A program made the translations under genes and the position numbers. A DNA stretch of 64,000 nucleotides from Alistipes sp. (lineage in GTDB: Bacteria > Bacteroidota > Bacteroidia > Bacteroidales > Rikenellaceae), in NCBI GenBank assembly GCA_017937765.1, contig JAGBCY010000022.1:1-64000 (forward strand), in the 5' to 3' direction. The notes under the pieces are model-generated. The model had not been told where the DNA came from. It ran no database searches and saw nothing but the letters and a program-made list of their open reading frames with translations. This document shows, piece after piece, positions 1 through 64,000 of this stretch. The first letter of the stretch is position 1. The number at the start of each line of letters is the position of its first letter.

Positions 1-1
1 G

Positions 2-118
2 AACCAAACAATAGGCAACCCTTTCGCTCGATGTCGAAAGGTTGAGTTCAACGCCACGATGAACTACAATGCCACCTATACCGATATGATGTTCTACACT
101 GAACGAGAGGCTGCATAG
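2..118 (+). CDS. C-terminal end of an unidentified protein (5' cut by window edge)
   Basis: Frame 2 is open from the window edge to a TAG at 116-118, giving 38 residues that end in MMFYTEREAA; the other two forward frames hit stops within 45 bases. A strong terminator follows 26 bases after the stop, which supports a real gene end. The fragment is rich in Asn, Thr and Tyr, as in secreted or outer-membrane proteins of this phylum, but I do not recognise the family. Confidence 0.5.
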   Translation, partial: NQTIGNPFARCRKVEFNATMNYNATYTDMMFYTEREAA

Positions 119-144
119 TAAGCCGAGTGGAAGGTATAAAATAG

Positions 145-187
145 GAGTCCTCAAATGGTGTTCAAATGCCATTCGAGGACTCTTTTA
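145..187 (+). terminator. Rho-independent terminator
   Basis: GAGTCCTC (145-152) pairs with GAGGACTC (175-182); the inner AATGG and CCATT can extend the stem, and TTTT follows. It lies just after the truncated first gene and closes that transcript. Confidence 0.8.
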
Positions 188-266
188 TTGTGCTTTGATT
201 TATGTGTGTGCGTCAAATTCTTGTCGCATTTCGTTTTGACTGACCTTTGAGGTCGAAAAGTCGCGT

Positions 267-983
267 TTGGTTTTGGATTTTGCTACATTTGGTTTTGGCG
301 ATTATATATCGTGCCTGATTGTGGTTGATGAGAATGGAAATTTCGTGACCGATGAGGAGGGTATTGTCTTTAGCGAGGCGACGCTTGTTGTCGAGGAGAA
401 CCACGCCGAGCTTACCGCCGTAGTGGAGGGTGAGACTCACTACGTCACCTTCTCGGGTAAGTTTGCCAGCCTCGACTCGACGAATGATGGTGGCGATGTT
501 ATCCGCCTGACCACACTCCTAAACGATGTAGAGGTCGAGGGCGATGCTGCGATATTCGTCGTGGAGACGTTGGGTGGGGTTACCGACGACGGTCGTGAGC
601 TCGCCTATATGCTCGTTGTGGAGGACTACGAGGAGTTTGGTAACGGTAGCTGTGCGATGTTTATGCTCGAGCTCGCATTGGAGGCGGGTAGTGATAATAT
701 CTCTGGAACGTATAGCGTAGCCGAGGGCACAATGAATGTTGGTGCGTATGATGCTGATGGGATGTATGGCTCGTGGTATTTCGATACCGTGGATGGTGAT
801 ATGGGTATTGAGTATGCCGCTATTCAGGATGGCTCGGTAACATTCACTCAGGATGGCGATGGCTGTGCGATGACGCTCGACTGCAGCGATGCCGAGGGTT
901 ATGCCATCAAGGCGACGTTAAGCGGTATGTTCCTATCGGAGAGTTTCGCCCCGGAGGCCTTTATGCAGGCGTTTAATAGGTAA
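267..983 (+). CDS. Unrecognised protein, probably missing its 5' end
   Basis: A 238-residue acidic, beta-rich reading frame. The frame opens at 240 after a TGA, and the first usable start is TTG at 267. There is no signal peptide, although the three genes downstream are all lipoproteins and this sequence has the same look (repeated Gly/Asp-rich strand-turn motifs such as DGMYGSWYFD and QDGSVTFTQDGDG). The terminator of the previous gene ends only about 80 bases upstream, leaving no room for a normal leader and signal peptide. I infer a gene that has lost its N-terminal part, or an intact cytosolic gene with an odd TTG start; the first is more likely. Family unknown. Confidence 0.5.
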   Translation: MVLDFATFGFGDYISCLIVVDENGNFVTDEEGIVFSEATLVVEENHAELTAVVEGETHYVTFSGKFASLDSTNDGGDVIRLTTLLNDVEVEGDAAIFVVETLGGVTDDGRELAYMLVVEDYEEFGNGSCAMFMLELALEAGSDNISGTYSVAEGTMNVGAYDADGMYGSWYFDTVDGDMGIEYAAIQDGSVTFTQDGDGCAMTLDCSDAEGYAIKATLSGMFLSESFAPEAFMQAFNR

Positions 984-1012
984 TAGTATAAATAGTATAA
1001 TAGATTAGGTTT

Positions 1013-1537
1013 ATGAAAAATTCGGTTTTTGCTTTTGCGATTATGTTGTTTGGTGTGGTGATGCTCCAGTCGTGCGATAGAAACGTCGATGACGAGTGGC
1101 GCGTAATAGTAGATACTAACCCTACACCCGTATATTTTGTTGTCAAAGATGCCGAGGGTAACAACCTGTTGGATAAAGATTTTGAGGAAAATATCCTCGA
1201 CAGCGAGCTTACGATTACGGTCAACGAACAAGAGACTATGGGCGTTTTGATTACGGAGGTCGTGCCCGATGGCTATAATCCTGGTCTATATCTCGGCAGC
1301 GTTAAGGTTGATGATGTTGAGATTCCGTGTCTTGAGTATTGGTATATACACCATAACGAGGAGGGCGAGCGTCAGCATTTCCGCCTAAACTGGGGTGACG
1401 GCACCTCGGACGTGGTGGAGATAAGCTTCTACTTCACGGCGCATAACAAGGGTGAAGATGTTGTATGCCATAAGAAGGTTTGGCTTAATGGCGAGCTTAA
1501 TGCAGAGGGGTCGCTCGTTGCAACCATTATTAAGTAG
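1013..1537 (+). CDS. Hypothetical lipoprotein
   Basis: 174 residues. The N-terminus has a charged start, a hydrophobic stretch and the lipobox LQSC (Cys about residue 21), so it should be exported and lipid-anchored. The mature part is acidic, with a predicted beta-sandwich flavour, and ends in ATIIK. It sits 29 bases after the previous gene and 23 bases before the next, suggesting one transcript for the cluster. I do not recognise a domain and assign no function. Confidence 0.75.
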   Translation: MKNSVFAFAIMLFGVVMLQSCDRNVDDEWRVIVDTNPTPVYFVVKDAEGNNLLDKDFEENILDSELTITVNEQETMGVLITEVVPDGYNPGLYLGSVKVDDVEIPCLEYWYIHHNEEGERQHFRLNWGDGTSDVVEISFYFTAHNKGEDVVCHKKVWLNGELNAEGSLVATIIK

Positions 1538-1560
1538 AAGCTACCTATAATTTTTAAGTT

Positions 1561-2262
1561 ATGAGACGTTGTTTTTTATATCTTACGGTTGCGGTTGCTA
1601 TCCTTTCATTTGCATCGTGCGAGAAGCTCGTGTTTGAACTGCTCGTTGAGCGTCCGCTTACGAACCTCGATGACAAGATTGACGAACGGCAGCAGAAGCG
1701 AAACGTTCACCCCTTCGAGCTATATATCACTACCTCGGAGCCGGAACTTTGTGATTGTAGGTTCTATGGCGATCGTCAGGATTCCAAGACCTCGATGGAC
1801 ACAACACCGAATGATTGGTTTGAGCTTAGCTACGAGCCCGACGGATCGTTTAGCTTCGTGCTCGATTGTCGATGGGCATCGCTCGACGAGAATATTCGTA
1901 GCAACACGAGCATCTACCTACGTCCCACGGAGGGCGTCCCCTTCGAGCTTAACAGGTGCTACTATTTCGGCGATTACACGAGTGCCGTGGAGGATGGCTA
2001 TATCTTGGATGATAGCTATATGGAGCTATATGTGTTTGATTTGCATAGGGATAATCCCTACACACCAATAATCTATACCTCGACATCGGGCTGGATAAAG
2101 TTTACGCACTATGAGTCGTATAGCGGCTCGACACTCTTGATGGATAATGCCCAGATAATCGACGCGGAGTTCTACTTCGAGACGGTCGATGTGGAGAGTG
2201 GCGAGGTCGTTATGCGTGCCGAGAATTGTAAATTGGTGAACTGCTGGGGCGAAATCCGGTAA
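1561..2262 (+). CDS. Hypothetical lipoprotein
   Basis: 233 residues starting MRRCFLYLTVAVAILSFASC, a clear signal peptide with lipobox FASC (Cys 20). The mature protein has many Tyr, Ser and Asp residues and short beta motifs but no motif I can name. It is third in a run of four co-oriented genes of the same general type, 23 bases after its neighbour and about 26 bases before the next likely start. A surface or periplasmic role is likely; the substrate is unknown. Confidence 0.75.
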   Translation: MRRCFLYLTVAVAILSFASCEKLVFELLVERPLTNLDDKIDERQQKRNVHPFELYITTSEPELCDCRFYGDRQDSKTSMDTTPNDWFELSYEPDGSFSFVLDCRWASLDENIRSNTSIYLRPTEGVPFELNRCYYFGDYTSAVEDGYILDDSYMELYVFDLHRDNPYTPIIYTSTSGWIKFTHYESYSGSTLLMDNAQIIDAEFYFETVDVESGEVVMRAENCKLVNCWGEIR

Positions 2263-2288
2263 GTTTAATGTTTAATAGAATTACGTTT

Positions 2289-3032
2289 ATGCGAAGAAAA
2301 TTTTTTCTAACATCGTTAGTCGCAACAATGTTTATAGTAGGCTGTGATTGTGGCGAGAAGAGTCCAGAAGTCCCTGCTCCGGATGGTGGAGAGGAGAATA
2401 AACTAACCACCTATTGCGATGCGTTGCTCCCGGATGATGACTATGGCCGCGAGCATATGGTGTGGCTCTTGGAGCTTATCGAAGGGCAGGATGGCGAGAT
2501 TGACGACGCACTCTTTGTGGAGAAGTTGCATACCACCTTCTTCGATTGTGCCGACCGATATATGGTGTCGGGTACACCGGCACAGTGGCGATGGGCTTAT
2601 CATTACGATGGCCAAGAGATGTTTGGTGCTATCTACTTCGATGCCGATGGTACGTATGTGTTAAGAGAGTGGTTTGGGTTTGAGACTGGTGATGAGGTTG
2701 CTGAGAGTATGTTGCGCGATGGATATGGCGGTTGGTATGCTCGCGAGAATTGGCACTATGAGGCCGAGAGTAATACGCTGGTTACCTCTCTCGAGGGGTT
2801 CGAACTACGTGCCGAGGTGTTGTATCACGATGACGAGCAGGCTGTTATGCGCGGCCATATTGGCGGCATATCATTTGTTGCGTACGATAGTGATGGCGCA
2901 TATATCGCTTTCGACAATGAGCTCTTCCTGATCTTCTTTGGCGATGATGGCCGCGATACTTTCCTCGATGGCTTCTCGCTTACCGAGGAGGAGTTTATGA
3001 CGCTGTATGAGGAGTATGCCAATAGACAGTAG
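2289..3032 (+). CDS. Hypothetical lipoprotein
   Basis: About 247 residues if translation starts at 2289 (MRRKFFLTSLVATMFIVGC, lipobox IVGC). An upstream in-frame ATG at 2268 would add seven residues before the signal peptide, so 2289 is preferred. The mature part is very acidic (many Asp/Glu and Tyr, for example EEEFMTLYEEYANRQ at the end). No recognised domain. It is the last gene of the lipoprotein run; the shared terminator at 3051-3086 follows 18 bases after the stop. Confidence 0.75.
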   Translation: MRRKFFLTSLVATMFIVGCDCGEKSPEVPAPDGGEENKLTTYCDALLPDDDYGREHMVWLLELIEGQDGEIDDALFVEKLHTTFFDCADRYMVSGTPAQWRWAYHYDGQEMFGAIYFDADGTYVLREWFGFETGDEVAESMLRDGYGGWYARENWHYEAESNTLVTSLEGFELRAEVLYHDDEQAVMRGHIGGISFVAYDSDGAYIAFDNELFLIFFGDDGRDTFLDGFSLTEEEFMTLYEEYANRQ

Positions 3033-3050
3033 GTTATACCTATATATAAT

Positions 3051-3086
3051 AATAGGGACTATTCCAAAAGTGGAATGGTCCCTATT
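3051..3086. terminator. Bidirectional terminator between convergent genes
   Basis: A 16-bp stem (3051-3066 with 3071-3086, one G-T pair) closes on the loop AAAG. It begins with AATAGGGAC and ends with GTCCCTATT, and lies between the lipoprotein cluster (+) and the DUF5606 gene (-), so it can end both transcripts. Confidence 0.8.
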
Positions 3087-3105
3087 CTATTTCTGGCGAA
3101 GTAGC

Positions 3106-3525
3106 TTACTCCTCGCTCTCCTCAACCTCGTTAGTGGGGAGCTTAAACTCCGTGAAGCCTGCCTTCACGAGGATGTTGTACCACGCAAAGCACTTCTTCA
3201 TATCCGACACGTGTACGCGGTCGCGGTCATACTCGGGGAGCACCTTTGCAAACTCGGCCTCGATCTTGTCGGCAGACTCCTTGTGCGAGATAGCCTCCTT
3301 GCCCTCGGTGTAGTTCCAGATGTTGGTAAAGACATCAGCAAGTGCGATATCCTCACCCTCGGTGAACATCGAGATCTCCGTAAGGGCACTTACGCGCGCC
3401 GTAGCCGAAGCGTTCATACGCTTACCATCCGTGAGTGACTCAACGATAACACCACGCATCGACTGCGCTACATACTTGTACAAACCGGGCTGGCCAGAGA
3501 TTGCCAAAATATCCTTTAACTCCAT
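3106..3525 (-). CDS. DUF5606 domain protein
   Basis: 139 residues from MELKDILAISGQPGLYKYV. An ATG 36 bases further upstream is possible, but MELKDIL is the usual family start. The conserved N-terminal pattern (AISGQPGLYK, VESLTDGKRM, ISMFTEGEDIAL) matches the small Bacteroidetes protein family DUF5606; the C-terminus is an acidic tail (NEVEESEE). No signal peptide, so cytosolic. Function unknown. The gene is divergent from serB and ends at a shared terminator. A TATCTTTG box on the minus strand (3592-3599) lies about 70 bases upstream. Confidence 0.85.
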   Translation of the reverse strand: MELKDILAISGQPGLYKYVAQSMRGVIVESLTDGKRMNASATARVSALTEISMFTEGEDIALADVFTNIWNYTEGKEAISHKESADKIEAEFAKVLPEYDRDRVHVSDMKKCFAWYNILVKAGFTEFKLPTNEVEESEE

Positions 3526-3591
3526 AGTTTTCAATCGAATTAATTTGTTGTTACTATACAAAAATTAGAATGTCATAAAATTTTAACGCCA

Positions 3592-3599
3592 CAAAGATA
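3592..3599 (-). promoter_or_regulatory. Putative -7 box of the DUF5606 gene
   Basis: Reads TATCTTTG on the minus strand, matching the Bacteroidetes -7 consensus TAnnTTTG. No convincing -33 TTG is seen at the usual spacing. Confidence 0.4.
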
Positions 3600-3620
3600 A
3601 ATATTTTTTGTAAAAATCAG

Positions 3621-3628
3621 TATATTTG
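3621..3628 (+). promoter_or_regulatory. Putative -7 box of serB
   Basis: TATATTTG, 32 bases before the serB ATG. It matches the Bacteroidetes -7 consensus; a -33 element is not clear. It lies about 20 bases from the divergent box for the DUF5606 gene. Confidence 0.45.
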
Positions 3629-3660
3629 TAGGTAGTAATTGATTAATTCTATTTGAGCGT

Positions 3661-4899
3661 ATGAATAGTGAGAAGATTGAAATCATACAGATAAACATTT
3701 CGGGCGAGGATAAGCCGGGACTTACATCCTCACTCACAGGTATTTTGGCACGTCACGATGCCTTCATTCTCGACATCGGCCAGTCGAATATCCACCAGTC
3801 GCTGACGCTCGGTATCCTCTTTATGACCACGCCCGAACGCTCGGGTCAGATTATGAAGGAGCTCTTGTTCAAGGCCTCGGAGATGAACATCGCCATACGC
3901 TTCACGCCTATCGACGAGGAGGAGTATCGCCGTTGGGTTACGGGCCAGGGTAAGAACCGCTATATTCTCACGCTTGTAGGTCGTAAGATCACGGCCGAGC
4001 ATATCTCGCAGGTGACGCGTCTTATCTCGGAGGAGGGTCTCAATATCGACGACATAAACCGCTTGACGGGCCGTATGCCGCTGGATGAGGATGAGCGCGC
4101 CCCGAAGACGAGCATCGAGTTCTCGGTGCGAGGTACACTATCGGATAAGAGCCGCTTCCAGAACGAGCTTATGAAGATTGCAACGACCGGCGAGGTAGAT
4201 ATCTCGTTCCAGAGGGATGGTATCTTCCGTCGCTCGCGCCGACTGATATGCTTCGATATGGACTCTACGCTCATCACCACGGAGGTTATCGACGAGCTTG
4301 CCGATAGGGCTGGTGTAGGTAAGGAGGTGCGCGAGATTACGGAGCGCGCTATGCGTGGCGAGATAGATTTCAGAGAGAGTTTCAAGGAGCGTGTTGCGCT
4401 GCTTAAGGGCTTGGACGTGAGCGTTATGGAGGATATCGCTGTGAACCTTCCGATTACGGAGGGTGTCGATCGTATGATGACAATCCTCAAGCGCGTGGGC
4501 TATAAGACGGCAATCCTCTCGGGTGGCTTCACCTACTTCGGTAACTATCTGAAGCGTCGCTTTGGATTCGACTATGTATATGCCAACGAGTTGGAGGTCG
4601 AGGATGGCAAGCTCACGGGTCGCTATACGGGTGAGATTGTCGATGGTGCGCGCAAGGCAGAGTTGTTGCGTCTGCTCTGTCAGTTCGAGAATATCGACAT
4701 TCAGCAGTCGGTTGCCGTGGGTGATGGTGCGAATGACCTGCCGATGCTCAACATTGCTGGCCTCGGTATCGCCTTCCACGCCAAGCCAAAGGTACGCGCC
4801 ACGGCACGCCAGTCGATATCGACCGTGGGATTGGATGGTATCCTTTACTTCCTCGGCTTGAAGGACTCGTGGGTGGAACCGCGTGCAGAGTCTAAATAA
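3661..4899 (+). CDS. serB: Phosphoserine phosphatase with N-terminal ACT domains
   Basis: 412 residues; hydrolyses O-phosphoserine to serine, the last step of serine biosynthesis, in the cytosol. Residues about 5-90 and 100-185 look like two ACT-type regulatory regions (GEDKPGLTSSLTGIL at the start). The HAD phosphatase core follows: nucleophile motif FDMDST (Asp199, Asp201), SGGF in the middle, and GDGANDLPML near residue 350 for metal binding. The long two-ACT form is usual in this phylum. The stop TAA shares its last base with the ATG of the next lipoprotein gene, so the genes are translationally coupled although their functions seem unrelated. Confidence 0.93.
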   Translation: MNSEKIEIIQINISGEDKPGLTSSLTGILARHDAFILDIGQSNIHQSLTLGILFMTTPERSGQIMKELLFKASEMNIAIRFTPIDEEEYRRWVTGQGKNRYILTLVGRKITAEHISQVTRLISEEGLNIDDINRLTGRMPLDEDERAPKTSIEFSVRGTLSDKSRFQNELMKIATTGEVDISFQRDGIFRRSRRLICFDMDSTLITTEVIDELADRAGVGKEVREITERAMRGEIDFRESFKERVALLKGLDVSVMEDIAVNLPITEGVDRMMTILKRVGYKTAILSGGFTYFGNYLKRRFGFDYVYANELEVEDGKLTGRYTGEIVDGARKAELLRLLCQFENIDIQQSVAVGDGANDLPMLNIAGLGIAFHAKPKVRATARQSISTVGLDGILYFLGLKDSWVEPRAESK

Positions 4900-5681
4900 T
4901 GCGCAACCTTGTTGTTATACTGATTGTTACGTTGCTTGTCGGCTGCTATAATAGTGCCGACAAGCCTCATATATGCCCCGAACTACCAACCCCCACTACG
5001 ACCATTGCCGCTCTGCACGATATCGTTGGTAGCGGCGGCGTGATGCTTAGCGATGATATCGTTGTCGAGGGGTGGGTTGTTTCGTCGGATAGGGACGATA
5101 ACTTCTTCCGCACGTTTGTCGTCGAGGCGGATGGTCGTGCCGTGGAGGTTATGGCGGGACTCTCGGAGCTCGAGGCTACCTACCCCGTAGGGCTTAGGGT
5201 CGTGCTGCGTCTGGGTGGCTGCTATGCCGACTATGGATATGGCGTGTTGCAAGTTGGGCGTAGGAGTAGCGGTAGTTATGCTGTCGATTACCTCGCCTCG
5301 CCCGAGGCTGTGGATAGGGTTGTGGTGCGCAGCTTGGATGTCCAGCCAGTGATGCCTCGCGCGATGCACCTCGCCGATCTTCATAAGAGTATGTGTGGTA
5401 CGCTTGTGCGTATCGAGGGACTTCGGTTAGTATCGTCCTCGTCGGTAGATACGGAGGCGGGCGAGTTGCTTCGGGATGCCTGCTGGGCCGGGTATGCCGT
5501 GTTTAAGGATATGCGCGGTGATAGCATTGTGCTCTACACGCGTGACTATGCCCGCTTTGCCCAACGTTGTATCCCTTGCGAGGAGGTCGCTCTGACGGGC
5601 ATTCTGCAGTGGGGCAGGTATGAGGGTAATGAAGGTTTCCAGCTAAAGATGCGCTATGAGGAGGATTGTGCTTTGCGTTAG
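4899..5681 (+). CDS. DUF5689-type lipoprotein (first of a pair)
   Basis: 260 residues with signal peptide and lipobox LVGC (Cys about 16). The sequence after residue 35 (TIAALHDIVG, IVVEGWVVSSDRDDNFFRTFVVED-like, EVMAGLSELEATYPVGLRVVLRL) fits the OB-fold-like DUF5689 domain found in Bacteroidetes secreted proteins. The C-terminal part (VALTGILQWGRYEGNEGFQLKMR) resembles the second OB-like half. The start ATG overlaps the serB stop by one base, and the end overlaps the next gene by 26 bases. Role unknown; nucleic-acid or carbohydrate binding would be speculation. Confidence 0.8.
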   Translation: MRNLVVILIVTLLVGCYNSADKPHICPELPTPTTTIAALHDIVGSGGVMLSDDIVVEGWVVSSDRDDNFFRTFVVEADGRAVEVMAGLSELEATYPVGLRVVLRLGGCYADYGYGVLQVGRRSSGSYAVDYLASPEAVDRVVVRSLDVQPVMPRAMHLADLHKSMCGTLVRIEGLRLVSSSSVDTEAGELLRDACWAGYAVFKDMRGDSIVLYTRDYARFAQRCIPCEEVALTGILQWGRYEGNEGFQLKMRYEEDCALR

Positions 5682-6405
5682 CCTGTTGTTGCTTCTTGCC
5701 TGCAAGGATGAGACGGAACTGCCGAGCTATGGTGGCGAGGTGTCGATTGCCTACTTGCGGTCGTTGGCCACGGAGCGCGCCGTGGATCTTAAGTATGACT
5801 ATACGATACGTGGCTATGTCGTTGCTAACGATAAGTTTGGTGAGGTGGGCTATGCGTTTGTCGTAGCTGATGATACGGGTGGCGTGGAGATCGAGGTCGA
5901 TGCGCGCGATGTGGATGAGATTGTGCCACTCCACGCGGCGGTCGAGGTGCGCTGCACGGGACTTACGCTTGGGCGCGTAGGCGAGAAGATATGCTTGGGC
6001 CTTGCCTCGACGGATGGGTATGTCGTGGAGCGTATCGCTCGGCGCGAGATATATAACCGCATCAAGATTGACACTGCGATCGAGGCATCTGCTAACCCTG
6101 AGCCACGAACCATAGCCTCACTCTCGGCGTACGATATGCTTAGATATCTGCGAGTTGATAGCCTACGAGCCCTTGATATGGGCGCGGAGTGGACCGATGT
6201 TGATACGCTTACGCGTGGGCGTGTAGCAACCATCCGTCGCTTTACCGATGGGCGTGATACGCTGCGCGTCGTGACATCGGGCGACTGTGACTATGCCTCG
6301 CATCGACTCCCCGAGGGTCTCGTCTCGCTTAGTGGTATCCTCGACTGGTATGATGGCGCGGCAGCCTTTAGGGTGACGAATCACGGGATAACGCATCTGC
6401 AGTAG
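5656..6405 (+). CDS. DUF5689-type lipoprotein (second of a pair)
   Basis: 249 residues, starting MRRIVLCVSLLLLLAC (lipobox LLAC, Cys 16). The mature part repeats the plan of its upstream neighbour: YDYTIRGYVVANDKFGEVGYAFVVADDTGGVEIEV-like core followed by a C-terminal strand block (GLVSLSGILDWYDGAAAFRV). The pair probably arose by duplication and has diverged strongly. The 26-base overlap with the upstream gene implies coupled translation and perhaps a shared complex in the periplasm or outer membrane. Function unknown. Confidence 0.8.
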   Translation: MRRIVLCVSLLLLLACKDETELPSYGGEVSIAYLRSLATERAVDLKYDYTIRGYVVANDKFGEVGYAFVVADDTGGVEIEVDARDVDEIVPLHAAVEVRCTGLTLGRVGEKICLGLASTDGYVVERIARREIYNRIKIDTAIEASANPEPRTIASLSAYDMLRYLRVDSLRALDMGAEWTDVDTLTRGRVATIRRFTDGRDTLRVVTSGDCDYASHRLPEGLVSLSGILDWYDGAAAFRVTNHGITHLQ

Positions 6406-6455
6406 GTCGAGCAACGAGAGATAACCTCAATTGTGTGATAGCGGGGTGATGACGT

Positions 6456-6488
6456 AAAAAAACTGCGGGTATCCGATTGGACACCCGC
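6456..6488 (-). terminator. Rho-independent terminator
   Basis: On the minus strand GCGGGT (6488-6483) pairs with ACCCGC (6470-6465), followed by seven T. It ends the small lipoprotein gene at 6514. Confidence 0.7.
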
Positions 6489-6513
6489 TTGTTGTTGGTT
6501 AAAATTAGTATTG

Positions 6514-6777
6514 TTAGAGACACATAAGTGCAACAGCGGCCTCTTGGTTCTCTTCCAACCACTTGAAGACAGCCTTCTCAGCCTCTTCAGCATCCTCTTC
6601 ATTGAGAGAATCCATCCACTCTTTAGCCTCTTCGTTAATCTTTTTTGCCTTCTCAACATCGCCATCTTTCACGGCCTCCATCATATCGTCGAAATAGTCG
6701 TTTACCTTCTCAGTGGGGGTTGTGCTGCAAGCTGCGAACAATGCACAAGCCGCAAGTAGCATAAAAACTTTCTTCAT
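6514..6777 (-). CDS. Small acidic lipoprotein
   Basis: 87 residues from MKKVFMLLAACALFAAC (two codons after an alternative ATG at 6783). Lipobox FAAC. The mature peptide is one long amphipathic, highly acidic helix (VNDYFDDMMEAVKDGDVEKA, then repeated EEAKEW/EEDAEEAEKA) ending in MCL. Similar short helical lipoproteins occur in this phylum without known function. It has its own terminator and a promoter (6830-6860), so it is a monocistronic gene. Confidence 0.75.
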   Translation of the reverse strand: MKKVFMLLAACALFAACSTTPTEKVNDYFDDMMEAVKDGDVEKAKKINEEAKEWMDSLNEEDAEEAEKAVFKWLEENQEAAVALMCL

Positions 6778-6829
6778 AATCACAAAATTTAAGTGTTATA
6801 CATTCTGCCCGACGGGCCAATAATTTAAA

Positions 6830-6860
6830 CAAAGTTATAACAAATAATCGGAATTTCCAA
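6830..6860 (-). promoter_or_regulatory. Putative promoter of the small lipoprotein gene
   Basis: Minus strand: -7 box TAACTTTG (6837-6830) with TTG (6860-6858) 20 bp upstream, the Bacteroidetes arrangement. It would give a leader of about 45 bases. Confidence 0.5.
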
Positions 6861-6981
6861 GTGTTTATCAAAAAAATAGGCAAACGCATAGTGTGTTGAA
6901 TAGAGAACTGATATCATCCCTACTTTAGCGATTTGCACCATAATTGCTATGTAGGGTATATACAACCAATATACAAGTGAT

Positions 6982-8430
6982 ATGCAGACAACGAATAAAT
7001 CTAACACATTCAGATTGAGTGTGATGACCCTCGCCGTGATGAATATTACGGCGGTGGTGAGCCTTCGAGGCTTGGCTACCGAGGCGATATATGGCCCCGC
7101 CTCAGCATTCTATTACCTCTTCGCTGCGGTGGTGTTTCTCATCCCCACTGCTATGATTGCTGCCGAGTTGGCCGCTATGTTTAGCAACAAGCAGGGAGGC
7201 GTCTTCCGCTGGGTGGGCGAGGCCTTCGGTGCGCGCGTGGGCTTCTTGGCCATATGGCTGCAGTGGATACAGTCGACCATCTGGTACCCTACGGTGTTGA
7301 CGTTCGGTGCCGTGAGCATCGCCTTCATCGGGAGTAACCCCGTGGCCGATGCCTCGCTGGCGTCGAACAGAATGTTTACCCTCTGTGTGGTGCTGGCCAT
7401 ATATTGGGCTGCGACGTTCATCTCGCTCAAGGGCCTCGGCTGGGTAGGTAAGATTAGTAAGTGGGGTGGTATCATCGGCACTATCATACCCGCTGCGTTG
7501 CTTATCGTGCTTGCCGTAGTCTACTTTCTTAAGGGTGGCCACAGCAACCTAAATATGCACCAGAGCTTCTTTCCTGACCTCACGCACCTTGATAACATTG
7601 TGCTTGCCTCGAGTATCTTCCTTTTTTATGCAGGTATGGAGATGATGGGTATACACGTTATGGATGTCGATAACCCGAAGCGTAACTACCCGCGCGCCAT
7701 CATCATAGGCTCGTTAGCCACGGTGCTGATCTTCATCCTCGGAACATTCTCGCTGGGTATCATCGTGCCTGCGAAGGAGATAAGTCTCACGCAGACGCTC
7801 CTCATCGGCTTCGACCGTTACTTCAGCTTCCTCGGTATGCCGTGGATGGGCTCGGTTGTGGCTGTGGCTCTGGTCTTTGGAGTGCTGGCCTGCGTTCTCA
7901 CGTGGGTGTCGGGCCCGTCAAAGGGTATCTTTGCTGTGGGGCGTGCGGGCTATCTGCCGCCATTCTTCCAGAAACAGAACAGCGCGGGCGTGCAGCGCAA
8001 TATCCTCCTTGTGCAGGGTGGCATCGTCACGCTCCTCGGCCTATTGTTTGTGGTTATGCCCTCGGTGCAATCATTCTACCAGATACTCTCGCAGCTCACC
8101 GTGCTCCTATACCTTATTATGTATATGCTGATGTTTGCAGCGGCCATCGCCCTTAGGTATAAACTCCCCTCGGTCGACCGCCCCTTCCGCCTCGGTAGGC
8201 GCGGCAACGGACTTATGTGGATCTTGGGAGGCCTCGGCTTTGCGGGTTCGCTGCTGGCCTTTGTCCTTAGCTTTATCCCGCCCTCGCAGATATCGGTGGG
8301 TAGCACGACGGTGTGGTTTGCGGTGCTTATCATCGGAGCTGTCATCTTCGTTGGTATCCCGTTCATAATATATGCTATGCGTAAGCCCTCGTGGAGGGCA
8401 GAGAACTCCGACTTCGAACCCTTCGGATAG
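6982..8430 (+). CDS. APC-superfamily amino-acid permease
   Basis: 482 residues with about 12 hydrophobic segments, starting MQTTNKSNTFRLSVMTLAVMN. The pattern after the first helix (AELAAMFSNKQGGVFRWVGEAFG) and the mid-protein GMEMMGIHVMDVDNPKRNYPRA resemble the glutamate/GABA-antiporter branch of the APC superfamily, so an amino-acid exchanger is likely. No decarboxylase gene lies next to it, so the substrate is not supported by context. It has its own terminator at 8458-8518. The intergenic DNA upstream is AT-rich, but no clean promoter is seen on this strand. Confidence 0.82.
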   Translation: MQTTNKSNTFRLSVMTLAVMNITAVVSLRGLATEAIYGPASAFYYLFAAVVFLIPTAMIAAELAAMFSNKQGGVFRWVGEAFGARVGFLAIWLQWIQSTIWYPTVLTFGAVSIAFIGSNPVADASLASNRMFTLCVVLAIYWAATFISLKGLGWVGKISKWGGIIGTIIPAALLIVLAVVYFLKGGHSNLNMHQSFFPDLTHLDNIVLASSIFLFYAGMEMMGIHVMDVDNPKRNYPRAIIIGSLATVLIFILGTFSLGIIVPAKEISLTQTLLIGFDRYFSFLGMPWMGSVVAVALVFGVLACVLTWVSGPSKGIFAVGRAGYLPPFFQKQNSAGVQRNILLVQGGIVTLLGLLFVVMPSVQSFYQILSQLTVLLYLIMYMLMFAAAIALRYKLPSVDRPFRLGRRGNGLMWILGGLGFAGSLLAFVLSFIPPSQISVGSTTVWFAVLIIGAVIFVGIPFIIYAMRKPSWRAENSDFEPFG

Positions 8431-8457
8431 CTTCGTGTCCCCAGCGGGCGACGCCTG

Positions 8458-8518
8458 ATGGCCACGCATTTAGACTCTACATCGTGATTATAGGGTCTAA
8501 ATGATGTGGCCATTTTTG
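8458..8518 (+). terminator. Rho-independent terminator
   Basis: ATGGCCAC then ATTTAGAC (8458-8475) pair with GTCTAAAT then GTGGCCAT (8495-8513), leaving a small internal loop (GC against GAT), followed by TTTTTG. Confidence 0.75.
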
Positions 8519-8544
8519 TTTTCCGATATTTCGACGTATATTTG
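8515..8544 (+). promoter_or_regulatory. Putative promoter of the PHP/EptA-like pair
   Basis: TTTG at 8515-8518 and TATATTTG at 8537-8544, spacing 18 bp. The -33 element overlaps the T-run of the preceding terminator. Confidence 0.5.
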
Positions 8545-8591
8545 TAGTGCAATGCCAACCTTAAAGCGGTGCCGATGTGGAGCGTTGTTGA

Positions 8592-9812
8592 ATGATTATG
8601 AAGTTGGTAATTAAGATATTACGAGGCGTGTGGGTTGCGGTGGCGACACTGTTGTTGCTACTCGCCGTACTCTTTCTGTTTACGAGCCCAAGCCCGATTT
8701 ACCACTTCTCGGAGCCTCAGCCTTTTAGTGGTCCCGATATCTTTAACCCCTACCGTGGGCTCGATTCGGCGGCTGTGTGGCACAGGGCTAATTTCCATAC
8801 CCACACGCGTGTTGAGGGTATGCTCAACGAGTGCAAATATTGGCCACGCGAGGTGCTAAGACGCTATGAGGCATTTGGTTACGACATCGTCGGCATCTCG
8901 AATCACAATGAGATTACGCCCCATCCCGAGGCCATTGTGCCCGATAGCTACGAGCACGGCTACAACCTTAGAAACTTCCATAAACTACTCATCGGTAGCC
9001 AGCGCGTAAACCACTTCGATGCTCTCTATCCGATAAACACCTCGCAGCTCCAGTGGCAGCTCGATATGCTTCGTGACGACTGCGAACTAATGCAGATAAA
9101 CCATCCGGTGCGAACGCCGATGCTCACGCGCGGGCGTCTGCAACGACTCGCCGGCTACGATATAATGGAGCTTACGGGTGCGGTTGCCTACATCGAAAAC
9201 GAGTATTGGGATTGGGCCTTGAGTGCTGGGCATTATAGCTTTGGCCTCCTAAACGACGATCTGCATAACCCCGATAGTCCTATTATGATAGCCTCACGTT
9301 GTAGCTTCCTTGCGCTGCCTACGCTCTCGACGGAGGATATCCTTGCAACGCTCCGCGAGGGGTGCTTCTACTCGATGCGTGTGCCTAACTATGGCAGTGG
9401 CGACTGGCAGGTGAAGTACGAGCGCAACCGCTCGCTGCCAGCGGTGCGGGACATCGGTCTCCGTGGCGATACCATTTATATGACGCTTACGGCGCGGGCG
9501 GACAGCATTGTGGTCTATGGCCAGAATCATTGCCGCCTTGTGCTGGTCGATGCCGCGGATAGCGTGGGCTATCGACTTCGTGCCGAGGATAGCTATGCTC
9601 GTATTGCGGCCTACCTGCCTGACCGTGTGGTGATTATGTCCAACCCCTTTGCGCGCTATGATGCTTCGGTCGCCGACCGTCCGGGAGGCCGAGCGTCGCA
9701 CGACATAAATACTCCCCTCACGCTACTCTACAACCTTGCTCTCGTGCTGGCTGTTGTGGTTATTGTGTGGCTATACCTTAAATATGTAATACGATGGAAA
9801 ATAGTAAGATAA
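8592..9812 (+). CDS. Membrane-anchored PHP-domain phosphoesterase-like protein
   Basis: 406 residues (a second ATG lies two codons in). Residues 8-30 form a membrane helix and another helix lies near residues 378-398, so the catalytic part faces the periplasm or is held at the membrane. The core shows PHP-superfamily metal-ligand motifs: NFHTHT (His69, His71), ISNHNE near 107, INHPVR near 172 and LLNDDLHN near 220. PHP enzymes are metal-dependent phosphoesterases. It overlaps the next gene, an EptA-like phosphoethanolamine transferase, by 19 bases, so a role in phospholipid or lipid A head-group turnover is a reasonable inference but not shown. Confidence 0.75.
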   Translation: MIMKLVIKILRGVWVAVATLLLLLAVLFLFTSPSPIYHFSEPQPFSGPDIFNPYRGLDSAAVWHRANFHTHTRVEGMLNECKYWPREVLRRYEAFGYDIVGISNHNEITPHPEAIVPDSYEHGYNLRNFHKLLIGSQRVNHFDALYPINTSQLQWQLDMLRDDCELMQINHPVRTPMLTRGRLQRLAGYDIMELTGAVAYIENEYWDWALSAGHYSFGLLNDDLHNPDSPIMIASRCSFLALPTLSTEDILATLREGCFYSMRVPNYGSGDWQVKYERNRSLPAVRDIGLRGDTIYMTLTARADSIVVYGQNHCRLVLVDAADSVGYRLRAEDSYARIAAYLPDRVVIMSNPFARYDASVADRPGGRASHDINTPLTLLYNLALVLAVVVIVWLYLKYVIRWKIVR

Positions 9813-11365
9813 CAACGCTCGGACGCAGACTTCGCGAACGCCTGCGTCGACCTTTAGGCATCACGTGGTATTGTGCGTTGCTCAGTCTTTTTACGACTCT
9901 TGCCTACCACGCGCCGCTTATGGAGGTGGTGTGCCAAAACACACAGGAGGGTGCGAGCGGAGCGGTTATCGTGGGTAGCTTCGTGGTGCTACTTGTTGTT
10001 GTAAACTTCTTGGTTTACTGTGTGTTGGCATATCTGCTACGCGTTGTTGGACGCGTGCTTATTGCTCTGATGTTTGTGGTTAACGGCATCGCGCTATACT
10101 TCATAAATACCTACGAGGTGTTGCTCACGCGCGAGATGATGGGCAACGTATTTAACACGCAGTACAGCGAGGCCTCGGGCTATTTTAGCCTCGATGCAGT
10201 GATGTACGTGCTCCTCATTGGTATTGTGCCGGCTATCTACGTTCTCCTTCGCCGGGTGGAATATGGCTCGATGCGCAGATTTGTGGTGAGCATCGCGGGG
10301 GCAATAGCCGTCGTTGCGGGTATCGCGGCTGTCAACGTGAACAATATCCTCTGGATCGACCGTAACGCCACGCAGGTGGGTAGCCTCGTGCTCCCGTGGT
10401 CCTATGTGGTGAATAGCGTTCGATACTTCCACCACCAGCATATGCTTAACCGTGAGGCTATTCTGCTCCCCGATGCCGAGGTTGTTACGTCTGGACGTGA
10501 TGTCGTAGTGCTGGTCATTGGCGAGTCGGCGCGCCGCGAGAACTTCTCGCTCTATGGCTATTCGCGCGAGACTAATCCGCTCCTTGCGCGTGATAGCGTT
10601 ACGTCTCTGGTTGCTCGTGCTTCGGCGACATATACGACAGAGGGTGTTAGAGCCATCCTTAGCCACCGTCCCACGGAGGAGTACTACGAGCCGCTACCAG
10701 ATTACCTCGCGCGTGCGGGTGTTGATGTGAAGTGGAGGACGTCGAACTGGGGCGAGCCACAACTACACCTCGCCGACTATCGCAAGGTGCGCGATATCAA
10801 GGCTCTATATCCCGCGGCACGGGCCGACTACGACGAGATACTCTTCCACGGCCTTAGGGATGATATCGCCGAGGCTCAGGGCAATAAGCTCCTTGTCGTC
10901 ATCCATACGAGCACCAGCCACGGACCGGAGTATTATAAGCGATATCCTGCGGAGTTTGAACGTTTTACGCCAGCGTGCCGAAGTGTTGAGATGGCGAGTG
11001 CCGATCGGGCGGAGCTGATCAACGCCTACGACAACACGATCCTCTACGTCGACCATCTGCTTCACGGTGTTATCGCCACGCTTAAAGGTTTCGAGGGCGT
11101 GCGCTCGACGATGATATATGTATCGGACCACGGCGAGTCGCTTGGCGAGGGTAACCTCTATATGCACGGTATGCCGATGAGTATGGCTCCGCGTGAGCAG
11201 GTGGAGATTCCGTTCATCGTCTGGACATCGGACTCCGCCTCGCTACGTAGCGATATCGTGGAGGTGGGGCATTACCACGTGTTCCATAGCATTATCAGTC
11301 GCCTCGGTGTTGCAAGCCCTGTTTACGATCCTAAGCGCGATATATTTTTCTTGGGACAAGAGTAG
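9794..11365 (+). CDS. EptA/MCR-like phosphoethanolamine transferase
   Basis: 523 residues. Four to five membrane helices (about 25-45, 58-82, 87-107, 134-152, 163-182) precede an alkaline-phosphatase-fold domain. Visible signatures are GESARRENFSLYGY (Glu244), the nucleophile region SATYTTEG (Thr279/281/282) and SDHGESLGEG near residue 435. Family members move phosphoethanolamine onto lipid A or other glycans at the periplasmic face. The stretch around the nucleophile lacks the CGTAT...PC pattern seen in proteobacterial EptA, so disulfides present there are missing. It starts inside the PHP gene and is translationally coupled to it. Confidence 0.82.
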   Translation: MENSKITTLGRRLRERLRRPLGITWYCALLSLFTTLAYHAPLMEVVCQNTQEGASGAVIVGSFVVLLVVVNFLVYCVLAYLLRVVGRVLIALMFVVNGIALYFINTYEVLLTREMMGNVFNTQYSEASGYFSLDAVMYVLLIGIVPAIYVLLRRVEYGSMRRFVVSIAGAIAVVAGIAAVNVNNILWIDRNATQVGSLVLPWSYVVNSVRYFHHQHMLNREAILLPDAEVVTSGRDVVVLVIGESARRENFSLYGYSRETNPLLARDSVTSLVARASATYTTEGVRAILSHRPTEEYYEPLPDYLARAGVDVKWRTSNWGEPQLHLADYRKVRDIKALYPAARADYDEILFHGLRDDIAEAQGNKLLVVIHTSTSHGPEYYKRYPAEFERFTPACRSVEMASADRAELINAYDNTILYVDHLLHGVIATLKGFEGVRSTMIYVSDHGESLGEGNLYMHGMPMSMAPREQVEIPFIVWTSDSASLRSDIVEVGHYHVFHSIISRLGVASPVYDPKRDIFFLGQE

Positions 11366-11481
11366 CTATATATTAATAGGTACATATTTTTTTCGTATTT
11401 TTGCCATCATCAGATGGACCTATTACATCAAGGTTTTACAGCTTGAGCCGCAACAAGTGACGGTAGTTTAACGCTTTTTCG

Positions 11482-11489
11482 TATATTTG
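11482..11489 (+). promoter_or_regulatory. Putative -7 box of the guanine deaminase gene
   Basis: TATATTTG just upstream of the first ATG. A similar TATTTTTG lies near 11395. No clear -33 TTG. Confidence 0.4.
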
Positions 11490-11505
11490 CGAGGTTTTTG
11501 TTAGG

Positions 11506-12036
11506 ATGAGAAGTATGGAGAATATGATAGATAGACAACACGGACTCCCTGAGCGGAGCGACTACTCGGAGGATGATCGCCGTTTTATGCAGATGGCCAT
11601 CGACCTCTCAATAGAGAATATTGATTCGGGCGGTGGACCTTTTGGTGCTGTCATCGTGCGTGATGGCAAGGTGGTGGCTAAGGGTGCTAACCGCGTAGTG
11701 CCGAACAACGATCCCACGGCTCACGCCGAGGTTATGGCCATACGTAACGCCTGTCGCGAGCTCGAGACCTTCGACCTCTCGGGTGCCACGGTTTATAGCT
11801 CGTGCGAGCCCTGTCCGATGTGCCTCAGCGCACTCTATTGGGCTGGTGTCGAGCGCATATGCTATGCCAATACCAAGCGCGATGCGGCGGCCATCGACTT
11901 CGACGACTCGTTTATCTACGACCAACTACGTCTGGACTACGACCGTCGCTCGATACACTGCGAGCACTTTATGCGCGACGAGGCGATGGCGGCGTTCCGT
12001 AAGTGGGATGATAAACTCGATAAGGTTGAGTATTAG
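11506..12036 (+). CDS. guaD: Guanine deaminase (nucleoside/nucleobase deaminase family)
   Basis: 176 residues; a zinc-dependent cytosolic deaminase. The motifs are HAEV (catalytic Glu) near residue 75 and PCPMCLSALYWAG near 105, and the C-terminal block EHFMRDEAMAAFRKWDDK matches the guanine deaminase branch rather than tRNA adenosine deaminase. Likely reaction: guanine to xanthine plus ammonia. Alternative starts at 11515 or 11524 are possible, since the -7 box at 11482-11489 leaves little leader before 11506. A purine-type permease and purA lie downstream, so purine salvage fits. Confidence 0.82.
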   Translation: MRSMENMIDRQHGLPERSDYSEDDRRFMQMAIDLSIENIDSGGGPFGAVIVRDGKVVAKGANRVVPNNDPTAHAEVMAIRNACRELETFDLSGATVYSSCEPCPMCLSALYWAGVERICYANTKRDAAAIDFDDSFIYDQLRLDYDRRSIHCEHFMRDEAMAAFRKWDDKLDKVEY

Positions 12037-12055
12037 AGTGTTAACGCTAAACAGA

Positions 12056-12844
12056 ATGAATGATATGAAGAGACTTATTTGGTGTCTGTGCCTCGTGATT
12101 GCTATGACGGCGGCAGAGGAGGCTACTGCACAGAAGATTATTGCGCACCGCGGTCATCATTCGGTAAAGGGTGCCGAGGAGAACTCGATTTCGGCACTTA
12201 GGGCCGCACACGAGGCTGGGCTCTATGCCGTTGAGTGTGACGTGAATATGACGTCGGATGGCGAGCTTGTTGTGGTCCACGGCCCGTGGCTCGGCAAGAA
12301 GGATGATCCCGACAGACTCAACGTTCAGCGTACCGACTTTGCCACACTGCGTTCGAAGCGTCTCGCAAATGGCGAGCAGGTGCCTACGCTTGACGAGTTC
12401 CTCGAGGTGGCGGCAGAGTGTCCTGATACTAAGCTCGTTATCGAGGTCAAGGACCACTCTACGCCTCAGATCGAGACCGAGGTGGTGCGTAAGGTAATTG
12501 CCGCTGTTAAGCACCACAAGTTGCAGGATATGGTCACCTACATCGCTTTCCGTCAGCACGTGTGCGACGAGTTCGTGCGCCTCGCGCCGTCGGATACACC
12601 TGTGATGTATCTCTCGGGAAATCTTACGCCCGAGTATGTCAAGGGGTTGGGTTATGCTGGCATCAGCTACTCGGTGGATGCTCTCAGACGCCTGCCGCGC
12701 TGGATCGAGGAGGCTCATAAACTCGGCCTCGAGGTCTCGATATGGACAGTAAACTGCTCAGACGATGCCTCGTGGGCAGTGAAGCAGGGTGTCGACTATA
12801 TCACGACGGATAAACCCTCGATGGTCGAGCGTGTGTTGGAATAG
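12056..12844 (+). CDS. Secreted glycerophosphodiester phosphodiesterase
   Basis: 262 residues (an alternative ATG at 12065 gives MKRLIWCLCLVIAM, a typical signal peptide). The GDPD TIM-barrel motifs are present: IAHRGHHSVKGAEENS near residues 28-45 (catalytic His), VECDVNMTSDGELVVVHG near 62-79, and VSIWTVN, DYITTDKP near the end. It should hydrolyse glycerophosphodiesters in the periplasm to glycerol-3-phosphate and an alcohol. It follows guaD by 19 bases and precedes the permease by 23 bases. Confidence 0.88.
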   Translation: MNDMKRLIWCLCLVIAMTAAEEATAQKIIAHRGHHSVKGAEENSISALRAAHEAGLYAVECDVNMTSDGELVVVHGPWLGKKDDPDRLNVQRTDFATLRSKRLANGEQVPTLDEFLEVAAECPDTKLVIEVKDHSTPQIETEVVRKVIAAVKHHKLQDMVTYIAFRQHVCDEFVRLAPSDTPVMYLSGNLTPEYVKGLGYAGISYSVDALRRLPRWIEEAHKLGLEVSIWTVNCSDDASWAVKQGVDYITTDKPSMVERVLE

Positions 12845-12867
12845 TAAATTATAACTAACTCGGATTT

Positions 12868-14127
12868 ATGAAACTGAAATACAACATTGATGATAAGTTG
12901 CCATTCGGCCAGATGATGCTCTACGCCGTGCAGTGGTTTATTCTTGCTGTGGCGGTGGTCGCTACGAGTGTCTTTGTAGCGCAGGGAACACCTGGCGAGA
13001 AGCTATTTTATGCTCAGAAGCTATTTGCCGTTATGGGCGTAACGGGACTTTTGCAGGTTGTCGTTGGTCACCGTATGCCGCTGGTCGTAGGTCCTGCGGC
13101 GGTGCTTCTTGTGGGTGTTATCTCGTCGCTGGGCGCGGGTGCTGATACAGAGTCCATCTACTCATCTATCGCCATCGGTGGCGTGCTTATCGCGCTACTT
13201 ACGTTTGGTGGAGCTATGCGCTACGTTCAGCGTCTCTTCACGCCGCGCATTGTCATCGTTATACTTATGCTCATCGCCTTTACGCTTGCTCCCGTGATTA
13301 AGAATCTTGTCTTTCCTGCGGGTAGTAGCTCGGAACAGTATCTCTTCGGCTTGCTCTTCGCTATCGTCGGCTGCCCGGTGATGGTGGTACTCAACCGCAC
13401 GCTTCGTGGCGTGGCTAAGAGCCTCGTTATCCCCATCGCGCTGGTTGCAGGAAGTGCGGTCTATTACGCTATCTTTGAAGCCTCGTCGCCCGTGGCAAGT
13501 GCCGCATCGGTAGATGGATTGCTCCTCTCGGGTTTTAGCTTCGACTGGAGCCTTGTCGTGGCCTTCGTGATATGCTATATCGCACTGCTTATCAACGATA
13601 TTGGCTCTATCGAGTCGCTCGGTGCGATGCTTCAAACCGAAGGACTCGATAAGCGTCTCAAGCGCGGTGTGCGCACGACGGGCATTATGAACATCGTGGC
13701 GGGAGCTATGGGTGTCCTCGGCCCTGTGAACTACTCTATGAGCCCGGGTGTTATCGCCTCGACAGGGTGTGCCTCGCGACGTGTGCTTATCCCTGCGACG
13801 CTGATGCTTATCCTCTGTGCCCTCTCATCGGACCTTATCTGGCTGCTTACGAATATCCCGAATCCCGTGATCGGCGTAATCCTCCTGTTCTTGATGGGTA
13901 CGCAGCTGGCGGCGAGCTTCGAGATGCTGCACTCTACGCGCTCGGTGCAGTCGTTCGCCGATGGCCTCACTATCGGCCTGCCGCTGATGATGGCTATGCT
14001 GTTCCAGCTTATGCCTCGCGGTATCGTCCCCGCTGTCGTTGAACCGCTCGTTGGTAATGGCTTTGCTATGGGTGTCATCGTGGTTATCGTTATGGAGCAC
14101 ATTGTCAACCGCAGCAGTGCAAAATAA
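12868..14127 (+). CDS. NCS2-family nucleobase permease
   Basis: 419 residues with about 12-14 hydrophobic segments. The NCS2 (uracil/xanthine permease) plan is visible: ALLINDIGSIESLGAM near residue 250 with the conserved acidic residue, followed by GVLGPVNYSMSPGVI-like NCS2 signature near 290. It probably imports a purine or uracil with protons. Its place after guanine deaminase and before purA supports a purine substrate (inference). Confidence 0.82.
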   Translation: MKLKYNIDDKLPFGQMMLYAVQWFILAVAVVATSVFVAQGTPGEKLFYAQKLFAVMGVTGLLQVVVGHRMPLVVGPAAVLLVGVISSLGAGADTESIYSSIAIGGVLIALLTFGGAMRYVQRLFTPRIVIVILMLIAFTLAPVIKNLVFPAGSSSEQYLFGLLFAIVGCPVMVVLNRTLRGVAKSLVIPIALVAGSAVYYAIFEASSPVASAASVDGLLLSGFSFDWSLVVAFVICYIALLINDIGSIESLGAMLQTEGLDKRLKRGVRTTGIMNIVAGAMGVLGPVNYSMSPGVIASTGCASRRVLIPATLMLILCALSSDLIWLLTNIPNPVIGVILLFLMGTQLAASFEMLHSTRSVQSFADGLTIGLPLMMAMLFQLMPRGIVPAVVEPLVGNGFAMGVIVVIVMEHIVNRSSAK

Positions 14128-14139
14128 ATCGGGCTACGG

Positions 14140-14170
14140 TTGTTTTGTTGTGAATTATTTTGTACCTTTG
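14140..14170 (+). promoter_or_regulatory. Putative promoter of purA
   Basis: TTG at 14140-14142 and TACCTTTG at 14163-14170 with 20 bp between, the canonical Bacteroidetes arrangement; leader about 45 bases. No purine riboswitch fold is apparent. Confidence 0.55.
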
Positions 14171-14209
14171 TAGCCGTTAAATTCTGCCGTCATCGGTTGG
14201 CGGCTATAA

Positions 14210-15503
<1,294 letters not shown>

Positions 15504-15505
<2 letters not shown>

Positions 15506-15632
15506 TTTCTTGTGATAAGAGGTCGATTGCGGCCCCTAACAAAAAATCCCGACAATGGGACGTACGTTAAGTACTACCCATCGTCGGGATCTTTGCCGAG
15601 TGTAGCACTCGGCACCCTTCTGACAAGAAATT
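15504..15632 (+). repeat. MITE-like palindromic repeat, copy A1 (subfamily I)
   Basis: Begins AATTTCTTGTGATAAG inside the purA stop codon and ends CTTCTGACAAGAAATT, forming imperfect inverted ends. The central stem is TCCCGAC-A-ATGGG against CCCAT-C-GTCGGGA, closing the conserved loop CGTACGTTAAGTACTA. It shares AACAAAAAAT before the stem and the overall plan with copy B3 at 45672, where two stem pairs differ in a compensatory way. Confidence 0.8.
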
Positions 15633-15759
15633 TATCGTGATAAGGGGCCATTCTCGGCACATCTCAAAAGTTCAAATGACCACGGGCTGTACGATTGGTA
15701 CTAACCCGTGGTCATTTCTTTTGCGATGCACCAAGCCTAACCCCTTCTCGCAAGAAATT
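15629..15759 (+). repeat. MITE-like palindromic repeat, copy A2 (subfamily II)
   Basis: Shares AATT with the end of A1 and runs head-to-tail. Starts AATTTATCGTGATAAGG and ends CCCCTTCTCGCAAGAAATT. The central perfect stem AATGACCACGGG / CCCGTGGTCATT closes the loop CTGTACGATTGGTACTAA. The right arm contains GATGCACCAAGCCTAACC, also found in part in copies B1 and B2. Confidence 0.8.
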
Positions 15760-15806
15760 AGTCTCGCCGCCCTCATTGGCGGCTTTTTTGCCGAGTACAA
15801 GAAATT
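15756..15806 (+). repeat. Short derivative of the palindromic repeat (A3)
   Basis: A 51-base stretch bounded by AATTAGTC and ACAAGAAATT, the same end sequences as the full copies, but the centre is only the purA terminator hairpin. It is probably an internally deleted copy. Confidence 0.5.
15766..15789 (+). terminator. Rho-independent terminator of purA
   Basis: GCCGCC (15766-15771) pairs with GGCGGC (15778-15783), followed by six T. Confidence 0.8.
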
Positions 15807-15842
15807 GGGGCGTGCTATCCAGAGACCATCTCTTTTGCAATG

Positions 15843-18338
15843 TTACGGCATCATATCAGCTGCTTGAAGTATCTTGTTGCGTAGGAGTGTGGGGTAGTTG
15901 GGGTTATCCTCGAGGAAACGCTCCACCTCGGCGCGTGCCTCTTGGCTTGTATGGCCACCGAGGAGTGCTCCTGCCCAGTTGCGCGGGAAGAAGATGTCGC
16001 CCGTGCGCTGTACCTCGCGAAGCTCCTCCAAGCCGGGACGTATATATTTTATGCTGCGCTCCTGACGTGTGGGGTGGTTTATGAGTGCAAGTGCCGATGC
16101 GGCCCACGGCTCGGTGCGACGATTCTCGGGCTCAAGGAGCTCCTCGAAGAGAGCATCCAGTGCCTCGGGGTCGGCAACAGTGGCGCGTGCCACGTAGTCG
16201 AACTGGCGTATGCGGTCGGGGTTGGTGATGCGCTCGCGCTGGGTGGCGATGATGGCGTCGCGCTCTTCGGGCAAACGCACGGCGAGCTCCAAGGCCATAG
16301 ACATATAATCCATCTCGTTGAGCTGCGGGTGTTTACCCTCGCTCCATATGCGGTAGATGCGCTCCGTGGCCTCGAGCGAGAGTGTTGTGCCGGATAGGGT
16401 TGTGAGTAGCTGACGTCGGCACGAGGCGAGCGGATGACACTCGGCAATGTCAAGGAGTGCAGCCTCATCCTCGGCAGTCGCTACGCGAAGCATCGGCGAC
16501 TTAAGGAAGCTACACATCGTGGATGCTATGAGTGCATTTTGCTCCGTGGGAAGCACATCGACGAGAAGTTGCAGCCACTCGCGAGCATCGAGTAACGACC
16601 AGCGGTAGCACTCGTTGAGGACGATAAGTAGCGACTCGCGCGTGGTGTCGTCCGTGATGGTTGCTATATTTTCCGTGATCCACGCCATCGACGCCTCATC
16701 GGGGACGAAGAGTCCGTAGCCGCGGCCGTCGCTGTTGGGTAGTAGGGCTATGGTCTCGGTAGGGATGGTGTAGTGGTGTTCGCTACTGTCGAGTGTGATG
16801 TCGATGTTGGCGGTGCTGCCGTCTGCTAAGATTGCACGACACTCGAAGCTCTCTCTCCAGAGTAGCTCACGGCCGTAGATGTCGCGTTGCGAGGTGCTTA
16901 GAGCGTCGCCCTCGCGCTCGAAATATATCTGCGGCATACCCTTGCTATGCACCCACACCTCGCTAAACGACGCAAGGTCATAGTCGGTGTAGCTGTCGAG
17001 TATGGCGATAAGTTCTGTCCACGTGGCGTTGTCGTAGGCGTAGGTAGTGAGGTAGTCGTGAATGCCACGGCGGAAGGCCTCCTCGCCCATAAGCTCCACC
17101 ATCATCTCCATAACGATCGGAGCTTTGTTATAGATGATCTGTCCGTATATTAACCCTGCATTTTGCAGATTGTCAAGCTCCTGACGTATTGCTGTCGTGC
17201 CCGCGGTTCGGTCCTCGGAGAGCGATGCGAGCGTGTAGCTCTTGAGTCTGTTTAGACGGTGGTTGACCTCAGGATATAGCGGCTCGGTCATACGTGCAGC
17301 GAAGTAGTTGGCAAATACCTCCTTGGTCCACACGTCGTCGAACCAGCGCATCGTCACATAGTCGCCAAACCACATATGTGCCGTCTCGTGGGCTATGAGT
17401 TGCGTGCGTCGTAGCTCCTCGTCGAGCGTCGGGTTGTCGCCGAGAAACATCTGGCCAGCGTTGTAGAGCGTGGCTCCCGTGTGCTCCATACCTCCGTACT
17501 GGAAGCCTGGGAGCATCACAAGGTCATACTTGGCAAAGGGGTAGGCCACGCCAGTGTACTCTTCTAACCACTCGAGCGAAGCCACCACTTGACGGAATAT
17601 CTCGTCGATCTGTGCTATACGCTCAGGGTCGGTCTCGCGGTGGTAGGCATTTATCGTACGTTCCGAGTCGTGGTATGTTGCGACGTTGAGCGCGCCTGCG
17701 ATGAAGCTAAAGAGATAGGTGCTTAGCGGTTCTGTGGGGTGAAACTCGATATGCTGTCGACCGTCAGCCTTTGTGCTACTCCTCACGCCGCTATTAGATA
17801 CTGCAACCCACTCCTCGGGGAGCGAGAGGCTTAGCTCGAACGTTGCCTTTAGGTCGGGCTGGTCAAACACGGGAAAGAGCGTGCGTGCGCGGTCGGGGAC
17901 GAGCAGCGTATAGAGGAAGTCGTCGTTGCGGTTGAGCGACTGGTCGCCTGCGCGGAATGCTATGCTTATACAATTTTCTCCCGCTACTATTGCCGTTCTG
18001 GGGATTATGATATGCTCGTTTTCAGCGCGATAGTCACACACTATGCCATTTGCCTCGATGCTCGTTATACTCGAAGCAGGCTCGCGGAAGTCGATGATTA
18101 CCTCCTCGGCTTCGGCCATCGTGAAGCATATTGCCACACTGCCATCTACCGCCTCGCTACGCTCGGCTGGGAGATCGAAGTGTAGCTTGTAGCTAAGGTC
18201 GCTAATCGTTGCCTTGCGCCACTCGGCCAGTTCGCGCGAGATGCCGCTGTCGTAGCGCGGATCCTCTTTCGTCTCCTCGGTGCAACCAATCGCAGCGATT
18301 GCCACCGTCAGGCATAATACCTTTATAAGCTCCTTCAT
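15843..18338 (-). CDS. M1-family zinc aminopeptidase, lipoprotein
   Basis: 831 residues with lipobox IGC (Cys 19), so a lipid-anchored exported enzyme. Domains: N-terminal beta saddle (about 45-230), catalytic thermolysin-like domain with YGGMEH (283-288, the GAMEN exopeptidase motif in variant form), HETAH (317-321) and the third zinc ligand Glu340 in WTKEVFANYFA, then a helical C-terminal domain. It removes N-terminal residues from peptides outside the cytoplasm. It is convergent with purA and divergent from the glycerate kinase gene; no clear own terminator is visible, though the repeat array lies just beyond its stop. Confidence 0.92.
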   Translation of the reverse strand: MKELIKVLCLTVAIAAIGCTEETKEDPRYDSGISRELAEWRKATISDLSYKLHFDLPAERSEAVDGSVAICFTMAEAEEVIIDFREPASSITSIEANGIVCDYRAENEHIIIPRTAIVAGENCISIAFRAGDQSLNRNDDFLYTLLVPDRARTLFPVFDQPDLKATFELSLSLPEEWVAVSNSGVRSSTKADGRQHIEFHPTEPLSTYLFSFIAGALNVATYHDSERTINAYHRETDPERIAQIDEIFRQVVASLEWLEEYTGVAYPFAKYDLVMLPGFQYGGMEHTGATLYNAGQMFLGDNPTLDEELRRTQLIAHETAHMWFGDYVTMRWFDDVWTKEVFANYFAARMTEPLYPEVNHRLNRLKSYTLASLSEDRTAGTTAIRQELDNLQNAGLIYGQIIYNKAPIVMEMMVELMGEEAFRRGIHDYLTTYAYDNATWTELIAILDSYTDYDLASFSEVWVHSKGMPQIYFEREGDALSTSQRDIYGRELLWRESFECRAILADGSTANIDITLDSSEHHYTIPTETIALLPNSDGRGYGLFVPDEASMAWITENIATITDDTTRESLLIVLNECYRWSLLDAREWLQLLVDVLPTEQNALIASTMCSFLKSPMLRVATAEDEAALLDIAECHPLASCRRQLLTTLSGTTLSLEATERIYRIWSEGKHPQLNEMDYMSMALELAVRLPEERDAIIATQRERITNPDRIRQFDYVARATVADPEALDALFEELLEPENRRTEPWAASALALINHPTRQERSIKYIRPGLEELREVQRTGDIFFPRNWAGALLGGHTSQEARAEVERFLEDNPNYPTLLRNKILQAADMMP

Positions 18339-18362
18339 ACCTAATTTCGATTATAATTTCTA

Positions 18363-18370
18363 CAAAGTTA
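18363..18370 (-). promoter_or_regulatory. Putative -7 box of the M1 peptidase gene
   Basis: TAACTTTG on the minus strand, 25 bases before the ATG. No clear -33 element. Confidence 0.4.
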
Positions 18371-18391
18371 GCATATTTCCCCATTTCGTAG

Positions 18392-18399
18392 TATCTTTG
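18392..18399 (+). promoter_or_regulatory. Putative -7 box of the glycerate kinase gene
   Basis: TATCTTTG, 31 bases before the ATG, back-to-back with the minus-strand box at 18363. Confidence 0.45.
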
Positions 18400-18430
18400 A
18401 GAGTGAATTTTTAACTACGGAGCTTTTTAT

Positions 18431-19558
18431 ATGAAACGTGTGGTTGTTGCTTTCGACTCGTTCAAGGGGTCGCTTAGTTCGAGAGAGGCTAACGAGGCTT
18501 TCGCTGCTGGTGTTAGAGATATTATGGCCGAGGTGGAAATCTCGGCTGTTGCGATCTCGGATGGCGGTGAGGGCTTCTCTGAGGCTGTTGCCGAAGGTAT
18601 TGGCGGCGATATCGTAGATGCTTGTGTCTCTGATTCTTTAGGTCGTCCTATCGCGGCACGTTACGCGCTCATTGATAATGGATGTACGGCTGTTATTGCC
18701 CTCGCTTCAGCAAGCGGTCTTATGCTTCTCGATGCCGCTGAGCGCGATCCGCTCGTCGCCTCGACCTATGGTACTGGTGAGCTTATTCTCGATGCTGTTT
18801 CACGTGGATGCCGTAGGGTGGTCCTCGGACTTGGAGGCAGTGCTACGTGCGATGCTGGTACGGGGTTGCTCCGAGCGTTGGGATGTATGTTTCTCGACTC
18901 TAAGGGTAGGGAGTTAACTTCAACGATAGATATTCTTGAGCACACGGAGTTAATATCGGTTCCTGTGTCTCCACTTCGCGATGTGGAGCTTTACGTGGCT
19001 GTTGATGTTGAGAATCCGCTTATCGGCGAGCGTGGTGCAGCGCGTGTCTTTGCGCCACAAAAGGGGGCGAGTCCAGAGGATGTTGAGCGTTTGGAGCGTG
19101 CGATGTGTCGCTTTGCAGATGTTGTCGCCCGCCACGTTAGGGATGACTATGCGATGGAGAGGAGTATGGGAGCTGCCGGCGGTGTGGCCTTTGGTCTCAG
19201 AGCTTTCTTGCGCGCAGTGCCCGCGTCGGGTATTGGTCTTATGCTTGAGCTTGTCAACTTCGAGTCGCTTGTGCAGGGAGCCTCGCTTGTTGTGACGGGC
19301 GAGGGACGTGTAGATTGTCAGACAGTTATGGGCAAGGCACCGTCAGGAGTACTGCGTGTTTCGGAGCGTGTAGGTGTCGGGTGTGTTGCTGTTGGTGGGG
19401 GTGTTGCGTGGTGCGATGAGCTTCGGTCGTCGGGCTTCGATGCTATCTATGCGGCGACACCCGATGGCGTGCCTTTGGCTCTGGCGGTGCAGCGCGATGT
19501 GGCCTATGACAACCTTAGAGCCGTAGGTCGACGTGTGGCGAAAGATTACCTCCTTTGA
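18431..19558 (+). CDS. Glycerate kinase (GarK/GlxK type)
   Basis: 375 residues; phosphorylates D-glycerate with ATP, feeding glycolysis or serine synthesis. The family motifs are DSFKGSLSS at residues 8-16, SDGGEGF near 42-48, LGLGGSATCDAGTG near 133-146, and TGEGRVDCQT near 290. Full length. It stands alone, with a promoter box directly upstream and a divergent peptidase gene. Confidence 0.92.
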   Translation: MKRVVVAFDSFKGSLSSREANEAFAAGVRDIMAEVEISAVAISDGGEGFSEAVAEGIGGDIVDACVSDSLGRPIAARYALIDNGCTAVIALASASGLMLLDAAERDPLVASTYGTGELILDAVSRGCRRVVLGLGGSATCDAGTGLLRALGCMFLDSKGRELTSTIDILEHTELISVPVSPLRDVELYVAVDVENPLIGERGAARVFAPQKGASPEDVERLERAMCRFADVVARHVRDDYAMERSMGAAGGVAFGLRAFLRAVPASGIGLMLELVNFESLVQGASLVVTGEGRVDCQTVMGKAPSGVLRVSERVGVGCVAVGGGVAWCDELRSSGFDAIYAATPDGVPLALAVQRDVAYDNLRAVGRRVAKDYLL

Positions 19559-19609
19559 TCGTAATGAAGGCTCACAAACCCGACATTTCCATAATTTTCT
19601 AAATAAATG

Positions 19610-19640
19610 TTTGCAGTGTTGAGTTTTATTTATATCTTTG
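19610..19640 (+). promoter_or_regulatory. Promoter of the TetR-efflux operon
   Basis: TTTG at 19610-19613 and TATCTTTG at 19633-19640, spacing 19 bp. It is the only strong promoter seen for the following seven genes. Confidence 0.6.
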
Positions 19641-19642
19641 CA

Positions 19643-19671
19643 TTAACAATTATGTTAAACAATTGTGTTAA
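19643..19671 (+). promoter_or_regulatory. Twin inverted-repeat operator for the TetR regulator
   Basis: Two adjoining palindromes: TTAACA-N4-TGTTAA at 19643-19658 and TAAACA-N4-TGTTAA at 19656-19671, sharing TAA, centres 13 bp apart. They lie just after the -7 box, over the likely transcription start, where bound repressor would block initiation. Assignment to the adjacent TetR gene is inference. Confidence 0.6.
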
Positions 19672-19682
19672 ATAGCGAATGT

Positions 19683-20309
19683 ATGGATAATCAAGAGAGG
19701 CAAAATAAAGAGCAAGAGATACTTGAGGCGGCTGAGCAGGAGTTCTTAACAAAGGGTTATGATGGCGCGAGAACGACATCAATAGCTAAGGCGGCAGGCG
19801 TAACACACGCTATGTTGCACTACTATTTTCGCACCAAGGAGCAACTTTTCGAGCGCATCGTCGACGAGAAGTTTCGCGTGATGTCGCGGTCGACGTTGGC
19901 AGCTTTTGGCGATCCATCGTTGCCTATGGTTGAGCGCGTTAGGTGTGGCGTGATCAACCACTTTGACTTTGTTTCGCGGAATCCGCTCCTGCCGCGATTT
20001 ATCATCAACGAGATAGTCTCGCGCCCGGAGCGTTACGGTGTGCTCCACGCGCGTATAGGTGCAATAATTGACAATGTATATCGAGGCTTACAGGCCGATA
20101 TTGATGCTGCTGCCGAGCGTGGTGAAATGGAACGTGTCGATGCTAAGATGCTGTTTATTAGTATTATGTCACTCAACATCTTCACCTTCATTGCCTACCC
20201 ATTTATGAAGCCGCTGATGGGCGAGCTTATGGCCGACGACGCTAAATTTTTGGAGGCGCGCAAGGCTGAAAACATTGAGACTATAATGCGAAGAATCAAA
20301 AAACAATAG
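19683..20309 (+). CDS. TetR-family transcriptional regulator
   Basis: 208 residues from MDNQERQNKEQEILEAAEQE; an in-frame GTG at 19665 lies inside the operator and is unlikely. The N-terminal helix-turn-helix is typical (EFLTKGYDGARTTSIAKAAG, then LHYYFRTKEQLFERIVDEK). The C-terminal two-thirds is the ligand-binding and dimer part. As first gene of an efflux operon with a twin palindrome at its start, it most likely represses its own operon and is released by an exported compound, as CecR does for ybhGFSR in E. coli (analogy). Confidence 0.9.
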   Translation: MDNQERQNKEQEILEAAEQEFLTKGYDGARTTSIAKAAGVTHAMLHYYFRTKEQLFERIVDEKFRVMSRSTLAAFGDPSLPMVERVRCGVINHFDFVSRNPLLPRFIINEIVSRPERYGVLHARIGAIIDNVYRGLQADIDAAAERGEMERVDAKMLFISIMSLNIFTFIAYPFMKPLMGELMADDAKFLEARKAENIETIMRRIKKQ

Positions 20310-20314
20310 TCGTT

Positions 20315-21592
20315 ATGAAGAGATATTTCCTTACGCTTTTGGTGCTCGTTGGCGCGTGGTGTGCGCGGGCGCAGTCGCTCGAAGAGTGTAGACGTTTGGC
20401 TCAAGAGCACTATCCCGAGATTAGGCAGTATGACCTTATCAATCTCGCCGAGCAGTACAATATATCTAATGCAGCGCGTGCTTGGATTCCGCAGGTTGTG
20501 TTCTCTGGACAGGCTACCTATCAGACTGCCACGCCTACCTACCCCGATGCGCTGAGCTCGCTAATGCAGGCAAACGGTATCGAGATGGTGGGCATTCGTC
20601 GTGATCAGTATAGAGTTGCTATTGACGTGTCGCAGAATATCTGGGACGGTGGCCAGTCGCGGGCGAATCGCGCCATTGCCGAGGCCGAGGCCACGGAGCA
20701 ACGCAGTCGTGTGGATGTGTCGCTCTACGACTTGCAGTCGAGGGTCGATAACCTCTATTTCGGCATCCTGCTGCTTGACGAGCGTGTGGCTCAGACCGAG
20801 GCTCTGATCGGCGTATTGGAGAGTAACCTCGCGCGTATGCGCACGTATTATAACAACGGTGTGGCTATGCAGTCGGATGTCGATGCTATCGAGGCGGAGT
20901 TGCTCACTGCCCGCCAGACACTCGGTCAAGTGGAGTCGTCGCGTGCGAGCTATCGACGTATGCTTGAGGTGTTTATCGGCGAGGAACTCACATTGGACAA
21001 CCTTGAACGCCCCGCTATGGTTGAGCCAAACTCACGAATTTCGGCACGTCCTGAATTGGAGCTATTCGAGGCCGAGGAGGGTAAGTTGGCGGCACAGCGC
21101 GAGGCGATTAATGCCTCGGTGATGCCTCGTTTCGCAGCCTTCGTACAAGGGTATTATGGCTATCCCGGATTGGATATGTTCGAAAGTATGGTCTCGTCGA
21201 CGTGGACGCCTAATGCAATTATCGGTGTACGTATGTCGTGGAACATTGGAGCCTTTTATACCAAGAAGAATAATCTCGAGAAGCTAAACACGGCTGAGCA
21301 ACAGATTGCCGTTCAGCGAGATGTATTCCTGTTTAATACCGAGATGCAGATGGTACAGGAGGATGGCGAGATTGCGCGCCTACGCTTGGCTATCGAGGAT
21401 GATGACCGCATCGTCGAGCTGCGTCGTAGGGTGCGTATGGCAGCAGAGTCGCAGCTCGAGAACGGAGTGATTGATGCGACCGATTTGCTACGTAAGATAA
21501 CCGACGAAACAAATGCGACGCTTAGTCGTAGTACACACGAAATAGAACTATTGCAAGCTATTTATAGACTTAAAACAACACTAAATCAATAA
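20315..21592 (+). CDS. TolC-family outer-membrane efflux protein
   Basis: 425 residues with signal peptide (cleavage after about residue 19, CARAQS). Two long heptad-rich coiled-coil regions (about 80-240 and 260-420) flank beta-barrel segments, as in TolC-like proteins; SRANRAIAEAEATEQ and EAELLTARQTLGQVE are typical helical parts. It forms the outer-membrane channel for the exporter encoded by the rest of the operon. It starts 5 bases after the regulator and ends 3 bases before the fusion-protein gene. Confidence 0.9.
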   Translation: MKRYFLTLLVLVGAWCARAQSLEECRRLAQEHYPEIRQYDLINLAEQYNISNAARAWIPQVVFSGQATYQTATPTYPDALSSLMQANGIEMVGIRRDQYRVAIDVSQNIWDGGQSRANRAIAEAEATEQRSRVDVSLYDLQSRVDNLYFGILLLDERVAQTEALIGVLESNLARMRTYYNNGVAMQSDVDAIEAELLTARQTLGQVESSRASYRRMLEVFIGEELTLDNLERPAMVEPNSRISARPELELFEAEEGKLAAQREAINASVMPRFAAFVQGYYGYPGLDMFESMVSSTWTPNAIIGVRMSWNIGAFYTKKNNLEKLNTAEQQIAVQRDVFLFNTEMQMVQEDGEIARLRLAIEDDDRIVELRRRVRMAAESQLENGVIDATDLLRKITDETNATLSRSTHEIELLQAIYRLKTTLNQ

Positions 21593-21595
21593 GAT

Positions 21596-22480
21596 ATGAA
21601 ACGAATGGTATATATCGCCGTGGCGATGTTTGCGATTGCCTGCGGCAGTGAATCGGAGTTTGATGCGCAGGGTACGTTTGAGGCCACGGAGGTGGTTATC
21701 TCGGCCGAGGCAAACGGACGAATTATCTATTTCGATGCCGAGGAGGGGACGTCGGTTGTGGCTGGCGAGGAGTTGGGTGCGATTGATAGCGTGCAGCTAC
21801 ACTTGCAACGTAAGCAGCTTGAGGCACAGCAGTCGGCTCTGCTTGGCTCTCGCCCCGATGTTAAGAAGCAGGTGGCGTCGCTCCGCGAGCAGATAGCTAA
21901 GCAGAAGAGCGAACTAAGGCGCGTGGAGAATATGCTACGCGATGGTGCTGCCACGCAAAAGCAGTACGACGATATCGAGGCACAGATTAAGATATTGGAG
22001 GGGCAGTTGGAGGCGACGCTCTCGACGCTCGATAAGAACACGGCAACCATCAACAGCAACTCGGCAGCGTTGGAGGCGCAGATTGAAGCCCTCGATGATC
22101 GAATCGCAAAATGCCGTATCGTATCGCCTGTTAGTGGTACCGTGGTTGTTAAGTATGCCGAGGCTGGTGAGCTCGCAACTGTTGGTAAGCCGCTGATGAA
22201 GATTGCCGACCTCGATAAGATATTCTTGCGTGCCTACTTTACCTCCGACCAACTTGCAGAGGTGAACATCGGCGATGAGGTTACGGTCGTTGCCGACTTT
22301 GGCGGTGACAAACGCTACGACTACACGGGGCGTGTCGCTTGGATATCGCCCGAGAGCGAATTTACACCTAAGACCATCCAGACCAAGGATTCGCGCGCAA
22401 ACCTCGTCTATGCCGTGAAGATTGCCGTTGAGAATGATGGCCGATTGAAGATTGGCTTGGCTGGCGAAGTTGTGTTGTAG
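21596..22480 (+). CDS. HlyD/YbhG-like membrane fusion protein
   Basis: 294 residues with lipobox AIAC (Cys 16). A lipoyl-like half motif follows (ISAEANGRIIYFDAEEG), then a long alpha-helical hairpin (residues about 60-170, with KQYDDIEAQIKILEGQLEAT), then the second lipoyl half (IVSPVSGTVVVKYAEAGELA) and a beta-barrel domain. It links the inner-membrane ABC permeases to the TolC-like channel. The next gene starts 1 base after its stop. Confidence 0.9.
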   Translation: MKRMVYIAVAMFAIACGSESEFDAQGTFEATEVVISAEANGRIIYFDAEEGTSVVAGEELGAIDSVQLHLQRKQLEAQQSALLGSRPDVKKQVASLREQIAKQKSELRRVENMLRDGAATQKQYDDIEAQIKILEGQLEATLSTLDKNTATINSNSAALEAQIEALDDRIAKCRIVSPVSGTVVVKYAEAGELATVGKPLMKIADLDKIFLRAYFTSDQLAEVNIGDEVTVVADFGGDKRYDYTGRVAWISPESEFTPKTIQTKDSRANLVYAVKIAVENDGRLKIGLAGEVVL

Positions 22481-22481
22481 T

Positions 22482-23381
22482 ATGGTAGCCATTGAAGTAC
22501 ATAACCTATCGAAGTGTTACGGCCAGGTCAAGGCCCTCGATGGCGTGTCGTTCTCTGTCGAGCGTGGCGAGCTGTTTGGTCTTATCGGCCCGGATGGCGC
22601 GGGAAAGACTACGCTGTTTCGACTGCTCACGACGCTGCTTAATGCCGACGAGGGTAGTGCCGCGGTTGATGGCCTCGACGTGGCGAGGGATTATCTGGCC
22701 ATTCGCTCGCGCGTGGGTTATATGCCTGGTCGATTCTCGCTCTATCCCGATTTGTCGGTCGAGGAGAATTTGAACTTTTTTGCCGCACTGTTTGGCGTGA
22801 CGGTCGAGGAGTCGTACGACCTTATCGCGCCTATTTACAAACAGATAGAGCCATTTCGTAAACGCCGAGCAGGGAAGCTGTCGGGCGGTATGAAACAGAA
22901 ACTTGCCCTCTCGTGTGCCTTGATCCACCGCCCCAGCGTGCTCTTTTTGGACGAGCCCACAACGGGCGTGGATGCTGTGTCGCGCAGTGAGTTTTGGGAT
23001 ATGCTCTCAGGACTAAAGGAGCGTGAAATCACGATCCTCGTCTCAACGCCATATATGGACGAGGCGTCGCGCTGCGACCGTATCGCCCTCTGCAACGAGG
23101 GGCGCATCTTGGGCATCGACACGCCCGAAGGTATTGTGCGTGGATTTGATAGGAGACTCTACGGCATTCGTGCCAAGAATATGTTTGCATTGCTCGAGAG
23201 GGCACGCACGGCCACGGATATTGTCGATTGCTACCCCTTTGGCGAGAGACACCATATGGTTGTGGATGATGGCTTCGACGTGGAGCGTTTTAAGGCTCAG
23301 TTGGGCGATGTCGAGGGTTTGGAGATTGGGGGTGTGGAGCCTACAATCGAGGATATATTTATCAAACTAATGAAACGATGA
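22482..23381 (+). CDS. ABC transporter ATPase, first of two
   Basis: 299 residues from MVAIEVHNLSKCYGQ; an ATG 30 bases earlier lies inside the upstream gene. Walker A GPDGAGKTT near residue 36, signature LSGGMKQK near 135, Walker B VLFLDEPTTGVD near 155. It corresponds to the N-terminal half of E. coli YbhF, which is a fused pair; here the two halves are separate genes that overlap by 4 bases (ATGA). Confidence 0.92.
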   Translation: MVAIEVHNLSKCYGQVKALDGVSFSVERGELFGLIGPDGAGKTTLFRLLTTLLNADEGSAAVDGLDVARDYLAIRSRVGYMPGRFSLYPDLSVEENLNFFAALFGVTVEESYDLIAPIYKQIEPFRKRRAGKLSGGMKQKLALSCALIHRPSVLFLDEPTTGVDAVSRSEFWDMLSGLKEREITILVSTPYMDEASRCDRIALCNEGRILGIDTPEGIVRGFDRRLYGIRAKNMFALLERARTATDIVDCYPFGERHHMVVDDGFDVERFKAQLGDVEGLEIGGVEPTIEDIFIKLMKR

Positions 23382-24118
23382 GCGACGTAGTAATATCGGT
23401 CAGAGAGCTGACCAAGCGTTTCGGCGACTTTGTGGCTGTCGACCGCATATCGTTTGATGTCCACCGAGGCGAGATTTTCGGTTTCCTCGGAGCAAACGGT
23501 GCGGGTAAGACCACGGCTATGCGTATGCTTTGCGGACTGAGTTACCCGACATCGGGAAGCGGTACTGTTGCGGGCTACGACGTTATGCGCGAGGGGGAGA
23601 AGATTAAGCGACATATCGGATATATGAGCCAACGTTTCTCGCTCTATAACGACCTCACGGTGTGGGAGAATATGCGCCTCTTTGCCGGAATCTATGGCCT
23701 TACGAGACATCAGACCGAGGAGCGCGCCGCGGAGCTTCTCGACCGTCTCAACTTCTCGTCGGAACGTAATACCTTAGTTGGCTCGTTGCCGTTGGGATGG
23801 AAGCAGAAGCTGTCGTTTGCTATTGCTACGATTCATTGCCCCGAGGTGGTCTTTTTGGACGAGCCGACAGGTGGTGTTGATCCCGTTACGCGTCGTCAGT
23901 TTTGGGAGATGATTTACGAGGCTGCGGAGGGTGGCACGACGATATTTGTCACGACACACTATATGGACGAGGCGGAGTATTGCTCGCGTGTGTCGATTAT
24001 GGTCGATGGCGAGGTGCGTGCACTTGATACGCCTCTGCGCCTGAAACAGCAATTTGCCGCAGAGTCGATGGACGAAGTGTTCCGTACGTTGGCTCGCGGT
24101 GCATTGAGGGGAGAGTAG
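23378..24118 (+). CDS. ABC transporter ATPase, second of two
   Basis: 246 residues. Walker A GANGAGKTT near residue 38; Walker B VVFLDEPTGGVD near 160. The signature sequence is LPLGWKQK instead of LSGGxxQ, as in the C-terminal half of YbhF-type ATPases. The first ATPase keeps LSGG, so the pair is probably a heterodimer with one normal and one altered ATP site. Start overlaps the upstream gene by ATGA. Confidence 0.92.
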   Translation: MSDVVISVRELTKRFGDFVAVDRISFDVHRGEIFGFLGANGAGKTTAMRMLCGLSYPTSGSGTVAGYDVMREGEKIKRHIGYMSQRFSLYNDLTVWENMRLFAGIYGLTRHQTEERAAELLDRLNFSSERNTLVGSLPLGWKQKLSFAIATIHCPEVVFLDEPTGGVDPVTRRQFWEMIYEAAEGGTTIFVTTHYMDEAEYCSRVSIMVDGEVRALDTPLRLKQQFAAESMDEVFRTLARGALRGE

Positions 24119-24187
24119 TCTAATGAGGGAGGGTATCAATACCATAATCCCCGAGGAGTACTCATCGCTAATAGATATGTCAATAAT

Positions 24188-25282
24188 ATGAAACAGAACT
24201 TTGGATCGTTCGTAAAAAAGGAGTCGCTGCACATACTCCGTGATAGGCGCACAATGCTCGTTGTGATGCTTATCCCCGTTGTGCTGATGATACTCTTCGG
24301 CTTTGCAATATCTACGGAGGTAAATAATGTGAATGTCGCGGTGGTGGCCTCGGAGCGCACTGATGGTGTACACGATGCCGTAGAGCGACTCTCGCAAAAC
24401 GACTACTTCACCTTCAAGGGTTATATCTCGCAGGATGAAGTAGATGCGTATCTTCGCTCGGGTCGGGCGAGTGCCGTGGTGATCTTTGCTACGGACTACG
24501 ACCGTCGTGCAGCGCAGGCTGTGGCGGGGCTACCCACGAAGCCCATCATCCAGCTCGTTGTCGACGCCTCGAACGTTAATACCGCCGGCTCGGCTACGGC
24601 ATACTTGCAAAATATACTGCTTGGCTCGGCCTCGGCTCAGTCGATGTTCGAGACGCGAATGATGTTTAATCCGCAGATGAAGTCGGCCTATAACTTCGTG
24701 CCGGGCATTATGGGTTTGATCTTTATCCTTGTGTGTGCGATGATGACCTCGGTGTCGATTGTGCGCGAGAAGGAGGTCGGTACGATAGAGGTGCTGCTCG
24801 TCTCGCCCGTGCGCCCCGTGAAGATCATCTTTGCAAAGATGATCCCCTATTTCGTTATATCGTGTATTGTGTTGGTAACTATCTTGCTATTAGCTCGATA
24901 TCTCCTCGGCGTGCCGATGACGGGTGGCGTATGGGGCATCTTCTCGCTGTCGCTGCTCTATCTCGTACTATCGCTCTCGCTCGGGCTTTTGGTCTCGACC
25001 ATTGCACGCACGCAGATGGCAGCACTGCTAATATCGGCGATGGTGATGATGATGCCCATATTGATGCTATCGGGTATGTTGTTCCCGATTGAAAACCTGC
25101 CAAAGTTCTTCCAAGTAGTGTCGAATATCGTCCCTGCACGCTGGTATATCGACGCTGTGCGTAAGATGATGATTCAGGGCCTACCGCTGGTGGCCGTATG
25201 GAAAAATTGTGCGATACTCCTCGGTATGACTGTGGTCCTGCTTGGTGTCTCGCTCAAGAAGTTTAACGATAAATTGGAGTAG
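24188..25282 (+). CDS. ABC-2 type permease, first of two
   Basis: 364 residues: one N-terminal membrane helix (about 27-47), a large periplasmic domain (about 50-175) and five helices toward the C-terminus with VREKEVGTIEVLLVSPVRPV, the conserved coupling region. It resembles YbhS/YbhR-type exporters of small hydrophobic or cationic compounds. The 69-base gap before it holds no gene and is the largest gap in this operon. The next permease starts 2 bases after its stop. Confidence 0.9.
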   Translation: MKQNFGSFVKKESLHILRDRRTMLVVMLIPVVLMILFGFAISTEVNNVNVAVVASERTDGVHDAVERLSQNDYFTFKGYISQDEVDAYLRSGRASAVVIFATDYDRRAAQAVAGLPTKPIIQLVVDASNVNTAGSATAYLQNILLGSASAQSMFETRMMFNPQMKSAYNFVPGIMGLIFILVCAMMTSVSIVREKEVGTIEVLLVSPVRPVKIIFAKMIPYFVISCIVLVTILLLARYLLGVPMTGGVWGIFSLSLLYLVLSLSLGLLVSTIARTQMAALLISAMVMMMPILMLSGMLFPIENLPKFFQVVSNIVPARWYIDAVRKMMIQGLPLVAVWKNCAILLGMTVVLLGVSLKKFNDKLE

Positions 25283-25284
25283 CT

Positions 25285-26388
25285 ATGAGAACATTTATCG
25301 TGCTTGTACAAAAGGAGTTTCTTCAGATTCGGCGCAACTCGTTCCTGCCGAAGCTAATCGTCGCCTTCCCGATACTCGTTATGTTGCTGATGCCGCTGAT
25401 TATGACGATGGATGTGCGCAACGTAAACGTGGCTGTTGTCGACCTCGATCGCTCGACGACCTCTCGCCGCATCGCGTCGAATATCGAGGCCTCGGAGTAC
25501 CTCACGCTCGCCGGGACGACAGCCGAGTACCCTCTCGCCCTCGCAGCTTTGGAGCAGGGCGACGTGGATGTCATACTGCAGATCCCCGATAACTTCGAGC
25601 GCGACCTTCTTATCGCTACGCCCGAACGTATCAGCATCACGGCCAATGCCGTGAATGCCACGAAGGGAGGTATGGGTATGCAGTACGTCGTCGCAACCAT
25701 CGCCCATACGCTCACCCAGCTCCGTGGCGAGCGTGCCCCCGTGGAGCTGTCGGAACTGGTTACGGTTGAGAATCGCTATAACCCCACGCTCAACTACCGT
25801 CACTATATGATCCCCGCGCTGATGATCATCCTCTTTATCCTCATCTGTGGCTTCCTGCCCGCGCTGAGTATCGTCGGCGAGAAGGAGAGCGGCTCGATCG
25901 AACAGATAAACGTGACGCCCGTGTCGCGCCTTACGTTTACGCTTGCGAAGCTCGTCCCGTATTGGATTATCGGCCTCTTTGTCGTGACCATAGCTATGCT
26001 CGTCGCGCGCTTGGTCTATGGCCTTGCGCCCGTCGGCTCGGTCTGGGTGATCTACCTCGGTGCATTGCTCTTCATCCTCACCATCTCGGGCTTTAGCCTC
26101 ACGATCGCCAACTTCTCGGAGACGATGCAACAGACGATGTTCGTGATGTTCTTCTTTATAATGATATTTATGCTGATGAGTGGCCTGCTCACGCCCGTGG
26201 ACTCTATGCCCGTGTGGGCACAACGCTTCACGCTCGTGCTACCTCCGCGCTACTACGTAGAGATCCTGCGCTCGGTCTACCTCAAGGGTACGACCCTCGC
26301 GGAGCTGTGGCCTAACTTCGCCGCCCTCGGAGGCTTCGCCGTGGTGTTTAACACCCTCGCAGCCCTTACCTACAAGAAGCAGGCATAG
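25285..26388 (+). CDS. ABC-2 type permease, second of two
   Basis: 367 residues with the same plan as its neighbour: N-terminal helix (26-45), periplasmic domain, five C-terminal helices, and GEKESGSIEQINVTPVSRLTF as the conserved cytosolic segment near 195. The two permeases are diverged paralogues and probably form the heterodimeric channel. It is the last gene of the operon; the region after it carries an inverted repeat at 26392-26467 but no classical terminator with T-run. Confidence 0.9.
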   Translation: MRTFIVLVQKEFLQIRRNSFLPKLIVAFPILVMLLMPLIMTMDVRNVNVAVVDLDRSTTSRRIASNIEASEYLTLAGTTAEYPLALAALEQGDVDVILQIPDNFERDLLIATPERISITANAVNATKGGMGMQYVVATIAHTLTQLRGERAPVELSELVTVENRYNPTLNYRHYMIPALMIILFILICGFLPALSIVGEKESGSIEQINVTPVSRLTFTLAKLVPYWIIGLFVVTIAMLVARLVYGLAPVGSVWVIYLGALLFILTISGFSLTIANFSETMQQTMFVMFFFIMIFMLMSGLLTPVDSMPVWAQRFTLVLPPRYYVEILRSVYLKGTTLAELWPNFAALGGFAVVFNTLAALTYKKQA

Positions 26389-26391
26389 GTT

Positions 26392-26467
26392 AGTCCATTT
26401 ACTCTGTATTTACTCTGTTTTACTCGTCATAAGGATAGAAAATATAATCGAAAGAAGGAAATGGACT
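26392..26467. repeat. Spaced inverted repeat with internal direct repeats
   Basis: AGTCCATTT (26392-26400) is the exact inverse of AAATGGACT (26459-26467). Inside, TTTACTCTG occurs at 26398 and 26409 and as TTTACTCGT at 26419. It lies between the efflux operon and tRNA-Thr. The rest of 26468-26580 is AT-rich with a run of eight C at 26569-26576 and no gene. Confidence 0.45.
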
Positions 26468-26580
26468 TACTCTTTTATTCTATATATAGAGCGAAGTATA
26501 ATGGCGTATATAGGTATTTAAGCGGTGATTATCAGATGAATACAAAAGAAAAAGAGGAAAGATTTACACCCCCCCCTTTG

Positions 26581-26652
<72 letters not shown>

Positions 26653-26771
26653 ATTAATAAACCCTACTCCTATGAAAGAGCCCACAAAAGTACACAAGAT
26701 TTTTGAATCTGCAAACTTTTTGCAATAAAAAATTTAAATTTTGTGTAAACCCACTATCCGACGAATATAAT

Positions 26772-26802
26772 AATGCCCCGAACTATTATAGCTCAGGGCA
26801 TT
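26772..26802 (-). terminator. Hairpin after the acyl-CoA synthetase gene
   Basis: AATGCCC (26772-26778) pairs with GGGCATT (26796-26802). On the minus strand it is followed by ATTATATT, not a true T-run, so termination is likely but weaker. Confidence 0.45.
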
Positions 26803-26820
26803 AAAATGAACTTATTGCGA

Positions 26821-28482
26821 CTACTTCTTCTCGCCGTCTGCAGGCTTCGAGTCCTTGTTTCGGCGGTCGTAGACAAAGCGGCGGATCTTCTTCGTGGGCG
26901 TCTTTTCGAACTCTCCCTCGTTATCCACAACTTTCGTAATCTTCGAGAAGCGGTTAACCTTAGAGTTTACGTACTCCATAACCTCCTTCTTGATCTCATC
27001 CATCTTCAGTGCGAGCTGCTCCTTGCCCACCGACATCTTGAACTTAAACTCGTCGTAAGCCTCCTCCAGGGCTGTTGTGTCGAAGTAAACAAGGGCGATG
27101 AGCTTGCCGTCCTCCTCCGTAACCACCGACTCGGCGACGAAGCGGTTGCTGTTGAGCACCTCCTCGATATCCTCGGGGTAAATATTCTCGCCCGAGGGGC
27201 CGACAATCATATTCTTCAGACGGCCCTTGATATAGATCCAGCCATCGTCGGTGATGGCTCCGAGGTCACCCGTGCGGAACCAGCCATCCTCGGTGAATAC
27301 AGCGCGTGTAGCCTCCTCGTTCTTGTAGTAGCCCTTCATACAGCAGGGGGTCTTGACTACGATCTCGCCCTGACCCGTGTCGGGGTTAATGTCGTCGAGG
27401 CGTATCTTTACATCCGGAAGCGAAGGACCTGTCGAACCTATACGCACCATCTTACCCACAGCACCTGCAATAAGCGGAGCTGTCTCCGTAAGACCGTAGC
27501 CGATACCATATGGGAATCCAGCCTCGAGCAAGAAACGCTCGGCCTCGGAGTCGAACTTCGAGCCGCCGATGGCAAAGAGACGCATACGGCCGCCAAAGAG
27601 CTTCTTAAGCTGCTTGCCAGCAACCTTGTGCAGGAGCTTACGCGACCAATCCCAGCCATAGAGCTTGCGGAGTAGGGCGTTCTTCTGGAACGTGGGGCGC
27701 ACCTTGCCTGCATAGACCTTCTCCATAATGAGGGGTACCGAGGCGATAACCGTGGGGCGCACCTGTGCCAGTGCGGGCATAAGTGCCGAGGCGGTAGGCG
27801 GACGATCCATATAGTGGATATGTGCACCGCGCGAGAAGGGGTAGATCATACCGAGCGTACACTCGTAGGTGTGCGACAGCGGCAGGATAGATAGTAGTAC
27901 GTCCTCCTCGTTGTAGTCGAACAGCGGTGGGATAATCGAGAGCTGCATCGCAAGGGCATAGTGCGTGAGCATCACACCCTTAGGTTTCGATGTCGTTCCC
28001 GAGGTGTAGATTATGGCCGCGATGTCGTCGGGCTGGGGTACGCGCTTCTCGGCGCGCTCGGTGACGCGCTGCGAGATGATGTTTAGTCCCTTTGTTCGAA
28101 TCACGATGTTGAACTTCTCGACGGTATTCTTCGAGAGTTTTGTGTAGAGCTTATCGGATACGAGTATCGCTTTGGCCTCAGAGTGTGTGATTATAAGGTC
28201 GAGCTCGTCACTGGTGAAGTCGGGAAGTATAGGCACAGCAATCATACCTGCGGTGGTCACTGCGAAGTACGACACGCCCCAGTTGGGCATACTGCTACTC
28301 AAGATTGCCACCTTGTCGCCGGCACCCACGCCAGCGTCGAGGAGCATATCCTGCACCTTCTCCACGCGTTCGCCTACCTCCTTGTAGGATACATCTTCAC
28401 CTCCAATCATTGAGAAAGCTATGCGCTCGGAGAACTTCTCCACGCTGTGCTTAACTACCTCATAAATAGTGGTAAAAGTCAT
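26821..28482 (-). CDS. AMP-forming long-chain acyl-CoA synthetase
   Basis: 553 residues of the ANL (acyl-adenylate-forming) family. Motifs: IIYTSGTTSKPKGVM near residue 175 (P-loop), GYGLTETAP near 330, GWFRTGDLG near 395 and KNMIVGPSGENIYPEDIE near 415, the C-terminal hinge. It activates fatty acids with ATP and CoA for phospholipid synthesis or salvage. The C-terminus is basic (KKIRRFVYDRRNKDSK). It is monocistronic, divergent from queG. Confidence 0.9.
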   Translation of the reverse strand: MTFTTIYEVVKHSVEKFSERIAFSMIGGEDVSYKEVGERVEKVQDMLLDAGVGAGDKVAILSSSMPNWGVSYFAVTTAGMIAVPILPDFTSDELDLIITHSEAKAILVSDKLYTKLSKNTVEKFNIVIRTKGLNIISQRVTERAEKRVPQPDDIAAIIYTSGTTSKPKGVMLTHYALAMQLSIIPPLFDYNEEDVLLSILPLSHTYECTLGMIYPFSRGAHIHYMDRPPTASALMPALAQVRPTVIASVPLIMEKVYAGKVRPTFQKNALLRKLYGWDWSRKLLHKVAGKQLKKLFGGRMRLFAIGGSKFDSEAERFLLEAGFPYGIGYGLTETAPLIAGAVGKMVRIGSTGPSLPDVKIRLDDINPDTGQGEIVVKTPCCMKGYYKNEEATRAVFTEDGWFRTGDLGAITDDGWIYIKGRLKNMIVGPSGENIYPEDIEEVLNSNRFVAESVVTEEDGKLIALVYFDTTALEEAYDEFKFKMSVGKEQLALKMDEIKKEVMEYVNSKVNRFSKITKVVDNEGEFEKTPTKKIRRFVYDRRNKDSKPADGEKK

Positions 28483-28555
28483 AATTGTATTGTTTAGGTT
28501 AATGACTTGTTTCTACAAATCGGGTGCAAGTTACCAAATATTTATTAAAATTTGT

Positions 28556-28563
28556 TAATTTTG
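28556..28563 (+). promoter_or_regulatory. Putative -7 box of queG
   Basis: TAATTTTG, 17 bases before the ATG. Matches TAnnTTTG; the leader would be very short. Confidence 0.35.
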
Positions 28564-28579
28564 CCACAAATATTTTTCA

Positions 28580-29497
28580 ATGATTGCGCGAAATATTATA
28601 ATTAATGCTGCTCGCGAGGTGGGTTTCGATCTGGTGGGAGTGGTGCGTGCCGAGCCTCTCGATGACGAACGTAATAGGTTTAGAGAGTGGCTGTTACGTG
28701 GTCGACACTCCACGCTTGACTACCTCGAGCGTAACGTCGAAAAACGCTTCGATGCGGGGCTTTTGGTCCCTGGTGCGCGAAGTGTGGTGGTTTGTGCTGT
28801 ATCGTACCTATCGCCCTTCGGTCGTGGCTATGAGGCTGGGGCTTGCACGAAGATTGCATCCTATGCCCTCGCTCGCGACTATCACACGACGATCAAAGAT
28901 ATGCTTCGTAGCCTTGCTGCACGCCTTGCCGAGTACGCTCCAGAGCTGCAATATCGCGCCTTTACCGACTCGGCTCCCGTGGCCGAAAAGAGCCTTGCTG
29001 TGCGTGCTGGACTCGGATGGATAGGGCGCAACTCGCTGGTCGTATCGCCCGAGATAGGCTCTATGCTGCACCTCGGCGAGCTCATAATAAACGAGGAGGT
29101 TGACGACTACGACACACCACGCGAGATGGTAGGGTGTGGCGAGTGCCGCCGATGCGTTGAGGCGTGCCCTAATGGCGCAATAATGGAGGATAGGAGTATC
29201 GACACCAATCGTTGCATTTCGTGCCGTACGATCGAGCGTGAGGGCTCCGGTGAGGATATCGCGCTTGATGGCTGGATCTTTGGCTGCGATGCCTGCCAGT
29301 CGGTCTGTCCCTACAACCGCCGTGCGCCGCTGCACACAAACCCGCGCTTTGACCCCTTGTTTGACCCCACGACGCTTGGTGCGGAACAGTGGCTGGCAAT
29401 GACCGATGAGGAGTTCACGCGGCTGGCTGGTGCTACGCCTATGACACGCGCAGGTATCGAGCGCATAAAACGAAATATTCGTACGGACGGTGAATGA
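28580..29497 (+). CDS. queG: Epoxyqueuosine reductase
   Basis: 305 residues. It reduces epoxyqueuosine to queuosine in tRNA, the last step of queuosine synthesis, using cobalamin and two 4Fe-4S clusters. Visible: SYLSP near 73, FTDSAPVAEKSLAVRAGLGW near 133-152 (family signature with the catalytic Asp), CGECRRCVEACPNGAI near 185-200, and CISCRTIE...CDACQSVCPYN near 213-248. Length is typical of the short form without HEAT repeats. It ends at a strong terminator (29574-29612). Confidence 0.95.
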   Translation: MIARNIIINAAREVGFDLVGVVRAEPLDDERNRFREWLLRGRHSTLDYLERNVEKRFDAGLLVPGARSVVVCAVSYLSPFGRGYEAGACTKIASYALARDYHTTIKDMLRSLAARLAEYAPELQYRAFTDSAPVAEKSLAVRAGLGWIGRNSLVVSPEIGSMLHLGELIINEEVDDYDTPREMVGCGECRRCVEACPNGAIMEDRSIDTNRCISCRTIEREGSGEDIALDGWIFGCDACQSVCPYNRRAPLHTNPRFDPLFDPTTLGAEQWLAMTDEEFTRLAGATPMTRAGIERIKRNIRTDGE

Positions 29498-29573
29498 TGA
29501 CGGTCGGCTGATGACTATCGGCCGCTGGCTGTGTCGCGCCGTGTGTCGACCTAAAAAAAGTGAAATAAAATTA

Positions 29574-29612
29574 AGAGGAGCCCCTAAAACTGCAGACGGG
29601 GCTCCTCTTTTG
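29574..29612 (+). terminator. Rho-independent terminator of queG
   Basis: AGAGGAGCCCC (29574-29584) pairs with GGGGCTCCTCT starting at 29598, followed by TTTT. Confidence 0.85.
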
Positions 29613-29669
29613 GCAGTACTAATTAACAAATCTTGAAAGCATAAAAAACTTAGCACTGCGCTTTGTTGA

Positions 29670-29801
29670 CTATCTGATGGTATATGTTACATTGATACCA
29701 CTTCCGCTTTGTTCTGCCGATTGCCAGATGGCAAAATCGTATCCCGATGTATATCTTGTTCCATTCAATACCATCGCAGTGTTGCCACCTCCCGACTCTA
29801 T
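29670..29801 (-). pseudogene. C-terminal remnant of a secreted fimbrillin- or adhesin-like protein
   Basis: On the minus strand a 43-codon open stretch, bounded upstream by TAA at 29802-29804 and ending with TAG at 29670-29672, reads GGGNTAMVLNGTRYTSGYDF and ends NVTYTIR. The composition fits the end of a surface beta protein. There is no start codon of its own except an internal ATG. It lies just downstream of the fimbrillin-like gene, so it could be that gene's original 3' end cut off by stop codons, or the debris of a second gene. Confidence 0.45.
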
Positions 29802-29831
29802 TTAGAAGGTTCTACTTAATCCAACCAGATA

Positions 29832-30845
29832 CTACTGAATATTGCATACCTCCTCAGATGCAAACGCATCGCTGGTCACAACATTAACCTTGAAATTACC
29901 ACCCTGAATAGTGAGAAGGTTGCCCCTGATGGTTGTGAGTACGTTACGCTTTACGGGGATTGGAGTGTTGAACGCAGTTGTAGTAATCAAGTCGCCAGCA
30001 CTCTTTGTGCCATCAGTCGCTACAACGGTGTCATATACGCTCAAATTGAAGTTTACAACCTCGTTCTCCTCGGGAGCAAAAAGATAGTCGGTGAAGAGTG
30101 TCATCTCTGAAGAGGTATTCGTACCATACTCCTTAATCTCGAATGTAGCGTGGCTCTTCTTAGCAGTACCAGCAGCTGTGTAAAGTCCGGTTGTAGCATC
30201 AAACTGGTAGCGATACTCTGTGTTGTAATCTACGGCAGCAAAACCAGGTGTAATGTGGAGGTTGTCTACTGCTACAATACCGGTTGTAATGACGCGGAGC
30301 TTAGCAAAAGGACGCGTGAGATTAACAGTAATCTCCTGATTTGCAACGAGCTCATCAACAGTAGTGAAGCCTGTGTAAGCATCGCGGGTCTCATCCATAG
30401 GAGCCCAAGCATCCTTGAGCTTGATGGCCTTTAGATCGCTTGTGTTGTAGTGAACATCAGCCTTAGCTGTTGCGCTTACAAAGTCAGCCCAAACGGCAAA
30501 TGTGTACTTTCTGCCAGGAATAAGTCGGGGAGAGAAACTTACGTTGCGATCGTCGGCATAGGCAATGTAACGCTCCTTAGAACGCTCGCCGTTAGCATCG
30601 TAAATATCAAGGATGTAACGCAAGGTAACATCATCCTGAGTTGTGCCAAGTACACCATTTTCAATACCACCTTTGGCACTGTCTGTCCAGTCAGCTGCAC
30701 GAGTCTCAAGCTCGGGTGCTGTAACGTTCACAATGAACTCGATGGCCTTCTCGTTGGTGTTAACATCCACACCAAATATGTTGGTCTCATTTTGGCACGA
30801 TGCTAATCCAAGCACCAATGCCGTTAAAGCTAAAAATTTTCTCAT
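29832..30845 (-). CDS. Fimbrillin-like lipoprotein (DUF6562-like)
   Basis: 337 residues, starting MRKFLALTALVLGLASC (lipobox LASC, Cys 17). The mature protein shows features of FimA/Mfa1-type pilin-like proteins: an Arg-containing early segment (ELETRAADW) as used by Arg-gingipain-like maturation in the family, two beta-sandwich domains, and a late IPVKRNVLTTIRGNLLT strand typical of the group. It ends SDAFASEEVCNIQ. It may be a pilus subunit or surface adhesin. No usher-like partners are adjacent; the neighbouring remnant at 29670 suggests local decay. Its transcript probably has a leader of about 310 bases. Confidence 0.75.
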   Translation of the reverse strand: MRKFLALTALVLGLASCQNETNIFGVDVNTNEKAIEFIVNVTAPELETRAADWTDSAKGGIENGVLGTTQDDVTLRYILDIYDANGERSKERYIAYADDRNVSFSPRLIPGRKYTFAVWADFVSATAKADVHYNTSDLKAIKLKDAWAPMDETRDAYTGFTTVDELVANQEITVNLTRPFAKLRVITTGIVAVDNLHITPGFAAVDYNTEYRYQFDATTGLYTAAGTAKKSHATFEIKEYGTNTSSEMTLFTDYLFAPEENEVVNFNLSVYDTVVATDGTKSAGDLITTTAFNTPIPVKRNVLTTIRGNLLTIQGGNFKVNVVTSDAFASEEVCNIQ

Positions 30846-31160
30846 AATGAAAAAGTGTTAAGTGTTAAAAAATATTTTGTTGATTTTTATCTCTTGTTTC
30901 CTTGCGCGTATGCGTGCGCTCGAGTATATTATATGTGCTGCGGTGATCTCTTTCCAATGGAGACAATACAACATCACCCGCCACTGAAGAGTGGTGGGTA
31001 AAATGGTGATTTAGAACAAAAATGATTACTATTTAGATGTCTGTAATGCTCTGATAATAAGCGTGAACACCCCCCCCTGAGGAAATTCGGGTAGTTTCCG
31101 AATTGGGATATGTTACGAATAAGCGCATTTTTGTTATATAAAATTGGGGTTTCACTTATG
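30846..31160 (-). other. Long structured leader of the fimbrillin-like gene
   Basis: No credible gene in this AT-rich stretch. On the minus strand it contains, in order from the promoter, hairpin AATTCGG-N7-CCGAATT (31104-31084), a run of eight G (31078-31071), hairpin ACCCACCACT/AGTGGCGGGT around 31000-30973, then AT-rich DNA to the ATG. Confidence 0.45.
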
Positions 31161-31190
31161 CAAAGATAGGTTTTTTTACAAAATATGCAA
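31161..31190 (-). promoter_or_regulatory. Putative promoter of the fimbrillin-like gene
   Basis: Minus strand: TATCTTTG (31168-31161) with TTG (31190-31188) 19 bp upstream. Confidence 0.5.
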
Positions 31191-31385
31191 TAGGATAGTG
31201 TAAAAAAATCGTAAAATAATCGCGATGTAGTGGTGATGTTATATGGGTAAAATAGTTTAAAATTGGAGTATATGGGAAATAATAATTCGCTTATCTTCAT
31301 TTTGCTGCTTTTTTCTCTTTCGGACGAGTCGCTCTTTGGCGGTAAAATAATTGACCGAAAACTTCGTTAATCGGGCAAATATTAT

Positions 31386-31393
31386 TATATTTG
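31386..31393 (+). promoter_or_regulatory. Putative -7 box of the DUF2723 gene
   Basis: TATATTTG, 23 bases before the first ATG. No obvious -33 element. Confidence 0.4.
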
Positions 31394-31416
31394 CGGATTA
31401 AAATCGATGAACGACT

Positions 31417-34400
31417 ATGATTCAGAAAATGAATAGATTTAAGCGATGGGATAATATCACCGGTTGGGTGGTCTTCTTTGTCGCCACCGTATCCTATCTG
31501 CTGACGATGGAGCCCACGGCGAGTTTGTGGGATTGTAGCGAGTTTATCGCAACTTCGTATAAGCTCGAGGTGGGCCACCCGCCCGGAGCTCCGCTCTTTA
31601 TGATGCTTGCGCGTTTGGCGTCGCTTTTGGCACCCTCGCCCGAGAGTGTTCCCGTGATGATCAACGCCTTGAACTGCCTTGCTTCGGGCTTCTGTATCTT
31701 GTTCCTTTTTTGGACCATCACGCATCTTGCGCGTCGCATTACGTCGGCGGGCAATGATGATGAGATGCCGCTCAGTCGTATGATTTTGATCCTCGGTGCT
31801 GGAGCTATCGGTGCGCTGTCGTATGCCTATACCGGCACATTCTGGTTCTCGGCCGTTGAGGGCGAGGTCTACGCTATGTCGTCGATGTTTACCGCTCTTG
31901 TGGTGTGGCTGATGCTCAAGTGGGAGGAGAATGCCGAGAGCCCCACGGCTATGCGATGGATAATACTTATCGCCTACCTGATGGGTCTCTCTATCGGTGT
32001 TCATATCCTTAACCTTCTGACCATTCCGGCGTTGGTGATGATATGGTTCTTCCGCCGTTATGAGTATCGTACGGCCTGGGATTACGTTCTTAAGATATGT
32101 CTCGCGCTCGTGGTGTCGCTCTTGATCCTCGGTGCGATTAACGGCCTTATCATTCCCTATACCGTAGCCCTCGGTGCGGCGTTTGATACCTTTGCGGTAA
32201 ATACGCTCGGCTTGCCCGTGAACGTGGGTATGGTTGTGTTTCTGCTGTTGGTATTCTCGGCCCTTGCGCTGCTGGTGCTCTATACACACCGCCGTGGCTA
32301 CCGTGTGCTTAATGCCGTGGTGCTCTCGGTGACGGTTATTCTCATCGGCTTCTCGTCGTACGCGTCGGTTACAATCCGCGCCGCGGCAAACCCGCCGATG
32401 AACTCGAACAACCCATCGACGCCGCATATGTTGCTGAGCCTCTTGAACCGTGACCAGTATGGCAACCGCCCGTTGCTCTATGGCCCCTACTACTCGGCAC
32501 AGCCGTTGCCTATGGTGGCTATGAACGGCGACTATGCGTCGGACGACCAGTATATCCCCACGGGCGACTACGAGTCGAAGACGATGACGTGGCTGAATCC
32601 CGAGACGGGTAAGTACGAGGAGCGTGAGATATTCGACGGTTATAGCTACTCGGACGAGGCAAATCGCTTCCTGCCGCGTATGTGGTTCTACTCGCGTCGC
32701 GACAACTACGAGGCCGACTGGGTCGAACTCGAGGATGGCCACCCCACGGTGCGTGTCGAGGATGAGTATGGCGGCGTGTGGTACGAGCCTACGGCTATGG
32801 AGGATGTGAGCTACTTCCTCGGCTACCAGATGGGCGATATGTTCTGGCGATATTTTATGTGGAACTTCGTGGGCCGTCAGGACGACGAGCACCTTCAGGC
32901 CGATCCTGTGAACCGCATCTATTTGCACGGCGGCTGGATCTCGGGCATCGACTTTATCGACGAACTCTTTGCAGGCCCGCAGAGTGCTCTGCCCTCGGAC
33001 GTTGAGAATAACGCGGCACATAACACCTACTTCTTCCTGCCGTTGTTGCTCGGCCTGTTGGGCCTTATTTATCAGCTTAATACCGACTGGCGTAACTTCT
33101 TCGTCGTGTTGCTCTTGTTCGTGATGATGGGTATTGCGCTTGTCGTCTACTTCAATACCGCGCCTAACGAGCCGCGCGAGCGTGACTACGTCTACGCCGG
33201 TGCCTTCTATGCCTTCTCTATATGGCTGGGCCTCGGTGTGTTGGCTATTGGCGATCTGTTACGCTCGGTGCTGTGCGTGTGCAAGGTGACGGGCAGAAGG
33301 AGTGCGGTTGTCGTGTCGATGGTGGCTGTGGCTCTCGGTGCCAGCGTCCCCGTGGTGCTCGCCACCGAGAACTGGGACGACCACGACCGCTCGGGCCGTT
33401 ATATGGCTCGCGACATCGGTCGCAACTACCTGAATACCGTGCCCGAGAATGGCATCATCATAAACTTTGGCGACAACGATACCTTCCCACTCTGGTACTG
33501 CCAGGAGGTTGAGGGTGTGCGTCCCGATGTGAGGGTTATGAACTCGTCTTACTTGGGTGGCGAGTGGTATATCGACGAGATGAAACTCGCGGCTAATGAG
33601 GCCGACGGTGTGCCTTTTACCATCCCCTCGACGAAGTATAGCTTCGTAAACGACTGGGTTGTTGTGGCCGATGTGCTCGATGTGTTGGATACGGAGCAGG
33701 CGCGCCGACTCCGTGGTGAGCGTCGTCGTATCGAGAACGACGAGATCTACACCATTCGCTACGTAGATGCTGCTGATCGCCAGCAGAGTATCACGGGTCG
33801 CTACGACGATATTAGCTCGAAGATTTCGGAGACGCAGGAGATTATCACCACCTACCAGCCGCTTATCGAGGAGTGCATCGCCTCTGGCGACACGTCGTCG
33901 GATACCTTCTTTGAGGCTTATGCTCAGTATGTTATGGCCTACGACCTCTTTGATGCCATCGTTGCCGACGAACGCTTTATGGCCGACTATGACATTATGG
34001 AGGAGTACTGGACGTTGAACGACCAGTTGGCCGATGCTACGCTCTATCTCGAGGATGCCATACGCCTCTTCGTCTCGGATGAGCCTATGATACTTGCCAT
34101 CAACGACGGACGTATGCGTCTGTTGGCCGAGGGTGAGGTTATCCCGCGTGAGGAGCGCGAGGAGGATTATGCCCTCATCGGCCGCGTGAAGCCTAAGGTG
34201 GATAGCTTCTTCGATGGTAACGACACGGACTATATCCTCTCGGCATCGCAGTACGCTATTCCCGTTGATCGTGAGGCTGTGTTGGCTACGGGCCTTGTTG
34301 ATGAGGCTCGGGCCGATAATATCGTGGATGAGGTCTATATCAGCCTTGCCGGTAAGTCGGTGCTTACGAAGGATCACCTTATGATGCTCGACCTCTTTGC

Positions 34401-35571
34401 CCACTTCGATTGGCAGCGACCCTTGTCGTTCACGCAGGCTCACATTATGAAGGACTACGGCATCGTAGACTATGCCCGCTTTGATGGTTATAGCTACACC
34501 TTCGTGCCGATTTACACGCGCTACCGCTCGGGCTCGGAGGTAGGTACGGTAGATGCCGATAAGCTCTATCCGTTGTTTATGGGCGATAAGGAGTCGGGCG
34601 AGCCCCTCTACTTCGGTAACCTTGCCGATGAGGATACGCTTGTCGACTACTTCTACCGCTTCAATACCTCGGCGGCGCGCACTCGCGAGAACTTCGCGCG
34701 CTTGGCTACCGAGTTCCTGCGTCGTGGCGAGACGGCCGATGTCGAGAAGGCTGAGGCCCTGCTCGATAGAGGTGTTGCGGTGCTGCCTTCGAAGAAGATA
34801 GGCTATTCGCATAGCAATACGTTGCCCTATATCCGTGGCTACTATACTGTTGCAAGCTACTACCTGTCGCTTGCTACCGAGGAGCTTACCGCGGCGTTGG
34901 ATACCTTCAACACTATGCTCGATATGAATGTCGAGGTTGAGTACGAGGGCGACGACTTCCTCTACTTCTACAACCTCTCGGATGCAGTGGCCGAGCTTCA
35001 GTCGACGGCGATATATCGCGGTATTGACGTCTCGAGTGTCGATGCGGTGCTGGAGCGTAGCGACGACTACTTCGAGCGTGCCGAGGAGTGCTATCGTAAG
35101 GGCGATGTTATGGCTGCGGAGTATATTAAGGTGCGTGGCGAGTGGGTGCGCTACTACTTGCAGTTCGCCACCTACGAGAGCTTCTCGCCCGTAATTAGCG
35201 AAGAGCTTTACAACGTTATGCTCGACATCATCGAGACGCTCGACACGAGCCATATGCTCGCCGGCAGCTTCGACTGGGTGGCAAACGGCGACAATGAGAA
35301 GCCTCTGGTTGACGATGCTCTCGAGTTCGATCGCCTCGTTAATGACTACCTCAAGGCCATTGCGCGTCTCACGCCATCGAGCGTCGATGACCCGCAGATG
35401 ATGCTTATGGAGGGCCATATATGTAACCTCTATGAGATATACAGTGTTTTGCCGCAGACGCGCTATGAGGATGGCGTTGAGGATATAGCGTCATACCTCG
35501 AGGGTATCGAGGAGCTACTCTCGGCCGATGCTCCGTTTGAGATTTTGCAAATTTACGGAAAGATAGAATAA
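31417..35571 (+). CDS. DUF2723 membrane protein (TMEM260-like, putative glycosyltransferase)
   Basis: 1384 residues (an ATG at 31429 also fits). The family motifs are [20 protein letters not shown] and PPGAPLF near residues 36-60, [12 protein letters not shown] near 590 and [19 protein letters not shown] near 683. About 12 membrane helices lie in the first 640 residues; the remainder is a soluble, helical, acidic region. The family is related to GT-C glycosyltransferases; human TMEM260 is an O-mannosyltransferase, and in Bacteroidetes a role in protein or envelope glycosylation is inferred. It appears longer than many bacterial homologues I know, because of the C-terminal region. cysS follows after 20 bases. 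Confidence 0.85.
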
Positions 35572-35591
35572 ACGATAAAAAAATTATAGAT

Positions 35592-37061
35592 ATGGAGAAG
35601 ATTGTATTGTATAACACCCTTACACGTCGTAAGGAGACGTTCGAACCTATAAACCCCGAGCACGTAGGTATGTACGTGTGCGGTCCTACCGTCTATGGCG
35701 ATCCTCACTTGGGCCACGCACGCCCTGCTGTTACGTTCGACCTTTTGTTCCGTTACTTGCAGTCGTTGGGCTATAAGGTACGCTACGTGCGTAATATCAC
35801 CGACGTAGGCCACCTCGAGCAGGATGCCGACGATGGCGAGGATAAGATCGCAAAGAAGGCGCGCCTCGAGCAGCTCGAGCCTATGGAGATTGCCCACTAC
35901 TACACGGAGCGTTACCGCGATGCTATGCGCGAGCTCGGCGTTAAGTCGCCCTCTATCGAACCCCACGCTTCGGGACACATCATCGAGCAAATTGAGATGG
36001 TTAAGCGTATCCTCGATGCGGGCTATGCCTACGAGTCGAATGGCTCGATCTACTTCGATGTGGAGAAGTATAACAAGGATTACCACTATGGTCGCCTCTC
36101 GGGTCGTAACCTCGACGACATCGTCACGAACACGCGCGAGCTCGATGGCCAGAGCGACAAGCACCACTCGTTCGACTTCGCCCTCTGGAAAAAGGCCTCG
36201 CCCGAGCATATTATGCGCTGGCCCTCACCCTGGAGCGATGGTTTCCCCGGCTGGCATATGGAGTGCTCGGCGATGAGCACCAAGTACCTCGGCGAGCAGT
36301 TCGATATCCACGGTGGCGGTATGGATCTTATGTTCCCGCACCACGAGTGCGAGATTGCGCAGTCAACGGCAGCCCTCGGTAAGGACTCGGCACGCTACTG
36401 GGTACACAACAATATGATCACGATCAATGGCCAAAAGATGGGTAAGTCGCTGGGTAACTTCATCACTCTCGAGCAGCTCTTTACGGGTTCGCACCCCATC
36501 CTTGAGCAGGCCTACACGCCTATGACCATCCGTTTCTTCGTGCTTCAGGCCCACTACCGCTCAACGCTCGACTTCTCGAACGAGGCGTTGCAGGCTGCCG
36601 AGAAGGGCTTGGACCGTCTGATGAAGGCCGTGGAGACACTCTCGAAGATTAAGCCTCAGGCGAAGTCGACGTCGGATGTGGCGGAGCTCGAGCATCGTTG
36701 CAAGGAGGCTATGGCCGACGATCTCAACTCGCCGATGGTTATCTCGGCTCTCTTCGACTGGGTGCGTATAATCAATCAGGCGGCCGAGGGTCAGCAGACA
36801 TTTACTGCCGAGGACCTCGAGGTGTTGAAGGCTACGGTCAACCGCTATGTATTTGATATCCTCGGTCTTCGCAACGAGAAGGCTGCCGAGGCTGGAGGTA
36901 AGGATATGGTGTCGCCTCTTGTCGAGATGCTCCTTAATATGCGTATGGAGGCTAAGGCTGCGAAGGACTGGGCTACGTCCGACAAGATCCGCGATAACCT
37001 CACCGCCATAGGTATTCGTGTCAAAGATAGAAAAGACGGATTTGATTGGGAAATTGAATAA
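35592..37061 (+). CDS. cysS: Cysteinyl-tRNA synthetase
   Basis: 489 residues; charges tRNA-Cys. Class I signatures: [18 protein letters not shown] near 28-45 (HIGH motif and zinc-ligand Cys), WHMECSAMS near 220 (zinc ligands) and KMGKSLGN near 281 (KMSKS motif). C-terminal DALR-type helical domain. The stop TAA overlaps the prfB ATG by one base, so the genes are coupled. Confidence 0.97.
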
Positions 37062-38161
37062 TGATTAACGCTGAGCAAATAGCTGATCTCAAGGCACGTG
37101 TGGCGAAGCTCGAGACATCCATCGACATCGAGCAACGACGCATCGACCTTCAGAATGAGCAGGAGCGTACCGAGGAGCCAAACTTCTGGGACGATCCCGA
37201 CGAGGCACGCAAGCAACTTAAGAGGGTTGCAGACATCCGCTCCTCGATTGAAGAGTGGGAGTCGGCACGCCGCACGGTCGACGACCTTGAGCTCGTCCCG
37301 GACTTCGTGGCCGAGGGTGTGCTCACCGAAGAGGAGGCCGAGGAGCAGTATCGCGTGGCGGCGGAGATTGTCGAGAAGTTGGAACTTAGGCAGATGCTCT
37401 CGGGTAAGGAGGATCGCTTGGGTGCTATTATGGATATCAACGCTGGTGCCGGAGGTACCGAGGCCCTCGACTGGGCTCAGATGCTTATGCGTATGTATAC
37501 CCGCTGGGGTGAGGCTCACGGCTACACAGTCAAGGTTGCCAACTATCAGGCGGGTGACGAGGTGGGCGTGAAGTCGTGCACTTTGGAGTTCGAGGGCGAG
37601 TATGCCTATGGCTACCTGCGCAGCGAGAGCGGCGTACATCGTATGGTGCGCCTGTCGCCCTTCAATGCTAACAATAAGCGTCAGACAACCTTCGCCTCGG
37701 TGTTTATTGCCCCTGCTGTCGACGACACTATTGAGATAAACATCTCGCCTGCGGACTATGAGTGGGATACCTTCCGCTCGAGTGGTGCGGGTGGTCAGAA
37801 CGTGAATAAGGTTGAGACGGCGGTGCGACTGCGCTACCACGGCAAGGATCCCGATACGGGCGAGCCGGTAGAGTTCCTTATCGAGAATATGGAGACACGC
37901 TCGCAGCTTATGAACCGCGAGAATGCTATGCGTATCCTGCGCTCGAAGCTCTACCAGAGGGAGTTGGACAAACGTATGGCTACGCAGCAGGCCCTCGAGG
38001 CTACGAAGAAACGCATCGAGTGGGGCTCGCAGATACGTAGCTACGTCTTCGACGACCGCCGCGTGAAGGATCATCGTACGGGCTATCAGACCTCGAATGT
38101 CGATGCCGTGATGGATGGCGACTTGGATGGATTTATTAAGGAGTACTTGTTACAATATTGA
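37061..38161 (+). CDS. prfB: Peptide chain release factor 2
   Basis: 366 residues; recognises UGA and UAA stop codons. It carries the RF2 recognition motif SPF (RLSPFNANN, near residue 206) and the catalytic GGQ (SSGAGGQNVNK, near 245). Many bacteria have an in-frame UGA near codon 25 that forces an autoregulatory +1 frameshift; here the frame is continuous from ATG (overlapping the cysS stop), so that control is absent. The stop TGA overlaps the TTG start of the next gene (TTGA). Confidence 0.96.
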   Translation: MINAEQIADLKARVAKLETSIDIEQRRIDLQNEQERTEEPNFWDDPDEARKQLKRVADIRSSIEEWESARRTVDDLELVPDFVAEGVLTEEEAEEQYRVAAEIVEKLELRQMLSGKEDRLGAIMDINAGAGGTEALDWAQMLMRMYTRWGEAHGYTVKVANYQAGDEVGVKSCTLEFEGEYAYGYLRSESGVHRMVRLSPFNANNKRQTTFASVFIAPAVDDTIEINISPADYEWDTFRSSGAGGQNVNKVETAVRLRYHGKDPDTGEPVEFLIENMETRSQLMNRENAMRILRSKLYQRELDKRMATQQALEATKKRIEWGSQIRSYVFDDRRVKDHRTGYQTSNVDAVMDGDLDGFIKEYLLQY

Positions 38162-39366
38162 TACTTAGACGATTACATATAGCTCTGTTGGCGTTAGCCC
38201 TCTCTATCCTTGCGGCCTGTGCTGGGCGTGCAGCGGGTGGAGGAGTTAGCCTTGCACCCGAGTGTGAGTGCGACGTCGTCGTGGGTGCTGCGGATACGGC
38301 TGCCTATATGCCACTGCTTAGCGAACGTCGCGTGGCGGTGTTGGCCAACCATACGGCTATGTATTCTACGGATGAGCACGTTGTCGATATGCTGCACCGC
38401 GAGGGTATCACGGTTGTGGGTATCTTCGCCCCGGAGCACGGCTTCCGTGGCTCGGTGGAGGCGGGTGCTAAGGTGGAGAATGGGGTAGACTTAAAGACGG
38501 GTATCCCGATTCTCTCGCTCTATAACGGAAATACGCAACGCCCCTCAGACGAGGTTATGCGCTCGTTCGATGTGCTTGTTGTGGATATGCAGGATGTGGG
38601 CCTTAGGTTCTATACCTATTATATATCTATGCTGAGGATGATCGACGCGTGTGCCGACTTCGGCTGCGAGGTCATTGTCTTGGATAGACCGAACCCTAAC
38701 GGTCACTATGTCGACGGCCCTAAGCTCGATATGCGCTATAAGTCGGGTGTGGGGTGGTTGCCGATACCCGTGGTTCACGGCCTTACAATGGGCGAGATTG
38801 CCCGTATGGCCATCGGCGAGGGGTGGGCTAAGGAGGCGAAGCTCACGGTTGTGAGGTGCCAAAATTACGACCACACGACGCACTACGAGCTGCCGATAGC
38901 TCCGTCGCCCAACCTGCCTACGCAGCACTCCATATACCTCTACCCGTCGACCTGCCTCTTCGAAGGTACGGTGGTGAGTATGGGACGTGGCACGGAGGCA
39001 CCGTTCGAGATATATGGCCACCCGGCGATGAAGGGCCGCGACTTTGAATTTACGCCCGTGCCTAATGCGGGCTCGGCCAATCCACCGCACCGCGACAAGC
39101 TATGCTATGGTGTTGATCTTCGTAGTGTTGCGAATGAGGATATCTGGCGCGAGGGGCTTAATTTGGAGTATGTCATCGACGCCTACCGCGACTTGGATAT
39201 GGGTGAGAAGTTCTTTACGCCTATGTTCGAGAAGCTCATCGGTGTGGGCTATGTCCGCGAGATGATTATGGCGGGAGCCTCGGCCGAGGAGATTGAGGCT
39301 CGCTGGGCTGAGGACGTCGAGGAGTTCAAAGTGTTGAGACGTAAATATTTGTTATACAAAGAGTAA
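38158..39366 (+). CDS. namZ: Exo-beta-N-acetylmuramidase-like lipoprotein (DUF1343/NamZ)
   Basis: 402 residues. The start must be TTG at 38158: the next ATG lies well inside the mature protein, and TTG gives a proper signal peptide MILRRLHIALLALALSILAAC with lipobox LAAC. The DUF1343 core (AVLANHTAMYS, IFAPEHGFRG, YNGNTQRPSDE, DMQDVGLRFYTYISM-like, LDRPNPNGH, HGLTMGE) matches NamZ, which releases terminal MurNAc from peptidoglycan fragments. The TTGA overlap with prfB suggests translational coupling and low expression. Peptidoglycan recycling outside the cytoplasm is the likely role. Confidence 0.88.
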   Translation: MILRRLHIALLALALSILAACAGRAAGGGVSLAPECECDVVVGAADTAAYMPLLSERRVAVLANHTAMYSTDEHVVDMLHREGITVVGIFAPEHGFRGSVEAGAKVENGVDLKTGIPILSLYNGNTQRPSDEVMRSFDVLVVDMQDVGLRFYTYYISMLRMIDACADFGCEVIVLDRPNPNGHYVDGPKLDMRYKSGVGWLPIPVVHGLTMGEIARMAIGEGWAKEAKLTVVRCQNYDHTTHYELPIAPSPNLPTQHSIYLYPSTCLFEGTVVSMGRGTEAPFEIYGHPAMKGRDFEFTPVPNAGSANPPHRDKLCYGVDLRSVANEDIWREGLNLEYVIDAYRDLDMGEKFFTPMFEKLIGVGYVREMIMAGASAEEIEARWAEDVEEFKVLRRKYLLYKE

Positions 39367-39387
39367 TAACTAAAACAGAAGATAAAT

Positions 39388-40449
39388 ATGGGATTTTTTG
39401 ATCTATTTAAAAGAAAGAAGGTAGAGGAGCCTAAGGTCGAGGAGCACAGAAGCCCTGAGGAGGTTGAGGCCGAAGCGGTGCGCGAGGCAGAACAGGCGAA
39501 GGCCGAGGCCGAAGCGGAGCGTAAGGAGCTCGAGGTGGGACTCGAGAAGACTAAGGAGGGCTTCTTTGGTAAGCTCAAGCGTGCCATTGCAGGTCGTACG
39601 ACTGTCGATGCCGACGTGCTCGATGACTTAGAGGAGGTGCTTATCACCTCGGATGTGGGTGTTGAGACCACGGTGAAGATCATCCGTGCTATCGAGGAGC
39701 GTGTTGCTCGCGATAAGTATATGAATACGGAGGAGCTTCACGGCATCCTTCGTGACGAGATCGCCTCGCTTATGGAGGAGTCGCATCGTTCGACCGAGGA
39801 CTTCGGTATCGAGGTTAAGGAGGGTATGCCCTATGTGCTTATGGTTGTGGGTGTTAATGGTGCTGGTAAGACTACGACCATCGGTAAGCTCGCAGCGCAG
39901 CTTACGAAGGCCGGACGTAAGGTGTATATTGGTGCTGCCGATACGTTCCGTGCTGCTGCCATCGACCAACTCGCCGTGTGGGCCGATCGTGCTGGTGCCA
40001 CGATGGTGCGTCAAGATATGGGCTCGGACCCCGCGTCGGTGGCTTACGACACGTTGCGCTCGGCAGTGGCAAATGGTGCCGACGTGGTCTTGATTGACAC
40101 GGCGGGACGTCTGCACAACAAGGTGGGTCTTATGAAGGAGCTTACGAAGATTCGCAACGTGATGTCGAAGGTTATCCCCGATGCTCCGCACGAGGTGATG
40201 CTCGTATTGGATGGCTCGACGGGACAGAACGCCTTTGAGCAGGCAAAGCAGTTTACCGAGGCTACGCAGGTGACCTCGCTCACGATCACGAAGCTCGACG
40301 GCACGGCTAAGGGTGGCGTGGTTATCGGCATCAGTGACAAGTTCCATATCCCCGTGCGTTATATCGGTATTGGCGAGGGCATCGACCAGCTTAAGATGTT
40401 CGATCGTCGCGAGTTTGTGCGTGCATTATTCGGAGAATCAAAGAGATAA
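39388..40449 (+). CDS. ftsY: Signal recognition particle receptor FtsY
   Basis: 353 residues. An acidic, helical A region (residues 10-50, rich in EEVEAEAV and EAEAERKE) precedes the NG GTPase domain: P-loop GVNGAGKTTTIGKL near 154, DTFRAAA near 192, DTAGR near 237 and TKLDGTAKGG near 300. It docks SRP-ribosome complexes at the membrane. rimO follows after 5 bases. In other Bacteroidales I know rpmB-rpmG-DUF4295 directly upstream; here that trio is at 59023. Confidence 0.97.
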   Translation: MGFFDLFKRKKVEEPKVEEHRSPEEVEAEAVREAEQAKAEAEAERKELEVGLEKTKEGFFGKLKRAIAGRTTVDADVLDDLEEVLITSDVGVETTVKIIRAIEERVARDKYMNTEELHGILRDEIASLMEESHRSTEDFGIEVKEGMPYVLMVVGVNGAGKTTTIGKLAAQLTKAGRKVYIGAADTFRAAAIDQLAVWADRAGATMVRQDMGSDPASVAYDTLRSAVANGADVVLIDTAGRLHNKVGLMKELTKIRNVMSKVIPDAPHEVMLVLDGSTGQNAFEQAKQFTEATQVTSLTITKLDGTAKGGVVIGISDKFHIPVRYIGIGEGIDQLKMFDRREFVRALFGESKR

Positions 40450-40454
40450 CTGCG

Positions 40455-41750
40455 GTGAAAAAGATAAACATAATAACCCTCGGATGCTCGAAGAATACGG
40501 TAGACTCGGAGCATCTCGCTGCGCAACTGGCGGCCGTGGGGTATAAGATAACCTTCGACAGCGACCGCGCGAATGCCGATGTCGTTGTTATCAACACCTG
40601 CGGCTTCATCGGCGATGCCAAGCAGGAGTCGATTGATACAATCCTCAGTGCCGCACAGCTTAAGGCGGCGGGTAAGATCGAGGAGCTCTTCGTCGTGGGC
40701 TGCCTGTCGCAGCGTTATGCCGATGAGCTTCGTCCCGAACTTCCTGAGGTCGACGACTTCTTTGGCGTTAACGACTGGGCAGACATCGTTGCACGCTTGG
40801 GCGCGAAGTATCGTAGGGAGCAAGAGACTGACCGCGAGCTATCTACGCCGTCGCATTACGCCTACCTCAAGATTTCGGAGGGGTGTAACTGGATGTGTGG
40901 CTATTGCGCGATACCGCTTATTCGCGGTCGTCACCACTCGGTGCCTATGGAGGAGCTCGTTGCCGAGGCTGAGAAGTTGGCGGCTAAGGGTGTTAAGGAG
41001 TTGATGGTCATAGCTCAGGACACGACCTACTATGGCGTTGACCTCTATGGCGAGCGTAAGATTGCCGAGCTGCTGGAGCGTCTTTGCCGCATTGATGGCA
41101 TCGAGTGGATACGTCTGCACTATGCCTATCCCACGGACTTCCCGGATGAGGTAATCGAGGTTATGGCCCGCGAGAAGAAGATATGTCGCTATCTCGATAT
41201 TCCATTCCAGCATATATCTGATAACCAGCTCGCTGCGATGAAACGTCGCCATACGAAGGCTGAGGCTTTGGCTCTTATCGAGAAGTTGCGTCGTGCGATT
41301 CCCGATATAGCGTTGCGCACAACGCTGCTCGTTGGCTACCCCGGAGAGACCGAGGAGGACTTCGCAGAGCTTATGGAGTTTGTGCGCGAGGTGCGCTTCG
41401 ACCGTCTCGGTGTGTTCCCCTATTCGGAGGAGGAGGGTACCTACTCGGCAACGCGCCTTGCGGACGATGTGCCCGAGGAGGTTAAGCACGATCGTGCCGA
41501 TAGGGTTATGAGCCTTCAGGAGCACATCTCGCTGGAGAACAACGCTCGTAGGATTGGTAGCCGTATGCGTGTGATTGTCGATCGCAAGGAGGGCGACTTT
41601 TATATTGGTCGCTCGGAGTACGACTCACCCGAGGTGGATCAGGAGATTATCATCGACAGCGATGGTAAACGTCTGTATCGTGGTCGTTTCTACGACGTTG
41701 AGATCGTCGATTGCGAGGACTATGACCTATATGCTCGATTGATAAAGTAG
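40455..41750 (+). CDS. rimO: Ribosomal protein S12 methylthiotransferase
   Basis: 431 residues with a GTG start 5 bases after ftsY. It adds a methylthio group to an Asp of ribosomal protein S12. N-terminal MTTase domain with GCSKN (Cys11) and NTCGF; radical-SAM motif EGCNWMCGYCAIP near 142-154 (three Cys binding 4Fe-4S); C-terminal TRAM domain (about 370-431). The CAIPLIRG form is characteristic of RimO rather than MiaB. Confidence 0.95.
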   Translation: MKKINIITLGCSKNTVDSEHLAAQLAAVGYKITFDSDRANADVVVINTCGFIGDAKQESIDTILSAAQLKAAGKIEELFVVGCLSQRYADELRPELPEVDDFFGVNDWADIVARLGAKYRREQETDRELSTPSHYAYLKISEGCNWMCGYCAIPLIRGRHHSVPMEELVAEAEKLAAKGVKELMVIAQDTTYYGVDLYGERKIAELLERLCRIDGIEWIRLHYAYPTDFPDEVIEVMAREKKICRYLDIPFQHISDNQLAAMKRRHTKAEALALIEKLRRAIPDIALRTTLLVGYPGETEEDFAELMEFVREVRFDRLGVFPYSEEEGTYSATRLADDVPEEVKHDRADRVMSLQEHISLENNARRIGSRMRVIVDRKEGDFYIGRSEYDSPEVDQEIIIDSDGKRLYRGRFYDVEIVDCEDYDLYARLIK

Positions 41751-41770
41751 TAGTTTGTCGGCCAAAAATT

Positions 41771-41800
41771 TTGGTATTTGGCGAAAAATATATATCTTTG
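41771..41800 (+). promoter_or_regulatory. Putative promoter of the coiled-coil/zapA pair
   Basis: TTG at 41771-41773 and TATCTTTG at 41793-41800, spacing 19 bp; leader about 35 bases. Confidence 0.5.
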
Positions 41801-41842
41801 GGCATTAATAGCAATTGCGTACACAGAAACATTGCCAAAAGA

Positions 41843-42145
41843 ATGGCCGACAAGGAGATCATAAAACGACTTAATGGCGAGGTTGAGCGTCTCATTGAGG
41901 ACCACCGTCGCATAGCTAAGGAGTGTCGTGAGCTCATCAAGGAGCGCGATAGGCTTCTCGGCGATAAGCGTCGTTTGGAAGAGGAGGTCCGTGGCCTTAA
42001 TGCACGTCTCAAGAGCGCGGAGCTTACGGACGTTATGCGTGGGTCGTCGGGCGATGTGGAGCGTGCGCGCCAGCGTGTCAACAGTTTATTGCGGGAGGTT
42101 GACCGTTGTATAGCAGCAATAAAACACGAACAGGAAAATAATTAG
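41843..42145 (+). CDS. Coiled-coil protein upstream of zapA
   Basis: 100 residues from MADKEIIKRLNGEVERLIED (an in-frame upstream ATG precedes the promoter-to-start distance expected and is rejected). Almost the whole protein is a charged coiled coil (residues 5-60 and 75-97), with a break at ELTDVMRGSSGD. No signal peptide, so cytosolic. It is 5 bases before zapA, and the promoter at 41771 would drive both. Short coiled-coil proteins paired with ZapA in other bacteria (ZapB, ZauP) bridge FtsZ rings, so a ZapA partner is a sensible hypothesis; sequence identity to those was not seen. Confidence 0.75.
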   Translation: MADKEIIKRLNGEVERLIEDHRRIAKECRELIKERDRLLGDKRRLEEEVRGLNARLKSAELTDVMRGSSGDVERARQRVNSLLREVDRCIAAIKHEQENN

Positions 42146-42150
42146 CAACG

Positions 42151-42441
42151 ATGGCAGACGCAAAGGTTAAGATAAATATTTCGATTGCTGGCCGAAGCTA
42201 CCCGATGACCATCGATGCGGCAAACGAGGAGCTCTACCGCGTTGCGGCTAAGAGGCTGAACGAGAAGATAACGGAGTACGCACGTATCCCGAAATTTGAT
42301 ATTCAGGATCGTCTGGCTATGGCGGCTCTACGATATTCGATACTCGCACTAACCACTGAGCAGAGTGCTGCGTTGGGCGATGACGATGTCGAGGAGCTAC
42401 GTGCCATAGAGCAGAAGATACGCCAATATATTAAGGCCTAA
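42151..42441 (+). CDS. zapA: Cell division protein ZapA
   Basis: 96 residues. N-terminal KINISIAGRSYPMTI and the helix with DIQDRLAMAALRYSILAL followed by a C-terminal coiled coil fit the ZapA family, which bundles FtsZ filaments at the division site. Full length for the family. It is followed by a structured RNA candidate and then rny. Confidence 0.9.
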   Translation: MADAKVKINISIAGRSYPMTIDAANEELYRVAAKRLNEKITEYARIPKFDIQDRLAMAALRYSILALTTEQSAALGDDDVEELRAIEQKIRQYIKA

Positions 42442-42459
42442 AGTTAGGCGCGATATTTG

Positions 42460-42728
42460 CCCCTCAAAGGGTGACACCCCTTAGGTGTCGTAGGTTCTTT
42501 ATATAGAGAGATCTATCCCGCATAGATTCCTTAAAAGCTTTGCGATCTGTACAATTTTTATTACATTGGGACAACTCTCGAGTAATGTCACAAAACAAGG
42601 CCTCAACCCTTCGGGGTGTGTTGCGTAAGCGGCACCAGTGGACTGTTGCGTGCCTCGGAGCCCCACCTATGACTTATCGAAGGATTCGTCAAACAAGTTA
42701 AGGAGTCTCTGCGGTTTTTTTTTGAAAC
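42460..42728 (+). ncRNA. Structured RNA candidate, possibly 6S RNA
   Basis: The 330 bases between zapA and rny hold no ORF but much structure: GACACC-CCTTA-GGTGTC hairpin near 42471-42487; GTCGTAGGT (42485-42493) can pair over 170 bases with ACCTATGAC (near 42664-42674), which competes with the first hairpin; an ACCC-TTCG-GGGT hairpin near 42607-42620; and TTTTTTTTT at the 3' end (42715-42723). GATATTTG near 42452 is a possible -7 box. A gene for 6S RNA follows zapA in many bacteria, so 6S is the leading guess. Boundaries are approximate. Confidence 0.5.
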
Positions 42729-42771
42729 TATTTAAAACATTTACTAACAATATAATAACACCTAATTCAGT

Positions 42772-44301
42772 ATGAATTCTATTTGGATAATCGTCGGTGT
42801 TGTGGTCGGAGCACTCGTTGGTGGCTTTGCTGCCTACTTCGCTGCCCGAGCACGCGCAAAGGCCATTGTTGCTAAGGCAGAGGCCGACGGCGAAATGATA
42901 AAGAAGGAGAAGTTGTTGCAGGCTAAGGAGAAGTTTATCCAGCTTAAGAGTGACCACGATCGTCAGGTTAACGAGCGCAACCAGAAGCTCCAGCAGAGCG
43001 AGCAGCGCGCTAAGCAGATGGAGGCTAACCTCCAGCACAAGGAGCGCGACTTGGATAAGAAGGCTGCCGATTATGACAAGCGTAAGGAGCAGCTCGAGGC
43101 TCAGTTCCAGACGGTTGAGTCACGTAAAGAGGAGCTTGCAGCGGTTATCAAGGAGCAGAATACCCGTCTCGAGCAGATATCGGGTATGAGCTCTGAGGAG
43201 GCGAAAAACGTCCTCATTGAGAATATGAAGAACGAGGCTAAGGCTGATGCTCAGGCCTACATCACTGAGACCATCGAGGAGGCTAAGCTCTCGGCTACGA
43301 AGGAGGCTAAGCGTATCGTTGTGGCTTCGATCCAGAGGGTCGCAACCGAGACCGCCATCGAGAATGCCGTTACGGTGTTCAACATCGAGTCGGACGAGGT
43401 TAAGGGCCGTATCATCGGTCGCGAGGGTCGTAACATCCGTGCTTTGGAGGCTGCTACGGGTATCGAGATTATCGTCGACGATACACCCGAGGCAATCATC
43501 CTCTCGGGCTTCGACCCCGTGCGTAGAGAGATTGCTCGCTTGGCTCTGCATCAGCTCGTTACCGATGGCCGTATCCACCCTGCACGTATCGAGGAGGTTG
43601 TGGCTAAGGTTAAGAAGCAGATCGAGGAGGAGATCGTCGAGGTCGGTAAGCGCACGACCATCGACCTTGGTATCCACGGCCTGCACCCCGAGCTTATCCG
43701 ACTTATTGGTAAGATGAAGTACCGCTCGTCGTATGGCCAGAACCTATTGCAGCACGCTCGCGAGACGGCTAACCTCGCAGGTATTATGGCCGCAGAGCTC
43801 GGCCTTAATCCTAAGGCTGCACGCCGCGCCGGTCTCTTGCACGATATCGGTAAGGTGCCCGATGATGAGCCCGAGTTGCCACACGCAATTATCGGTATGA
43901 AGCTTGCCGAGAAGTATAAGGAGAAGCCCGATGTATGTAACGCCATCGGTGCTCACCACGACGAGGTTGAGATGACGTCGCTTATCGCTCCTATCATTCA
44001 GGTCTGCGATGCTATCTCGGGTGCTCGCCCCGGTGCTCGTCGCGAGGTTGTGGAGTCGTACATCAAGCGTTTGAAGGAGATGGAGGGTATCGCCCTCTCG
44101 TACCCCGGCGTTGTTAAGACCTATGCTATCCAGGCAGGTCGTGAGCTTCGCGTGATTGTTGGCGCGGATAAGCTCTCGGATCAGGAGTCGGAGGCATTGT
44201 CACACGATATCGCTAAGAAGATTCAAGACGAGATGACCTACCCGGGCCAGGTGAAGATCACCGTCATTCGCGAGACTCGTTCGGTATCGTACGCCAAGTA
44301 G
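42772..44301 (+). CDS. rny: Ribonuclease Y
   Basis: 509 residues. An N-terminal membrane anchor (5-25), a long charged coiled coil (about 28-190), a KH domain ([21 protein letters not shown] near 210) and an HD domain with [19 protein letters not shown] near 355-375. It is a membrane-associated endoribonuclease that starts mRNA decay. Length is typical. A terminator follows at 44323. Confidence 0.96.
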
Positions 44302-44322
44302 CGTTTCGTGCCACGCTAACAC

Positions 44323-44361
44323 TGCGGGCTGTCGGGCTAATGGTCTGACGGCCCGCACTCT
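44323..44361 (+). terminator. Rho-independent terminator of rny
   Basis: TGCGGGC-T-GTC (44323-44333) pairs with GAC-G-GCCCGCA (44347-44357) with one T-G pair; CTCTTT follows. Confidence 0.65.
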
Positions 44362-44404
44362 TTATATTTATATATATGTCGGGTGCGAAAAAATAGGTCT
44401 GTCG

Positions 44405-44436
44405 TTTGCGTATATCGAGAATTTTTACTACATTTG
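44405..44436 (+). promoter_or_regulatory. Putative promoter of deoC
   Basis: TTTG at 44405-44408 and TACATTTG at 44429-44436, spacing 20 bp. The leader would be about 95 bases with no obvious structure. Confidence 0.5.
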
Positions 44437-44539
44437 TGATTACAAAACGAGAGAACTGGCCTTTTCGGGTATATGAGGAATGGTGTGAACCTCGCGTTTA
44501 GGATTAAAGAAAGTGATAATTTTTTGATTGTTTCCGACT

Positions 44540-45415
44540 ATGGACTACGTTAAAGAGTTAGAGAAATATGCTCCAGCACACACCGAGGCGCAGGTAGCTA
44601 AGGAGGTCGCTAAGATTAAAATGGCGGCAAATCGTAATGGTAACGTCGATGTCTACAAGTTCTGTTACTCGGCCATCGACCTTACTACGTTGTCGTGTAC
44701 CGACTCGCAGGAGTCTGTGCAGGCTTTCGTGCGTAAGGCTGTCGACTTCTACGAGAAGTATCCCAACATCCCGAATGTAGCCTCTATATGTGTTTACCCT
44801 CCCTTTGTTGAGACCGTGGGCCTCGAGATTGACGGCACGCCTATGCGCATCACGAGCGTAGCTGGTGCCTTCCCTGCGTCGCAGAGCTTCATCGAGGTTA
44901 AGGCTTTAGAGGTGGCTATGGCCATCGAGAACGGTGCCGACGAGATTGATATCGTCCTAAACCCTGGCCTTATGATTGCGGGCCACGAGGCTGAGGCTGC
45001 CAGCGAGGTAGAGGTGCTCAGAGAGGAGGCTAAGGATGTTGTCCTTAAGGTCATCATCGAGTCGGGAGCACTCAAGAGTCCTGAGCTTATCCGCCGTGCA
45101 TCGCTCGTGTCGATGTTTGCGGGTGCCGACTTCGTTAAGACATCTACCGGCAAGATCGACATCGCTGCAACGCCTGAGGCTGCGTTTGTTATGTGCCACG
45201 CCATCAAGGATTACTACAATATGACTGGTCGTAAGGTAGGCTTCAAGGCTGCTGGTGGTGTCCGCACGCCCGAGGATGCTGCGCTCTACTACACCATCGT
45301 CGAGGAGGTCTTGGGCAAGGAGTGGCTCACTACCGACCTCTTCCGCATCGGAGCCTCATCGGCAGCGAATAACCTAATTTCTGCGATAGAGGATAAGGTT
45401 ATCAAATACTTCTAA
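44540..45415 (+). CDS. deoC: Deoxyribose-phosphate aldolase
   Basis: 291 residues from MDYVKELEKYAPAHTEAQVA (an upstream TTG start at 44528 is less likely). It splits 2-deoxyribose-5-phosphate to glyceraldehyde-3-phosphate and acetaldehyde in deoxynucleoside breakdown. Schiff-base Lys in FVKTSTGK near 204 and the second Lys in GFKAAGGVRTPEDA near 237. The first 45 residues form an extra helix usual for the longer DeoC branch. No other deo genes are nearby. The stop codon is part of the palindromic repeat at 45414. Confidence 0.95.
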   Translation: MDYVKELEKYAPAHTEAQVAKEVAKIKMAANRNGNVDVYKFCYSAIDLTTLSCTDSQESVQAFVRKAVDFYEKYPNIPNVASICVYPPFVETVGLEIDGTPMRITSVAGAFPASQSFIEVKALEVAMAIENGADEIDIVLNPGLMIAGHEAEAASEVEVLREEAKDVVLKVIIESGALKSPELIRRASLVSMFAGADFVKTSTGKIDIAATPEAAFVMCHAIKDYYNMTGRKVGFKAAGGVRTPEDAALYYTIVEEVLGKEWLTTDLFRIGASSAANNLISAIEDKVIKYF

Positions 45416-45540
45416 TTTAGCGTGATAGCAGTGCTACTGTGACGCTTCAATCAACGCTCCGAATGGGAAATACGTCAAGTATGTCCCATCCGGGCTGATT
45501 TCATGTCGAGACCAAGCCTAACCCCTTCTGACAACAAATT
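45414..45540 (+). repeat. MITE-like palindromic repeat, copy B1 (subfamily II)
   Basis: Starts AATTTAGCGTGATAG inside the deoC stop codon; ends CCCCTTCTGACAACAAATT. Central stem CCG-A-ATGGGA against TCCCAT-C-CGG with the same A-C mismatch as A1 and B3. The inner GTAC/GTAC pair of the other copies is replaced by ATAC/GTAT, a compensatory change. The right arm has ACCAAGCCTAACC as in A2. Confidence 0.75.
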
Positions 45541-45669
45541 ATTTCTTGTGGTAATGGGTCATTCTCTACCTATCCCTAAATATGGCTACCTCGGGCTGTA
45601 CGTCATAGTACTATCCCGAGGTAGTTACTTTTGTGATGCACCACATCTCACGACTTTTGACGCTAAATT
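45537..45669 (+). repeat. MITE-like palindromic repeat, copy B2 (subfamily II)
   Basis: Directly follows B1. Starts AATTATTTCTTGTGGTAATGGG and ends TTTTGACGCTAAATT. Perfect stem CTACCTCGGG / CCCGAGGTAG closing CTGTACGTCATAGTACTAT. The flank GATGCACCA is shared with A2. Confidence 0.75.
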
Positions 45670-45671
45670 GT

Positions 45672-45799
45672 AATTTATTGTGATAAGGCAGCATCTACTG
45701 CCGCTAACAAAAAATGCCGTCAATGGGCTGTACGTTAAGTACTATCCCATCGACGGCATTTTTGCTGAGTGTTCAATCCGCTACCTTCTGATAAGAAAT
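45672..45799 (+). repeat. MITE-like palindromic repeat, copy B3 (subfamily I)
   Basis: Starts AATTTATTGTGATAAGG and ends CCTTCTGATAAGAAAT. Central stem AATGCCGTC-A-ATGGG / CCCAT-C-GACGGCATT closing CTGTACGTTAAGTACTAT. It aligns with A1 along its length. The remaining 45800-45960 shows no gene. Confidence 0.8.
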
Positions 45800-45967
45800 G
45801 AGGTCATATGCTACCAGTTGGTGGGTTGTGTGAGTAGATGGGTTAATTGGGGCAGGCGGGCAGACGCCTACGTGATACTTAAACCACGGAACCCGCAGAA
45901 CCCACGAAATCAGTTATACGGGGTTACTCCAACAGTGCGTCATTGCCCATAATTCCCACATAAAAAA

Positions 45968-45993
45968 GGCGTGATAGCCGAAACTATCACGCC
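45968..45993 (-). terminator. Rho-independent terminator
   Basis: GGCGTGATAG (45968-45977) pairs with CTATCACGCC (45984-45993); on the minus strand six T follow. It ends the lipoprotein gene at 46015. Confidence 0.85.
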
Positions 45994-46014
45994 CGAAATA
46001 TCACCTAATCAATA

Positions 46015-47427
46015 TTACTTAACAACATTGAAAGTGTTGTACTTAAGATCAGCTGAGAACGACTTTGTAGCCATACCCTTGCTTGCAGTTGAAGCTGAAG
46101 CACCACGAGCCATTGAAATAGGACCAGCGGGGATAACTACGTCAGGAGTAGCCTCGAAGTCGAAGAGGATAGACATCTGGTAAGTGTCATAGTTAACAGC
46201 GTAAACCTCCATAGCGAATGCCTCGAACTCGGTGTCGTCAGAGAGTGTACCAGCACCCATAGCAATTGTTGAGATGCTTGCGCCATCCTCGCTGAGCTCC
46301 CAGTAGTATGCGGGATACTGACCAAGAACGGGAGTCAAGCCTCTTGCAGTCTTGCAGTAGCAAAGCCAAGTAGCATAGTAACCGTCGCCCAAGTCAGCCA
46401 TATCAAGACCAGTGAATACGTTGAGGACACCCTCAGAGTCGATCAATGCGAGAGTAGGCATAGGTGAACCATCATCCCAAGTGAGGCGGCTCAAACCGTA
46501 AACTGCAACAGCGTTGAAGCCATTGTCGAGAGCGGGCTCGATAGTGATCTCGAAGTTAGTAGTAGCAGTGCCAGCGAAAGGACCGTCAACATAAGCCTCC
46601 TCGCCCTCGCCTACGAGGCTGAAGGTCAAAGTCTCGTTAGCAGTAGCGTTCCAAGTGCCAACCCACTTCTCCATATCGGGGTGGGGCTGAGCCTCAGTTG
46701 TAGTGATGAAGTCGTCGAAGATAACCGACTGACCCTCATCGTTAGTAGCCTGAGCGATGATACGGTACTCAGTTGCAGCCTCAACCTCGAAGAGCATAGT
46801 TACACCAGTCTCAGTGTTAGCCTTAGCAACAGCCTCAGCAGAAATTGCCTGGCACTCAGCAGCCAAAGTAGCAGCGGGAGTGTTGCGGTAAGTCTCAGCG
46901 TCGAAAGCCATTACGCGGATATCAGCGATACCTGTACCCTTGTAAGAGTGGAAGATGTGCATAAAAGGATAGTAGCCGTACTCTGCATCCTCCTCAGTGG
47001 GGAGAGATACGAGGTGCTGAATCCAGTCTACATCATCAGCAGTTGCGCCGTTTACAGCCTGCTGGATAGAAGCGAACTCAGAGTTAGTGTAGTTCGAACC
47101 CTCGGCAGCCATAGCCATAACCTTAACAGTGTAAGTACCAGCGTTGAGGTTCTCCATCTTGAACTCAGTTGCGGTGATGTTGTGGTTCTTAGAGCCATCG
47201 TTTACCATATAACCGATAGCGTTCTCAACAGCCTCCCACTTAACGATGAAGCTGGTGTTAGTTACATCCTCTACCGAAAGAACGGGCTTTGCAAGAGCAG
47301 TAGGAGTAGTAGGCTTGTTACCGTTACCATTGCCGTTGTTGTTGTCGTCACCATCGACGGGAGTCTCACAAGCAGCAAACGTGAACATAGCAGCGAAAGC
47401 CACCATCAAAGAAAAAAACTTTTTCAT
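46015..47427 (-). CDS. Lipoprotein with a fibronectin type III-like domain
   Basis: 470 residues, starting MKKFFSLMVAFAAMFTFAAC (lipobox FAAC, Cys 20), then a flexible Asn/Gly linker (DDNNNGNGNGNKPTTP). Residues about 42-130 (PVLSVEDVTNTSFIVKWEAV, NLNAGTYTVKVMA) look like an FN3 domain. The rest has a second FN3-like part (ATEYRIIAQATNDEG) and a C-terminal beta region starting at KWVGTWNATANETLTF. Codon use is more even and less biased to GAG/CTC than in its neighbours. Surface-exposed binding role is likely; no function assigned. Confidence 0.8.
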   Translation of the reverse strand: MKKFFSLMVAFAAMFTFAACETPVDGDDNNNGNGNGNKPTTPTALAKPVLSVEDVTNTSFIVKWEAVENAIGYMVNDGSKNHNITATEFKMENLNAGTYTVKVMAMAAEGSNYTNSEFASIQQAVNGATADDVDWIQHLVSLPTEEDAEYGYYPFMHIFHSYKGTGIADIRVMAFDAETYRNTPAATLAAECQAISAEAVAKANTETGVTMLFEVEAATEYRIIAQATNDEGQSVIFDDFITTTEAQPHPDMEKWVGTWNATANETLTFSLVGEGEEAYVDGPFAGTATTNFEITIEPALDNGFNAVAVYGLSRLTWDDGSPMPTLALIDSEGVLNVFTGLDMADLGDGYYATWLCYCKTARGLTPVLGQYPAYYWELSEDGASISTIAMGAGTLSDDTEFEAFAMEVYAVNYDTYQMSILFDFEATPDVVIPAGPISMARGASASTASKGMATKSFSADLKYNTFNVVK

Positions 47428-47846
47428 TTTCGTTGTTTGTTAGTTATTAATAAATTAAAAGTTGTATGTTAATTCTTCGTTAGGAATGCCCCTAAGCATA
47501 GCCCTCGTGGGCTTTTACCTCACGGAGCAACTATCCTTAGACACACTCATTCACGTTGCGAAGATAGTAAAAAAAATTCTAACTGATACAAAATATTCTC
47601 AAAAAATAAAAAAGAGACTATTAAAACGCGCTATCCCCCTCTGTTTTATGTAAGAATGGTCTGCGTATTAAAAAAATATGCAAAACGGTGGGCGTCGCGA
47701 GGGGGGGTGGTATCCTTCGGGTGCTGAGTGTCGATAATGCCCTGCGATTGGGCATATGGCGGATAGTCGGGGCGGACTGACAGACAGTCGGGATGTAAAG
47801 CGGGCGGGCGGACTGGTAGGCTTAGACGTAAGAAAAACAAAAAAAA
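47428..47846 (-). other. Leader and intergenic DNA before the FN3-like lipoprotein gene
   Basis: No credible gene. On the minus strand TATCTTCG (47566-47559) could be a -7 box, which would give a leader of about 125 bases containing the hairpin GCCCACGAGGGC near 47500-47512. Further right lie a GC-rich patch (47690-47830) with a run of seven G, an ATGCCC/GGGCAT hairpin near 47737 and GACTGACAGACAGTC near 47776, of unknown meaning. Confidence 0.35.
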
Positions 47847-47872
47847 GTGTGACACCGCAAAGGTGTCACACT
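47847..47872 (-). terminator. Rho-independent terminator
   Basis: AGTGTGACACC pairs perfectly with GGTGTCACACT (loop GCAAA), and eight T follow on the minus strand. It ends the gene at 47896. Confidence 0.9.
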
Positions 47873-47895
47873 CCATAAATGCGAACTTAGCTCTA

Positions 47896-48513
47896 TTACA
47901 GCAGTTCGGACATCATCTCTATCATCCCATATATTGTAGTATATTTATCGTAGTTCTCCTCGACCCATTTGTAGATTAGCTCCTGGATGTAGTCTCCTTC
48001 GTTGTGGATAAGTGTCGTGAGCTGCTTGGCTACGGCCAAGAAACCGTTGAAGTCGTCGTTTGCCGCTGTCTCGTACCACTTCTCATAGATATAGGGCACG
48101 GCCTCCTCGGTGGAGAGCGTGGCGTAGTACTCCGTATCAAAGCCTTTGTATTCCAGCGAGTGGCTATTGATCAGCTCACCAGCCTTAGGGTATTTATTCA
48201 GCCATACTTTAGAGATGGAATCAATCTCGGCACGTTCCTCGTCGCTCTTCGTCTCTGACCACTCGGTTGATAGGTTACTCAACTTAACAATCATATAGTT
48301 GTTGTCCTTCTTGGCTCCTGCGTAGATTCCCGATAGCAGGTAGTCTACGGCATCCTCACGTGTCATCGCATCGAGCTCATAGGTGGTCATTGTCTGGAAG
48401 GTCTTCTCCACGTGCTTAGTCTTAGGTCTCTTGGCGGTCTCCATTGCCGAGGCATCGTTTGCTGCGAGTGTCATCGCGGCACAGCAGCTAAGTAATAGAA
48501 ATAGTCGTTTCAT
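47896..48513 (-). CDS. Hypothetical secreted protein
   Basis: 205 residues with a signal peptide (MKRLFLLLSCCAAMTLAAND, likely cut near ASA-ME at residue 23). The mature protein is acidic and largely helical, with many Tyr, Glu and Lys, and ends IYGMIEMMSELL. No domain recognised. Its own terminator at 47847 and an AT-rich upstream region suggest a monocistronic gene. Periplasmic location is likely. Confidence 0.7.
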   Translation of the reverse strand: MKRLFLLLSCCAAMTLAANDASAMETAKRPKTKHVEKTFQTMTTYELDAMTREDAVDYLLSGIYAGAKKDNNYMIVKLSNLSTEWSETKSDEERAEIDSISKVWLNKYPKAGELINSHSLEYKGFDTEYYATLSTEEAVPYIYEKWYETAANDDFNGFLAVAKQLTTLIHNEGDYIQELIYKWVEENYDKYTTIYGMIEMMSELL

Positions 48514-48712
48514 TGTTTGTAGTGTTTAATGGATTTGATGTTTGTTATTTGTATGTATAGAGTAGTTCGATACGACGTTTCTATCATTTTTTTTGATTAT
48601 TATTTAAAAAAAAGAGAAGGTGTGGAAGTTCCCTTCTAAAAATAGTGGGGTGGAGCGTGATAATATAAATGATGGGGAACTTATAAACAAGGCGGGATAC
48701 GCATAAAAAAGA

Positions 48713-48743
48713 GAGGAGGGAAACTTGATTTCCCCCCCCTCTT
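48713..48743 (-). terminator. Rho-independent terminator
   Basis: GAGGAGGGAAA (48713-48723) pairs with TTTCCCCCCCCTC (48729-48741), with imperfect matching in the C run; TTTTTT follows on the minus strand. It ends the gene at 48763. Confidence 0.65.
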
Positions 48744-48762
48744 AGATTGAGTCGCTTGTGGA

Positions 48763-50517
48763 TTACAATGCGATCTCGTTGCCGATGAAGCCACGGAGGT
48801 TTACATCCTCCTTGCAACGCTCAGCGTAAGCAGGCTCCTTAGCGATAGCCTTCTTAAGCTCGGCAGTAGCAAGAGCCATATCGCCCTGCTTCGTTGCGAT
48901 GATAGCGCGCAAGTAGTCAGCCTTAGCCGAAGCATCGTTAGCGATGAACTGCTTAGCAGCTGTGTAGTCAGCGTTCATAGTTGCAGCGATAGCGGCGTTG
49001 TAGCCCTCGAGCTGCGACTGAGCAGCAGCGTAGTTACCCTCAGCAGCCGATGCAAGAGCCTTAGTCTCCTTTGTAGCGTTAGCGGTGTAAGCCTTAGCAG
49101 CCTCGGTGTTACCGTTCATAAGGTTAACGAGAGCGAGGTTGTTGTTGAGCTCCGATGAGTTGCCACCAGCCTTAACAGCCTGCTGGAAAGCGTTAGCAGC
49201 CTTAGCACCCTCGTTTGCCTCGGCGTAAGCAACGCCCAAGTTGTTGTACGATGTAGCCGAGCCATAAACCTTAGCAGCAACCTCCAACGTAGCGATCTTC
49301 TCCTCGAGAGTGAGCTTGCCGGTAGAAGCGATGTGGAGCATCTCCAACTCGTCGAGCTCCGAGAACTGGCCAGCGCGAACGAAGGCGATCATCTCGTCGT
49401 CGGTCTTACCGGTGATGTCTGAGCTGTTAACGAGCTGAGCACGACGCAACTGGGGAAGGATCTCGTCCTTCAATACGTCGAATACCTGGCTCATATTCTT
49501 GATCTGCATCTCGCGCTCCGAAGATGACTCGTAGCTGTTGAGAACAGAGAGGATGAGCTCCTTGTCCTCGATGTCAGAAGCGGCAACAAGCTGCTTGAAG
49601 CCCTCCCAGTCCTCGCCATACGATGCAACGTCGAGGGGAAGACCAATCTCCTTCAAGAGCTCCTCGGCAGCCTTCTTACCAGCCTCGCTACGTGCAGCTG
49701 AGAGCTTGTCGTTGAACTTCTCGGGGCCATCGGGTGATGCGTAACCGTTAACGTAGAGGTTCTGCTTGATGCGGTCGTTCTCGGTCTGAGCAGCAGCAAT
49801 CTCCTGGAATGCTGCGAGCTCGTCAGACGACTTAGCATCGCGGTTCAAGGTTGAAGAGTTGATGGCGAACATATAGTTAGCACGAGTAACCTCAGTGATA
49901 ACGTTCTTGTAGCCCGACGCCATAGTCTGCATAGCAGCTGCGTAGTCGATATCCTTCTGCAAGGTGTTGACACCCTGAGCGATAGTGAGACCAAATGCGC
50001 GCTTCAAGGCATCAGCCTCAGCACCACCAGCAGCCAAAACAGCAGCCTCCTCCTTGGTGGGGATAGCACCAGTGTTAAGGTTTACGAGCGTGAACTCCTT
50101 GCAAGCTCCCTTAGGACACTTGATCTCGGCACGGAGCTGGAGCTCGCTGCAAGCCATACGCTCGTCGTAGGGGAACGATACGTGCATAGTGTACTCGCCA
50201 CCATTCTTCTTGTCGATAACAGTGTAGTTATCATCAACCTTCGAGCCCTGGAAGTACTGGGTAGTGCCAGCAACCTCGCCGCCCTCGAATACAATCACGG
50301 GGGTAACCTTCAAAACAGCCTTTGCGTTGAAATACTTCACGGGGAAGGTGACGGTAATGTCTGCATCAACAGTGCCGTTATTCAAAACTAAAACCTCGGG
50401 AGTACAGGTCAACTTAACCTCATCCTGGTTCTTGGCCATCTTCTTGAAGCAATTACAGCCTGAAAGGGTCAAAACCACAACAGCGAGCAGTGCGCTCACT
50501 TTGAAAAGATTCTTCAT
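48763..50517 (-). CDS. OmpA-like/TPR lipoprotein
   Basis: 584 residues, lipobox LSGC (Cys 21). Residues about 35-165 form a beta domain; residues about 215-300 carry an OmpA-like pattern (YVNGYASPDGPEKFNDKLSA then ARSEAGKK) that would bind peptidoglycan; residues about 430-575 are Ala-rich TPR-like repeats (ATSYNNLGVAYAEANEGAKA, AFQQAVKAGGNSSELNNNLA). It probably ties the outer membrane to the cell wall. A minus-strand TACATTTG box (50551-50544) lies 27 bases upstream. The even codon use (many AAG, GCT, GTT) suggests high expression. Confidence 0.82.
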   Translation of the reverse strand: MKNLFKVSALLAVVVLTLSGCNCFKKMAKNQDEVKLTCTPEVLVLNNGTVDADITVTFPVKYFNAKAVLKVTPVIVFEGGEVAGTTQYFQGSKVDDNYTVIDKKNGGEYTMHVSFPYDERMACSELQLRAEIKCPKGACKEFTLVNLNTGAIPTKEEAAVLAAGGAEADALKRAFGLTIAQGVNTLQKDIDYAAAMQTMASGYKNVITEVTRANYMFAINSSTLNRDAKSSDELAAFQEIAAAQTENDRIKQNLYVNGYASPDGPEKFNDKLSAARSEAGKKAAEELLKEIGLPLDVASYGEDWEGFKQLVAASDIEDKELILSVLNSYESSSEREMQIKNMSQVFDVLKDEILPQLRRAQLVNSSDITGKTDDEMIAFVRAGQFSELDELEMLHIASTGKLTLEEKIATLEVAAKVYGSATSYNNLGVAYAEANEGAKAANAFQQAVKAGGNSSELNNNLALVNLMNGNTEAAKAYTANATKETKALASAAEGNYAAAQSQLEGYNAAIAATMNADYTAAKQFIANDASAKADYLRAIIATKQGDMALATAELKKAIAKEPAYAERCKEDVNLRGFIGNEIAL

Positions 50518-50543
50518 AGGTGTTAAAATAGTTAGTTTAATTT

Positions 50544-50551
50544 CAAATGTA
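50544..50551 (-). promoter_or_regulatory. Putative -7 box of the OmpA-like gene
   Basis: TACATTTG on the minus strand. A TTG lies 15 bp upstream, shorter than usual. Confidence 0.35.
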
Positions 50552-50574
50552 TTTATATTCTGTTTGCAAACTAA

Positions 50575-50618
50575 CGTCGTGCCACCGCATATTATTATAT
50601 AATGTGGTGGCTACGACG
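50575..50618 (-). terminator. Hairpin after pnp
   Basis: CGTCGT-GCCACC-GCAT (50575-50590) pairs with ATGT-GGTGGC-TACGACG (50602-50618). No strong T-run on the minus strand; it may stabilise the pnp 3' end as much as terminate. Confidence 0.55.
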
Positions 50619-50631
50619 CCATTTTTTTCTA

Positions 50632-52875
50632 TTAGTGACGGTCACGACGGGGACCACGATCGCCACGGTGCTCGCGCTTCTCGCCATCGCGCTGCTCGCG
50701 GGGCTTACGCTCGCGGGGCTCGCGCTCAACCCAGCCCTCGGGCTTGGGAAGCAATGCCTTGCGTGAGAGCTTCAGCTTGCCAGTCTTCTGATCCTTAGCG
50801 ATGAGCTTAACCTCGATCATATCGCCCTCCTTGAGGCCGGTCTCCTCCATAGTCTCGAAACGCTTGTAGTCGATCTCAGAGATGTGGAGTAGAGCATCCT
50901 TACCGGGGAGAATCTCAACAAATGCACCGAAGTCTACGATAGAGCGGATCTTACCGTTGTATGTCTCGCCAATCTCGGGAACAGCAACGATAGCCTTGAT
51001 GCGTGCCAAAGCACCATCCAATGCCTCCTTGTCCTGGCCGAAGATATCAACGATACCCTTCTCGTCAACCTCCGTGATGGTGATGGTTGTGCCAGTGGTC
51101 TTCTGGATCTCCTGGATAACCTTACCGCCCGGGCCGATAACGGCACCGATGAAGTCCTGAGGAATGGTAATCTGAACGATGCGGGGAACGAATGGCTTGT
51201 AGTCCTCACGGGGCTCGGCGATAGTCTCAACGAGCTTGTCGAGGATGTGCAAGCGACCCTGACGTGCCTGCTCCAGAGCCTTGGCCAACACCTCGTACGA
51301 GAGGCCGTCAACCTTGATATCCATCTGTGTTGCGGTGATACCGTCGCGTGTACCTGTAACCTTGAAGTCCATATCACCCAAGTGATCCTCGTCACCGAGG
51401 ATGTCCGACAACACTGCCCAGCGGCCGGTTGTAGAGTCCGAGATAAGACCCATAGCGATACCCGATACAGGCTTACGGAGCTTAACACCAGCATCCATAA
51501 GTGCCAAAGTACCAGCACATACCGTAGCCATTGACGATGAACCGTTCGACTCCAAGATATCCGAAACTACGCGTACTGCGTAGGGATTCTCCTCGCCCAG
51601 GGGTACCATAGGCTTAAGCGCACGCCAAGCAAGGTGGCCGTGGCCAATCTCGCGGCGGCTGAGACCACGTGCGGGACGAGCCTCACCGGTAGAGAAGGGA
51701 GGGAAGTTGTAGTGGAGGACGAACTGCTCGCTGCCCTGAACCAATACCTCGTCCTTCATCTTCTCGTCGAGCTTTGTGCCGAGAGTTACAGTCGTAAGCG
51801 ACTGAGTCTCACCACGAGTAAAGATAGCCGAACCGTGAGCGCAGGGGAGGTAGTCAACCTCGCACCAGATGGGGCGGATCTCGTCGGTACGACGACCGTC
51901 GAGACGCTTACCCTCGTCGAGGATCATATTACGCATAGCCTTCTTCTGCACGTCGTCGTGGAAATACTTGTGAATAAGGGGAGCCTTCTCCTCGAGCTCC
52001 TCCTCGGTATAGCGTGCTGCGAACTCAGCCTCCAAAGCGTCGAAAGCGTCCTGACGCTCGTGCTTCATAGTGCCGCTTGTTGCGATGGCGTATGCCTTGT
52101 CGTAGAGCTCACGGATGATAGTCTCGCGAAGCTCCTCGTCGTTAGTCTCGTGGCAGTACTCGCGCTTAACATCCTTGCCGAGCTCCTTCATAAGCTCGAT
52201 CTGTACGGCGCAGTGCTTCTTAATCTCCTCGTGAGCGAACATAATGGCACCGAGCATAACCTCCTCAGATACCTCCTTCATCTCACCCTCAACCATCAAG
52301 ATATTGTCGATGGTACCGCCAACCATAATGTCGAGGTCGGCATCCTTCATAGCCTCAAAGCCGGGGTTGATGACATACTCACCACCGATACGTGCTACGC
52401 GAACCTCCGAGATGGGGCCGCCAAACGGAATGTCCGAAACGGCCAAAGCTGCCGATGCAGCAAGACCTGCGAGTGCATCGGGCTGGATATCTTTCTCAGC
52501 CGAGATAAGGTTAACGGTTACGAAAACCTCGGCGTGATAATCAGCAGGGAAAAGGGGACGCAGTGCACGGTCGATCAGACGTGCCACCAAAATCTCCGAG
52601 TCGCCGGCCTTACCCTCGCGCTTCATAAAGCCACCGGGGAAGCGACCGCACGAAGCATACTTCTCCTTATACTCCACCTGCAAGGGCATAAAATCGGTTC
52701 CCTCCTTGGCGTCCTTAGCGGCAACAACGGTACCCAACAGCATCGTGTCGCCCATACGTACAACCACCGAGCCATCGGCCTGCTTTGCGAGCTTGCCGGT
52801 CTCGATCATAATCTCACGACCATCGGCCAGCGTGATTGTCTTCTGTACAGCATTGTACAACTTGTTTGCTTCCAT
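50632..52875 (-). CDS. pnp: Polyribonucleotide nucleotidyltransferase
   Basis: 747 residues; phosphorolytic 3'-5' exoribonuclease of the RNA degradosome. Two RNase PH domains (about 10-230 and 320-545; [31 protein letters not shown]), KH domain ([19 protein letters not shown] near 565), S1 domain ([19 protein letters not shown] near 645) and a basic tail after residue 715 (repeats of [12 protein letters not shown] and [11 protein letters not shown] type). The tail probably binds RNA. It follows rpsO in the conserved rpsO-pnp order. Confidence 0.97.
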
Positions 52876-52908
52876 AAAATCTAAAAAATACCTCTAAAAA
52901 ATTGTCGT

Positions 52909-52937
52909 CAAATATATTTCGTCATAATTTGTTTCAA
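52909..52937 (-). promoter_or_regulatory. Putative promoter of pnp
   Basis: Minus strand: TATATTTG (52916-52909) with TTG (52937-52935) 18 bp upstream; leader about 28 bases. It allows pnp expression apart from rpsO. Confidence 0.5.
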
Positions 52938-52989
52938 GTGTAAATGAAGGCAATACCGAAGCATCGCCTTCATTTGCTGCACATCCGTA

Positions 52990-53259
52990 CTACTTACGGA
53001 GGTTAAGAGTCTTGATGATTGCGCGGTAACGCTCGATATCAACCTCCTTCAAGTACATAAGCAACTTACGACGCTTACCTACGAGACGCAACAAAGAACG
53101 CTGCGTACCGAAGTCGTGACGGTTGCTCTTCATGTGCTCGGTAAGGTGGTTGATACGGTAGGTGAATAACGCGATCTGGCTCTCGGGTGAACCCGTGTCG
53201 GTTGTAGACTTGCCGTACTGGCCAAACAACTCCTGCTTCTTTTCAGGTGTCAAATACAT
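52990..53259 (-). CDS. rpsO: 30S ribosomal protein S15
   Basis: 89 residues from MYLTPEKKQELFGQYGKS. An in-frame extension upstream (to 53328) is not family-like and is rejected. The S15 signature TGSPESQIALFTYRINHLTEH and LRLVGKRRKLLMYLK are intact. It binds 16S rRNA in the platform of the small subunit. Order rpsO-pnp is conserved in many bacteria. Confidence 0.97.
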   Translation of the reverse strand: MYLTPEKKQELFGQYGKSTTDTGSPESQIALFTYRINHLTEHMKSNRHDFGTQRSLLRLVGKRRKLLMYLKEVDIERYRAIIKTLNLRK

Positions 53260-53368
53260 AAAAATTAAGGTTTTATGGTGCGCGTCCTTCTTCTTTTCCC
53301 GAGGATCACGCCCCTGGTTCCACTCCACGACAGATCGTCCTTACCTTAGATCCTGCCGGAGCGTGCGG

Positions 53369-53398
53369 CAAAGATACGGCAATTTTTGTAATACGCAA
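53369..53398 (-). promoter_or_regulatory. Putative promoter of rpsO
   Basis: Minus strand: TATCTTTG (53376-53369) and TTG (53398-53396), spacing 19 bp. The leader of about 100 bases includes a TGCCG/CGGCA hairpin near 53353-53370 at the likely start. Confidence 0.55.
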
Positions 53399-53399
53399 T

Positions 53400-53736
53400 G
53401 CCTTTTTCTAAGAAAAAGAGGTGTTAACTAATTATTTTTGTGGGATATCTGCTAATCTTGTGTGTGGTGGGGTGGTAGAAATGACGACTCGTTTGGTGTG
53501 TATGGCCAAAATGGTGTGTGACCAAATCTTTGCTTTGTGAAGATATAACCATCTGCACGGAATAAAATACTCGTTGATTTTAGGGCTATACTATGGATTA
53601 ATATGGTTATCTTGATGATTGTAAAGTTAAAGTGTAATAACCATAAAAACTATATTGTGCTGATAATGATTCAACTATTTTTCACATCAATCCCTATTTT
53701 TTAGGGTAATGATGGTGGAAAATTGTGATTTTTTAC
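53400..53736. other. AT-rich intergenic region without gene
   Basis: No credible ORF. ATAACCAT occurs near 53546 and 53636 and its inverse ATGGTTAT near 53602, so inverted pairs of 8 bp are present; meaning unclear. Confidence 0.4.
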
Positions 53737-53744
53737 TACCTTTG
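53737..53744 (+). promoter_or_regulatory. Putative -7 box of apbE
   Basis: TACCTTTG, 27 bases before the apbE ATG. No TTG at ideal spacing. Confidence 0.45.
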
Positions 53745-53771
53745 CTCTCTGATATAACAAAGTTATAAACG

Positions 53772-54791
53772 ATGGGTATTGTGAGCAGAGTGTTGGTAAA
53801 GCTGATGGGCGTTGTGCTGGTGGGTGTGATGCTCCTCGCTGGTGCGTGTCAGAGTGCTTCGGAGGGCTATATCGAGGTTCGCGGTAAGGCTCTCGGAACG
53901 TTTGTTCAGGTCAAGTGTTGCACCGATCATAGCGAGGCGGACCTCGTGGAGATGATTCGTCGTGTGGATGCTGAGGCTAAGAGTTCGATGTCGATCTTCG
54001 ACCCCGAGTCGTTGCTCTCGCGCGTCAATCGTAACGAGACAGACTCGTTGGATTCTCATCTTATCTACAATATTGAGCTGGCAGGACGCTTCCACGCAAT
54101 GAGCAACGGCTGCTACGATGTAACCATCAAGCCGCTGACGGATGCTTGGGGCTTTGGTCGCGAGTTGGCTCTCGACAAGAGTCCTAACCTCGACTCGATA
54201 CTTCGGTTCGTGGGCTACGATAAGATAGCTATCGAGGGTAATCGCTTGGTAAAGAGCGATAGTCGCACGGAGATAGACCTTAACTCTATCGCTAAGGGCT
54301 ACACTGTCGACCTTGTTGCCCAGGAGCTCGAGGCTATGGGTGTGGAGAACTATATGGTAAACATCGGTGGCGAGGTTCGCACTAAGGGTGTTAACGGCGC
54401 AGGCCGTGCGTGGTCGGTGGGTATCGAGACCCCCTATGATGGAAACGTGGCGCAGGACTCATTGGAGAAGATTATAGAGCTTGAGGATGAGGCGGTTGCG
54501 ACATCGGGCAACTATCGACGCTTCTACCTTGCTGAGGATGGCAGTAAGATAGCACACACGATCGATCCGACGACGGGACGAAGCGTCCTTAGCGACCTAC
54601 TCTCGGTTACTATCGTGGCTCCCACGTGTGCCGAGGCCGATGCTGCGGCAACGATGTTTATGGCGATGGGCTCGGGCGACGAGACTCTGGCGTTGGCTGA
54701 TGAGTGTGCCCGAGAGTATGGCTGGAGCTACTATTTTATATATGCCGATGGCGAGGATTATCGCATAGAGTGTAGCGAGGAGTTCGAGTAG
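53772..54791 (+). CDS. apbE: FAD:protein FMN transferase (lipoprotein)
   Basis: 339 residues, signal peptide and lipobox LAGAC (Cys about 26). ApbE transfers FMN from FAD onto Thr of target proteins such as Nqr/Rnf subunits at the outer side of the inner membrane. Motifs: MSIFDPESLLSRVNR near 75, ITIKPLTDAWGFG-like near 117-130, DLNSIAKGYTVD near 170 and NIGGEVRTKG near 197, THTIDPTTGR-like near 260. The lipid kinase gene follows after 16 bases. No Nqr or Rnf genes are in the window. Confidence 0.92.
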   Translation: MGIVSRVLVKLMGVVLVGVMLLAGACQSASEGYIEVRGKALGTFVQVKCCTDHSEADLVEMIRRVDAEAKSSMSIFDPESLLSRVNRNETDSLDSHLIYNIELAGRFHAMSNGCYDVTIKPLTDAWGFGRELALDKSPNLDSILRFVGYDKIAIEGNRLVKSDSRTEIDLNSIAKGYTVDLVAQELEAMGVENYMVNIGGEVRTKGVNGAGRAWSVGIETPYDGNVAQDSLEKIIELEDEAVATSGNYRRFYLAEDGSKIAHTIDPTTGRSVLSDLLSVTIVAPTCAEADAAATMFMAMGSGDETLALADECAREYGWSYYFIYADGEDYRIECSEEFE

Positions 54792-54807
54792 CTGGCACAA
54801 GTGGGCT

Positions 54808-55659
54808 ATGGGGGCATTACTATTATACAACGTCGAGGCTGGACGTGGTACGATCAAGAACCGATTGTCGAGCATTGTCGAGGTGTTTCGATCGGCGGGT
54901 ATAGCGATACGGCCGAAGCAGATAGTCTTCGGTGAAAACCCCTTCGACGGTGTGGAGACGGCGGAACTTGTTGTGGTGTGCGGTGGTGACGGTACGGTTA
55001 ATTATGTTGTTAACAGTATGCGTAGCAGAGGGTTAGATCCGGTGCTTGGTATCATCCCCTCGGGTACAGCCAACGACCTTGCGGGTGCGCTCGGTATGCC
55101 GCTCGATGCGGTGCTTGCGGCACGCAAGATAGTTGCGGGGCGTGAGCGCAGGATCGACTGTGGCGAGGTGAACGGTGCTCACTTTGTCAACGTGCTGAGC
55201 TTCGGCGTGCTGACGACCACGTCGCAACATACGCCCGATAGTGCGAAGCATAGGTTTGGCAAGATGGCCTACCTGTGGGTGGGTATGCGCGACCTCGTTA
55301 AGATGCACCCGATACATTTAAGGGTGCGAAGCGAGGGTGAGGAGTTCGAGAGTGATGCGCTTATGTGTCTGATATTCAACGGTGAGACGGCAGGACGTTT
55401 TCGCTTGGCACGTGGGGCTAAGCTCGATGATGGCAAGCTCGATGTCTTGATCCTCGAGAAGCGTAACGTGTTGCGTGCCTACGGGAGTATGATGCGCTAT
55501 CTGTTGGGTGGAAATCCCGAGGCGGTAAGGTCGTTCGCAACGAGCCGAATCGAGATTGAGGCGATACACGATGAGCCTACCGATGTTGATGGCCAGCAGG
55601 GACCGCACTTCCCCTTGCGTGTGAGGTGCCAACACCACAGCCTAAGGGTGCGCTGTTAG
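54808..55659 (+). CDS. Diacylglycerol/lipid kinase (YegS/BmrU-like)
   Basis: 283 residues. The catalytic motif VVCGGDGTVNYVVN near 50-63 and IIPSGTANDLAGALG near 78-92 identify the DAGK catalytic family; LIFNGETAGRF near 193 is the later conserved block. It should phosphorylate a lipid such as diacylglycerol with ATP at the inner membrane. The C-terminus is peculiar: LRVRC occurs twice within the last 14 residues (PLRVRCQHHSLRVRC), probably from a small 3' duplication of GTGCGNTG-type sequence. Confidence 0.88.
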   Translation: MGALLLYNVEAGRGTIKNRLSSIVEVFRSAGIAIRPKQIVFGENPFDGVETAELVVVCGGDGTVNYVVNSMRSRGLDPVLGIIPSGTANDLAGALGMPLDAVLAARKIVAGRERRIDCGEVNGAHFVNVLSFGVLTTTSQHTPDSAKHRFGKMAYLWVGMRDLVKMHPIHLRVRSEGEEFESDALMCLIFNGETAGRFRLARGAKLDDGKLDVLILEKRNVLRAYGSMMRYLLGGNPEAVRSFATSRIEIEAIHDEPTDVDGQQGPHFPLRVRCQHHSLRVRC

Positions 55660-55734
55660 TGCACTACGTAGCGGCGTGGTAGCGTTGTAAGGATTTAAGT
55701 CAAAGGAAAAACCTAAGATAAAATAGGAATATAG

Positions 55735-56691
55735 ATGAAACAGGATGGTATTAAGCGAGCGTCGATAGATAAACTCAAGTCGCGTTTCGAAACGGCATAC
55801 TACTCGGAGGATATGGTTATCACTCCGCTTGTGATGTTTCGCGAGCTTGACGACCTCACCGCTCTGATTCAGGGCGTGTCGATTGGCGTGACGGTCAGTG
55901 GCACGGCAAAGATTAAGATAAACGGCAAGATGCACGAGTTGCGTCCCAACACGCTCTTTATCTTCAACGAGAATACCGTCATCGAGCAGGTGAGAGCCTC
56001 GATACGCTCGTCGGGATATATGATAACCTACTCGCGTCAGTATCTTAATAGCATACACGTCGATACGCAGGACTTGATATCTATATACCACGGCTTCCTC
56101 GAAGACCCTTGTGTGCAGGTTGAGCCTGCCGAGGCTGCCTATATCCACGACATTTCGAAGCTTATGCGTTCGGTGTTGTGCGACTATGCCCCCACGGCCA
56201 ACCGCGAGAAGATTATCAGCTCGCTCTTTGCGGCGATGTTCCACTACGTGATGGGCATCCTCCAGCAGCATAGCTTGCCCGACAATGGCACGGTGAGCAA
56301 CCGCACCGACGAGCTCTTCAACCACTTCTTGGCACTCCTTAGGGAGCACTGCTCGACGGAGCGCAGCGTGGAGTTCTACGCCCAGAAGATGGGTATCACG
56401 CCGAAGTACTTGTCGCTGATTCTCAAGAAGAAGAGCGGCCGCAATGCCTCGAAACTTATCGACGAGGCGGTGGTGTACGAGGCTAAGCGACTGTTGAAGT
56501 ATTCGGGTCTTAGCATCCGTGAGATTGCGCTGAAACTTAATTTCGCATCGCAGTCCTTCTTCGGCAAGTATTTCAAACAGAGGGTGGGAGTGTCTCCCTC
56601 GAGATATAAGGTGTGGGATGGCCGTACCGAGGGCGTCATTGCCGAGAATGAGGCGTTCGACGCGATGGATTATAACGATAAAGATGAGTAA
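55735..56691 (+). CDS. AraC-family transcriptional regulator
   Basis: 318 residues. An N-terminal cupin-like sensing part (about 25-130, with KIKINGKMHELRPNTLFIF) precedes an AraC/XylS DNA-binding region (about 205-300) with two HTH motifs: AQKMGITPKYLSLILKKKSG and IREIALKLNFASQSFFGKYF followed by GVSPSRYK. Located 25 bases upstream of dsbD in the same direction; it may control dsbD or be cotranscribed. The inducer is unknown. Confidence 0.9.
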   Translation: MKQDGIKRASIDKLKSRFETAYYSEDMVITPLVMFRELDDLTALIQGVSIGVTVSGTAKIKINGKMHELRPNTLFIFNENTVIEQVRASIRSSGYMITYSRQYLNSIHVDTQDLISIYHGFLEDPCVQVEPAEAAYIHDISKLMRSVLCDYAPTANREKIISSLFAAMFHYVMGILQQHSLPDNGTVSNRTDELFNHFLALLREHCSTERSVEFYAQKMGITPKYLSLILKKKSGRNASKLIDEAVVYEAKRLLKYSGLSIREIALKLNFASQSFFGKYFKQRVGVSPSRYKVWDGRTEGVIAENEAFDAMDYNDKDE

Positions 56692-56716
56692 TAATAAATA
56701 TCTAAACTATTAATTT

Positions 56717-58636
56717 ATGAAAAAACTATTTAAGACTCTGGTGCTTACAATAGCACTTATGTTGCCTTTTGCAGCCTTTGCTGAAGGTGCTGCGGACAAC
56801 AAGACTGTTGGCGAGGTTAACTATGAGAATGAGGGTAGCCCCATAGAGTGGGTTATCACTGCCGAGAAGGAGAGCGACGGTGTCTTTGTCGTAACCTTTG
56901 ATGGCGCAATCAAGGAGGGCTTCCACGGCTATCCTATGACCGATTTCTCGGCTCCTTATTTCGAGTTTGACAACGCAAAGACCGTTGGTGATATGACTGA
57001 GCCTCTCACTCCTGTTGAGCACGGCATCGACGAGATGACTGGCCAGCCCTCGTTAATCTACTACGACCGCGCACAGTATGTCCAGAAGATCGAGGCTAAG
57101 GATGGTCAGACGGTTACGGGTTATGTTCAGGCAACGATCTGTACGAACGACACTAACCAGTGTACTTCGAATGCTGCAACCTTCTCTATCGCTATGCCCG
57201 GTGTTGCTGTTGTTGAGGCTGCTGCCGCACCCGCTGCGGAGCAGGAGTCTGGCAACTTGGATTGGAGCTCAATCATCCAGGCTATCCTCTGGGGCTTTGC
57301 TGCGCTGTTGACACCTTGCGTGTTCCCTATGGTTCCTATGACCGTGTCGTTCTTCGTTAAGGGCTCGCAGTCACCCGCGCAGGGTCGCTTCCGCGCTTCG
57401 ATGTACGGTTTCTTCATCGTGGCTCTCTACGCATTGCCTATCGCTGTGCTCGTGCTTCTCTCTAACGCATTTGGCACAAACGTTGCGGGCGATATCTTCA
57501 ACGCCATCGGTACACACTGGATTCCCAACCTTATCTTCTTTGTTATCTTTATGGTATTCGCAGCATCGTTCCTCGGTGCTTTCGAGATCACGTTGCCCTC
57601 GTCGCTCGTTAACAAGAGTGATGCTGGTGCCGATAAGGGTGGTTTGATCGGTATCTTCTTTATGGCTTTGACCCTTGTGCTTGTATCGTTCTCTTGTACC
57701 GGTCCTATCGTGGGCTCGGTTATCATCAGTTCGACAAGCGGTGGCGTGTGGATGCCTATCATCACAATGTTTGCTTTTGCTGTGGCATTTGCACTCCCCT
57801 TCACCATCCTCGCTTGGTTCCCCTCGTTGCTCAAGAACTTGCCTAAGAGCGGTGGTTGGTTGAACTCGGTGAAGGTTGTCCTCGGTTTCATCGAGGTGGC
57901 CCTCGGTTTGAAGTTCTTGATGACTGCCGACCAGACTATGCACTGGGGTTTGCTCGACCGTGAGACATACCTCGCTATCTGGATCGTTGTATTCTCGCTT
58001 TTGGGCTTCTACCTCCTCGGCAAGCTCCGCTTTGCTCACGACGATAAGGTTGAGCATATCTCTGTATTCCGCCTCTCGTTGGCCATCGGCGTATTCTCGT
58101 TCGTGGTATATATGATCCCCGGTTTGTGGGGTGCTCCGCTGAATGCAATCTCTGGTTACATTCCTCCTATGTCTACTCAGGACTATCAGGTTAACGGCCG
58201 TGTTGAGAATGCTAACGCTGGTCGTAAGTATGCTGACTTCTTGCACTTGCCCCACCAGCTCGAGGGTCACTTCGACTTCGAGGAGGCTGTCGAGGATGCT
58301 AAGCGTCAGAATAAGCCTATCTTCGTTGATGTTACAGGCCACGCTTGTAACAACTGCCGCGAGATGGAGACGATGGTATGGAGCAACGACCGCGTATTGC
58401 CTATGCTTCGCGAGGACTTCGTTATCTGTGCTCTCTATGTCGACGATATGACAAAGATCGAGGGTGGCAAGCGTCTTGGCTCGGTAAATGCTGCCTTTGC
58501 GCAGGAGCGTTGGGGTGTTAACGCACAGCCCGGCTATATCCTCCTCTCGCCCGATGGTGAGACCGTATTGGCAGGCCCTCGTGGCTACGACACCGATATC
58601 GACAAGTTCGTCGAGTTCTTGAACAAGGCGTTGTAA
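56717..58636 (+). CDS. dsbD: Thiol:disulfide interchange protein DsbD
   Basis: 639 residues. A signal peptide (about 1-22) precedes the alpha-type domain (25-165, with ICTNDTNQCTS as the Cys pair); eight membrane helices follow (about 190-480) with the redox Cys in LTPCVFPMVPMTV near 203 and SFSCTGPIV near 333; the C-terminal thioredoxin domain has GHACNNCREME near 543. It carries electrons from cytosolic thioredoxin to the periplasm. The active site CNNC differs from E. coli CVAC. A strong terminator follows. Confidence 0.93.
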   Translation: MKKLFKTLVLTIALMLPFAAFAEGAADNKTVGEVNYENEGSPIEWVITAEKESDGVFVVTFDGAIKEGFHGYPMTDFSAPYFEFDNAKTVGDMTEPLTPVEHGIDEMTGQPSLIYYDRAQYVQKIEAKDGQTVTGYVQATICTNDTNQCTSNAATFSIAMPGVAVVEAAAAPAAEQESGNLDWSSIIQAILWGFAALLTPCVFPMVPMTVSFFVKGSQSPAQGRFRASMYGFFIVALYALPIAVLVLLSNAFGTNVAGDIFNAIGTHWIPNLIFFVIFMVFAASFLGAFEITLPSSLVNKSDAGADKGGLIGIFFMALTLVLVSFSCTGPIVGSVIISSTSGGVWMPIITMFAFAVAFALPFTILAWFPSLLKNLPKSGGWLNSVKVVLGFIEVALGLKFLMTADQTMHWGLLDRETYLAIWIVVFSLLGFYLLGKLRFAHDDKVEHISVFRLSLAIGVFSFVVYMIPGLWGAPLNAISGYIPPMSTQDYQVNGRVENANAGRKYADFLHLPHQLEGHFDFEEAVEDAKRQNKPIFVDVTGHACNNCREMETMVWSNDRVLPMLREDFVICALYVDDMTKIEGGKRLGSVNAAFAQERWGVNAQPGYILLSPDGETVLAGPRGYDTDIDKFVEFLNKAL

Positions 58637-58661
58637 TCGCATCGATTATATTTAATGAAGT

Positions 58662-58694
58662 GTGCTCCGCAGTTTTCTGCGGAGCACCTTTTTT
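58662..58694 (+). terminator. Rho-independent terminator of dsbD
   Basis: GTGCTCCGCAG (58662-58672) pairs perfectly with CTGCGGAGCAC (58677-58687), loop TTTT, then seven T. Confidence 0.92.
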
Positions 58695-58700
58695 TAAATT

Positions 58701-58734
58701 AGTAGTGAGTAGTGAGTAATTAGTAATTAGTAAT
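58701..58734. repeat. Short tandem 7-bp repeat
   Basis: Five head-to-tail units: AGTAGTG twice, AGTAATT twice, then AGTAAT. The rest of 58735-58960 has no credible gene and contains a run of eight C at 58881-58888. Confidence 0.7.
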
Positions 58735-58966
58735 ATTCTGTGTTAAGGGGCTTTAAGAGGATAGTTGAGGAATTATTCGCGTAGCGAGCTAAAAGGTGGT
58801 CAAAAAGTATCTGAGGGTTGTGCTATGGGCGAGTAGAGTGTGTTTTGATTCACTGCTCTGCGCAACATCCTCAACATTTACCCCCCCCTTCTTACAACCT
58901 TTAGTCTATCCTAAGCACATCGCTAAACCCGAGAGCGTCTATATGGGTGTGGCGTATATAAACACC

Positions 58967-58990
58967 AAAGGCGACCCGAAGGTCGCCTTT
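58967..58990 (-). terminator. Hairpin terminator of the rpmB operon
   Basis: AAAGGCGACC pairs with GGTCGCCTTT around the loop CGAA (minus strand TTCG). It lies 32 bases after the DUF4295 stop. Confidence 0.7.
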
Positions 58991-59022
58991 AGTATTAGTT
59001 CCACGAGGGAAGCTAATCCAAA

Positions 59023-59181
59023 TTATTTCTGTGCGAAGAATGCCTTAATCTCATCATCCTCCAAGATGTTCTGTGTCTGGAACACGTAAGCACCAGTCTT
59101 CTCCGACTTAACCATCTTGATGCACTTTGTGTACTTCTTGGCAGTACCCGTCTTAAGGGTTGCAACTACTTTCTTTGCCAT
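59023..59181 (-). CDS. DUF4295 small basic protein
   Basis: 52 residues, MAKKVVATLKTGTAKKYTKC then IKMVKSEKTGAYVF and ending ILEDDEIKAFFAQK. It matches the short Bacteroidetes protein DUF4295, regularly encoded just after rpmG. It is read on the minus strand from ATG at 59181-59179 to TAA at 59025-59023. The basic N-terminal half and position suggest a ribosome-associated role, but function is unknown. It is 19 bases downstream of rpmG. Confidence 0.9.
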   Translation of the reverse strand: MAKKVVATLKTGTAKKYTKCIKMVKSEKTGAYVFQTQNILEDDEIKAFFAQK

Positions 59182-59200
59182 ACTTTACTACTTGTTAAAA

Positions 59201-59383
59201 TTACTTAATCTCACGGTGTAAAGTTACTCGCTTCAAGTAAGGATTGTACTTCTTACGCTCCAAACGGTCGGGAGTATTCTTCTTGTTCTTAGTGGTGATG
59301 TAGCGTGACATACCTGCAACGCCGCTCTCCTTCTGCTCGGTGCACTCAAGGATCACCTGCACTCTGTTACCTTTCTTTGCCAT
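59201..59383 (-). CDS. rpmG: 50S ribosomal protein L33
   Basis: 60 residues, [20 protein letters not shown], with [20 protein letters not shown] and the closing [11 protein letters not shown], all typical of L33. Only one Cys remains (Cys14), so this is the zinc-free type. It lies 16 bases after rpmB. Confidence 0.95.
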
Positions 59384-59399
59384 TTTCTGTTAGCTTTTT

Positions 59400-59633
59400 T
59401 TAGTAAACCTTCTTAGCGGCCTTAGCCTCACGAAGTGCAGCTGCAAGACCCTTCTTGTTGATTGTTTTGATACCGGCAGCCGAAACCTTCAATGTGATCC
59501 AGCGGCCCTCCTCCTCCGACCAGAAACGCTTTGTTCTCAAGTTGGGCGAGAACTTACGCTTTGTGCGGATGTGCGAGTGAGAAACATTGTTACCCACCAT
59601 CGCTACCTTTCCAGTGATTTCACAAACTTTCAT
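59400..59633 (-). CDS. rpmB: 50S ribosomal protein L28
   Basis: 77 residues, starting [20 protein letters not shown] and [12 protein letters not shown], the L28 signature. First gene of the rpmB-rpmG-DUF4295 operon, with a consensus promoter at 59680-59710. Confidence 0.96.
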
Positions 59634-59679
59634 TGTCTCTTGTTTTTTACCTTAAGTGCCACCGTGGCACAAAAGCGCA

Positions 59680-59710
59680 CAAAGATACGTAAAATATTTT
59701 ATTCTGCAAA
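59680..59710 (-). promoter_or_regulatory. Promoter of the rpmB operon
   Basis: Minus strand: TATCTTTG (59687-59680) and TTG or TTTG (59710-59707), spacing 19 bp; leader about 45 bases. Confidence 0.6.
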
Positions 59711-59748
59711 ATATATCTCGTTCATTTTGTTAAATGAGCCCGCTTCAA

Positions 59749-59788
59749 CGAAATAACCCCGCAACATATGGGCTGCGAGGTTATTTCG
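59749..59788 (-). terminator. Hairpin after the C10 peptidase gene
   Basis: CGAAATAACC (59749-59758) pairs with GGTTATTTCG (59779-59788), with an inner CGCA/TGCG stem. No long T-run on the minus strand. Confidence 0.6.
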
Positions 59789-59804
59789 TGCATCGTAGAC
59801 GGGA

Positions 59805-61577
59805 CTATAACTTGATAAGTATCGTGTAGCTCTCCTCACCTACGGTGTAGGTGAAGTAGATGCTGTCGGTCGTACCGTTGTTGATCTCAGTGTCAAGGTC
59901 GATGCTTATTGTCGAGCGAGCTGCCGCCGAGCCCTCTGTAATCACGGCCTCTGTCTTGGCATCTTGCAGAACAATGCTGTGGGCATAGGGTAGCACGTAG
60001 AGGAGTCTACCGTTATCCTTCTCGTACTGGATAGCGAGGTTCTCGGCGATCTCCTCGGCCGTGGGACGGATGACGATCTCGTCGTAACAGCTCTCGTAGT
60101 CCATACTACGCATCCACTGCCAATCGCTGTTGTTCTGGCCCTTATAGTATATGCGCAGACGGTCGCCCAACTCGATTGTCGTAGTTATCGTTGCATAGGC
60201 GTCGGAGTACCACATAATGTAGCCGGGCGGAAGATCCGAGACACTCATATCCATTAGCTTCTGCTTGATGTTGCCATCCTTGTCGGTGAGTACGAGAAAG
60301 ACCTCTCCGGTGAATGTCGTAGAGCCCGTGTTGTAGAACGTACCCGCAAGGAATGGGAATGACACGTTCTGGTTGAAGCTCGTCGCAGTTGAGGTGATAC
60401 CGCGGTACTGGTAGCCGTATGTTTCTTCGTCGTAGGGATAGAGCATAAGCTCGTCGCTATACTTCGAGGTGCCATTCTTGTCGGGCGTGAGGCCGAGGAG
60501 TGCCATCTGTCCTGCGTAGTACTCGATATTTGGGCAGAGGAAGAAACCATTGCCCGAGCCTCCCCAGCCGAAGTTGAAGTGGAGGTAGTCGCCGTTGTAG
60601 CCATCGACAACAAAGGCGTGGCCGCCATGATCGCTCTGACCGCTGTAATAGGTTGGACCACAGCTGTCAAGGTTCTCGCGGATAAGCTCGTTCCACTCGT
60701 CAATGGGGTAGCTCGAGCGGTGGGCGAACTTTGCAGCCTTAGAGTATTGGAAGTAGGTTGTGAAGGCCTTAACGACGTTTACATCGTAGGCTCCCGATGA
60801 TGAGTAGTGGTACATCATCTGCACCGACGTACCCATATCCTTCATCAACGCTGCCACGGCATTACCCTGTTCTGTGGTGTAGTAGTTGTTGTAGTCCTTG
60901 AGCATCGTCGAGTATTGGTAGGTGCGGCCGAGCGTATTGGCCGCAACCGATCGGGTATATCCGTAGGGGTCGGTGTAGCTATACGCAGGAGTTGTGCCCG
61001 TGCCCTTCGAGGGCCACTGGTTGTAGTAGCAGATGATCGACATTGCTGTGGCAACACATCCTGTCACCGAGCGGTAACCATTGTACACGGGAGCCTCCCA
61101 GTTGTATGGCTCAAACTGATTCCAGATGGCCGTGTCGTAGAGGAGGTAGTCCGACGCGCGTGTCGCGATGCTCGGCATACCCTCGCTGATGGGCTGAGCT
61201 GCCTGGCGGGCGTTATCCACCTGCCTGCACCACGCATCGAGGATGGCGCGCGTAGCCTCGGCCATATTCGAGGTATCGAGCGTCGTGTCGAACGAGTAGG
61301 CGATGATGGGGGCAATGTTGCTATCGCCGGCGACAACGACAAAGCCGTCATCCGTGCCACGATTATATATATACATAAGTGCGCTCGAGAGGTTATTCGT
61401 CGTGTCATCTATCTCGTTGCCTGCCCACTCGAGCGAGAGCTCGCTCGTAGTGGCACGCGAAGCATACTGCGCAAAGAACTCCTCGGCAATCTGGCGTGCA
61501 CGCTCCTCACCGATAGGGCTGGCAAAGAGCGATACCGAACTAAGTAGTAGGGCTAAGAGTATCTGTATCTTTTTCAT
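59805..61577 (-). CDS. C10-family (streptopain-like) cysteine peptidase
   Basis: 590 residues. Signal peptide to about residue 19; inhibitory propeptide (about 20-140, Spi-type, with ERARQIAEEFFAQYA); catalytic domain with nucleophile TGCVATAMS (Cys174), HGGHAFVVDGY (His320) and FNFGWGGSGNG (Trp338); then about 220 residues of beta-rich C-terminal extension. C10 peptidases include SpeB of Streptococcus and secreted proteases of Bacteroides. It starts 12 bases after the fimbrillin-like lipoprotein gene and is the last gene of the unit beginning with the 39-residue peptide. All catalytic residues are present. Confidence 0.92.
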   Translation of the reverse strand: MKKIQILLALLLSSVSLFASPIGEERARQIAEEFFAQYASRATTSELSLEWAGNEIDDTTNNLSSALMYIYNRGTDDGFVVVAGDSNIAPIIAYSFDTTLDTSNMAEATRAILDAWCRQVDNARQAAQPISEGMPSIATRASDYLLYDTAIWNQFEPYNWEAPVYNGYRSVTGCVATAMSIICYYNQWPSKGTGTTPAYSYTDPYGYTRSVAANTLGRTYQYSTMLKDYNNYYTTEQGNAVAALMKDMGTSVQMMYHYSSSGAYDVNVVKAFTTYFQYSKAAKFAHRSSYPIDEWNELIRENLDSCGPTYYSGQSDHGGHAFVVDGYNGDYLHFNFGWGGSGNGFFLCPNIEYYAGQMALLGLTPDKNGTSKYSDELMLYPYDEETYGYQYRGITSTATSFNQNVSFPFLAGTFYNTGSTTFTGEVFLVLTDKDGNIKQKLMDMSVSDLPPGYIMWYSDAYATITTTIELGDRLRIYYKGQNNSDWQWMRSMDYESCYDEIVIRPTAEEIAENLAIQYEKDNGRLLYVLPYAHSIVLQDAKTEAVITEGSAAARSTISIDLDTEINNGTTDSIYFTYTVGEESYTILIKL

Positions 61578-61589
61578 AGTGTCGTGCGG

Positions 61590-62693
61590 TTAAAAGTTGG
61601 TAAAGTCTATCTCGGAGATGCCCTCGCAACCGTAGATCGTAAATCTCCAAGCGTTGATCGATTTTACGGTCACGGTGTGCGACGGCTGGCCATCGTCGTA
61701 GACGTACGACTCGAGGGTGTTGACCTCCGACATATAGTCGTCGCCCCAGTAGATATAGCCCGATATTGCCGTTGAGCCCGAGAGTATCGGTGCGCTAATC
61801 TCCGAGCCTGAGTGCTTGATGGTTACGGTCTGCCACTCGACATCGCCGCCCGTGTCGAACGTAGCCATAGGCTGTATGGTGTTGCGCGCGATGACGATCT
61901 CCTTAGAGGTGCGCTTCGGGAATACCGTGCCGTCGGTGAAGTTGACCTTCACGCTGATACCCGACTCGAATGCAATCGTTGGGAGTGTCACGTAGAAGTT
62001 GGTTGGTATGTCGGTAAGCATCACACCCGAGCCGCAGTCGATGGTTATCGAGTCGGATAGGTTCTGGTACCACTGAACAAGCTGAGCATCTTTGTTGACT
62101 ATTAGTTCTCCGGCGACTACCTCACCGTCATTACCCGAGATCTCGATGCTCTGGACAACCTTGCTACCCGTGAGGCTGAGACGTAAGTAGCCGTAGAGGT
62201 TCTTGAACGTGAAGTTCTCGCCATCGGTACTTGTGCCAAGCATAGCGTTGGTGTCGGTGCCGTAGCTATTCTTCTTATAGCTCTGTGTGGCAGGAAGTGT
62301 CACATAGAATACAGGGTCGCCATTATTATACCAGCTATATCGCAGGGTATTTAGATGCACTGCGTAGTATTTGTCGTAGTTAACAACAGCATTCGAACCT
62401 GGTGCACCGTAGTCTGTGGTGTAGGTAAAACTACCGCTACGGTCGCCTGTCTTGCCATCGAAGGTGTACTCGCGGAAGTAGCTGTTGCAGTAGACAAATA
62501 TCTTGTCTCCCTCGTTCCATACTGTCTGTCGCTTCTCGTTGAGCTGCACGCGGGTGTCGTCGCACTCGCTCTCGGCGATCGTTGCATAGATCTTGTCCGC
62601 ATCGGCGTTGTTGTTGACAACCTCCTCGATGCGATCCTCGGTACACGCCGCAAACATCGTCGCAGCGAGTAAAAGTAGTAATCCTCGTCTCAT
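61590..62693 (-). CDS. Fimbrillin-like lipoprotein
   Basis: 367 residues from MRRGLLLLLAATMFAAC (lipobox FAAC); an ATG three codons earlier is possible. The mature part has the fimbrillin-family plan: TRVQLNEKRQTVWNEGDKIF, YYAVHLNTLRYSWYN, FYVTLPATQSYKKNSYG, FTFKNLYGYLRLSLTGSKVV and IEISGNDGEVVAGELIVN-like blocks, then a C-terminal beta domain. It may be a surface lipoprotein related to pilus subunits, or a partner or substrate of the C10 peptidase encoded 12 bases downstream. It starts 2 bases after the small peptide gene. Confidence 0.82.
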   Translation of the reverse strand: MRRGLLLLLAATMFAACTEDRIEEVVNNNADADKIYATIAESECDDTRVQLNEKRQTVWNEGDKIFVYCNSYFREYTFDGKTGDRSGSFTYTTDYGAPGSNAVVNYDKYYAVHLNTLRYSWYNNGDPVFYVTLPATQSYKKNSYGTDTNAMLGTSTDGENFTFKNLYGYLRLSLTGSKVVQSIEISGNDGEVVAGELIVNKDAQLVQWYQNLSDSITIDCGSGVMLTDIPTNFYVTLPTIAFESGISVKVNFTDGTVFPKRTSKEIVIARNTIQPMATFDTGGDVEWQTVTIKHSGSEISAPILSGSTAISGYIYWGDDYMSEVNTLESYVYDDGQPSHTVTVKSINAWRFTIYGCEGISEIDFTNF

Positions 62694-62695
62694 AG

Positions 62696-62815
62696 CTACC
62701 ACTCCATTTCGTCGTTTTCAAATGGATCCTCTATTGAGTTGGTAAAACCAAGCTCGACAATTACGTCTATTATCTCCAGTTCGGGAGCAACGTACTCTTT
62801 GTGTTTTGTTCTCAT
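62696..62815 (-). CDS. 39-residue acidic peptide, first gene of the C10 peptidase unit
   Basis: Read on the minus strand from ATG (62815-62813) to TAG (62698-62696): MRTKHKEYVAPELEIIDVIV followed by ELGFTNSIEDPFENDEMEW. A basic start, the pattern YVAPELE, an ELGF turn and an acidic C-terminal tail. I have seen short Bacteroidales peptides of the form YxxPxxExxxxExGFxxS, and this fits that pattern (recollection, not a search). No signal peptide and too short for an enzyme. Only 2 bases separate it from the lipoprotein gene, so it is cotranslated with it. Possible roles: secreted peptide, pilus-related peptide, or leader peptide. Confidence 0.65.
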   Translation of the reverse strand: MRTKHKEYVAPELEIIDVIVELGFTNSIEDPFENDEMEW

Positions 62816-62872
62816 AGTGTGCAGGGTGTGTGTTAATAATTGTCTGTGTTAGTGTCTGTTGTGTCGTGTGGG

Positions 62873-64000
62873 TTACTCCTCGCTACGCGATTGGTTGCGT
62901 AGCAGATAGCGATATACCTTTACCTCCTCGGGGTCGCCCATCTCCTTGCCCTCTACGTCCGAGAGCTTCACGCACAACTCCTTGGGCTTGCGCGAGTTAA
63001 TCTGGCACGACGATAGCTTCATTACGATGTTGCACGAGGCGTGGCCCGTATCGCACGTAAGGTTCGTGCCGATGCCGAACATACACTTTATGCGACCTTC
63101 GCACGCCTTCTTTATCTCCACGCACTTCTCGAAGTTGAGCGAGTCGCTAAAGACGATCGACTTGGTCATCGGGTCGATGCCGAGCTCCTTATATCGCTTG
63201 ATAGCCATATCAATGAAGGCTATGGGGTCGCCCGAATCGTGACGTACGCCATCGAAGAGGCAGGCGTGCTTCTTCGAGAAGTTGTTGAAGAATGCCTCCG
63301 AGCCAAAGCTGTCGGTAAGTGCCGTGCCGAGGTAGCCGTCGTAGACCTTCACCCAGTCCTCCATCGTGAGGTAGTTGGCGTTACGCGGGCCACCATTCAC
63401 GGCGGCGATGAACATTGGAAGCTCGTGGGGATATGTTCCTATCATCCTCATATCGAGCTCCATAGCCAGATGACAGTTCGACGTGCCGGTGCAACCGCAG
63501 GGATTGTTCTTAAGATGCTTAACAACCATTCGCTGTACGTCGTACGAGAAGCGGCGACGTGTGCCAAAGTCCGAGAATACGAGCTGGTTGTCACGTGCGA
63601 TCTGTTCCTTCTTCTCCAGACGCTCGATCATAGCCTCGGCGTCGTAGCTGTTGCGCAGGTGGAAGAGCTCCGATACGGTGGCGAGGATGGGGATCTCGTA
63701 GAGCGTCACCTTGTACATATAGTCCGTGACGTTGATCTGCAAGTGGTGCTCCTCGTCGAGCCAAACGTTTATCTTCGAAGAGTCGAACCTGAAGCCCGTG
63801 AGCCACTCAAAGTAGTTCTGCGGTATATACTTGCAGTTTGCAATCATATAGCGGAACTCGTCGTCCGAGAGGGCGATGCGCTCCAGAGCCTTAAGCTCGG
63901 CCTTCAGGTCGTCGAGGAAGTCCTGATCATATTCGACCTTAGCGCGGTCGTTGAAGGTAAAGGTGCCAATGGCCTGTGGGTAGAGCTTGAAATAGGCGTA
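62873..64000 (-). CDS. pncB: Nicotinate phosphoribosyltransferase (5' end beyond the window)
   Basis: The frame stays open to the right edge; 375 residues are visible, beginning YAYFKLYPQAIGTFTFNDRA, so only about 15-20 N-terminal residues are missing. It makes nicotinate mononucleotide from nicotinate in NAD salvage. Motifs: FSDFGTRRRFSYDVQ near 153 and GTSNCHLAMELDMRMIGTYP-like near 180 carrying the conserved catalytic region, DGVRHDSGDP near 255, FGIGTNLTCD near 310. It ends 57 bases before the 39-residue peptide gene with no terminator between, so read-through into that unit is possible. Confidence 0.94.
   Translation of the reverse strand, partial: YAYFKLYPQAIGTFTFNDRAKVEYDQDFLDDLKAELKALERIALSDDEFRYMIANCKYIPQNYFEWLTGFRFDSSKINVWLDEEHHLQINVTDYMYKVTLYEIPILATVSELFHLRNSYDAEAMIERLEKKEQIARDNQLVFSDFGTRRRFSYDVQRMVVKHLKNNPCGCTGTSNCHLAMELDMRMIGTYPHELPMFIAAVNGGPRNANYLTMEDWVKVYDGYLGTALTDSFGSEAFFNNFSKKHACLFDGVRHDSGDPIAFIDMAIKRYKELGIDPMTKSIVFSDSLNFEKCVEIKKACEGRIKCMFGIGTNLTCDTGHASCNIVMKLSSCQINSRKPKELCVKLSDVEGKEMGDPEEVKVYRYLLRNQSRSEE

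Follow-up and report, generated by a model that had tools for sequence, protein, structure and literature searches.

A palindromic repeat behind deoC and purA

The window, i.e., the whole 64,000-nucleotide stretch of Alistipes sp. DNA that was analyzed, carries two arrays of one palindromic repeat, found directly behind deoC and purA (Table 1). Three units (B1–B3) lie head-to-tail behind deoC, spanning 45412–45803 in total, with the TAA stop codon of the gene (45413–45415) inside B1, and two further units (A1 and A2) cover 15502–15762 behind purA. This agrees with a sequence-only reading of the locus, which had placed three copies behind deoC, the first overlapping the TAA, and had recognized the same repeat in both arrays. 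The base changes listed in that reading were also recovered by inspection: between A1 and B3, CCCGAC/GTCGGG becomes GCCGTC/GACGGC, i.e., two pairs are altered on both sides; the inner pair is ATAC/GTAT in B1 and GTAC/GTAC in the other units; and an A-C mismatch is common to A1, B1, and B3. B2 represents another subtype, with a stem free of the A-C mismatch.

Table 1 Coordinates of the two repeat arrays and their anchor genes in the window.
Feature	Position	Strand	Remarks
deoC (DeoC/LacD family aldolase)	44528..45415	+	Bounds of the mechanical ORF; stop codon anchors the B array
Unit B1	45412..45543	+	Subtype with GAATGGG..CCCATCC stem; covariance-model bounds
Unit B2	45538..45672	+	Subtype with GGGCTGTACGTCATAGTACTATCCC core; covariance-model bounds
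Unit B3	45670..45803	+	Covariance-model bounds
P3 arms of unit B3	45710-45727 and 45746-45763		94% complementary
purA (adenylosuccinate synthetase)	14210..15505	+	Anchor of the A array
Unit A1	15502..15635	+	TAA of A1 is the purA stop codon
Unit A2	15627..15762	+	Second unit behind purA

Each unit is an imperfect palindrome of ~131 bp made of a closing stem (P1) and a long central hairpin (P3). The two unit ends, AATTTnnnGTGATAAG and CTTCTGACnnnAAATT, form P1, which follows the pattern AATTTnnnGTG..ACnnnAAATT, while P3 has a GTAC-loop-GTAC tip and is preceded by an A-run and followed by a T-run. Arrays include one to three units, and about a third of them are followed by a recognizable tail of roughly 70 nt: in the source genome, the start of this tail (TGTGCTATCCC..) could be recognized behind 22 of 63 arrays, the remainder of the tail differing in some. 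The predicted fold of A1 reaches −58.6 kcal/mol (z = −8.7 relative to shuffles), but its four stems were not retained as the family structure, since stems 2 and 4 differ among subtypes. In the B array, the left end of B1 does not pair with the right end of the same unit but with that of B2, as given by both an inverted-repeat search and a fold, from which we conclude that this array is a mosaic. A 25-base core, allowing ≤3 mismatches, was matched 18 times in the source genome compared to 0 times for a reversed control pattern, which rules out chance.

Several observations on related structures can be added. The simple-sequence part of the tail also occurs on its own, as a repeat like ATTACTCACTACTCACT, at 58699–58727 of the window (minus strand), where it adjoins the A-run of a convergent terminator, with no hairpin unit. 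At G000:C28:7501-7550 of the source genome (G000), a 50-bp palindrome consists of one left arm and its own reverse complement, and is likewise positioned on a stop codon. Finally, in the deoC array of another genome (G056) as in B1/B2, the outer ends of the array pair together and the inner ends partly, as if these were mosaics of units.

Copy number and taxonomic range

A covariance model built from 28 units of the source genome (1.92 Mb, 86% complete) yielded 138 matches in this genome, 52 of which had a better match as counterpart on the other strand, leaving at least 86 distinct places. This is a lower bound, as 150 of the 418 first-look candidates were scored. The at least 86 copies are grouped into 63 arrays, i.e., 42 single, 19 double, and 2 triple.

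Within the genus Alistipes, matches were obtained for 40 of 61 sampled genomes, the source genome included, and 19 of these 40 displayed at least 43 matches (with at most 54 candidates scored and both strands counted); the other 21 genomes were without a match under the stricter filters of the genus search. At the family level, 37 of 150 genomes and 3 of 22 genera had matches, with only a few in the two genera besides Alistipes, and at the order level, besides the source genome, 3 of 294 genomes had one weak match each. The exact core was found in 14 stretches of the named genome collection, all from Alistipes metagenome-assembled genomes (MAGs) of ruminants. No match was found in the plasmid, phage, and IMG/VR collections searched, and these three groups were thus rejected as carriers as far as the collections go.

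Units are anchored at stop codons

We evaluated the position of each array relative to the gene upstream, considering frames open for ≥70 codons, on the same strand as the unit, and ending near it. In the source genome, all 63 arrays had such a co-oriented frame. The stop codon fell exactly on model positions 2–4, such that the TAA of the unit is the stop codon itself, in 44 of these arrays, and 62 of 63 were located ≤15 nt from a co-oriented stop. Random intergenic points of the window gave 0.3% for the exact position and 4.2% for a position following a co-directional stop by ≤15 nt. Relatives displayed the same arrangement, with an exact stop for 44 of 69 arrays and no such frame for 2 (one misoriented entry excluded). 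The anchoring stop was TAA for 57 of 63 arrays in the source genome, compared to 25 of 52 open reading frames in the window, and in two arrays of this genome and three others the gene ends instead at a TGA at +11 inside the unit. The right end showed no comparable relationship with the other strand: among 63 arrays of relatives, a frame within 150 nt was present there for only 21, at scattered distances. Purging of insertions within genes does not by itself account for the scarcity of arrays further downstream, and we know of no mechanism that would aim exactly at in-frame stop codons.

Presence of units at orthologous genes is patchy

Orthologues of purA and deoC differ in both the presence and the subtype of units, which lie on the stop or no more than about 7 nt away from it, while by inspection the end of the protein remains at the same position whether a unit is present or absent. 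For purA, units lie on the stop or follow it by a few nt in G000, G051, G017, G052, G025, and G105, a degenerate unit was recognized by eye in G021, and none was found in G040, G011, G059, G041, G004, G038, G056, G035, G109, and G114, the locus of G022 not being judgeable and hence left out of this tally. For deoC, units were identified in G000, G041, G052, G011, G040 (partial), G056, G059, and G051, and none was found in G021, G025, G004, G038, and G022 from the close group or in 17 more distant genomes. These are comparisons among species, too diverged outside of genes to provide a true empty site, and orthologous genes without the element often carry an unrelated hairpin at that place. One candidate empty site, the ABC-transporter locus of G114, was rejected upon inspection, as a shrunken hairpin and a tail are present there.

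The borders of the element were examined from 11 pairs of similar copies (≥85% identity over 150 nt) located behind different genes. In all of them, the shared stretch begins within about 7 nt of the unit start, which defines the left border, and in three pairs it extends 63–80 nt beyond the last unit. The sixteen best single-unit matches of A1 in four other species had 86–95% identity, and gene stretches had 68–86% in the same search. Both genes flanking the ABC-transporter copy remain neighbors in five genomes (G000, G044, G105, G114, and G035), leading us to reject an integron-like gene cassette.

A transposase with matching ends, for which the sequence-only reading had proposed a search, was not found in the source genome when searching with the left end. 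Specifically, 48 of 50 left-end matches were known units and 2 were unexplained; a longer, autonomous element sharing this left end was not found in this 86% complete genome, and was rejected there. No clear target-site duplication was found either. The 4-bp AATT at the unit ends was rejected as a proof of transposition, since AATT is its own reverse complement and a duplication is therefore ambiguous; where the outer four bases were not AATT at both ends, 1 case had direct agreement, 2 inverted agreement, 3 both, and 36 neither (a few misoriented copies included).

The purA locus has further peculiarities. Among the 61 genus genomes, the purA of the source genome is 88–94% identical to that of 14 genomes and 44–48% identical to that of the 43 others with a match, as if this subclade had replaced its purA. 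In addition, purA is inverted relative to its neighbors in the two searched species without the element there (G109 and G114), as seen for window positions 11475–19507 against G109:C83, and for purA and its downstream side against G114:C10.

Stems conserve pairing rather than sequence

For the 28 units of the source genome, from whose alignment the structure itself was picked, the covariation score was 0.342 compared to 0.138 when shuffled, a value reached by none of 500 shuffles. When 73 copies from other genomes were aligned with MAFFT, two subtypes fell out of register within P3, and covariation was therefore counted on the 40 copies of one clean subtype, the other 33 being left out. These 40 copies, found through the model (and thus leaning toward the structure) yet aligned without it, gave a score of 0.316 compared to 0.090 when shuffled and 0.03–0.06 when slid. 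Overall, the structure was paired in 96.2% of their cells (94% for the P1 ends and 98% for P3), with changes on both sides for 27 of 43 pairs. The refuting condition named in the sequence-only reading, a lack of significant covariation among aligned copies, is thus clearly contradicted: covariation is strong across the copies compared, and the stems conserve pairing rather than sequence. It extends to P1, whose strands covary over 130 nt (CTT/AAG, GTT/AAC, GCT/AGC, AGC/GCT, and TTGATT/AATCAA); at the deoC of G056, which ends in TAG, P1 is AGCTTGG../..CCAAGCT. P1 also includes conserved mismatches, T.C in 38 and G.G or G.A in 36 of the 40 copies, indicating that the arms are not simply kept identical.

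We then used mismatches within P3 to examine what maintains the pairing. When a sense RNA is under selection, G.U pairs should be tolerated and A.C pairs should not. From 143 distinct copies (67 of the 86 from the source genome, namely those that a per-locus search recovered in the correct orientation, and 76 from other genomes), in alignments fitted to the model structure, 81 had all 12 pairs intact, and their left arms came in 45 versions. Leaving out the 5 copies with fewer than 9 of 12 positions paired, isolated mismatches amounted to 14 G.U, 21 A.C, and 10 others, or 12, 18, and 9 events once like ones were collapsed. By comparison, 29 distinct Alistipes tRNAs with 17 stem pairs each displayed 22 G.U, 0 A.C, and 8 others (G.U/A.C, Fisher p = 2.8e-6). 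The P3 spectrum is strand-symmetric, and with G.U and A.C about equally frequent, no sense-RNA selection is seen in the standing copies. The earlier proposal of selection on a folded RNA or a DNA cruciform is hence supported in part, i.e., for the preservation of pairing, and is not supported for RNA selection in standing copies. The simplest account is a stem paired at the time of copying, followed by neutral decay. A strand-symmetric constraint on DNA, including a cruciform, predicts equal G.U and A.C as well. Stepwise change is also possible, given that 27 of 45 perfect stems differ from another by one pair (in a set with five or six wrong-strand copies). Beyond this family, which is rich in naturally re-paired stems, the comparison of G.U and A.C with a tRNA control provides a general probe for whether the covariation of a repeat family is due to RNA selection.

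Interpretation and alternative explanations

Units display the pattern of an intrinsic terminator, i.e., a stable hairpin followed by a T-run, with ≥4 T among the 8 nt downstream of P3 for 74 of the 77 copies taken from other genomes; a strict terminator-consensus scan of 45300–46100 called none of B1–B3. Judging from this sequence pattern, P3 probably terminates transcription. Overall, we interpret the repeat as a non-autonomous and probably mobile Alistipes family similar to MITEs and ERIC that acts as a gene-end terminator, a reading to which we assign a probability of roughly 60%. Specifically, the unit would move as a non-autonomous element, pairing would matter at the copying step, and units would settle on stop codons in gene orientation, with the TAA of P1 serving as the stop codon. 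P3 would then end transcription. Since the stop codon is where the left strand of P1 begins, a ribosome terminating there would cover this strand, and may thereby link the folding of the unit with translation, to some extent like what has been reported for Yersinia ERIC. If true, a repeat that lands on stop codons in gene orientation would represent a natural, swappable gene-end module, and would illustrate a way for terminators to spread as mobile DNA.

Alternatively, units could be 3′-UTR RNAs maintained by the host, i.e., terminators or mRNA-stabilizing elements under sense-RNA selection and spread by ordinary recombination. The exact placement at stops, the gene orientation, the T-run after P3, and the strong covariation could all be expected from such RNAs. 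However, this explanation is already weakened by the mismatch test (12 G.U and 18 A.C events vs 22 and 0 in tRNAs), and it fits poorly with both the 21 of 61 genus genomes without a match and the differences in presence and subtype between orthologous genes, so that we consider it unlikely.

The pairing could also arise with no selection for it, if template switching in a DNA palindrome rewrote one arm from the other. Such arm-to-arm copying would be consistent with the strand-symmetric spectrum, in which 9 other events accompany the G.U and A.C ones, with the large share of perfect stems built on different left arms, and with the 50-bp left-arm mini-palindrome of the source genome. Yet it would erase mismatches, and those of P1 are conserved, as is the A-C mismatch of P3 in A1, B1, and B3. 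The conserved P1 mismatches speak against simple arm-to-arm copying alone, and stop anchoring would be left unexplained, making this a rather improbable account.

A more specific version of the mobile terminator would have it guided to in-frame stops by the expression machinery, be it the terminating ribosome, the mRNA 3′ end, or the direction of transcription, possibly via an RNA copy whose 3′ tail is of simple sequence. To our knowledge, no bacterial mobile repeat has such targeting, and we give this version only a slim chance.

The conserved loops and stems could point to a known structured RNA or riboswitch family. However, a search with 4227 Rfam models at gathering thresholds returned a single tRNA for the whole window, matches at the array were limited to chance-level miRNAs, and units stand behind genes instead of before them; a known Rfam RNA is thus refuted for these models, and a known family is very improbable in general. 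REP/BIME-type repeats, which a Y1 (RAYT) transposase mobilizes, are similarly palindromic, intergenic, clustered, and of high copy number, but can be considered refuted for the 61 genus genomes, as far as these are complete, as none encodes a Y1_Tnp domain (PF01797; control positive in 5 of 14 known genomes), and the ~131-bp units are several times longer than REPs, given as 20–40 bp in PMC3733652.

Comparison with known repeat systems

No paper on this repeat family was found in the published literature searched, and as far as this search and that of Rfam go, the family is new, with stop anchoring and re-paired stems as the features that set it apart. ERIC keeps one consensus rather than re-paired variable stems. 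ERIC/IRU elements of enterobacteria are otherwise alike in size (about 127 bp), palindromic nature, mostly intergenic location, and high, variable copy number, and Yersinia ERIC at 3′ ends are reported to affect the upstream mRNA depending on their orientation, with involvement of the ribosome and of an RNase E site (PMC2229807 and PMC10969869). By description, however, ERIC belong to another taxon (Enterobacteriaceae/Vibrionaceae), while within the genomes searched the Alistipes repeat is confined to its own family but for the 3 weak matches. Exact anchoring at stop codons is a feature of the Alistipes repeat that the consulted passages of the two sources do not describe for ERIC.

Other systems share individual traits. 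Correia/NEMIS of Neisseria are small repeats whose transcripts form long stem-loops, but have 24-bp terminal repeats and target duplications and are mainly found upstream of genes. In pneumococcus, SPRITE is terminator-like, and SPRITE and BOX/RUP are families bunched together (PMC10969869), but RUP targets TA and has a parent of the IS630 type (PMC2229807), neither of which was found for the Alistipes repeat. BrickBuilt and other MITEs of Porphyromonas gingivalis resemble it as intergenic Bacteroidales elements forming an array with leader and tail, but differ by a 23-nt minisatellite, ISPg-type ends, and a distance of 49–591 nt to the nearest upstream gene (PMC4596501). Integron attC sites (R/L boxes, IntI integrase) may serve as an analogy only, for sites at gene ends that are recognized by structure.

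A second hairpin-forming repeat, about GACTAAAAAGTAAnTTAGTC, with varying outer stem pairs, was observed behind genes of several Alistipes species, including the purA loci of G040, G109, and G114, as well as G105:C35 and G114:C40.
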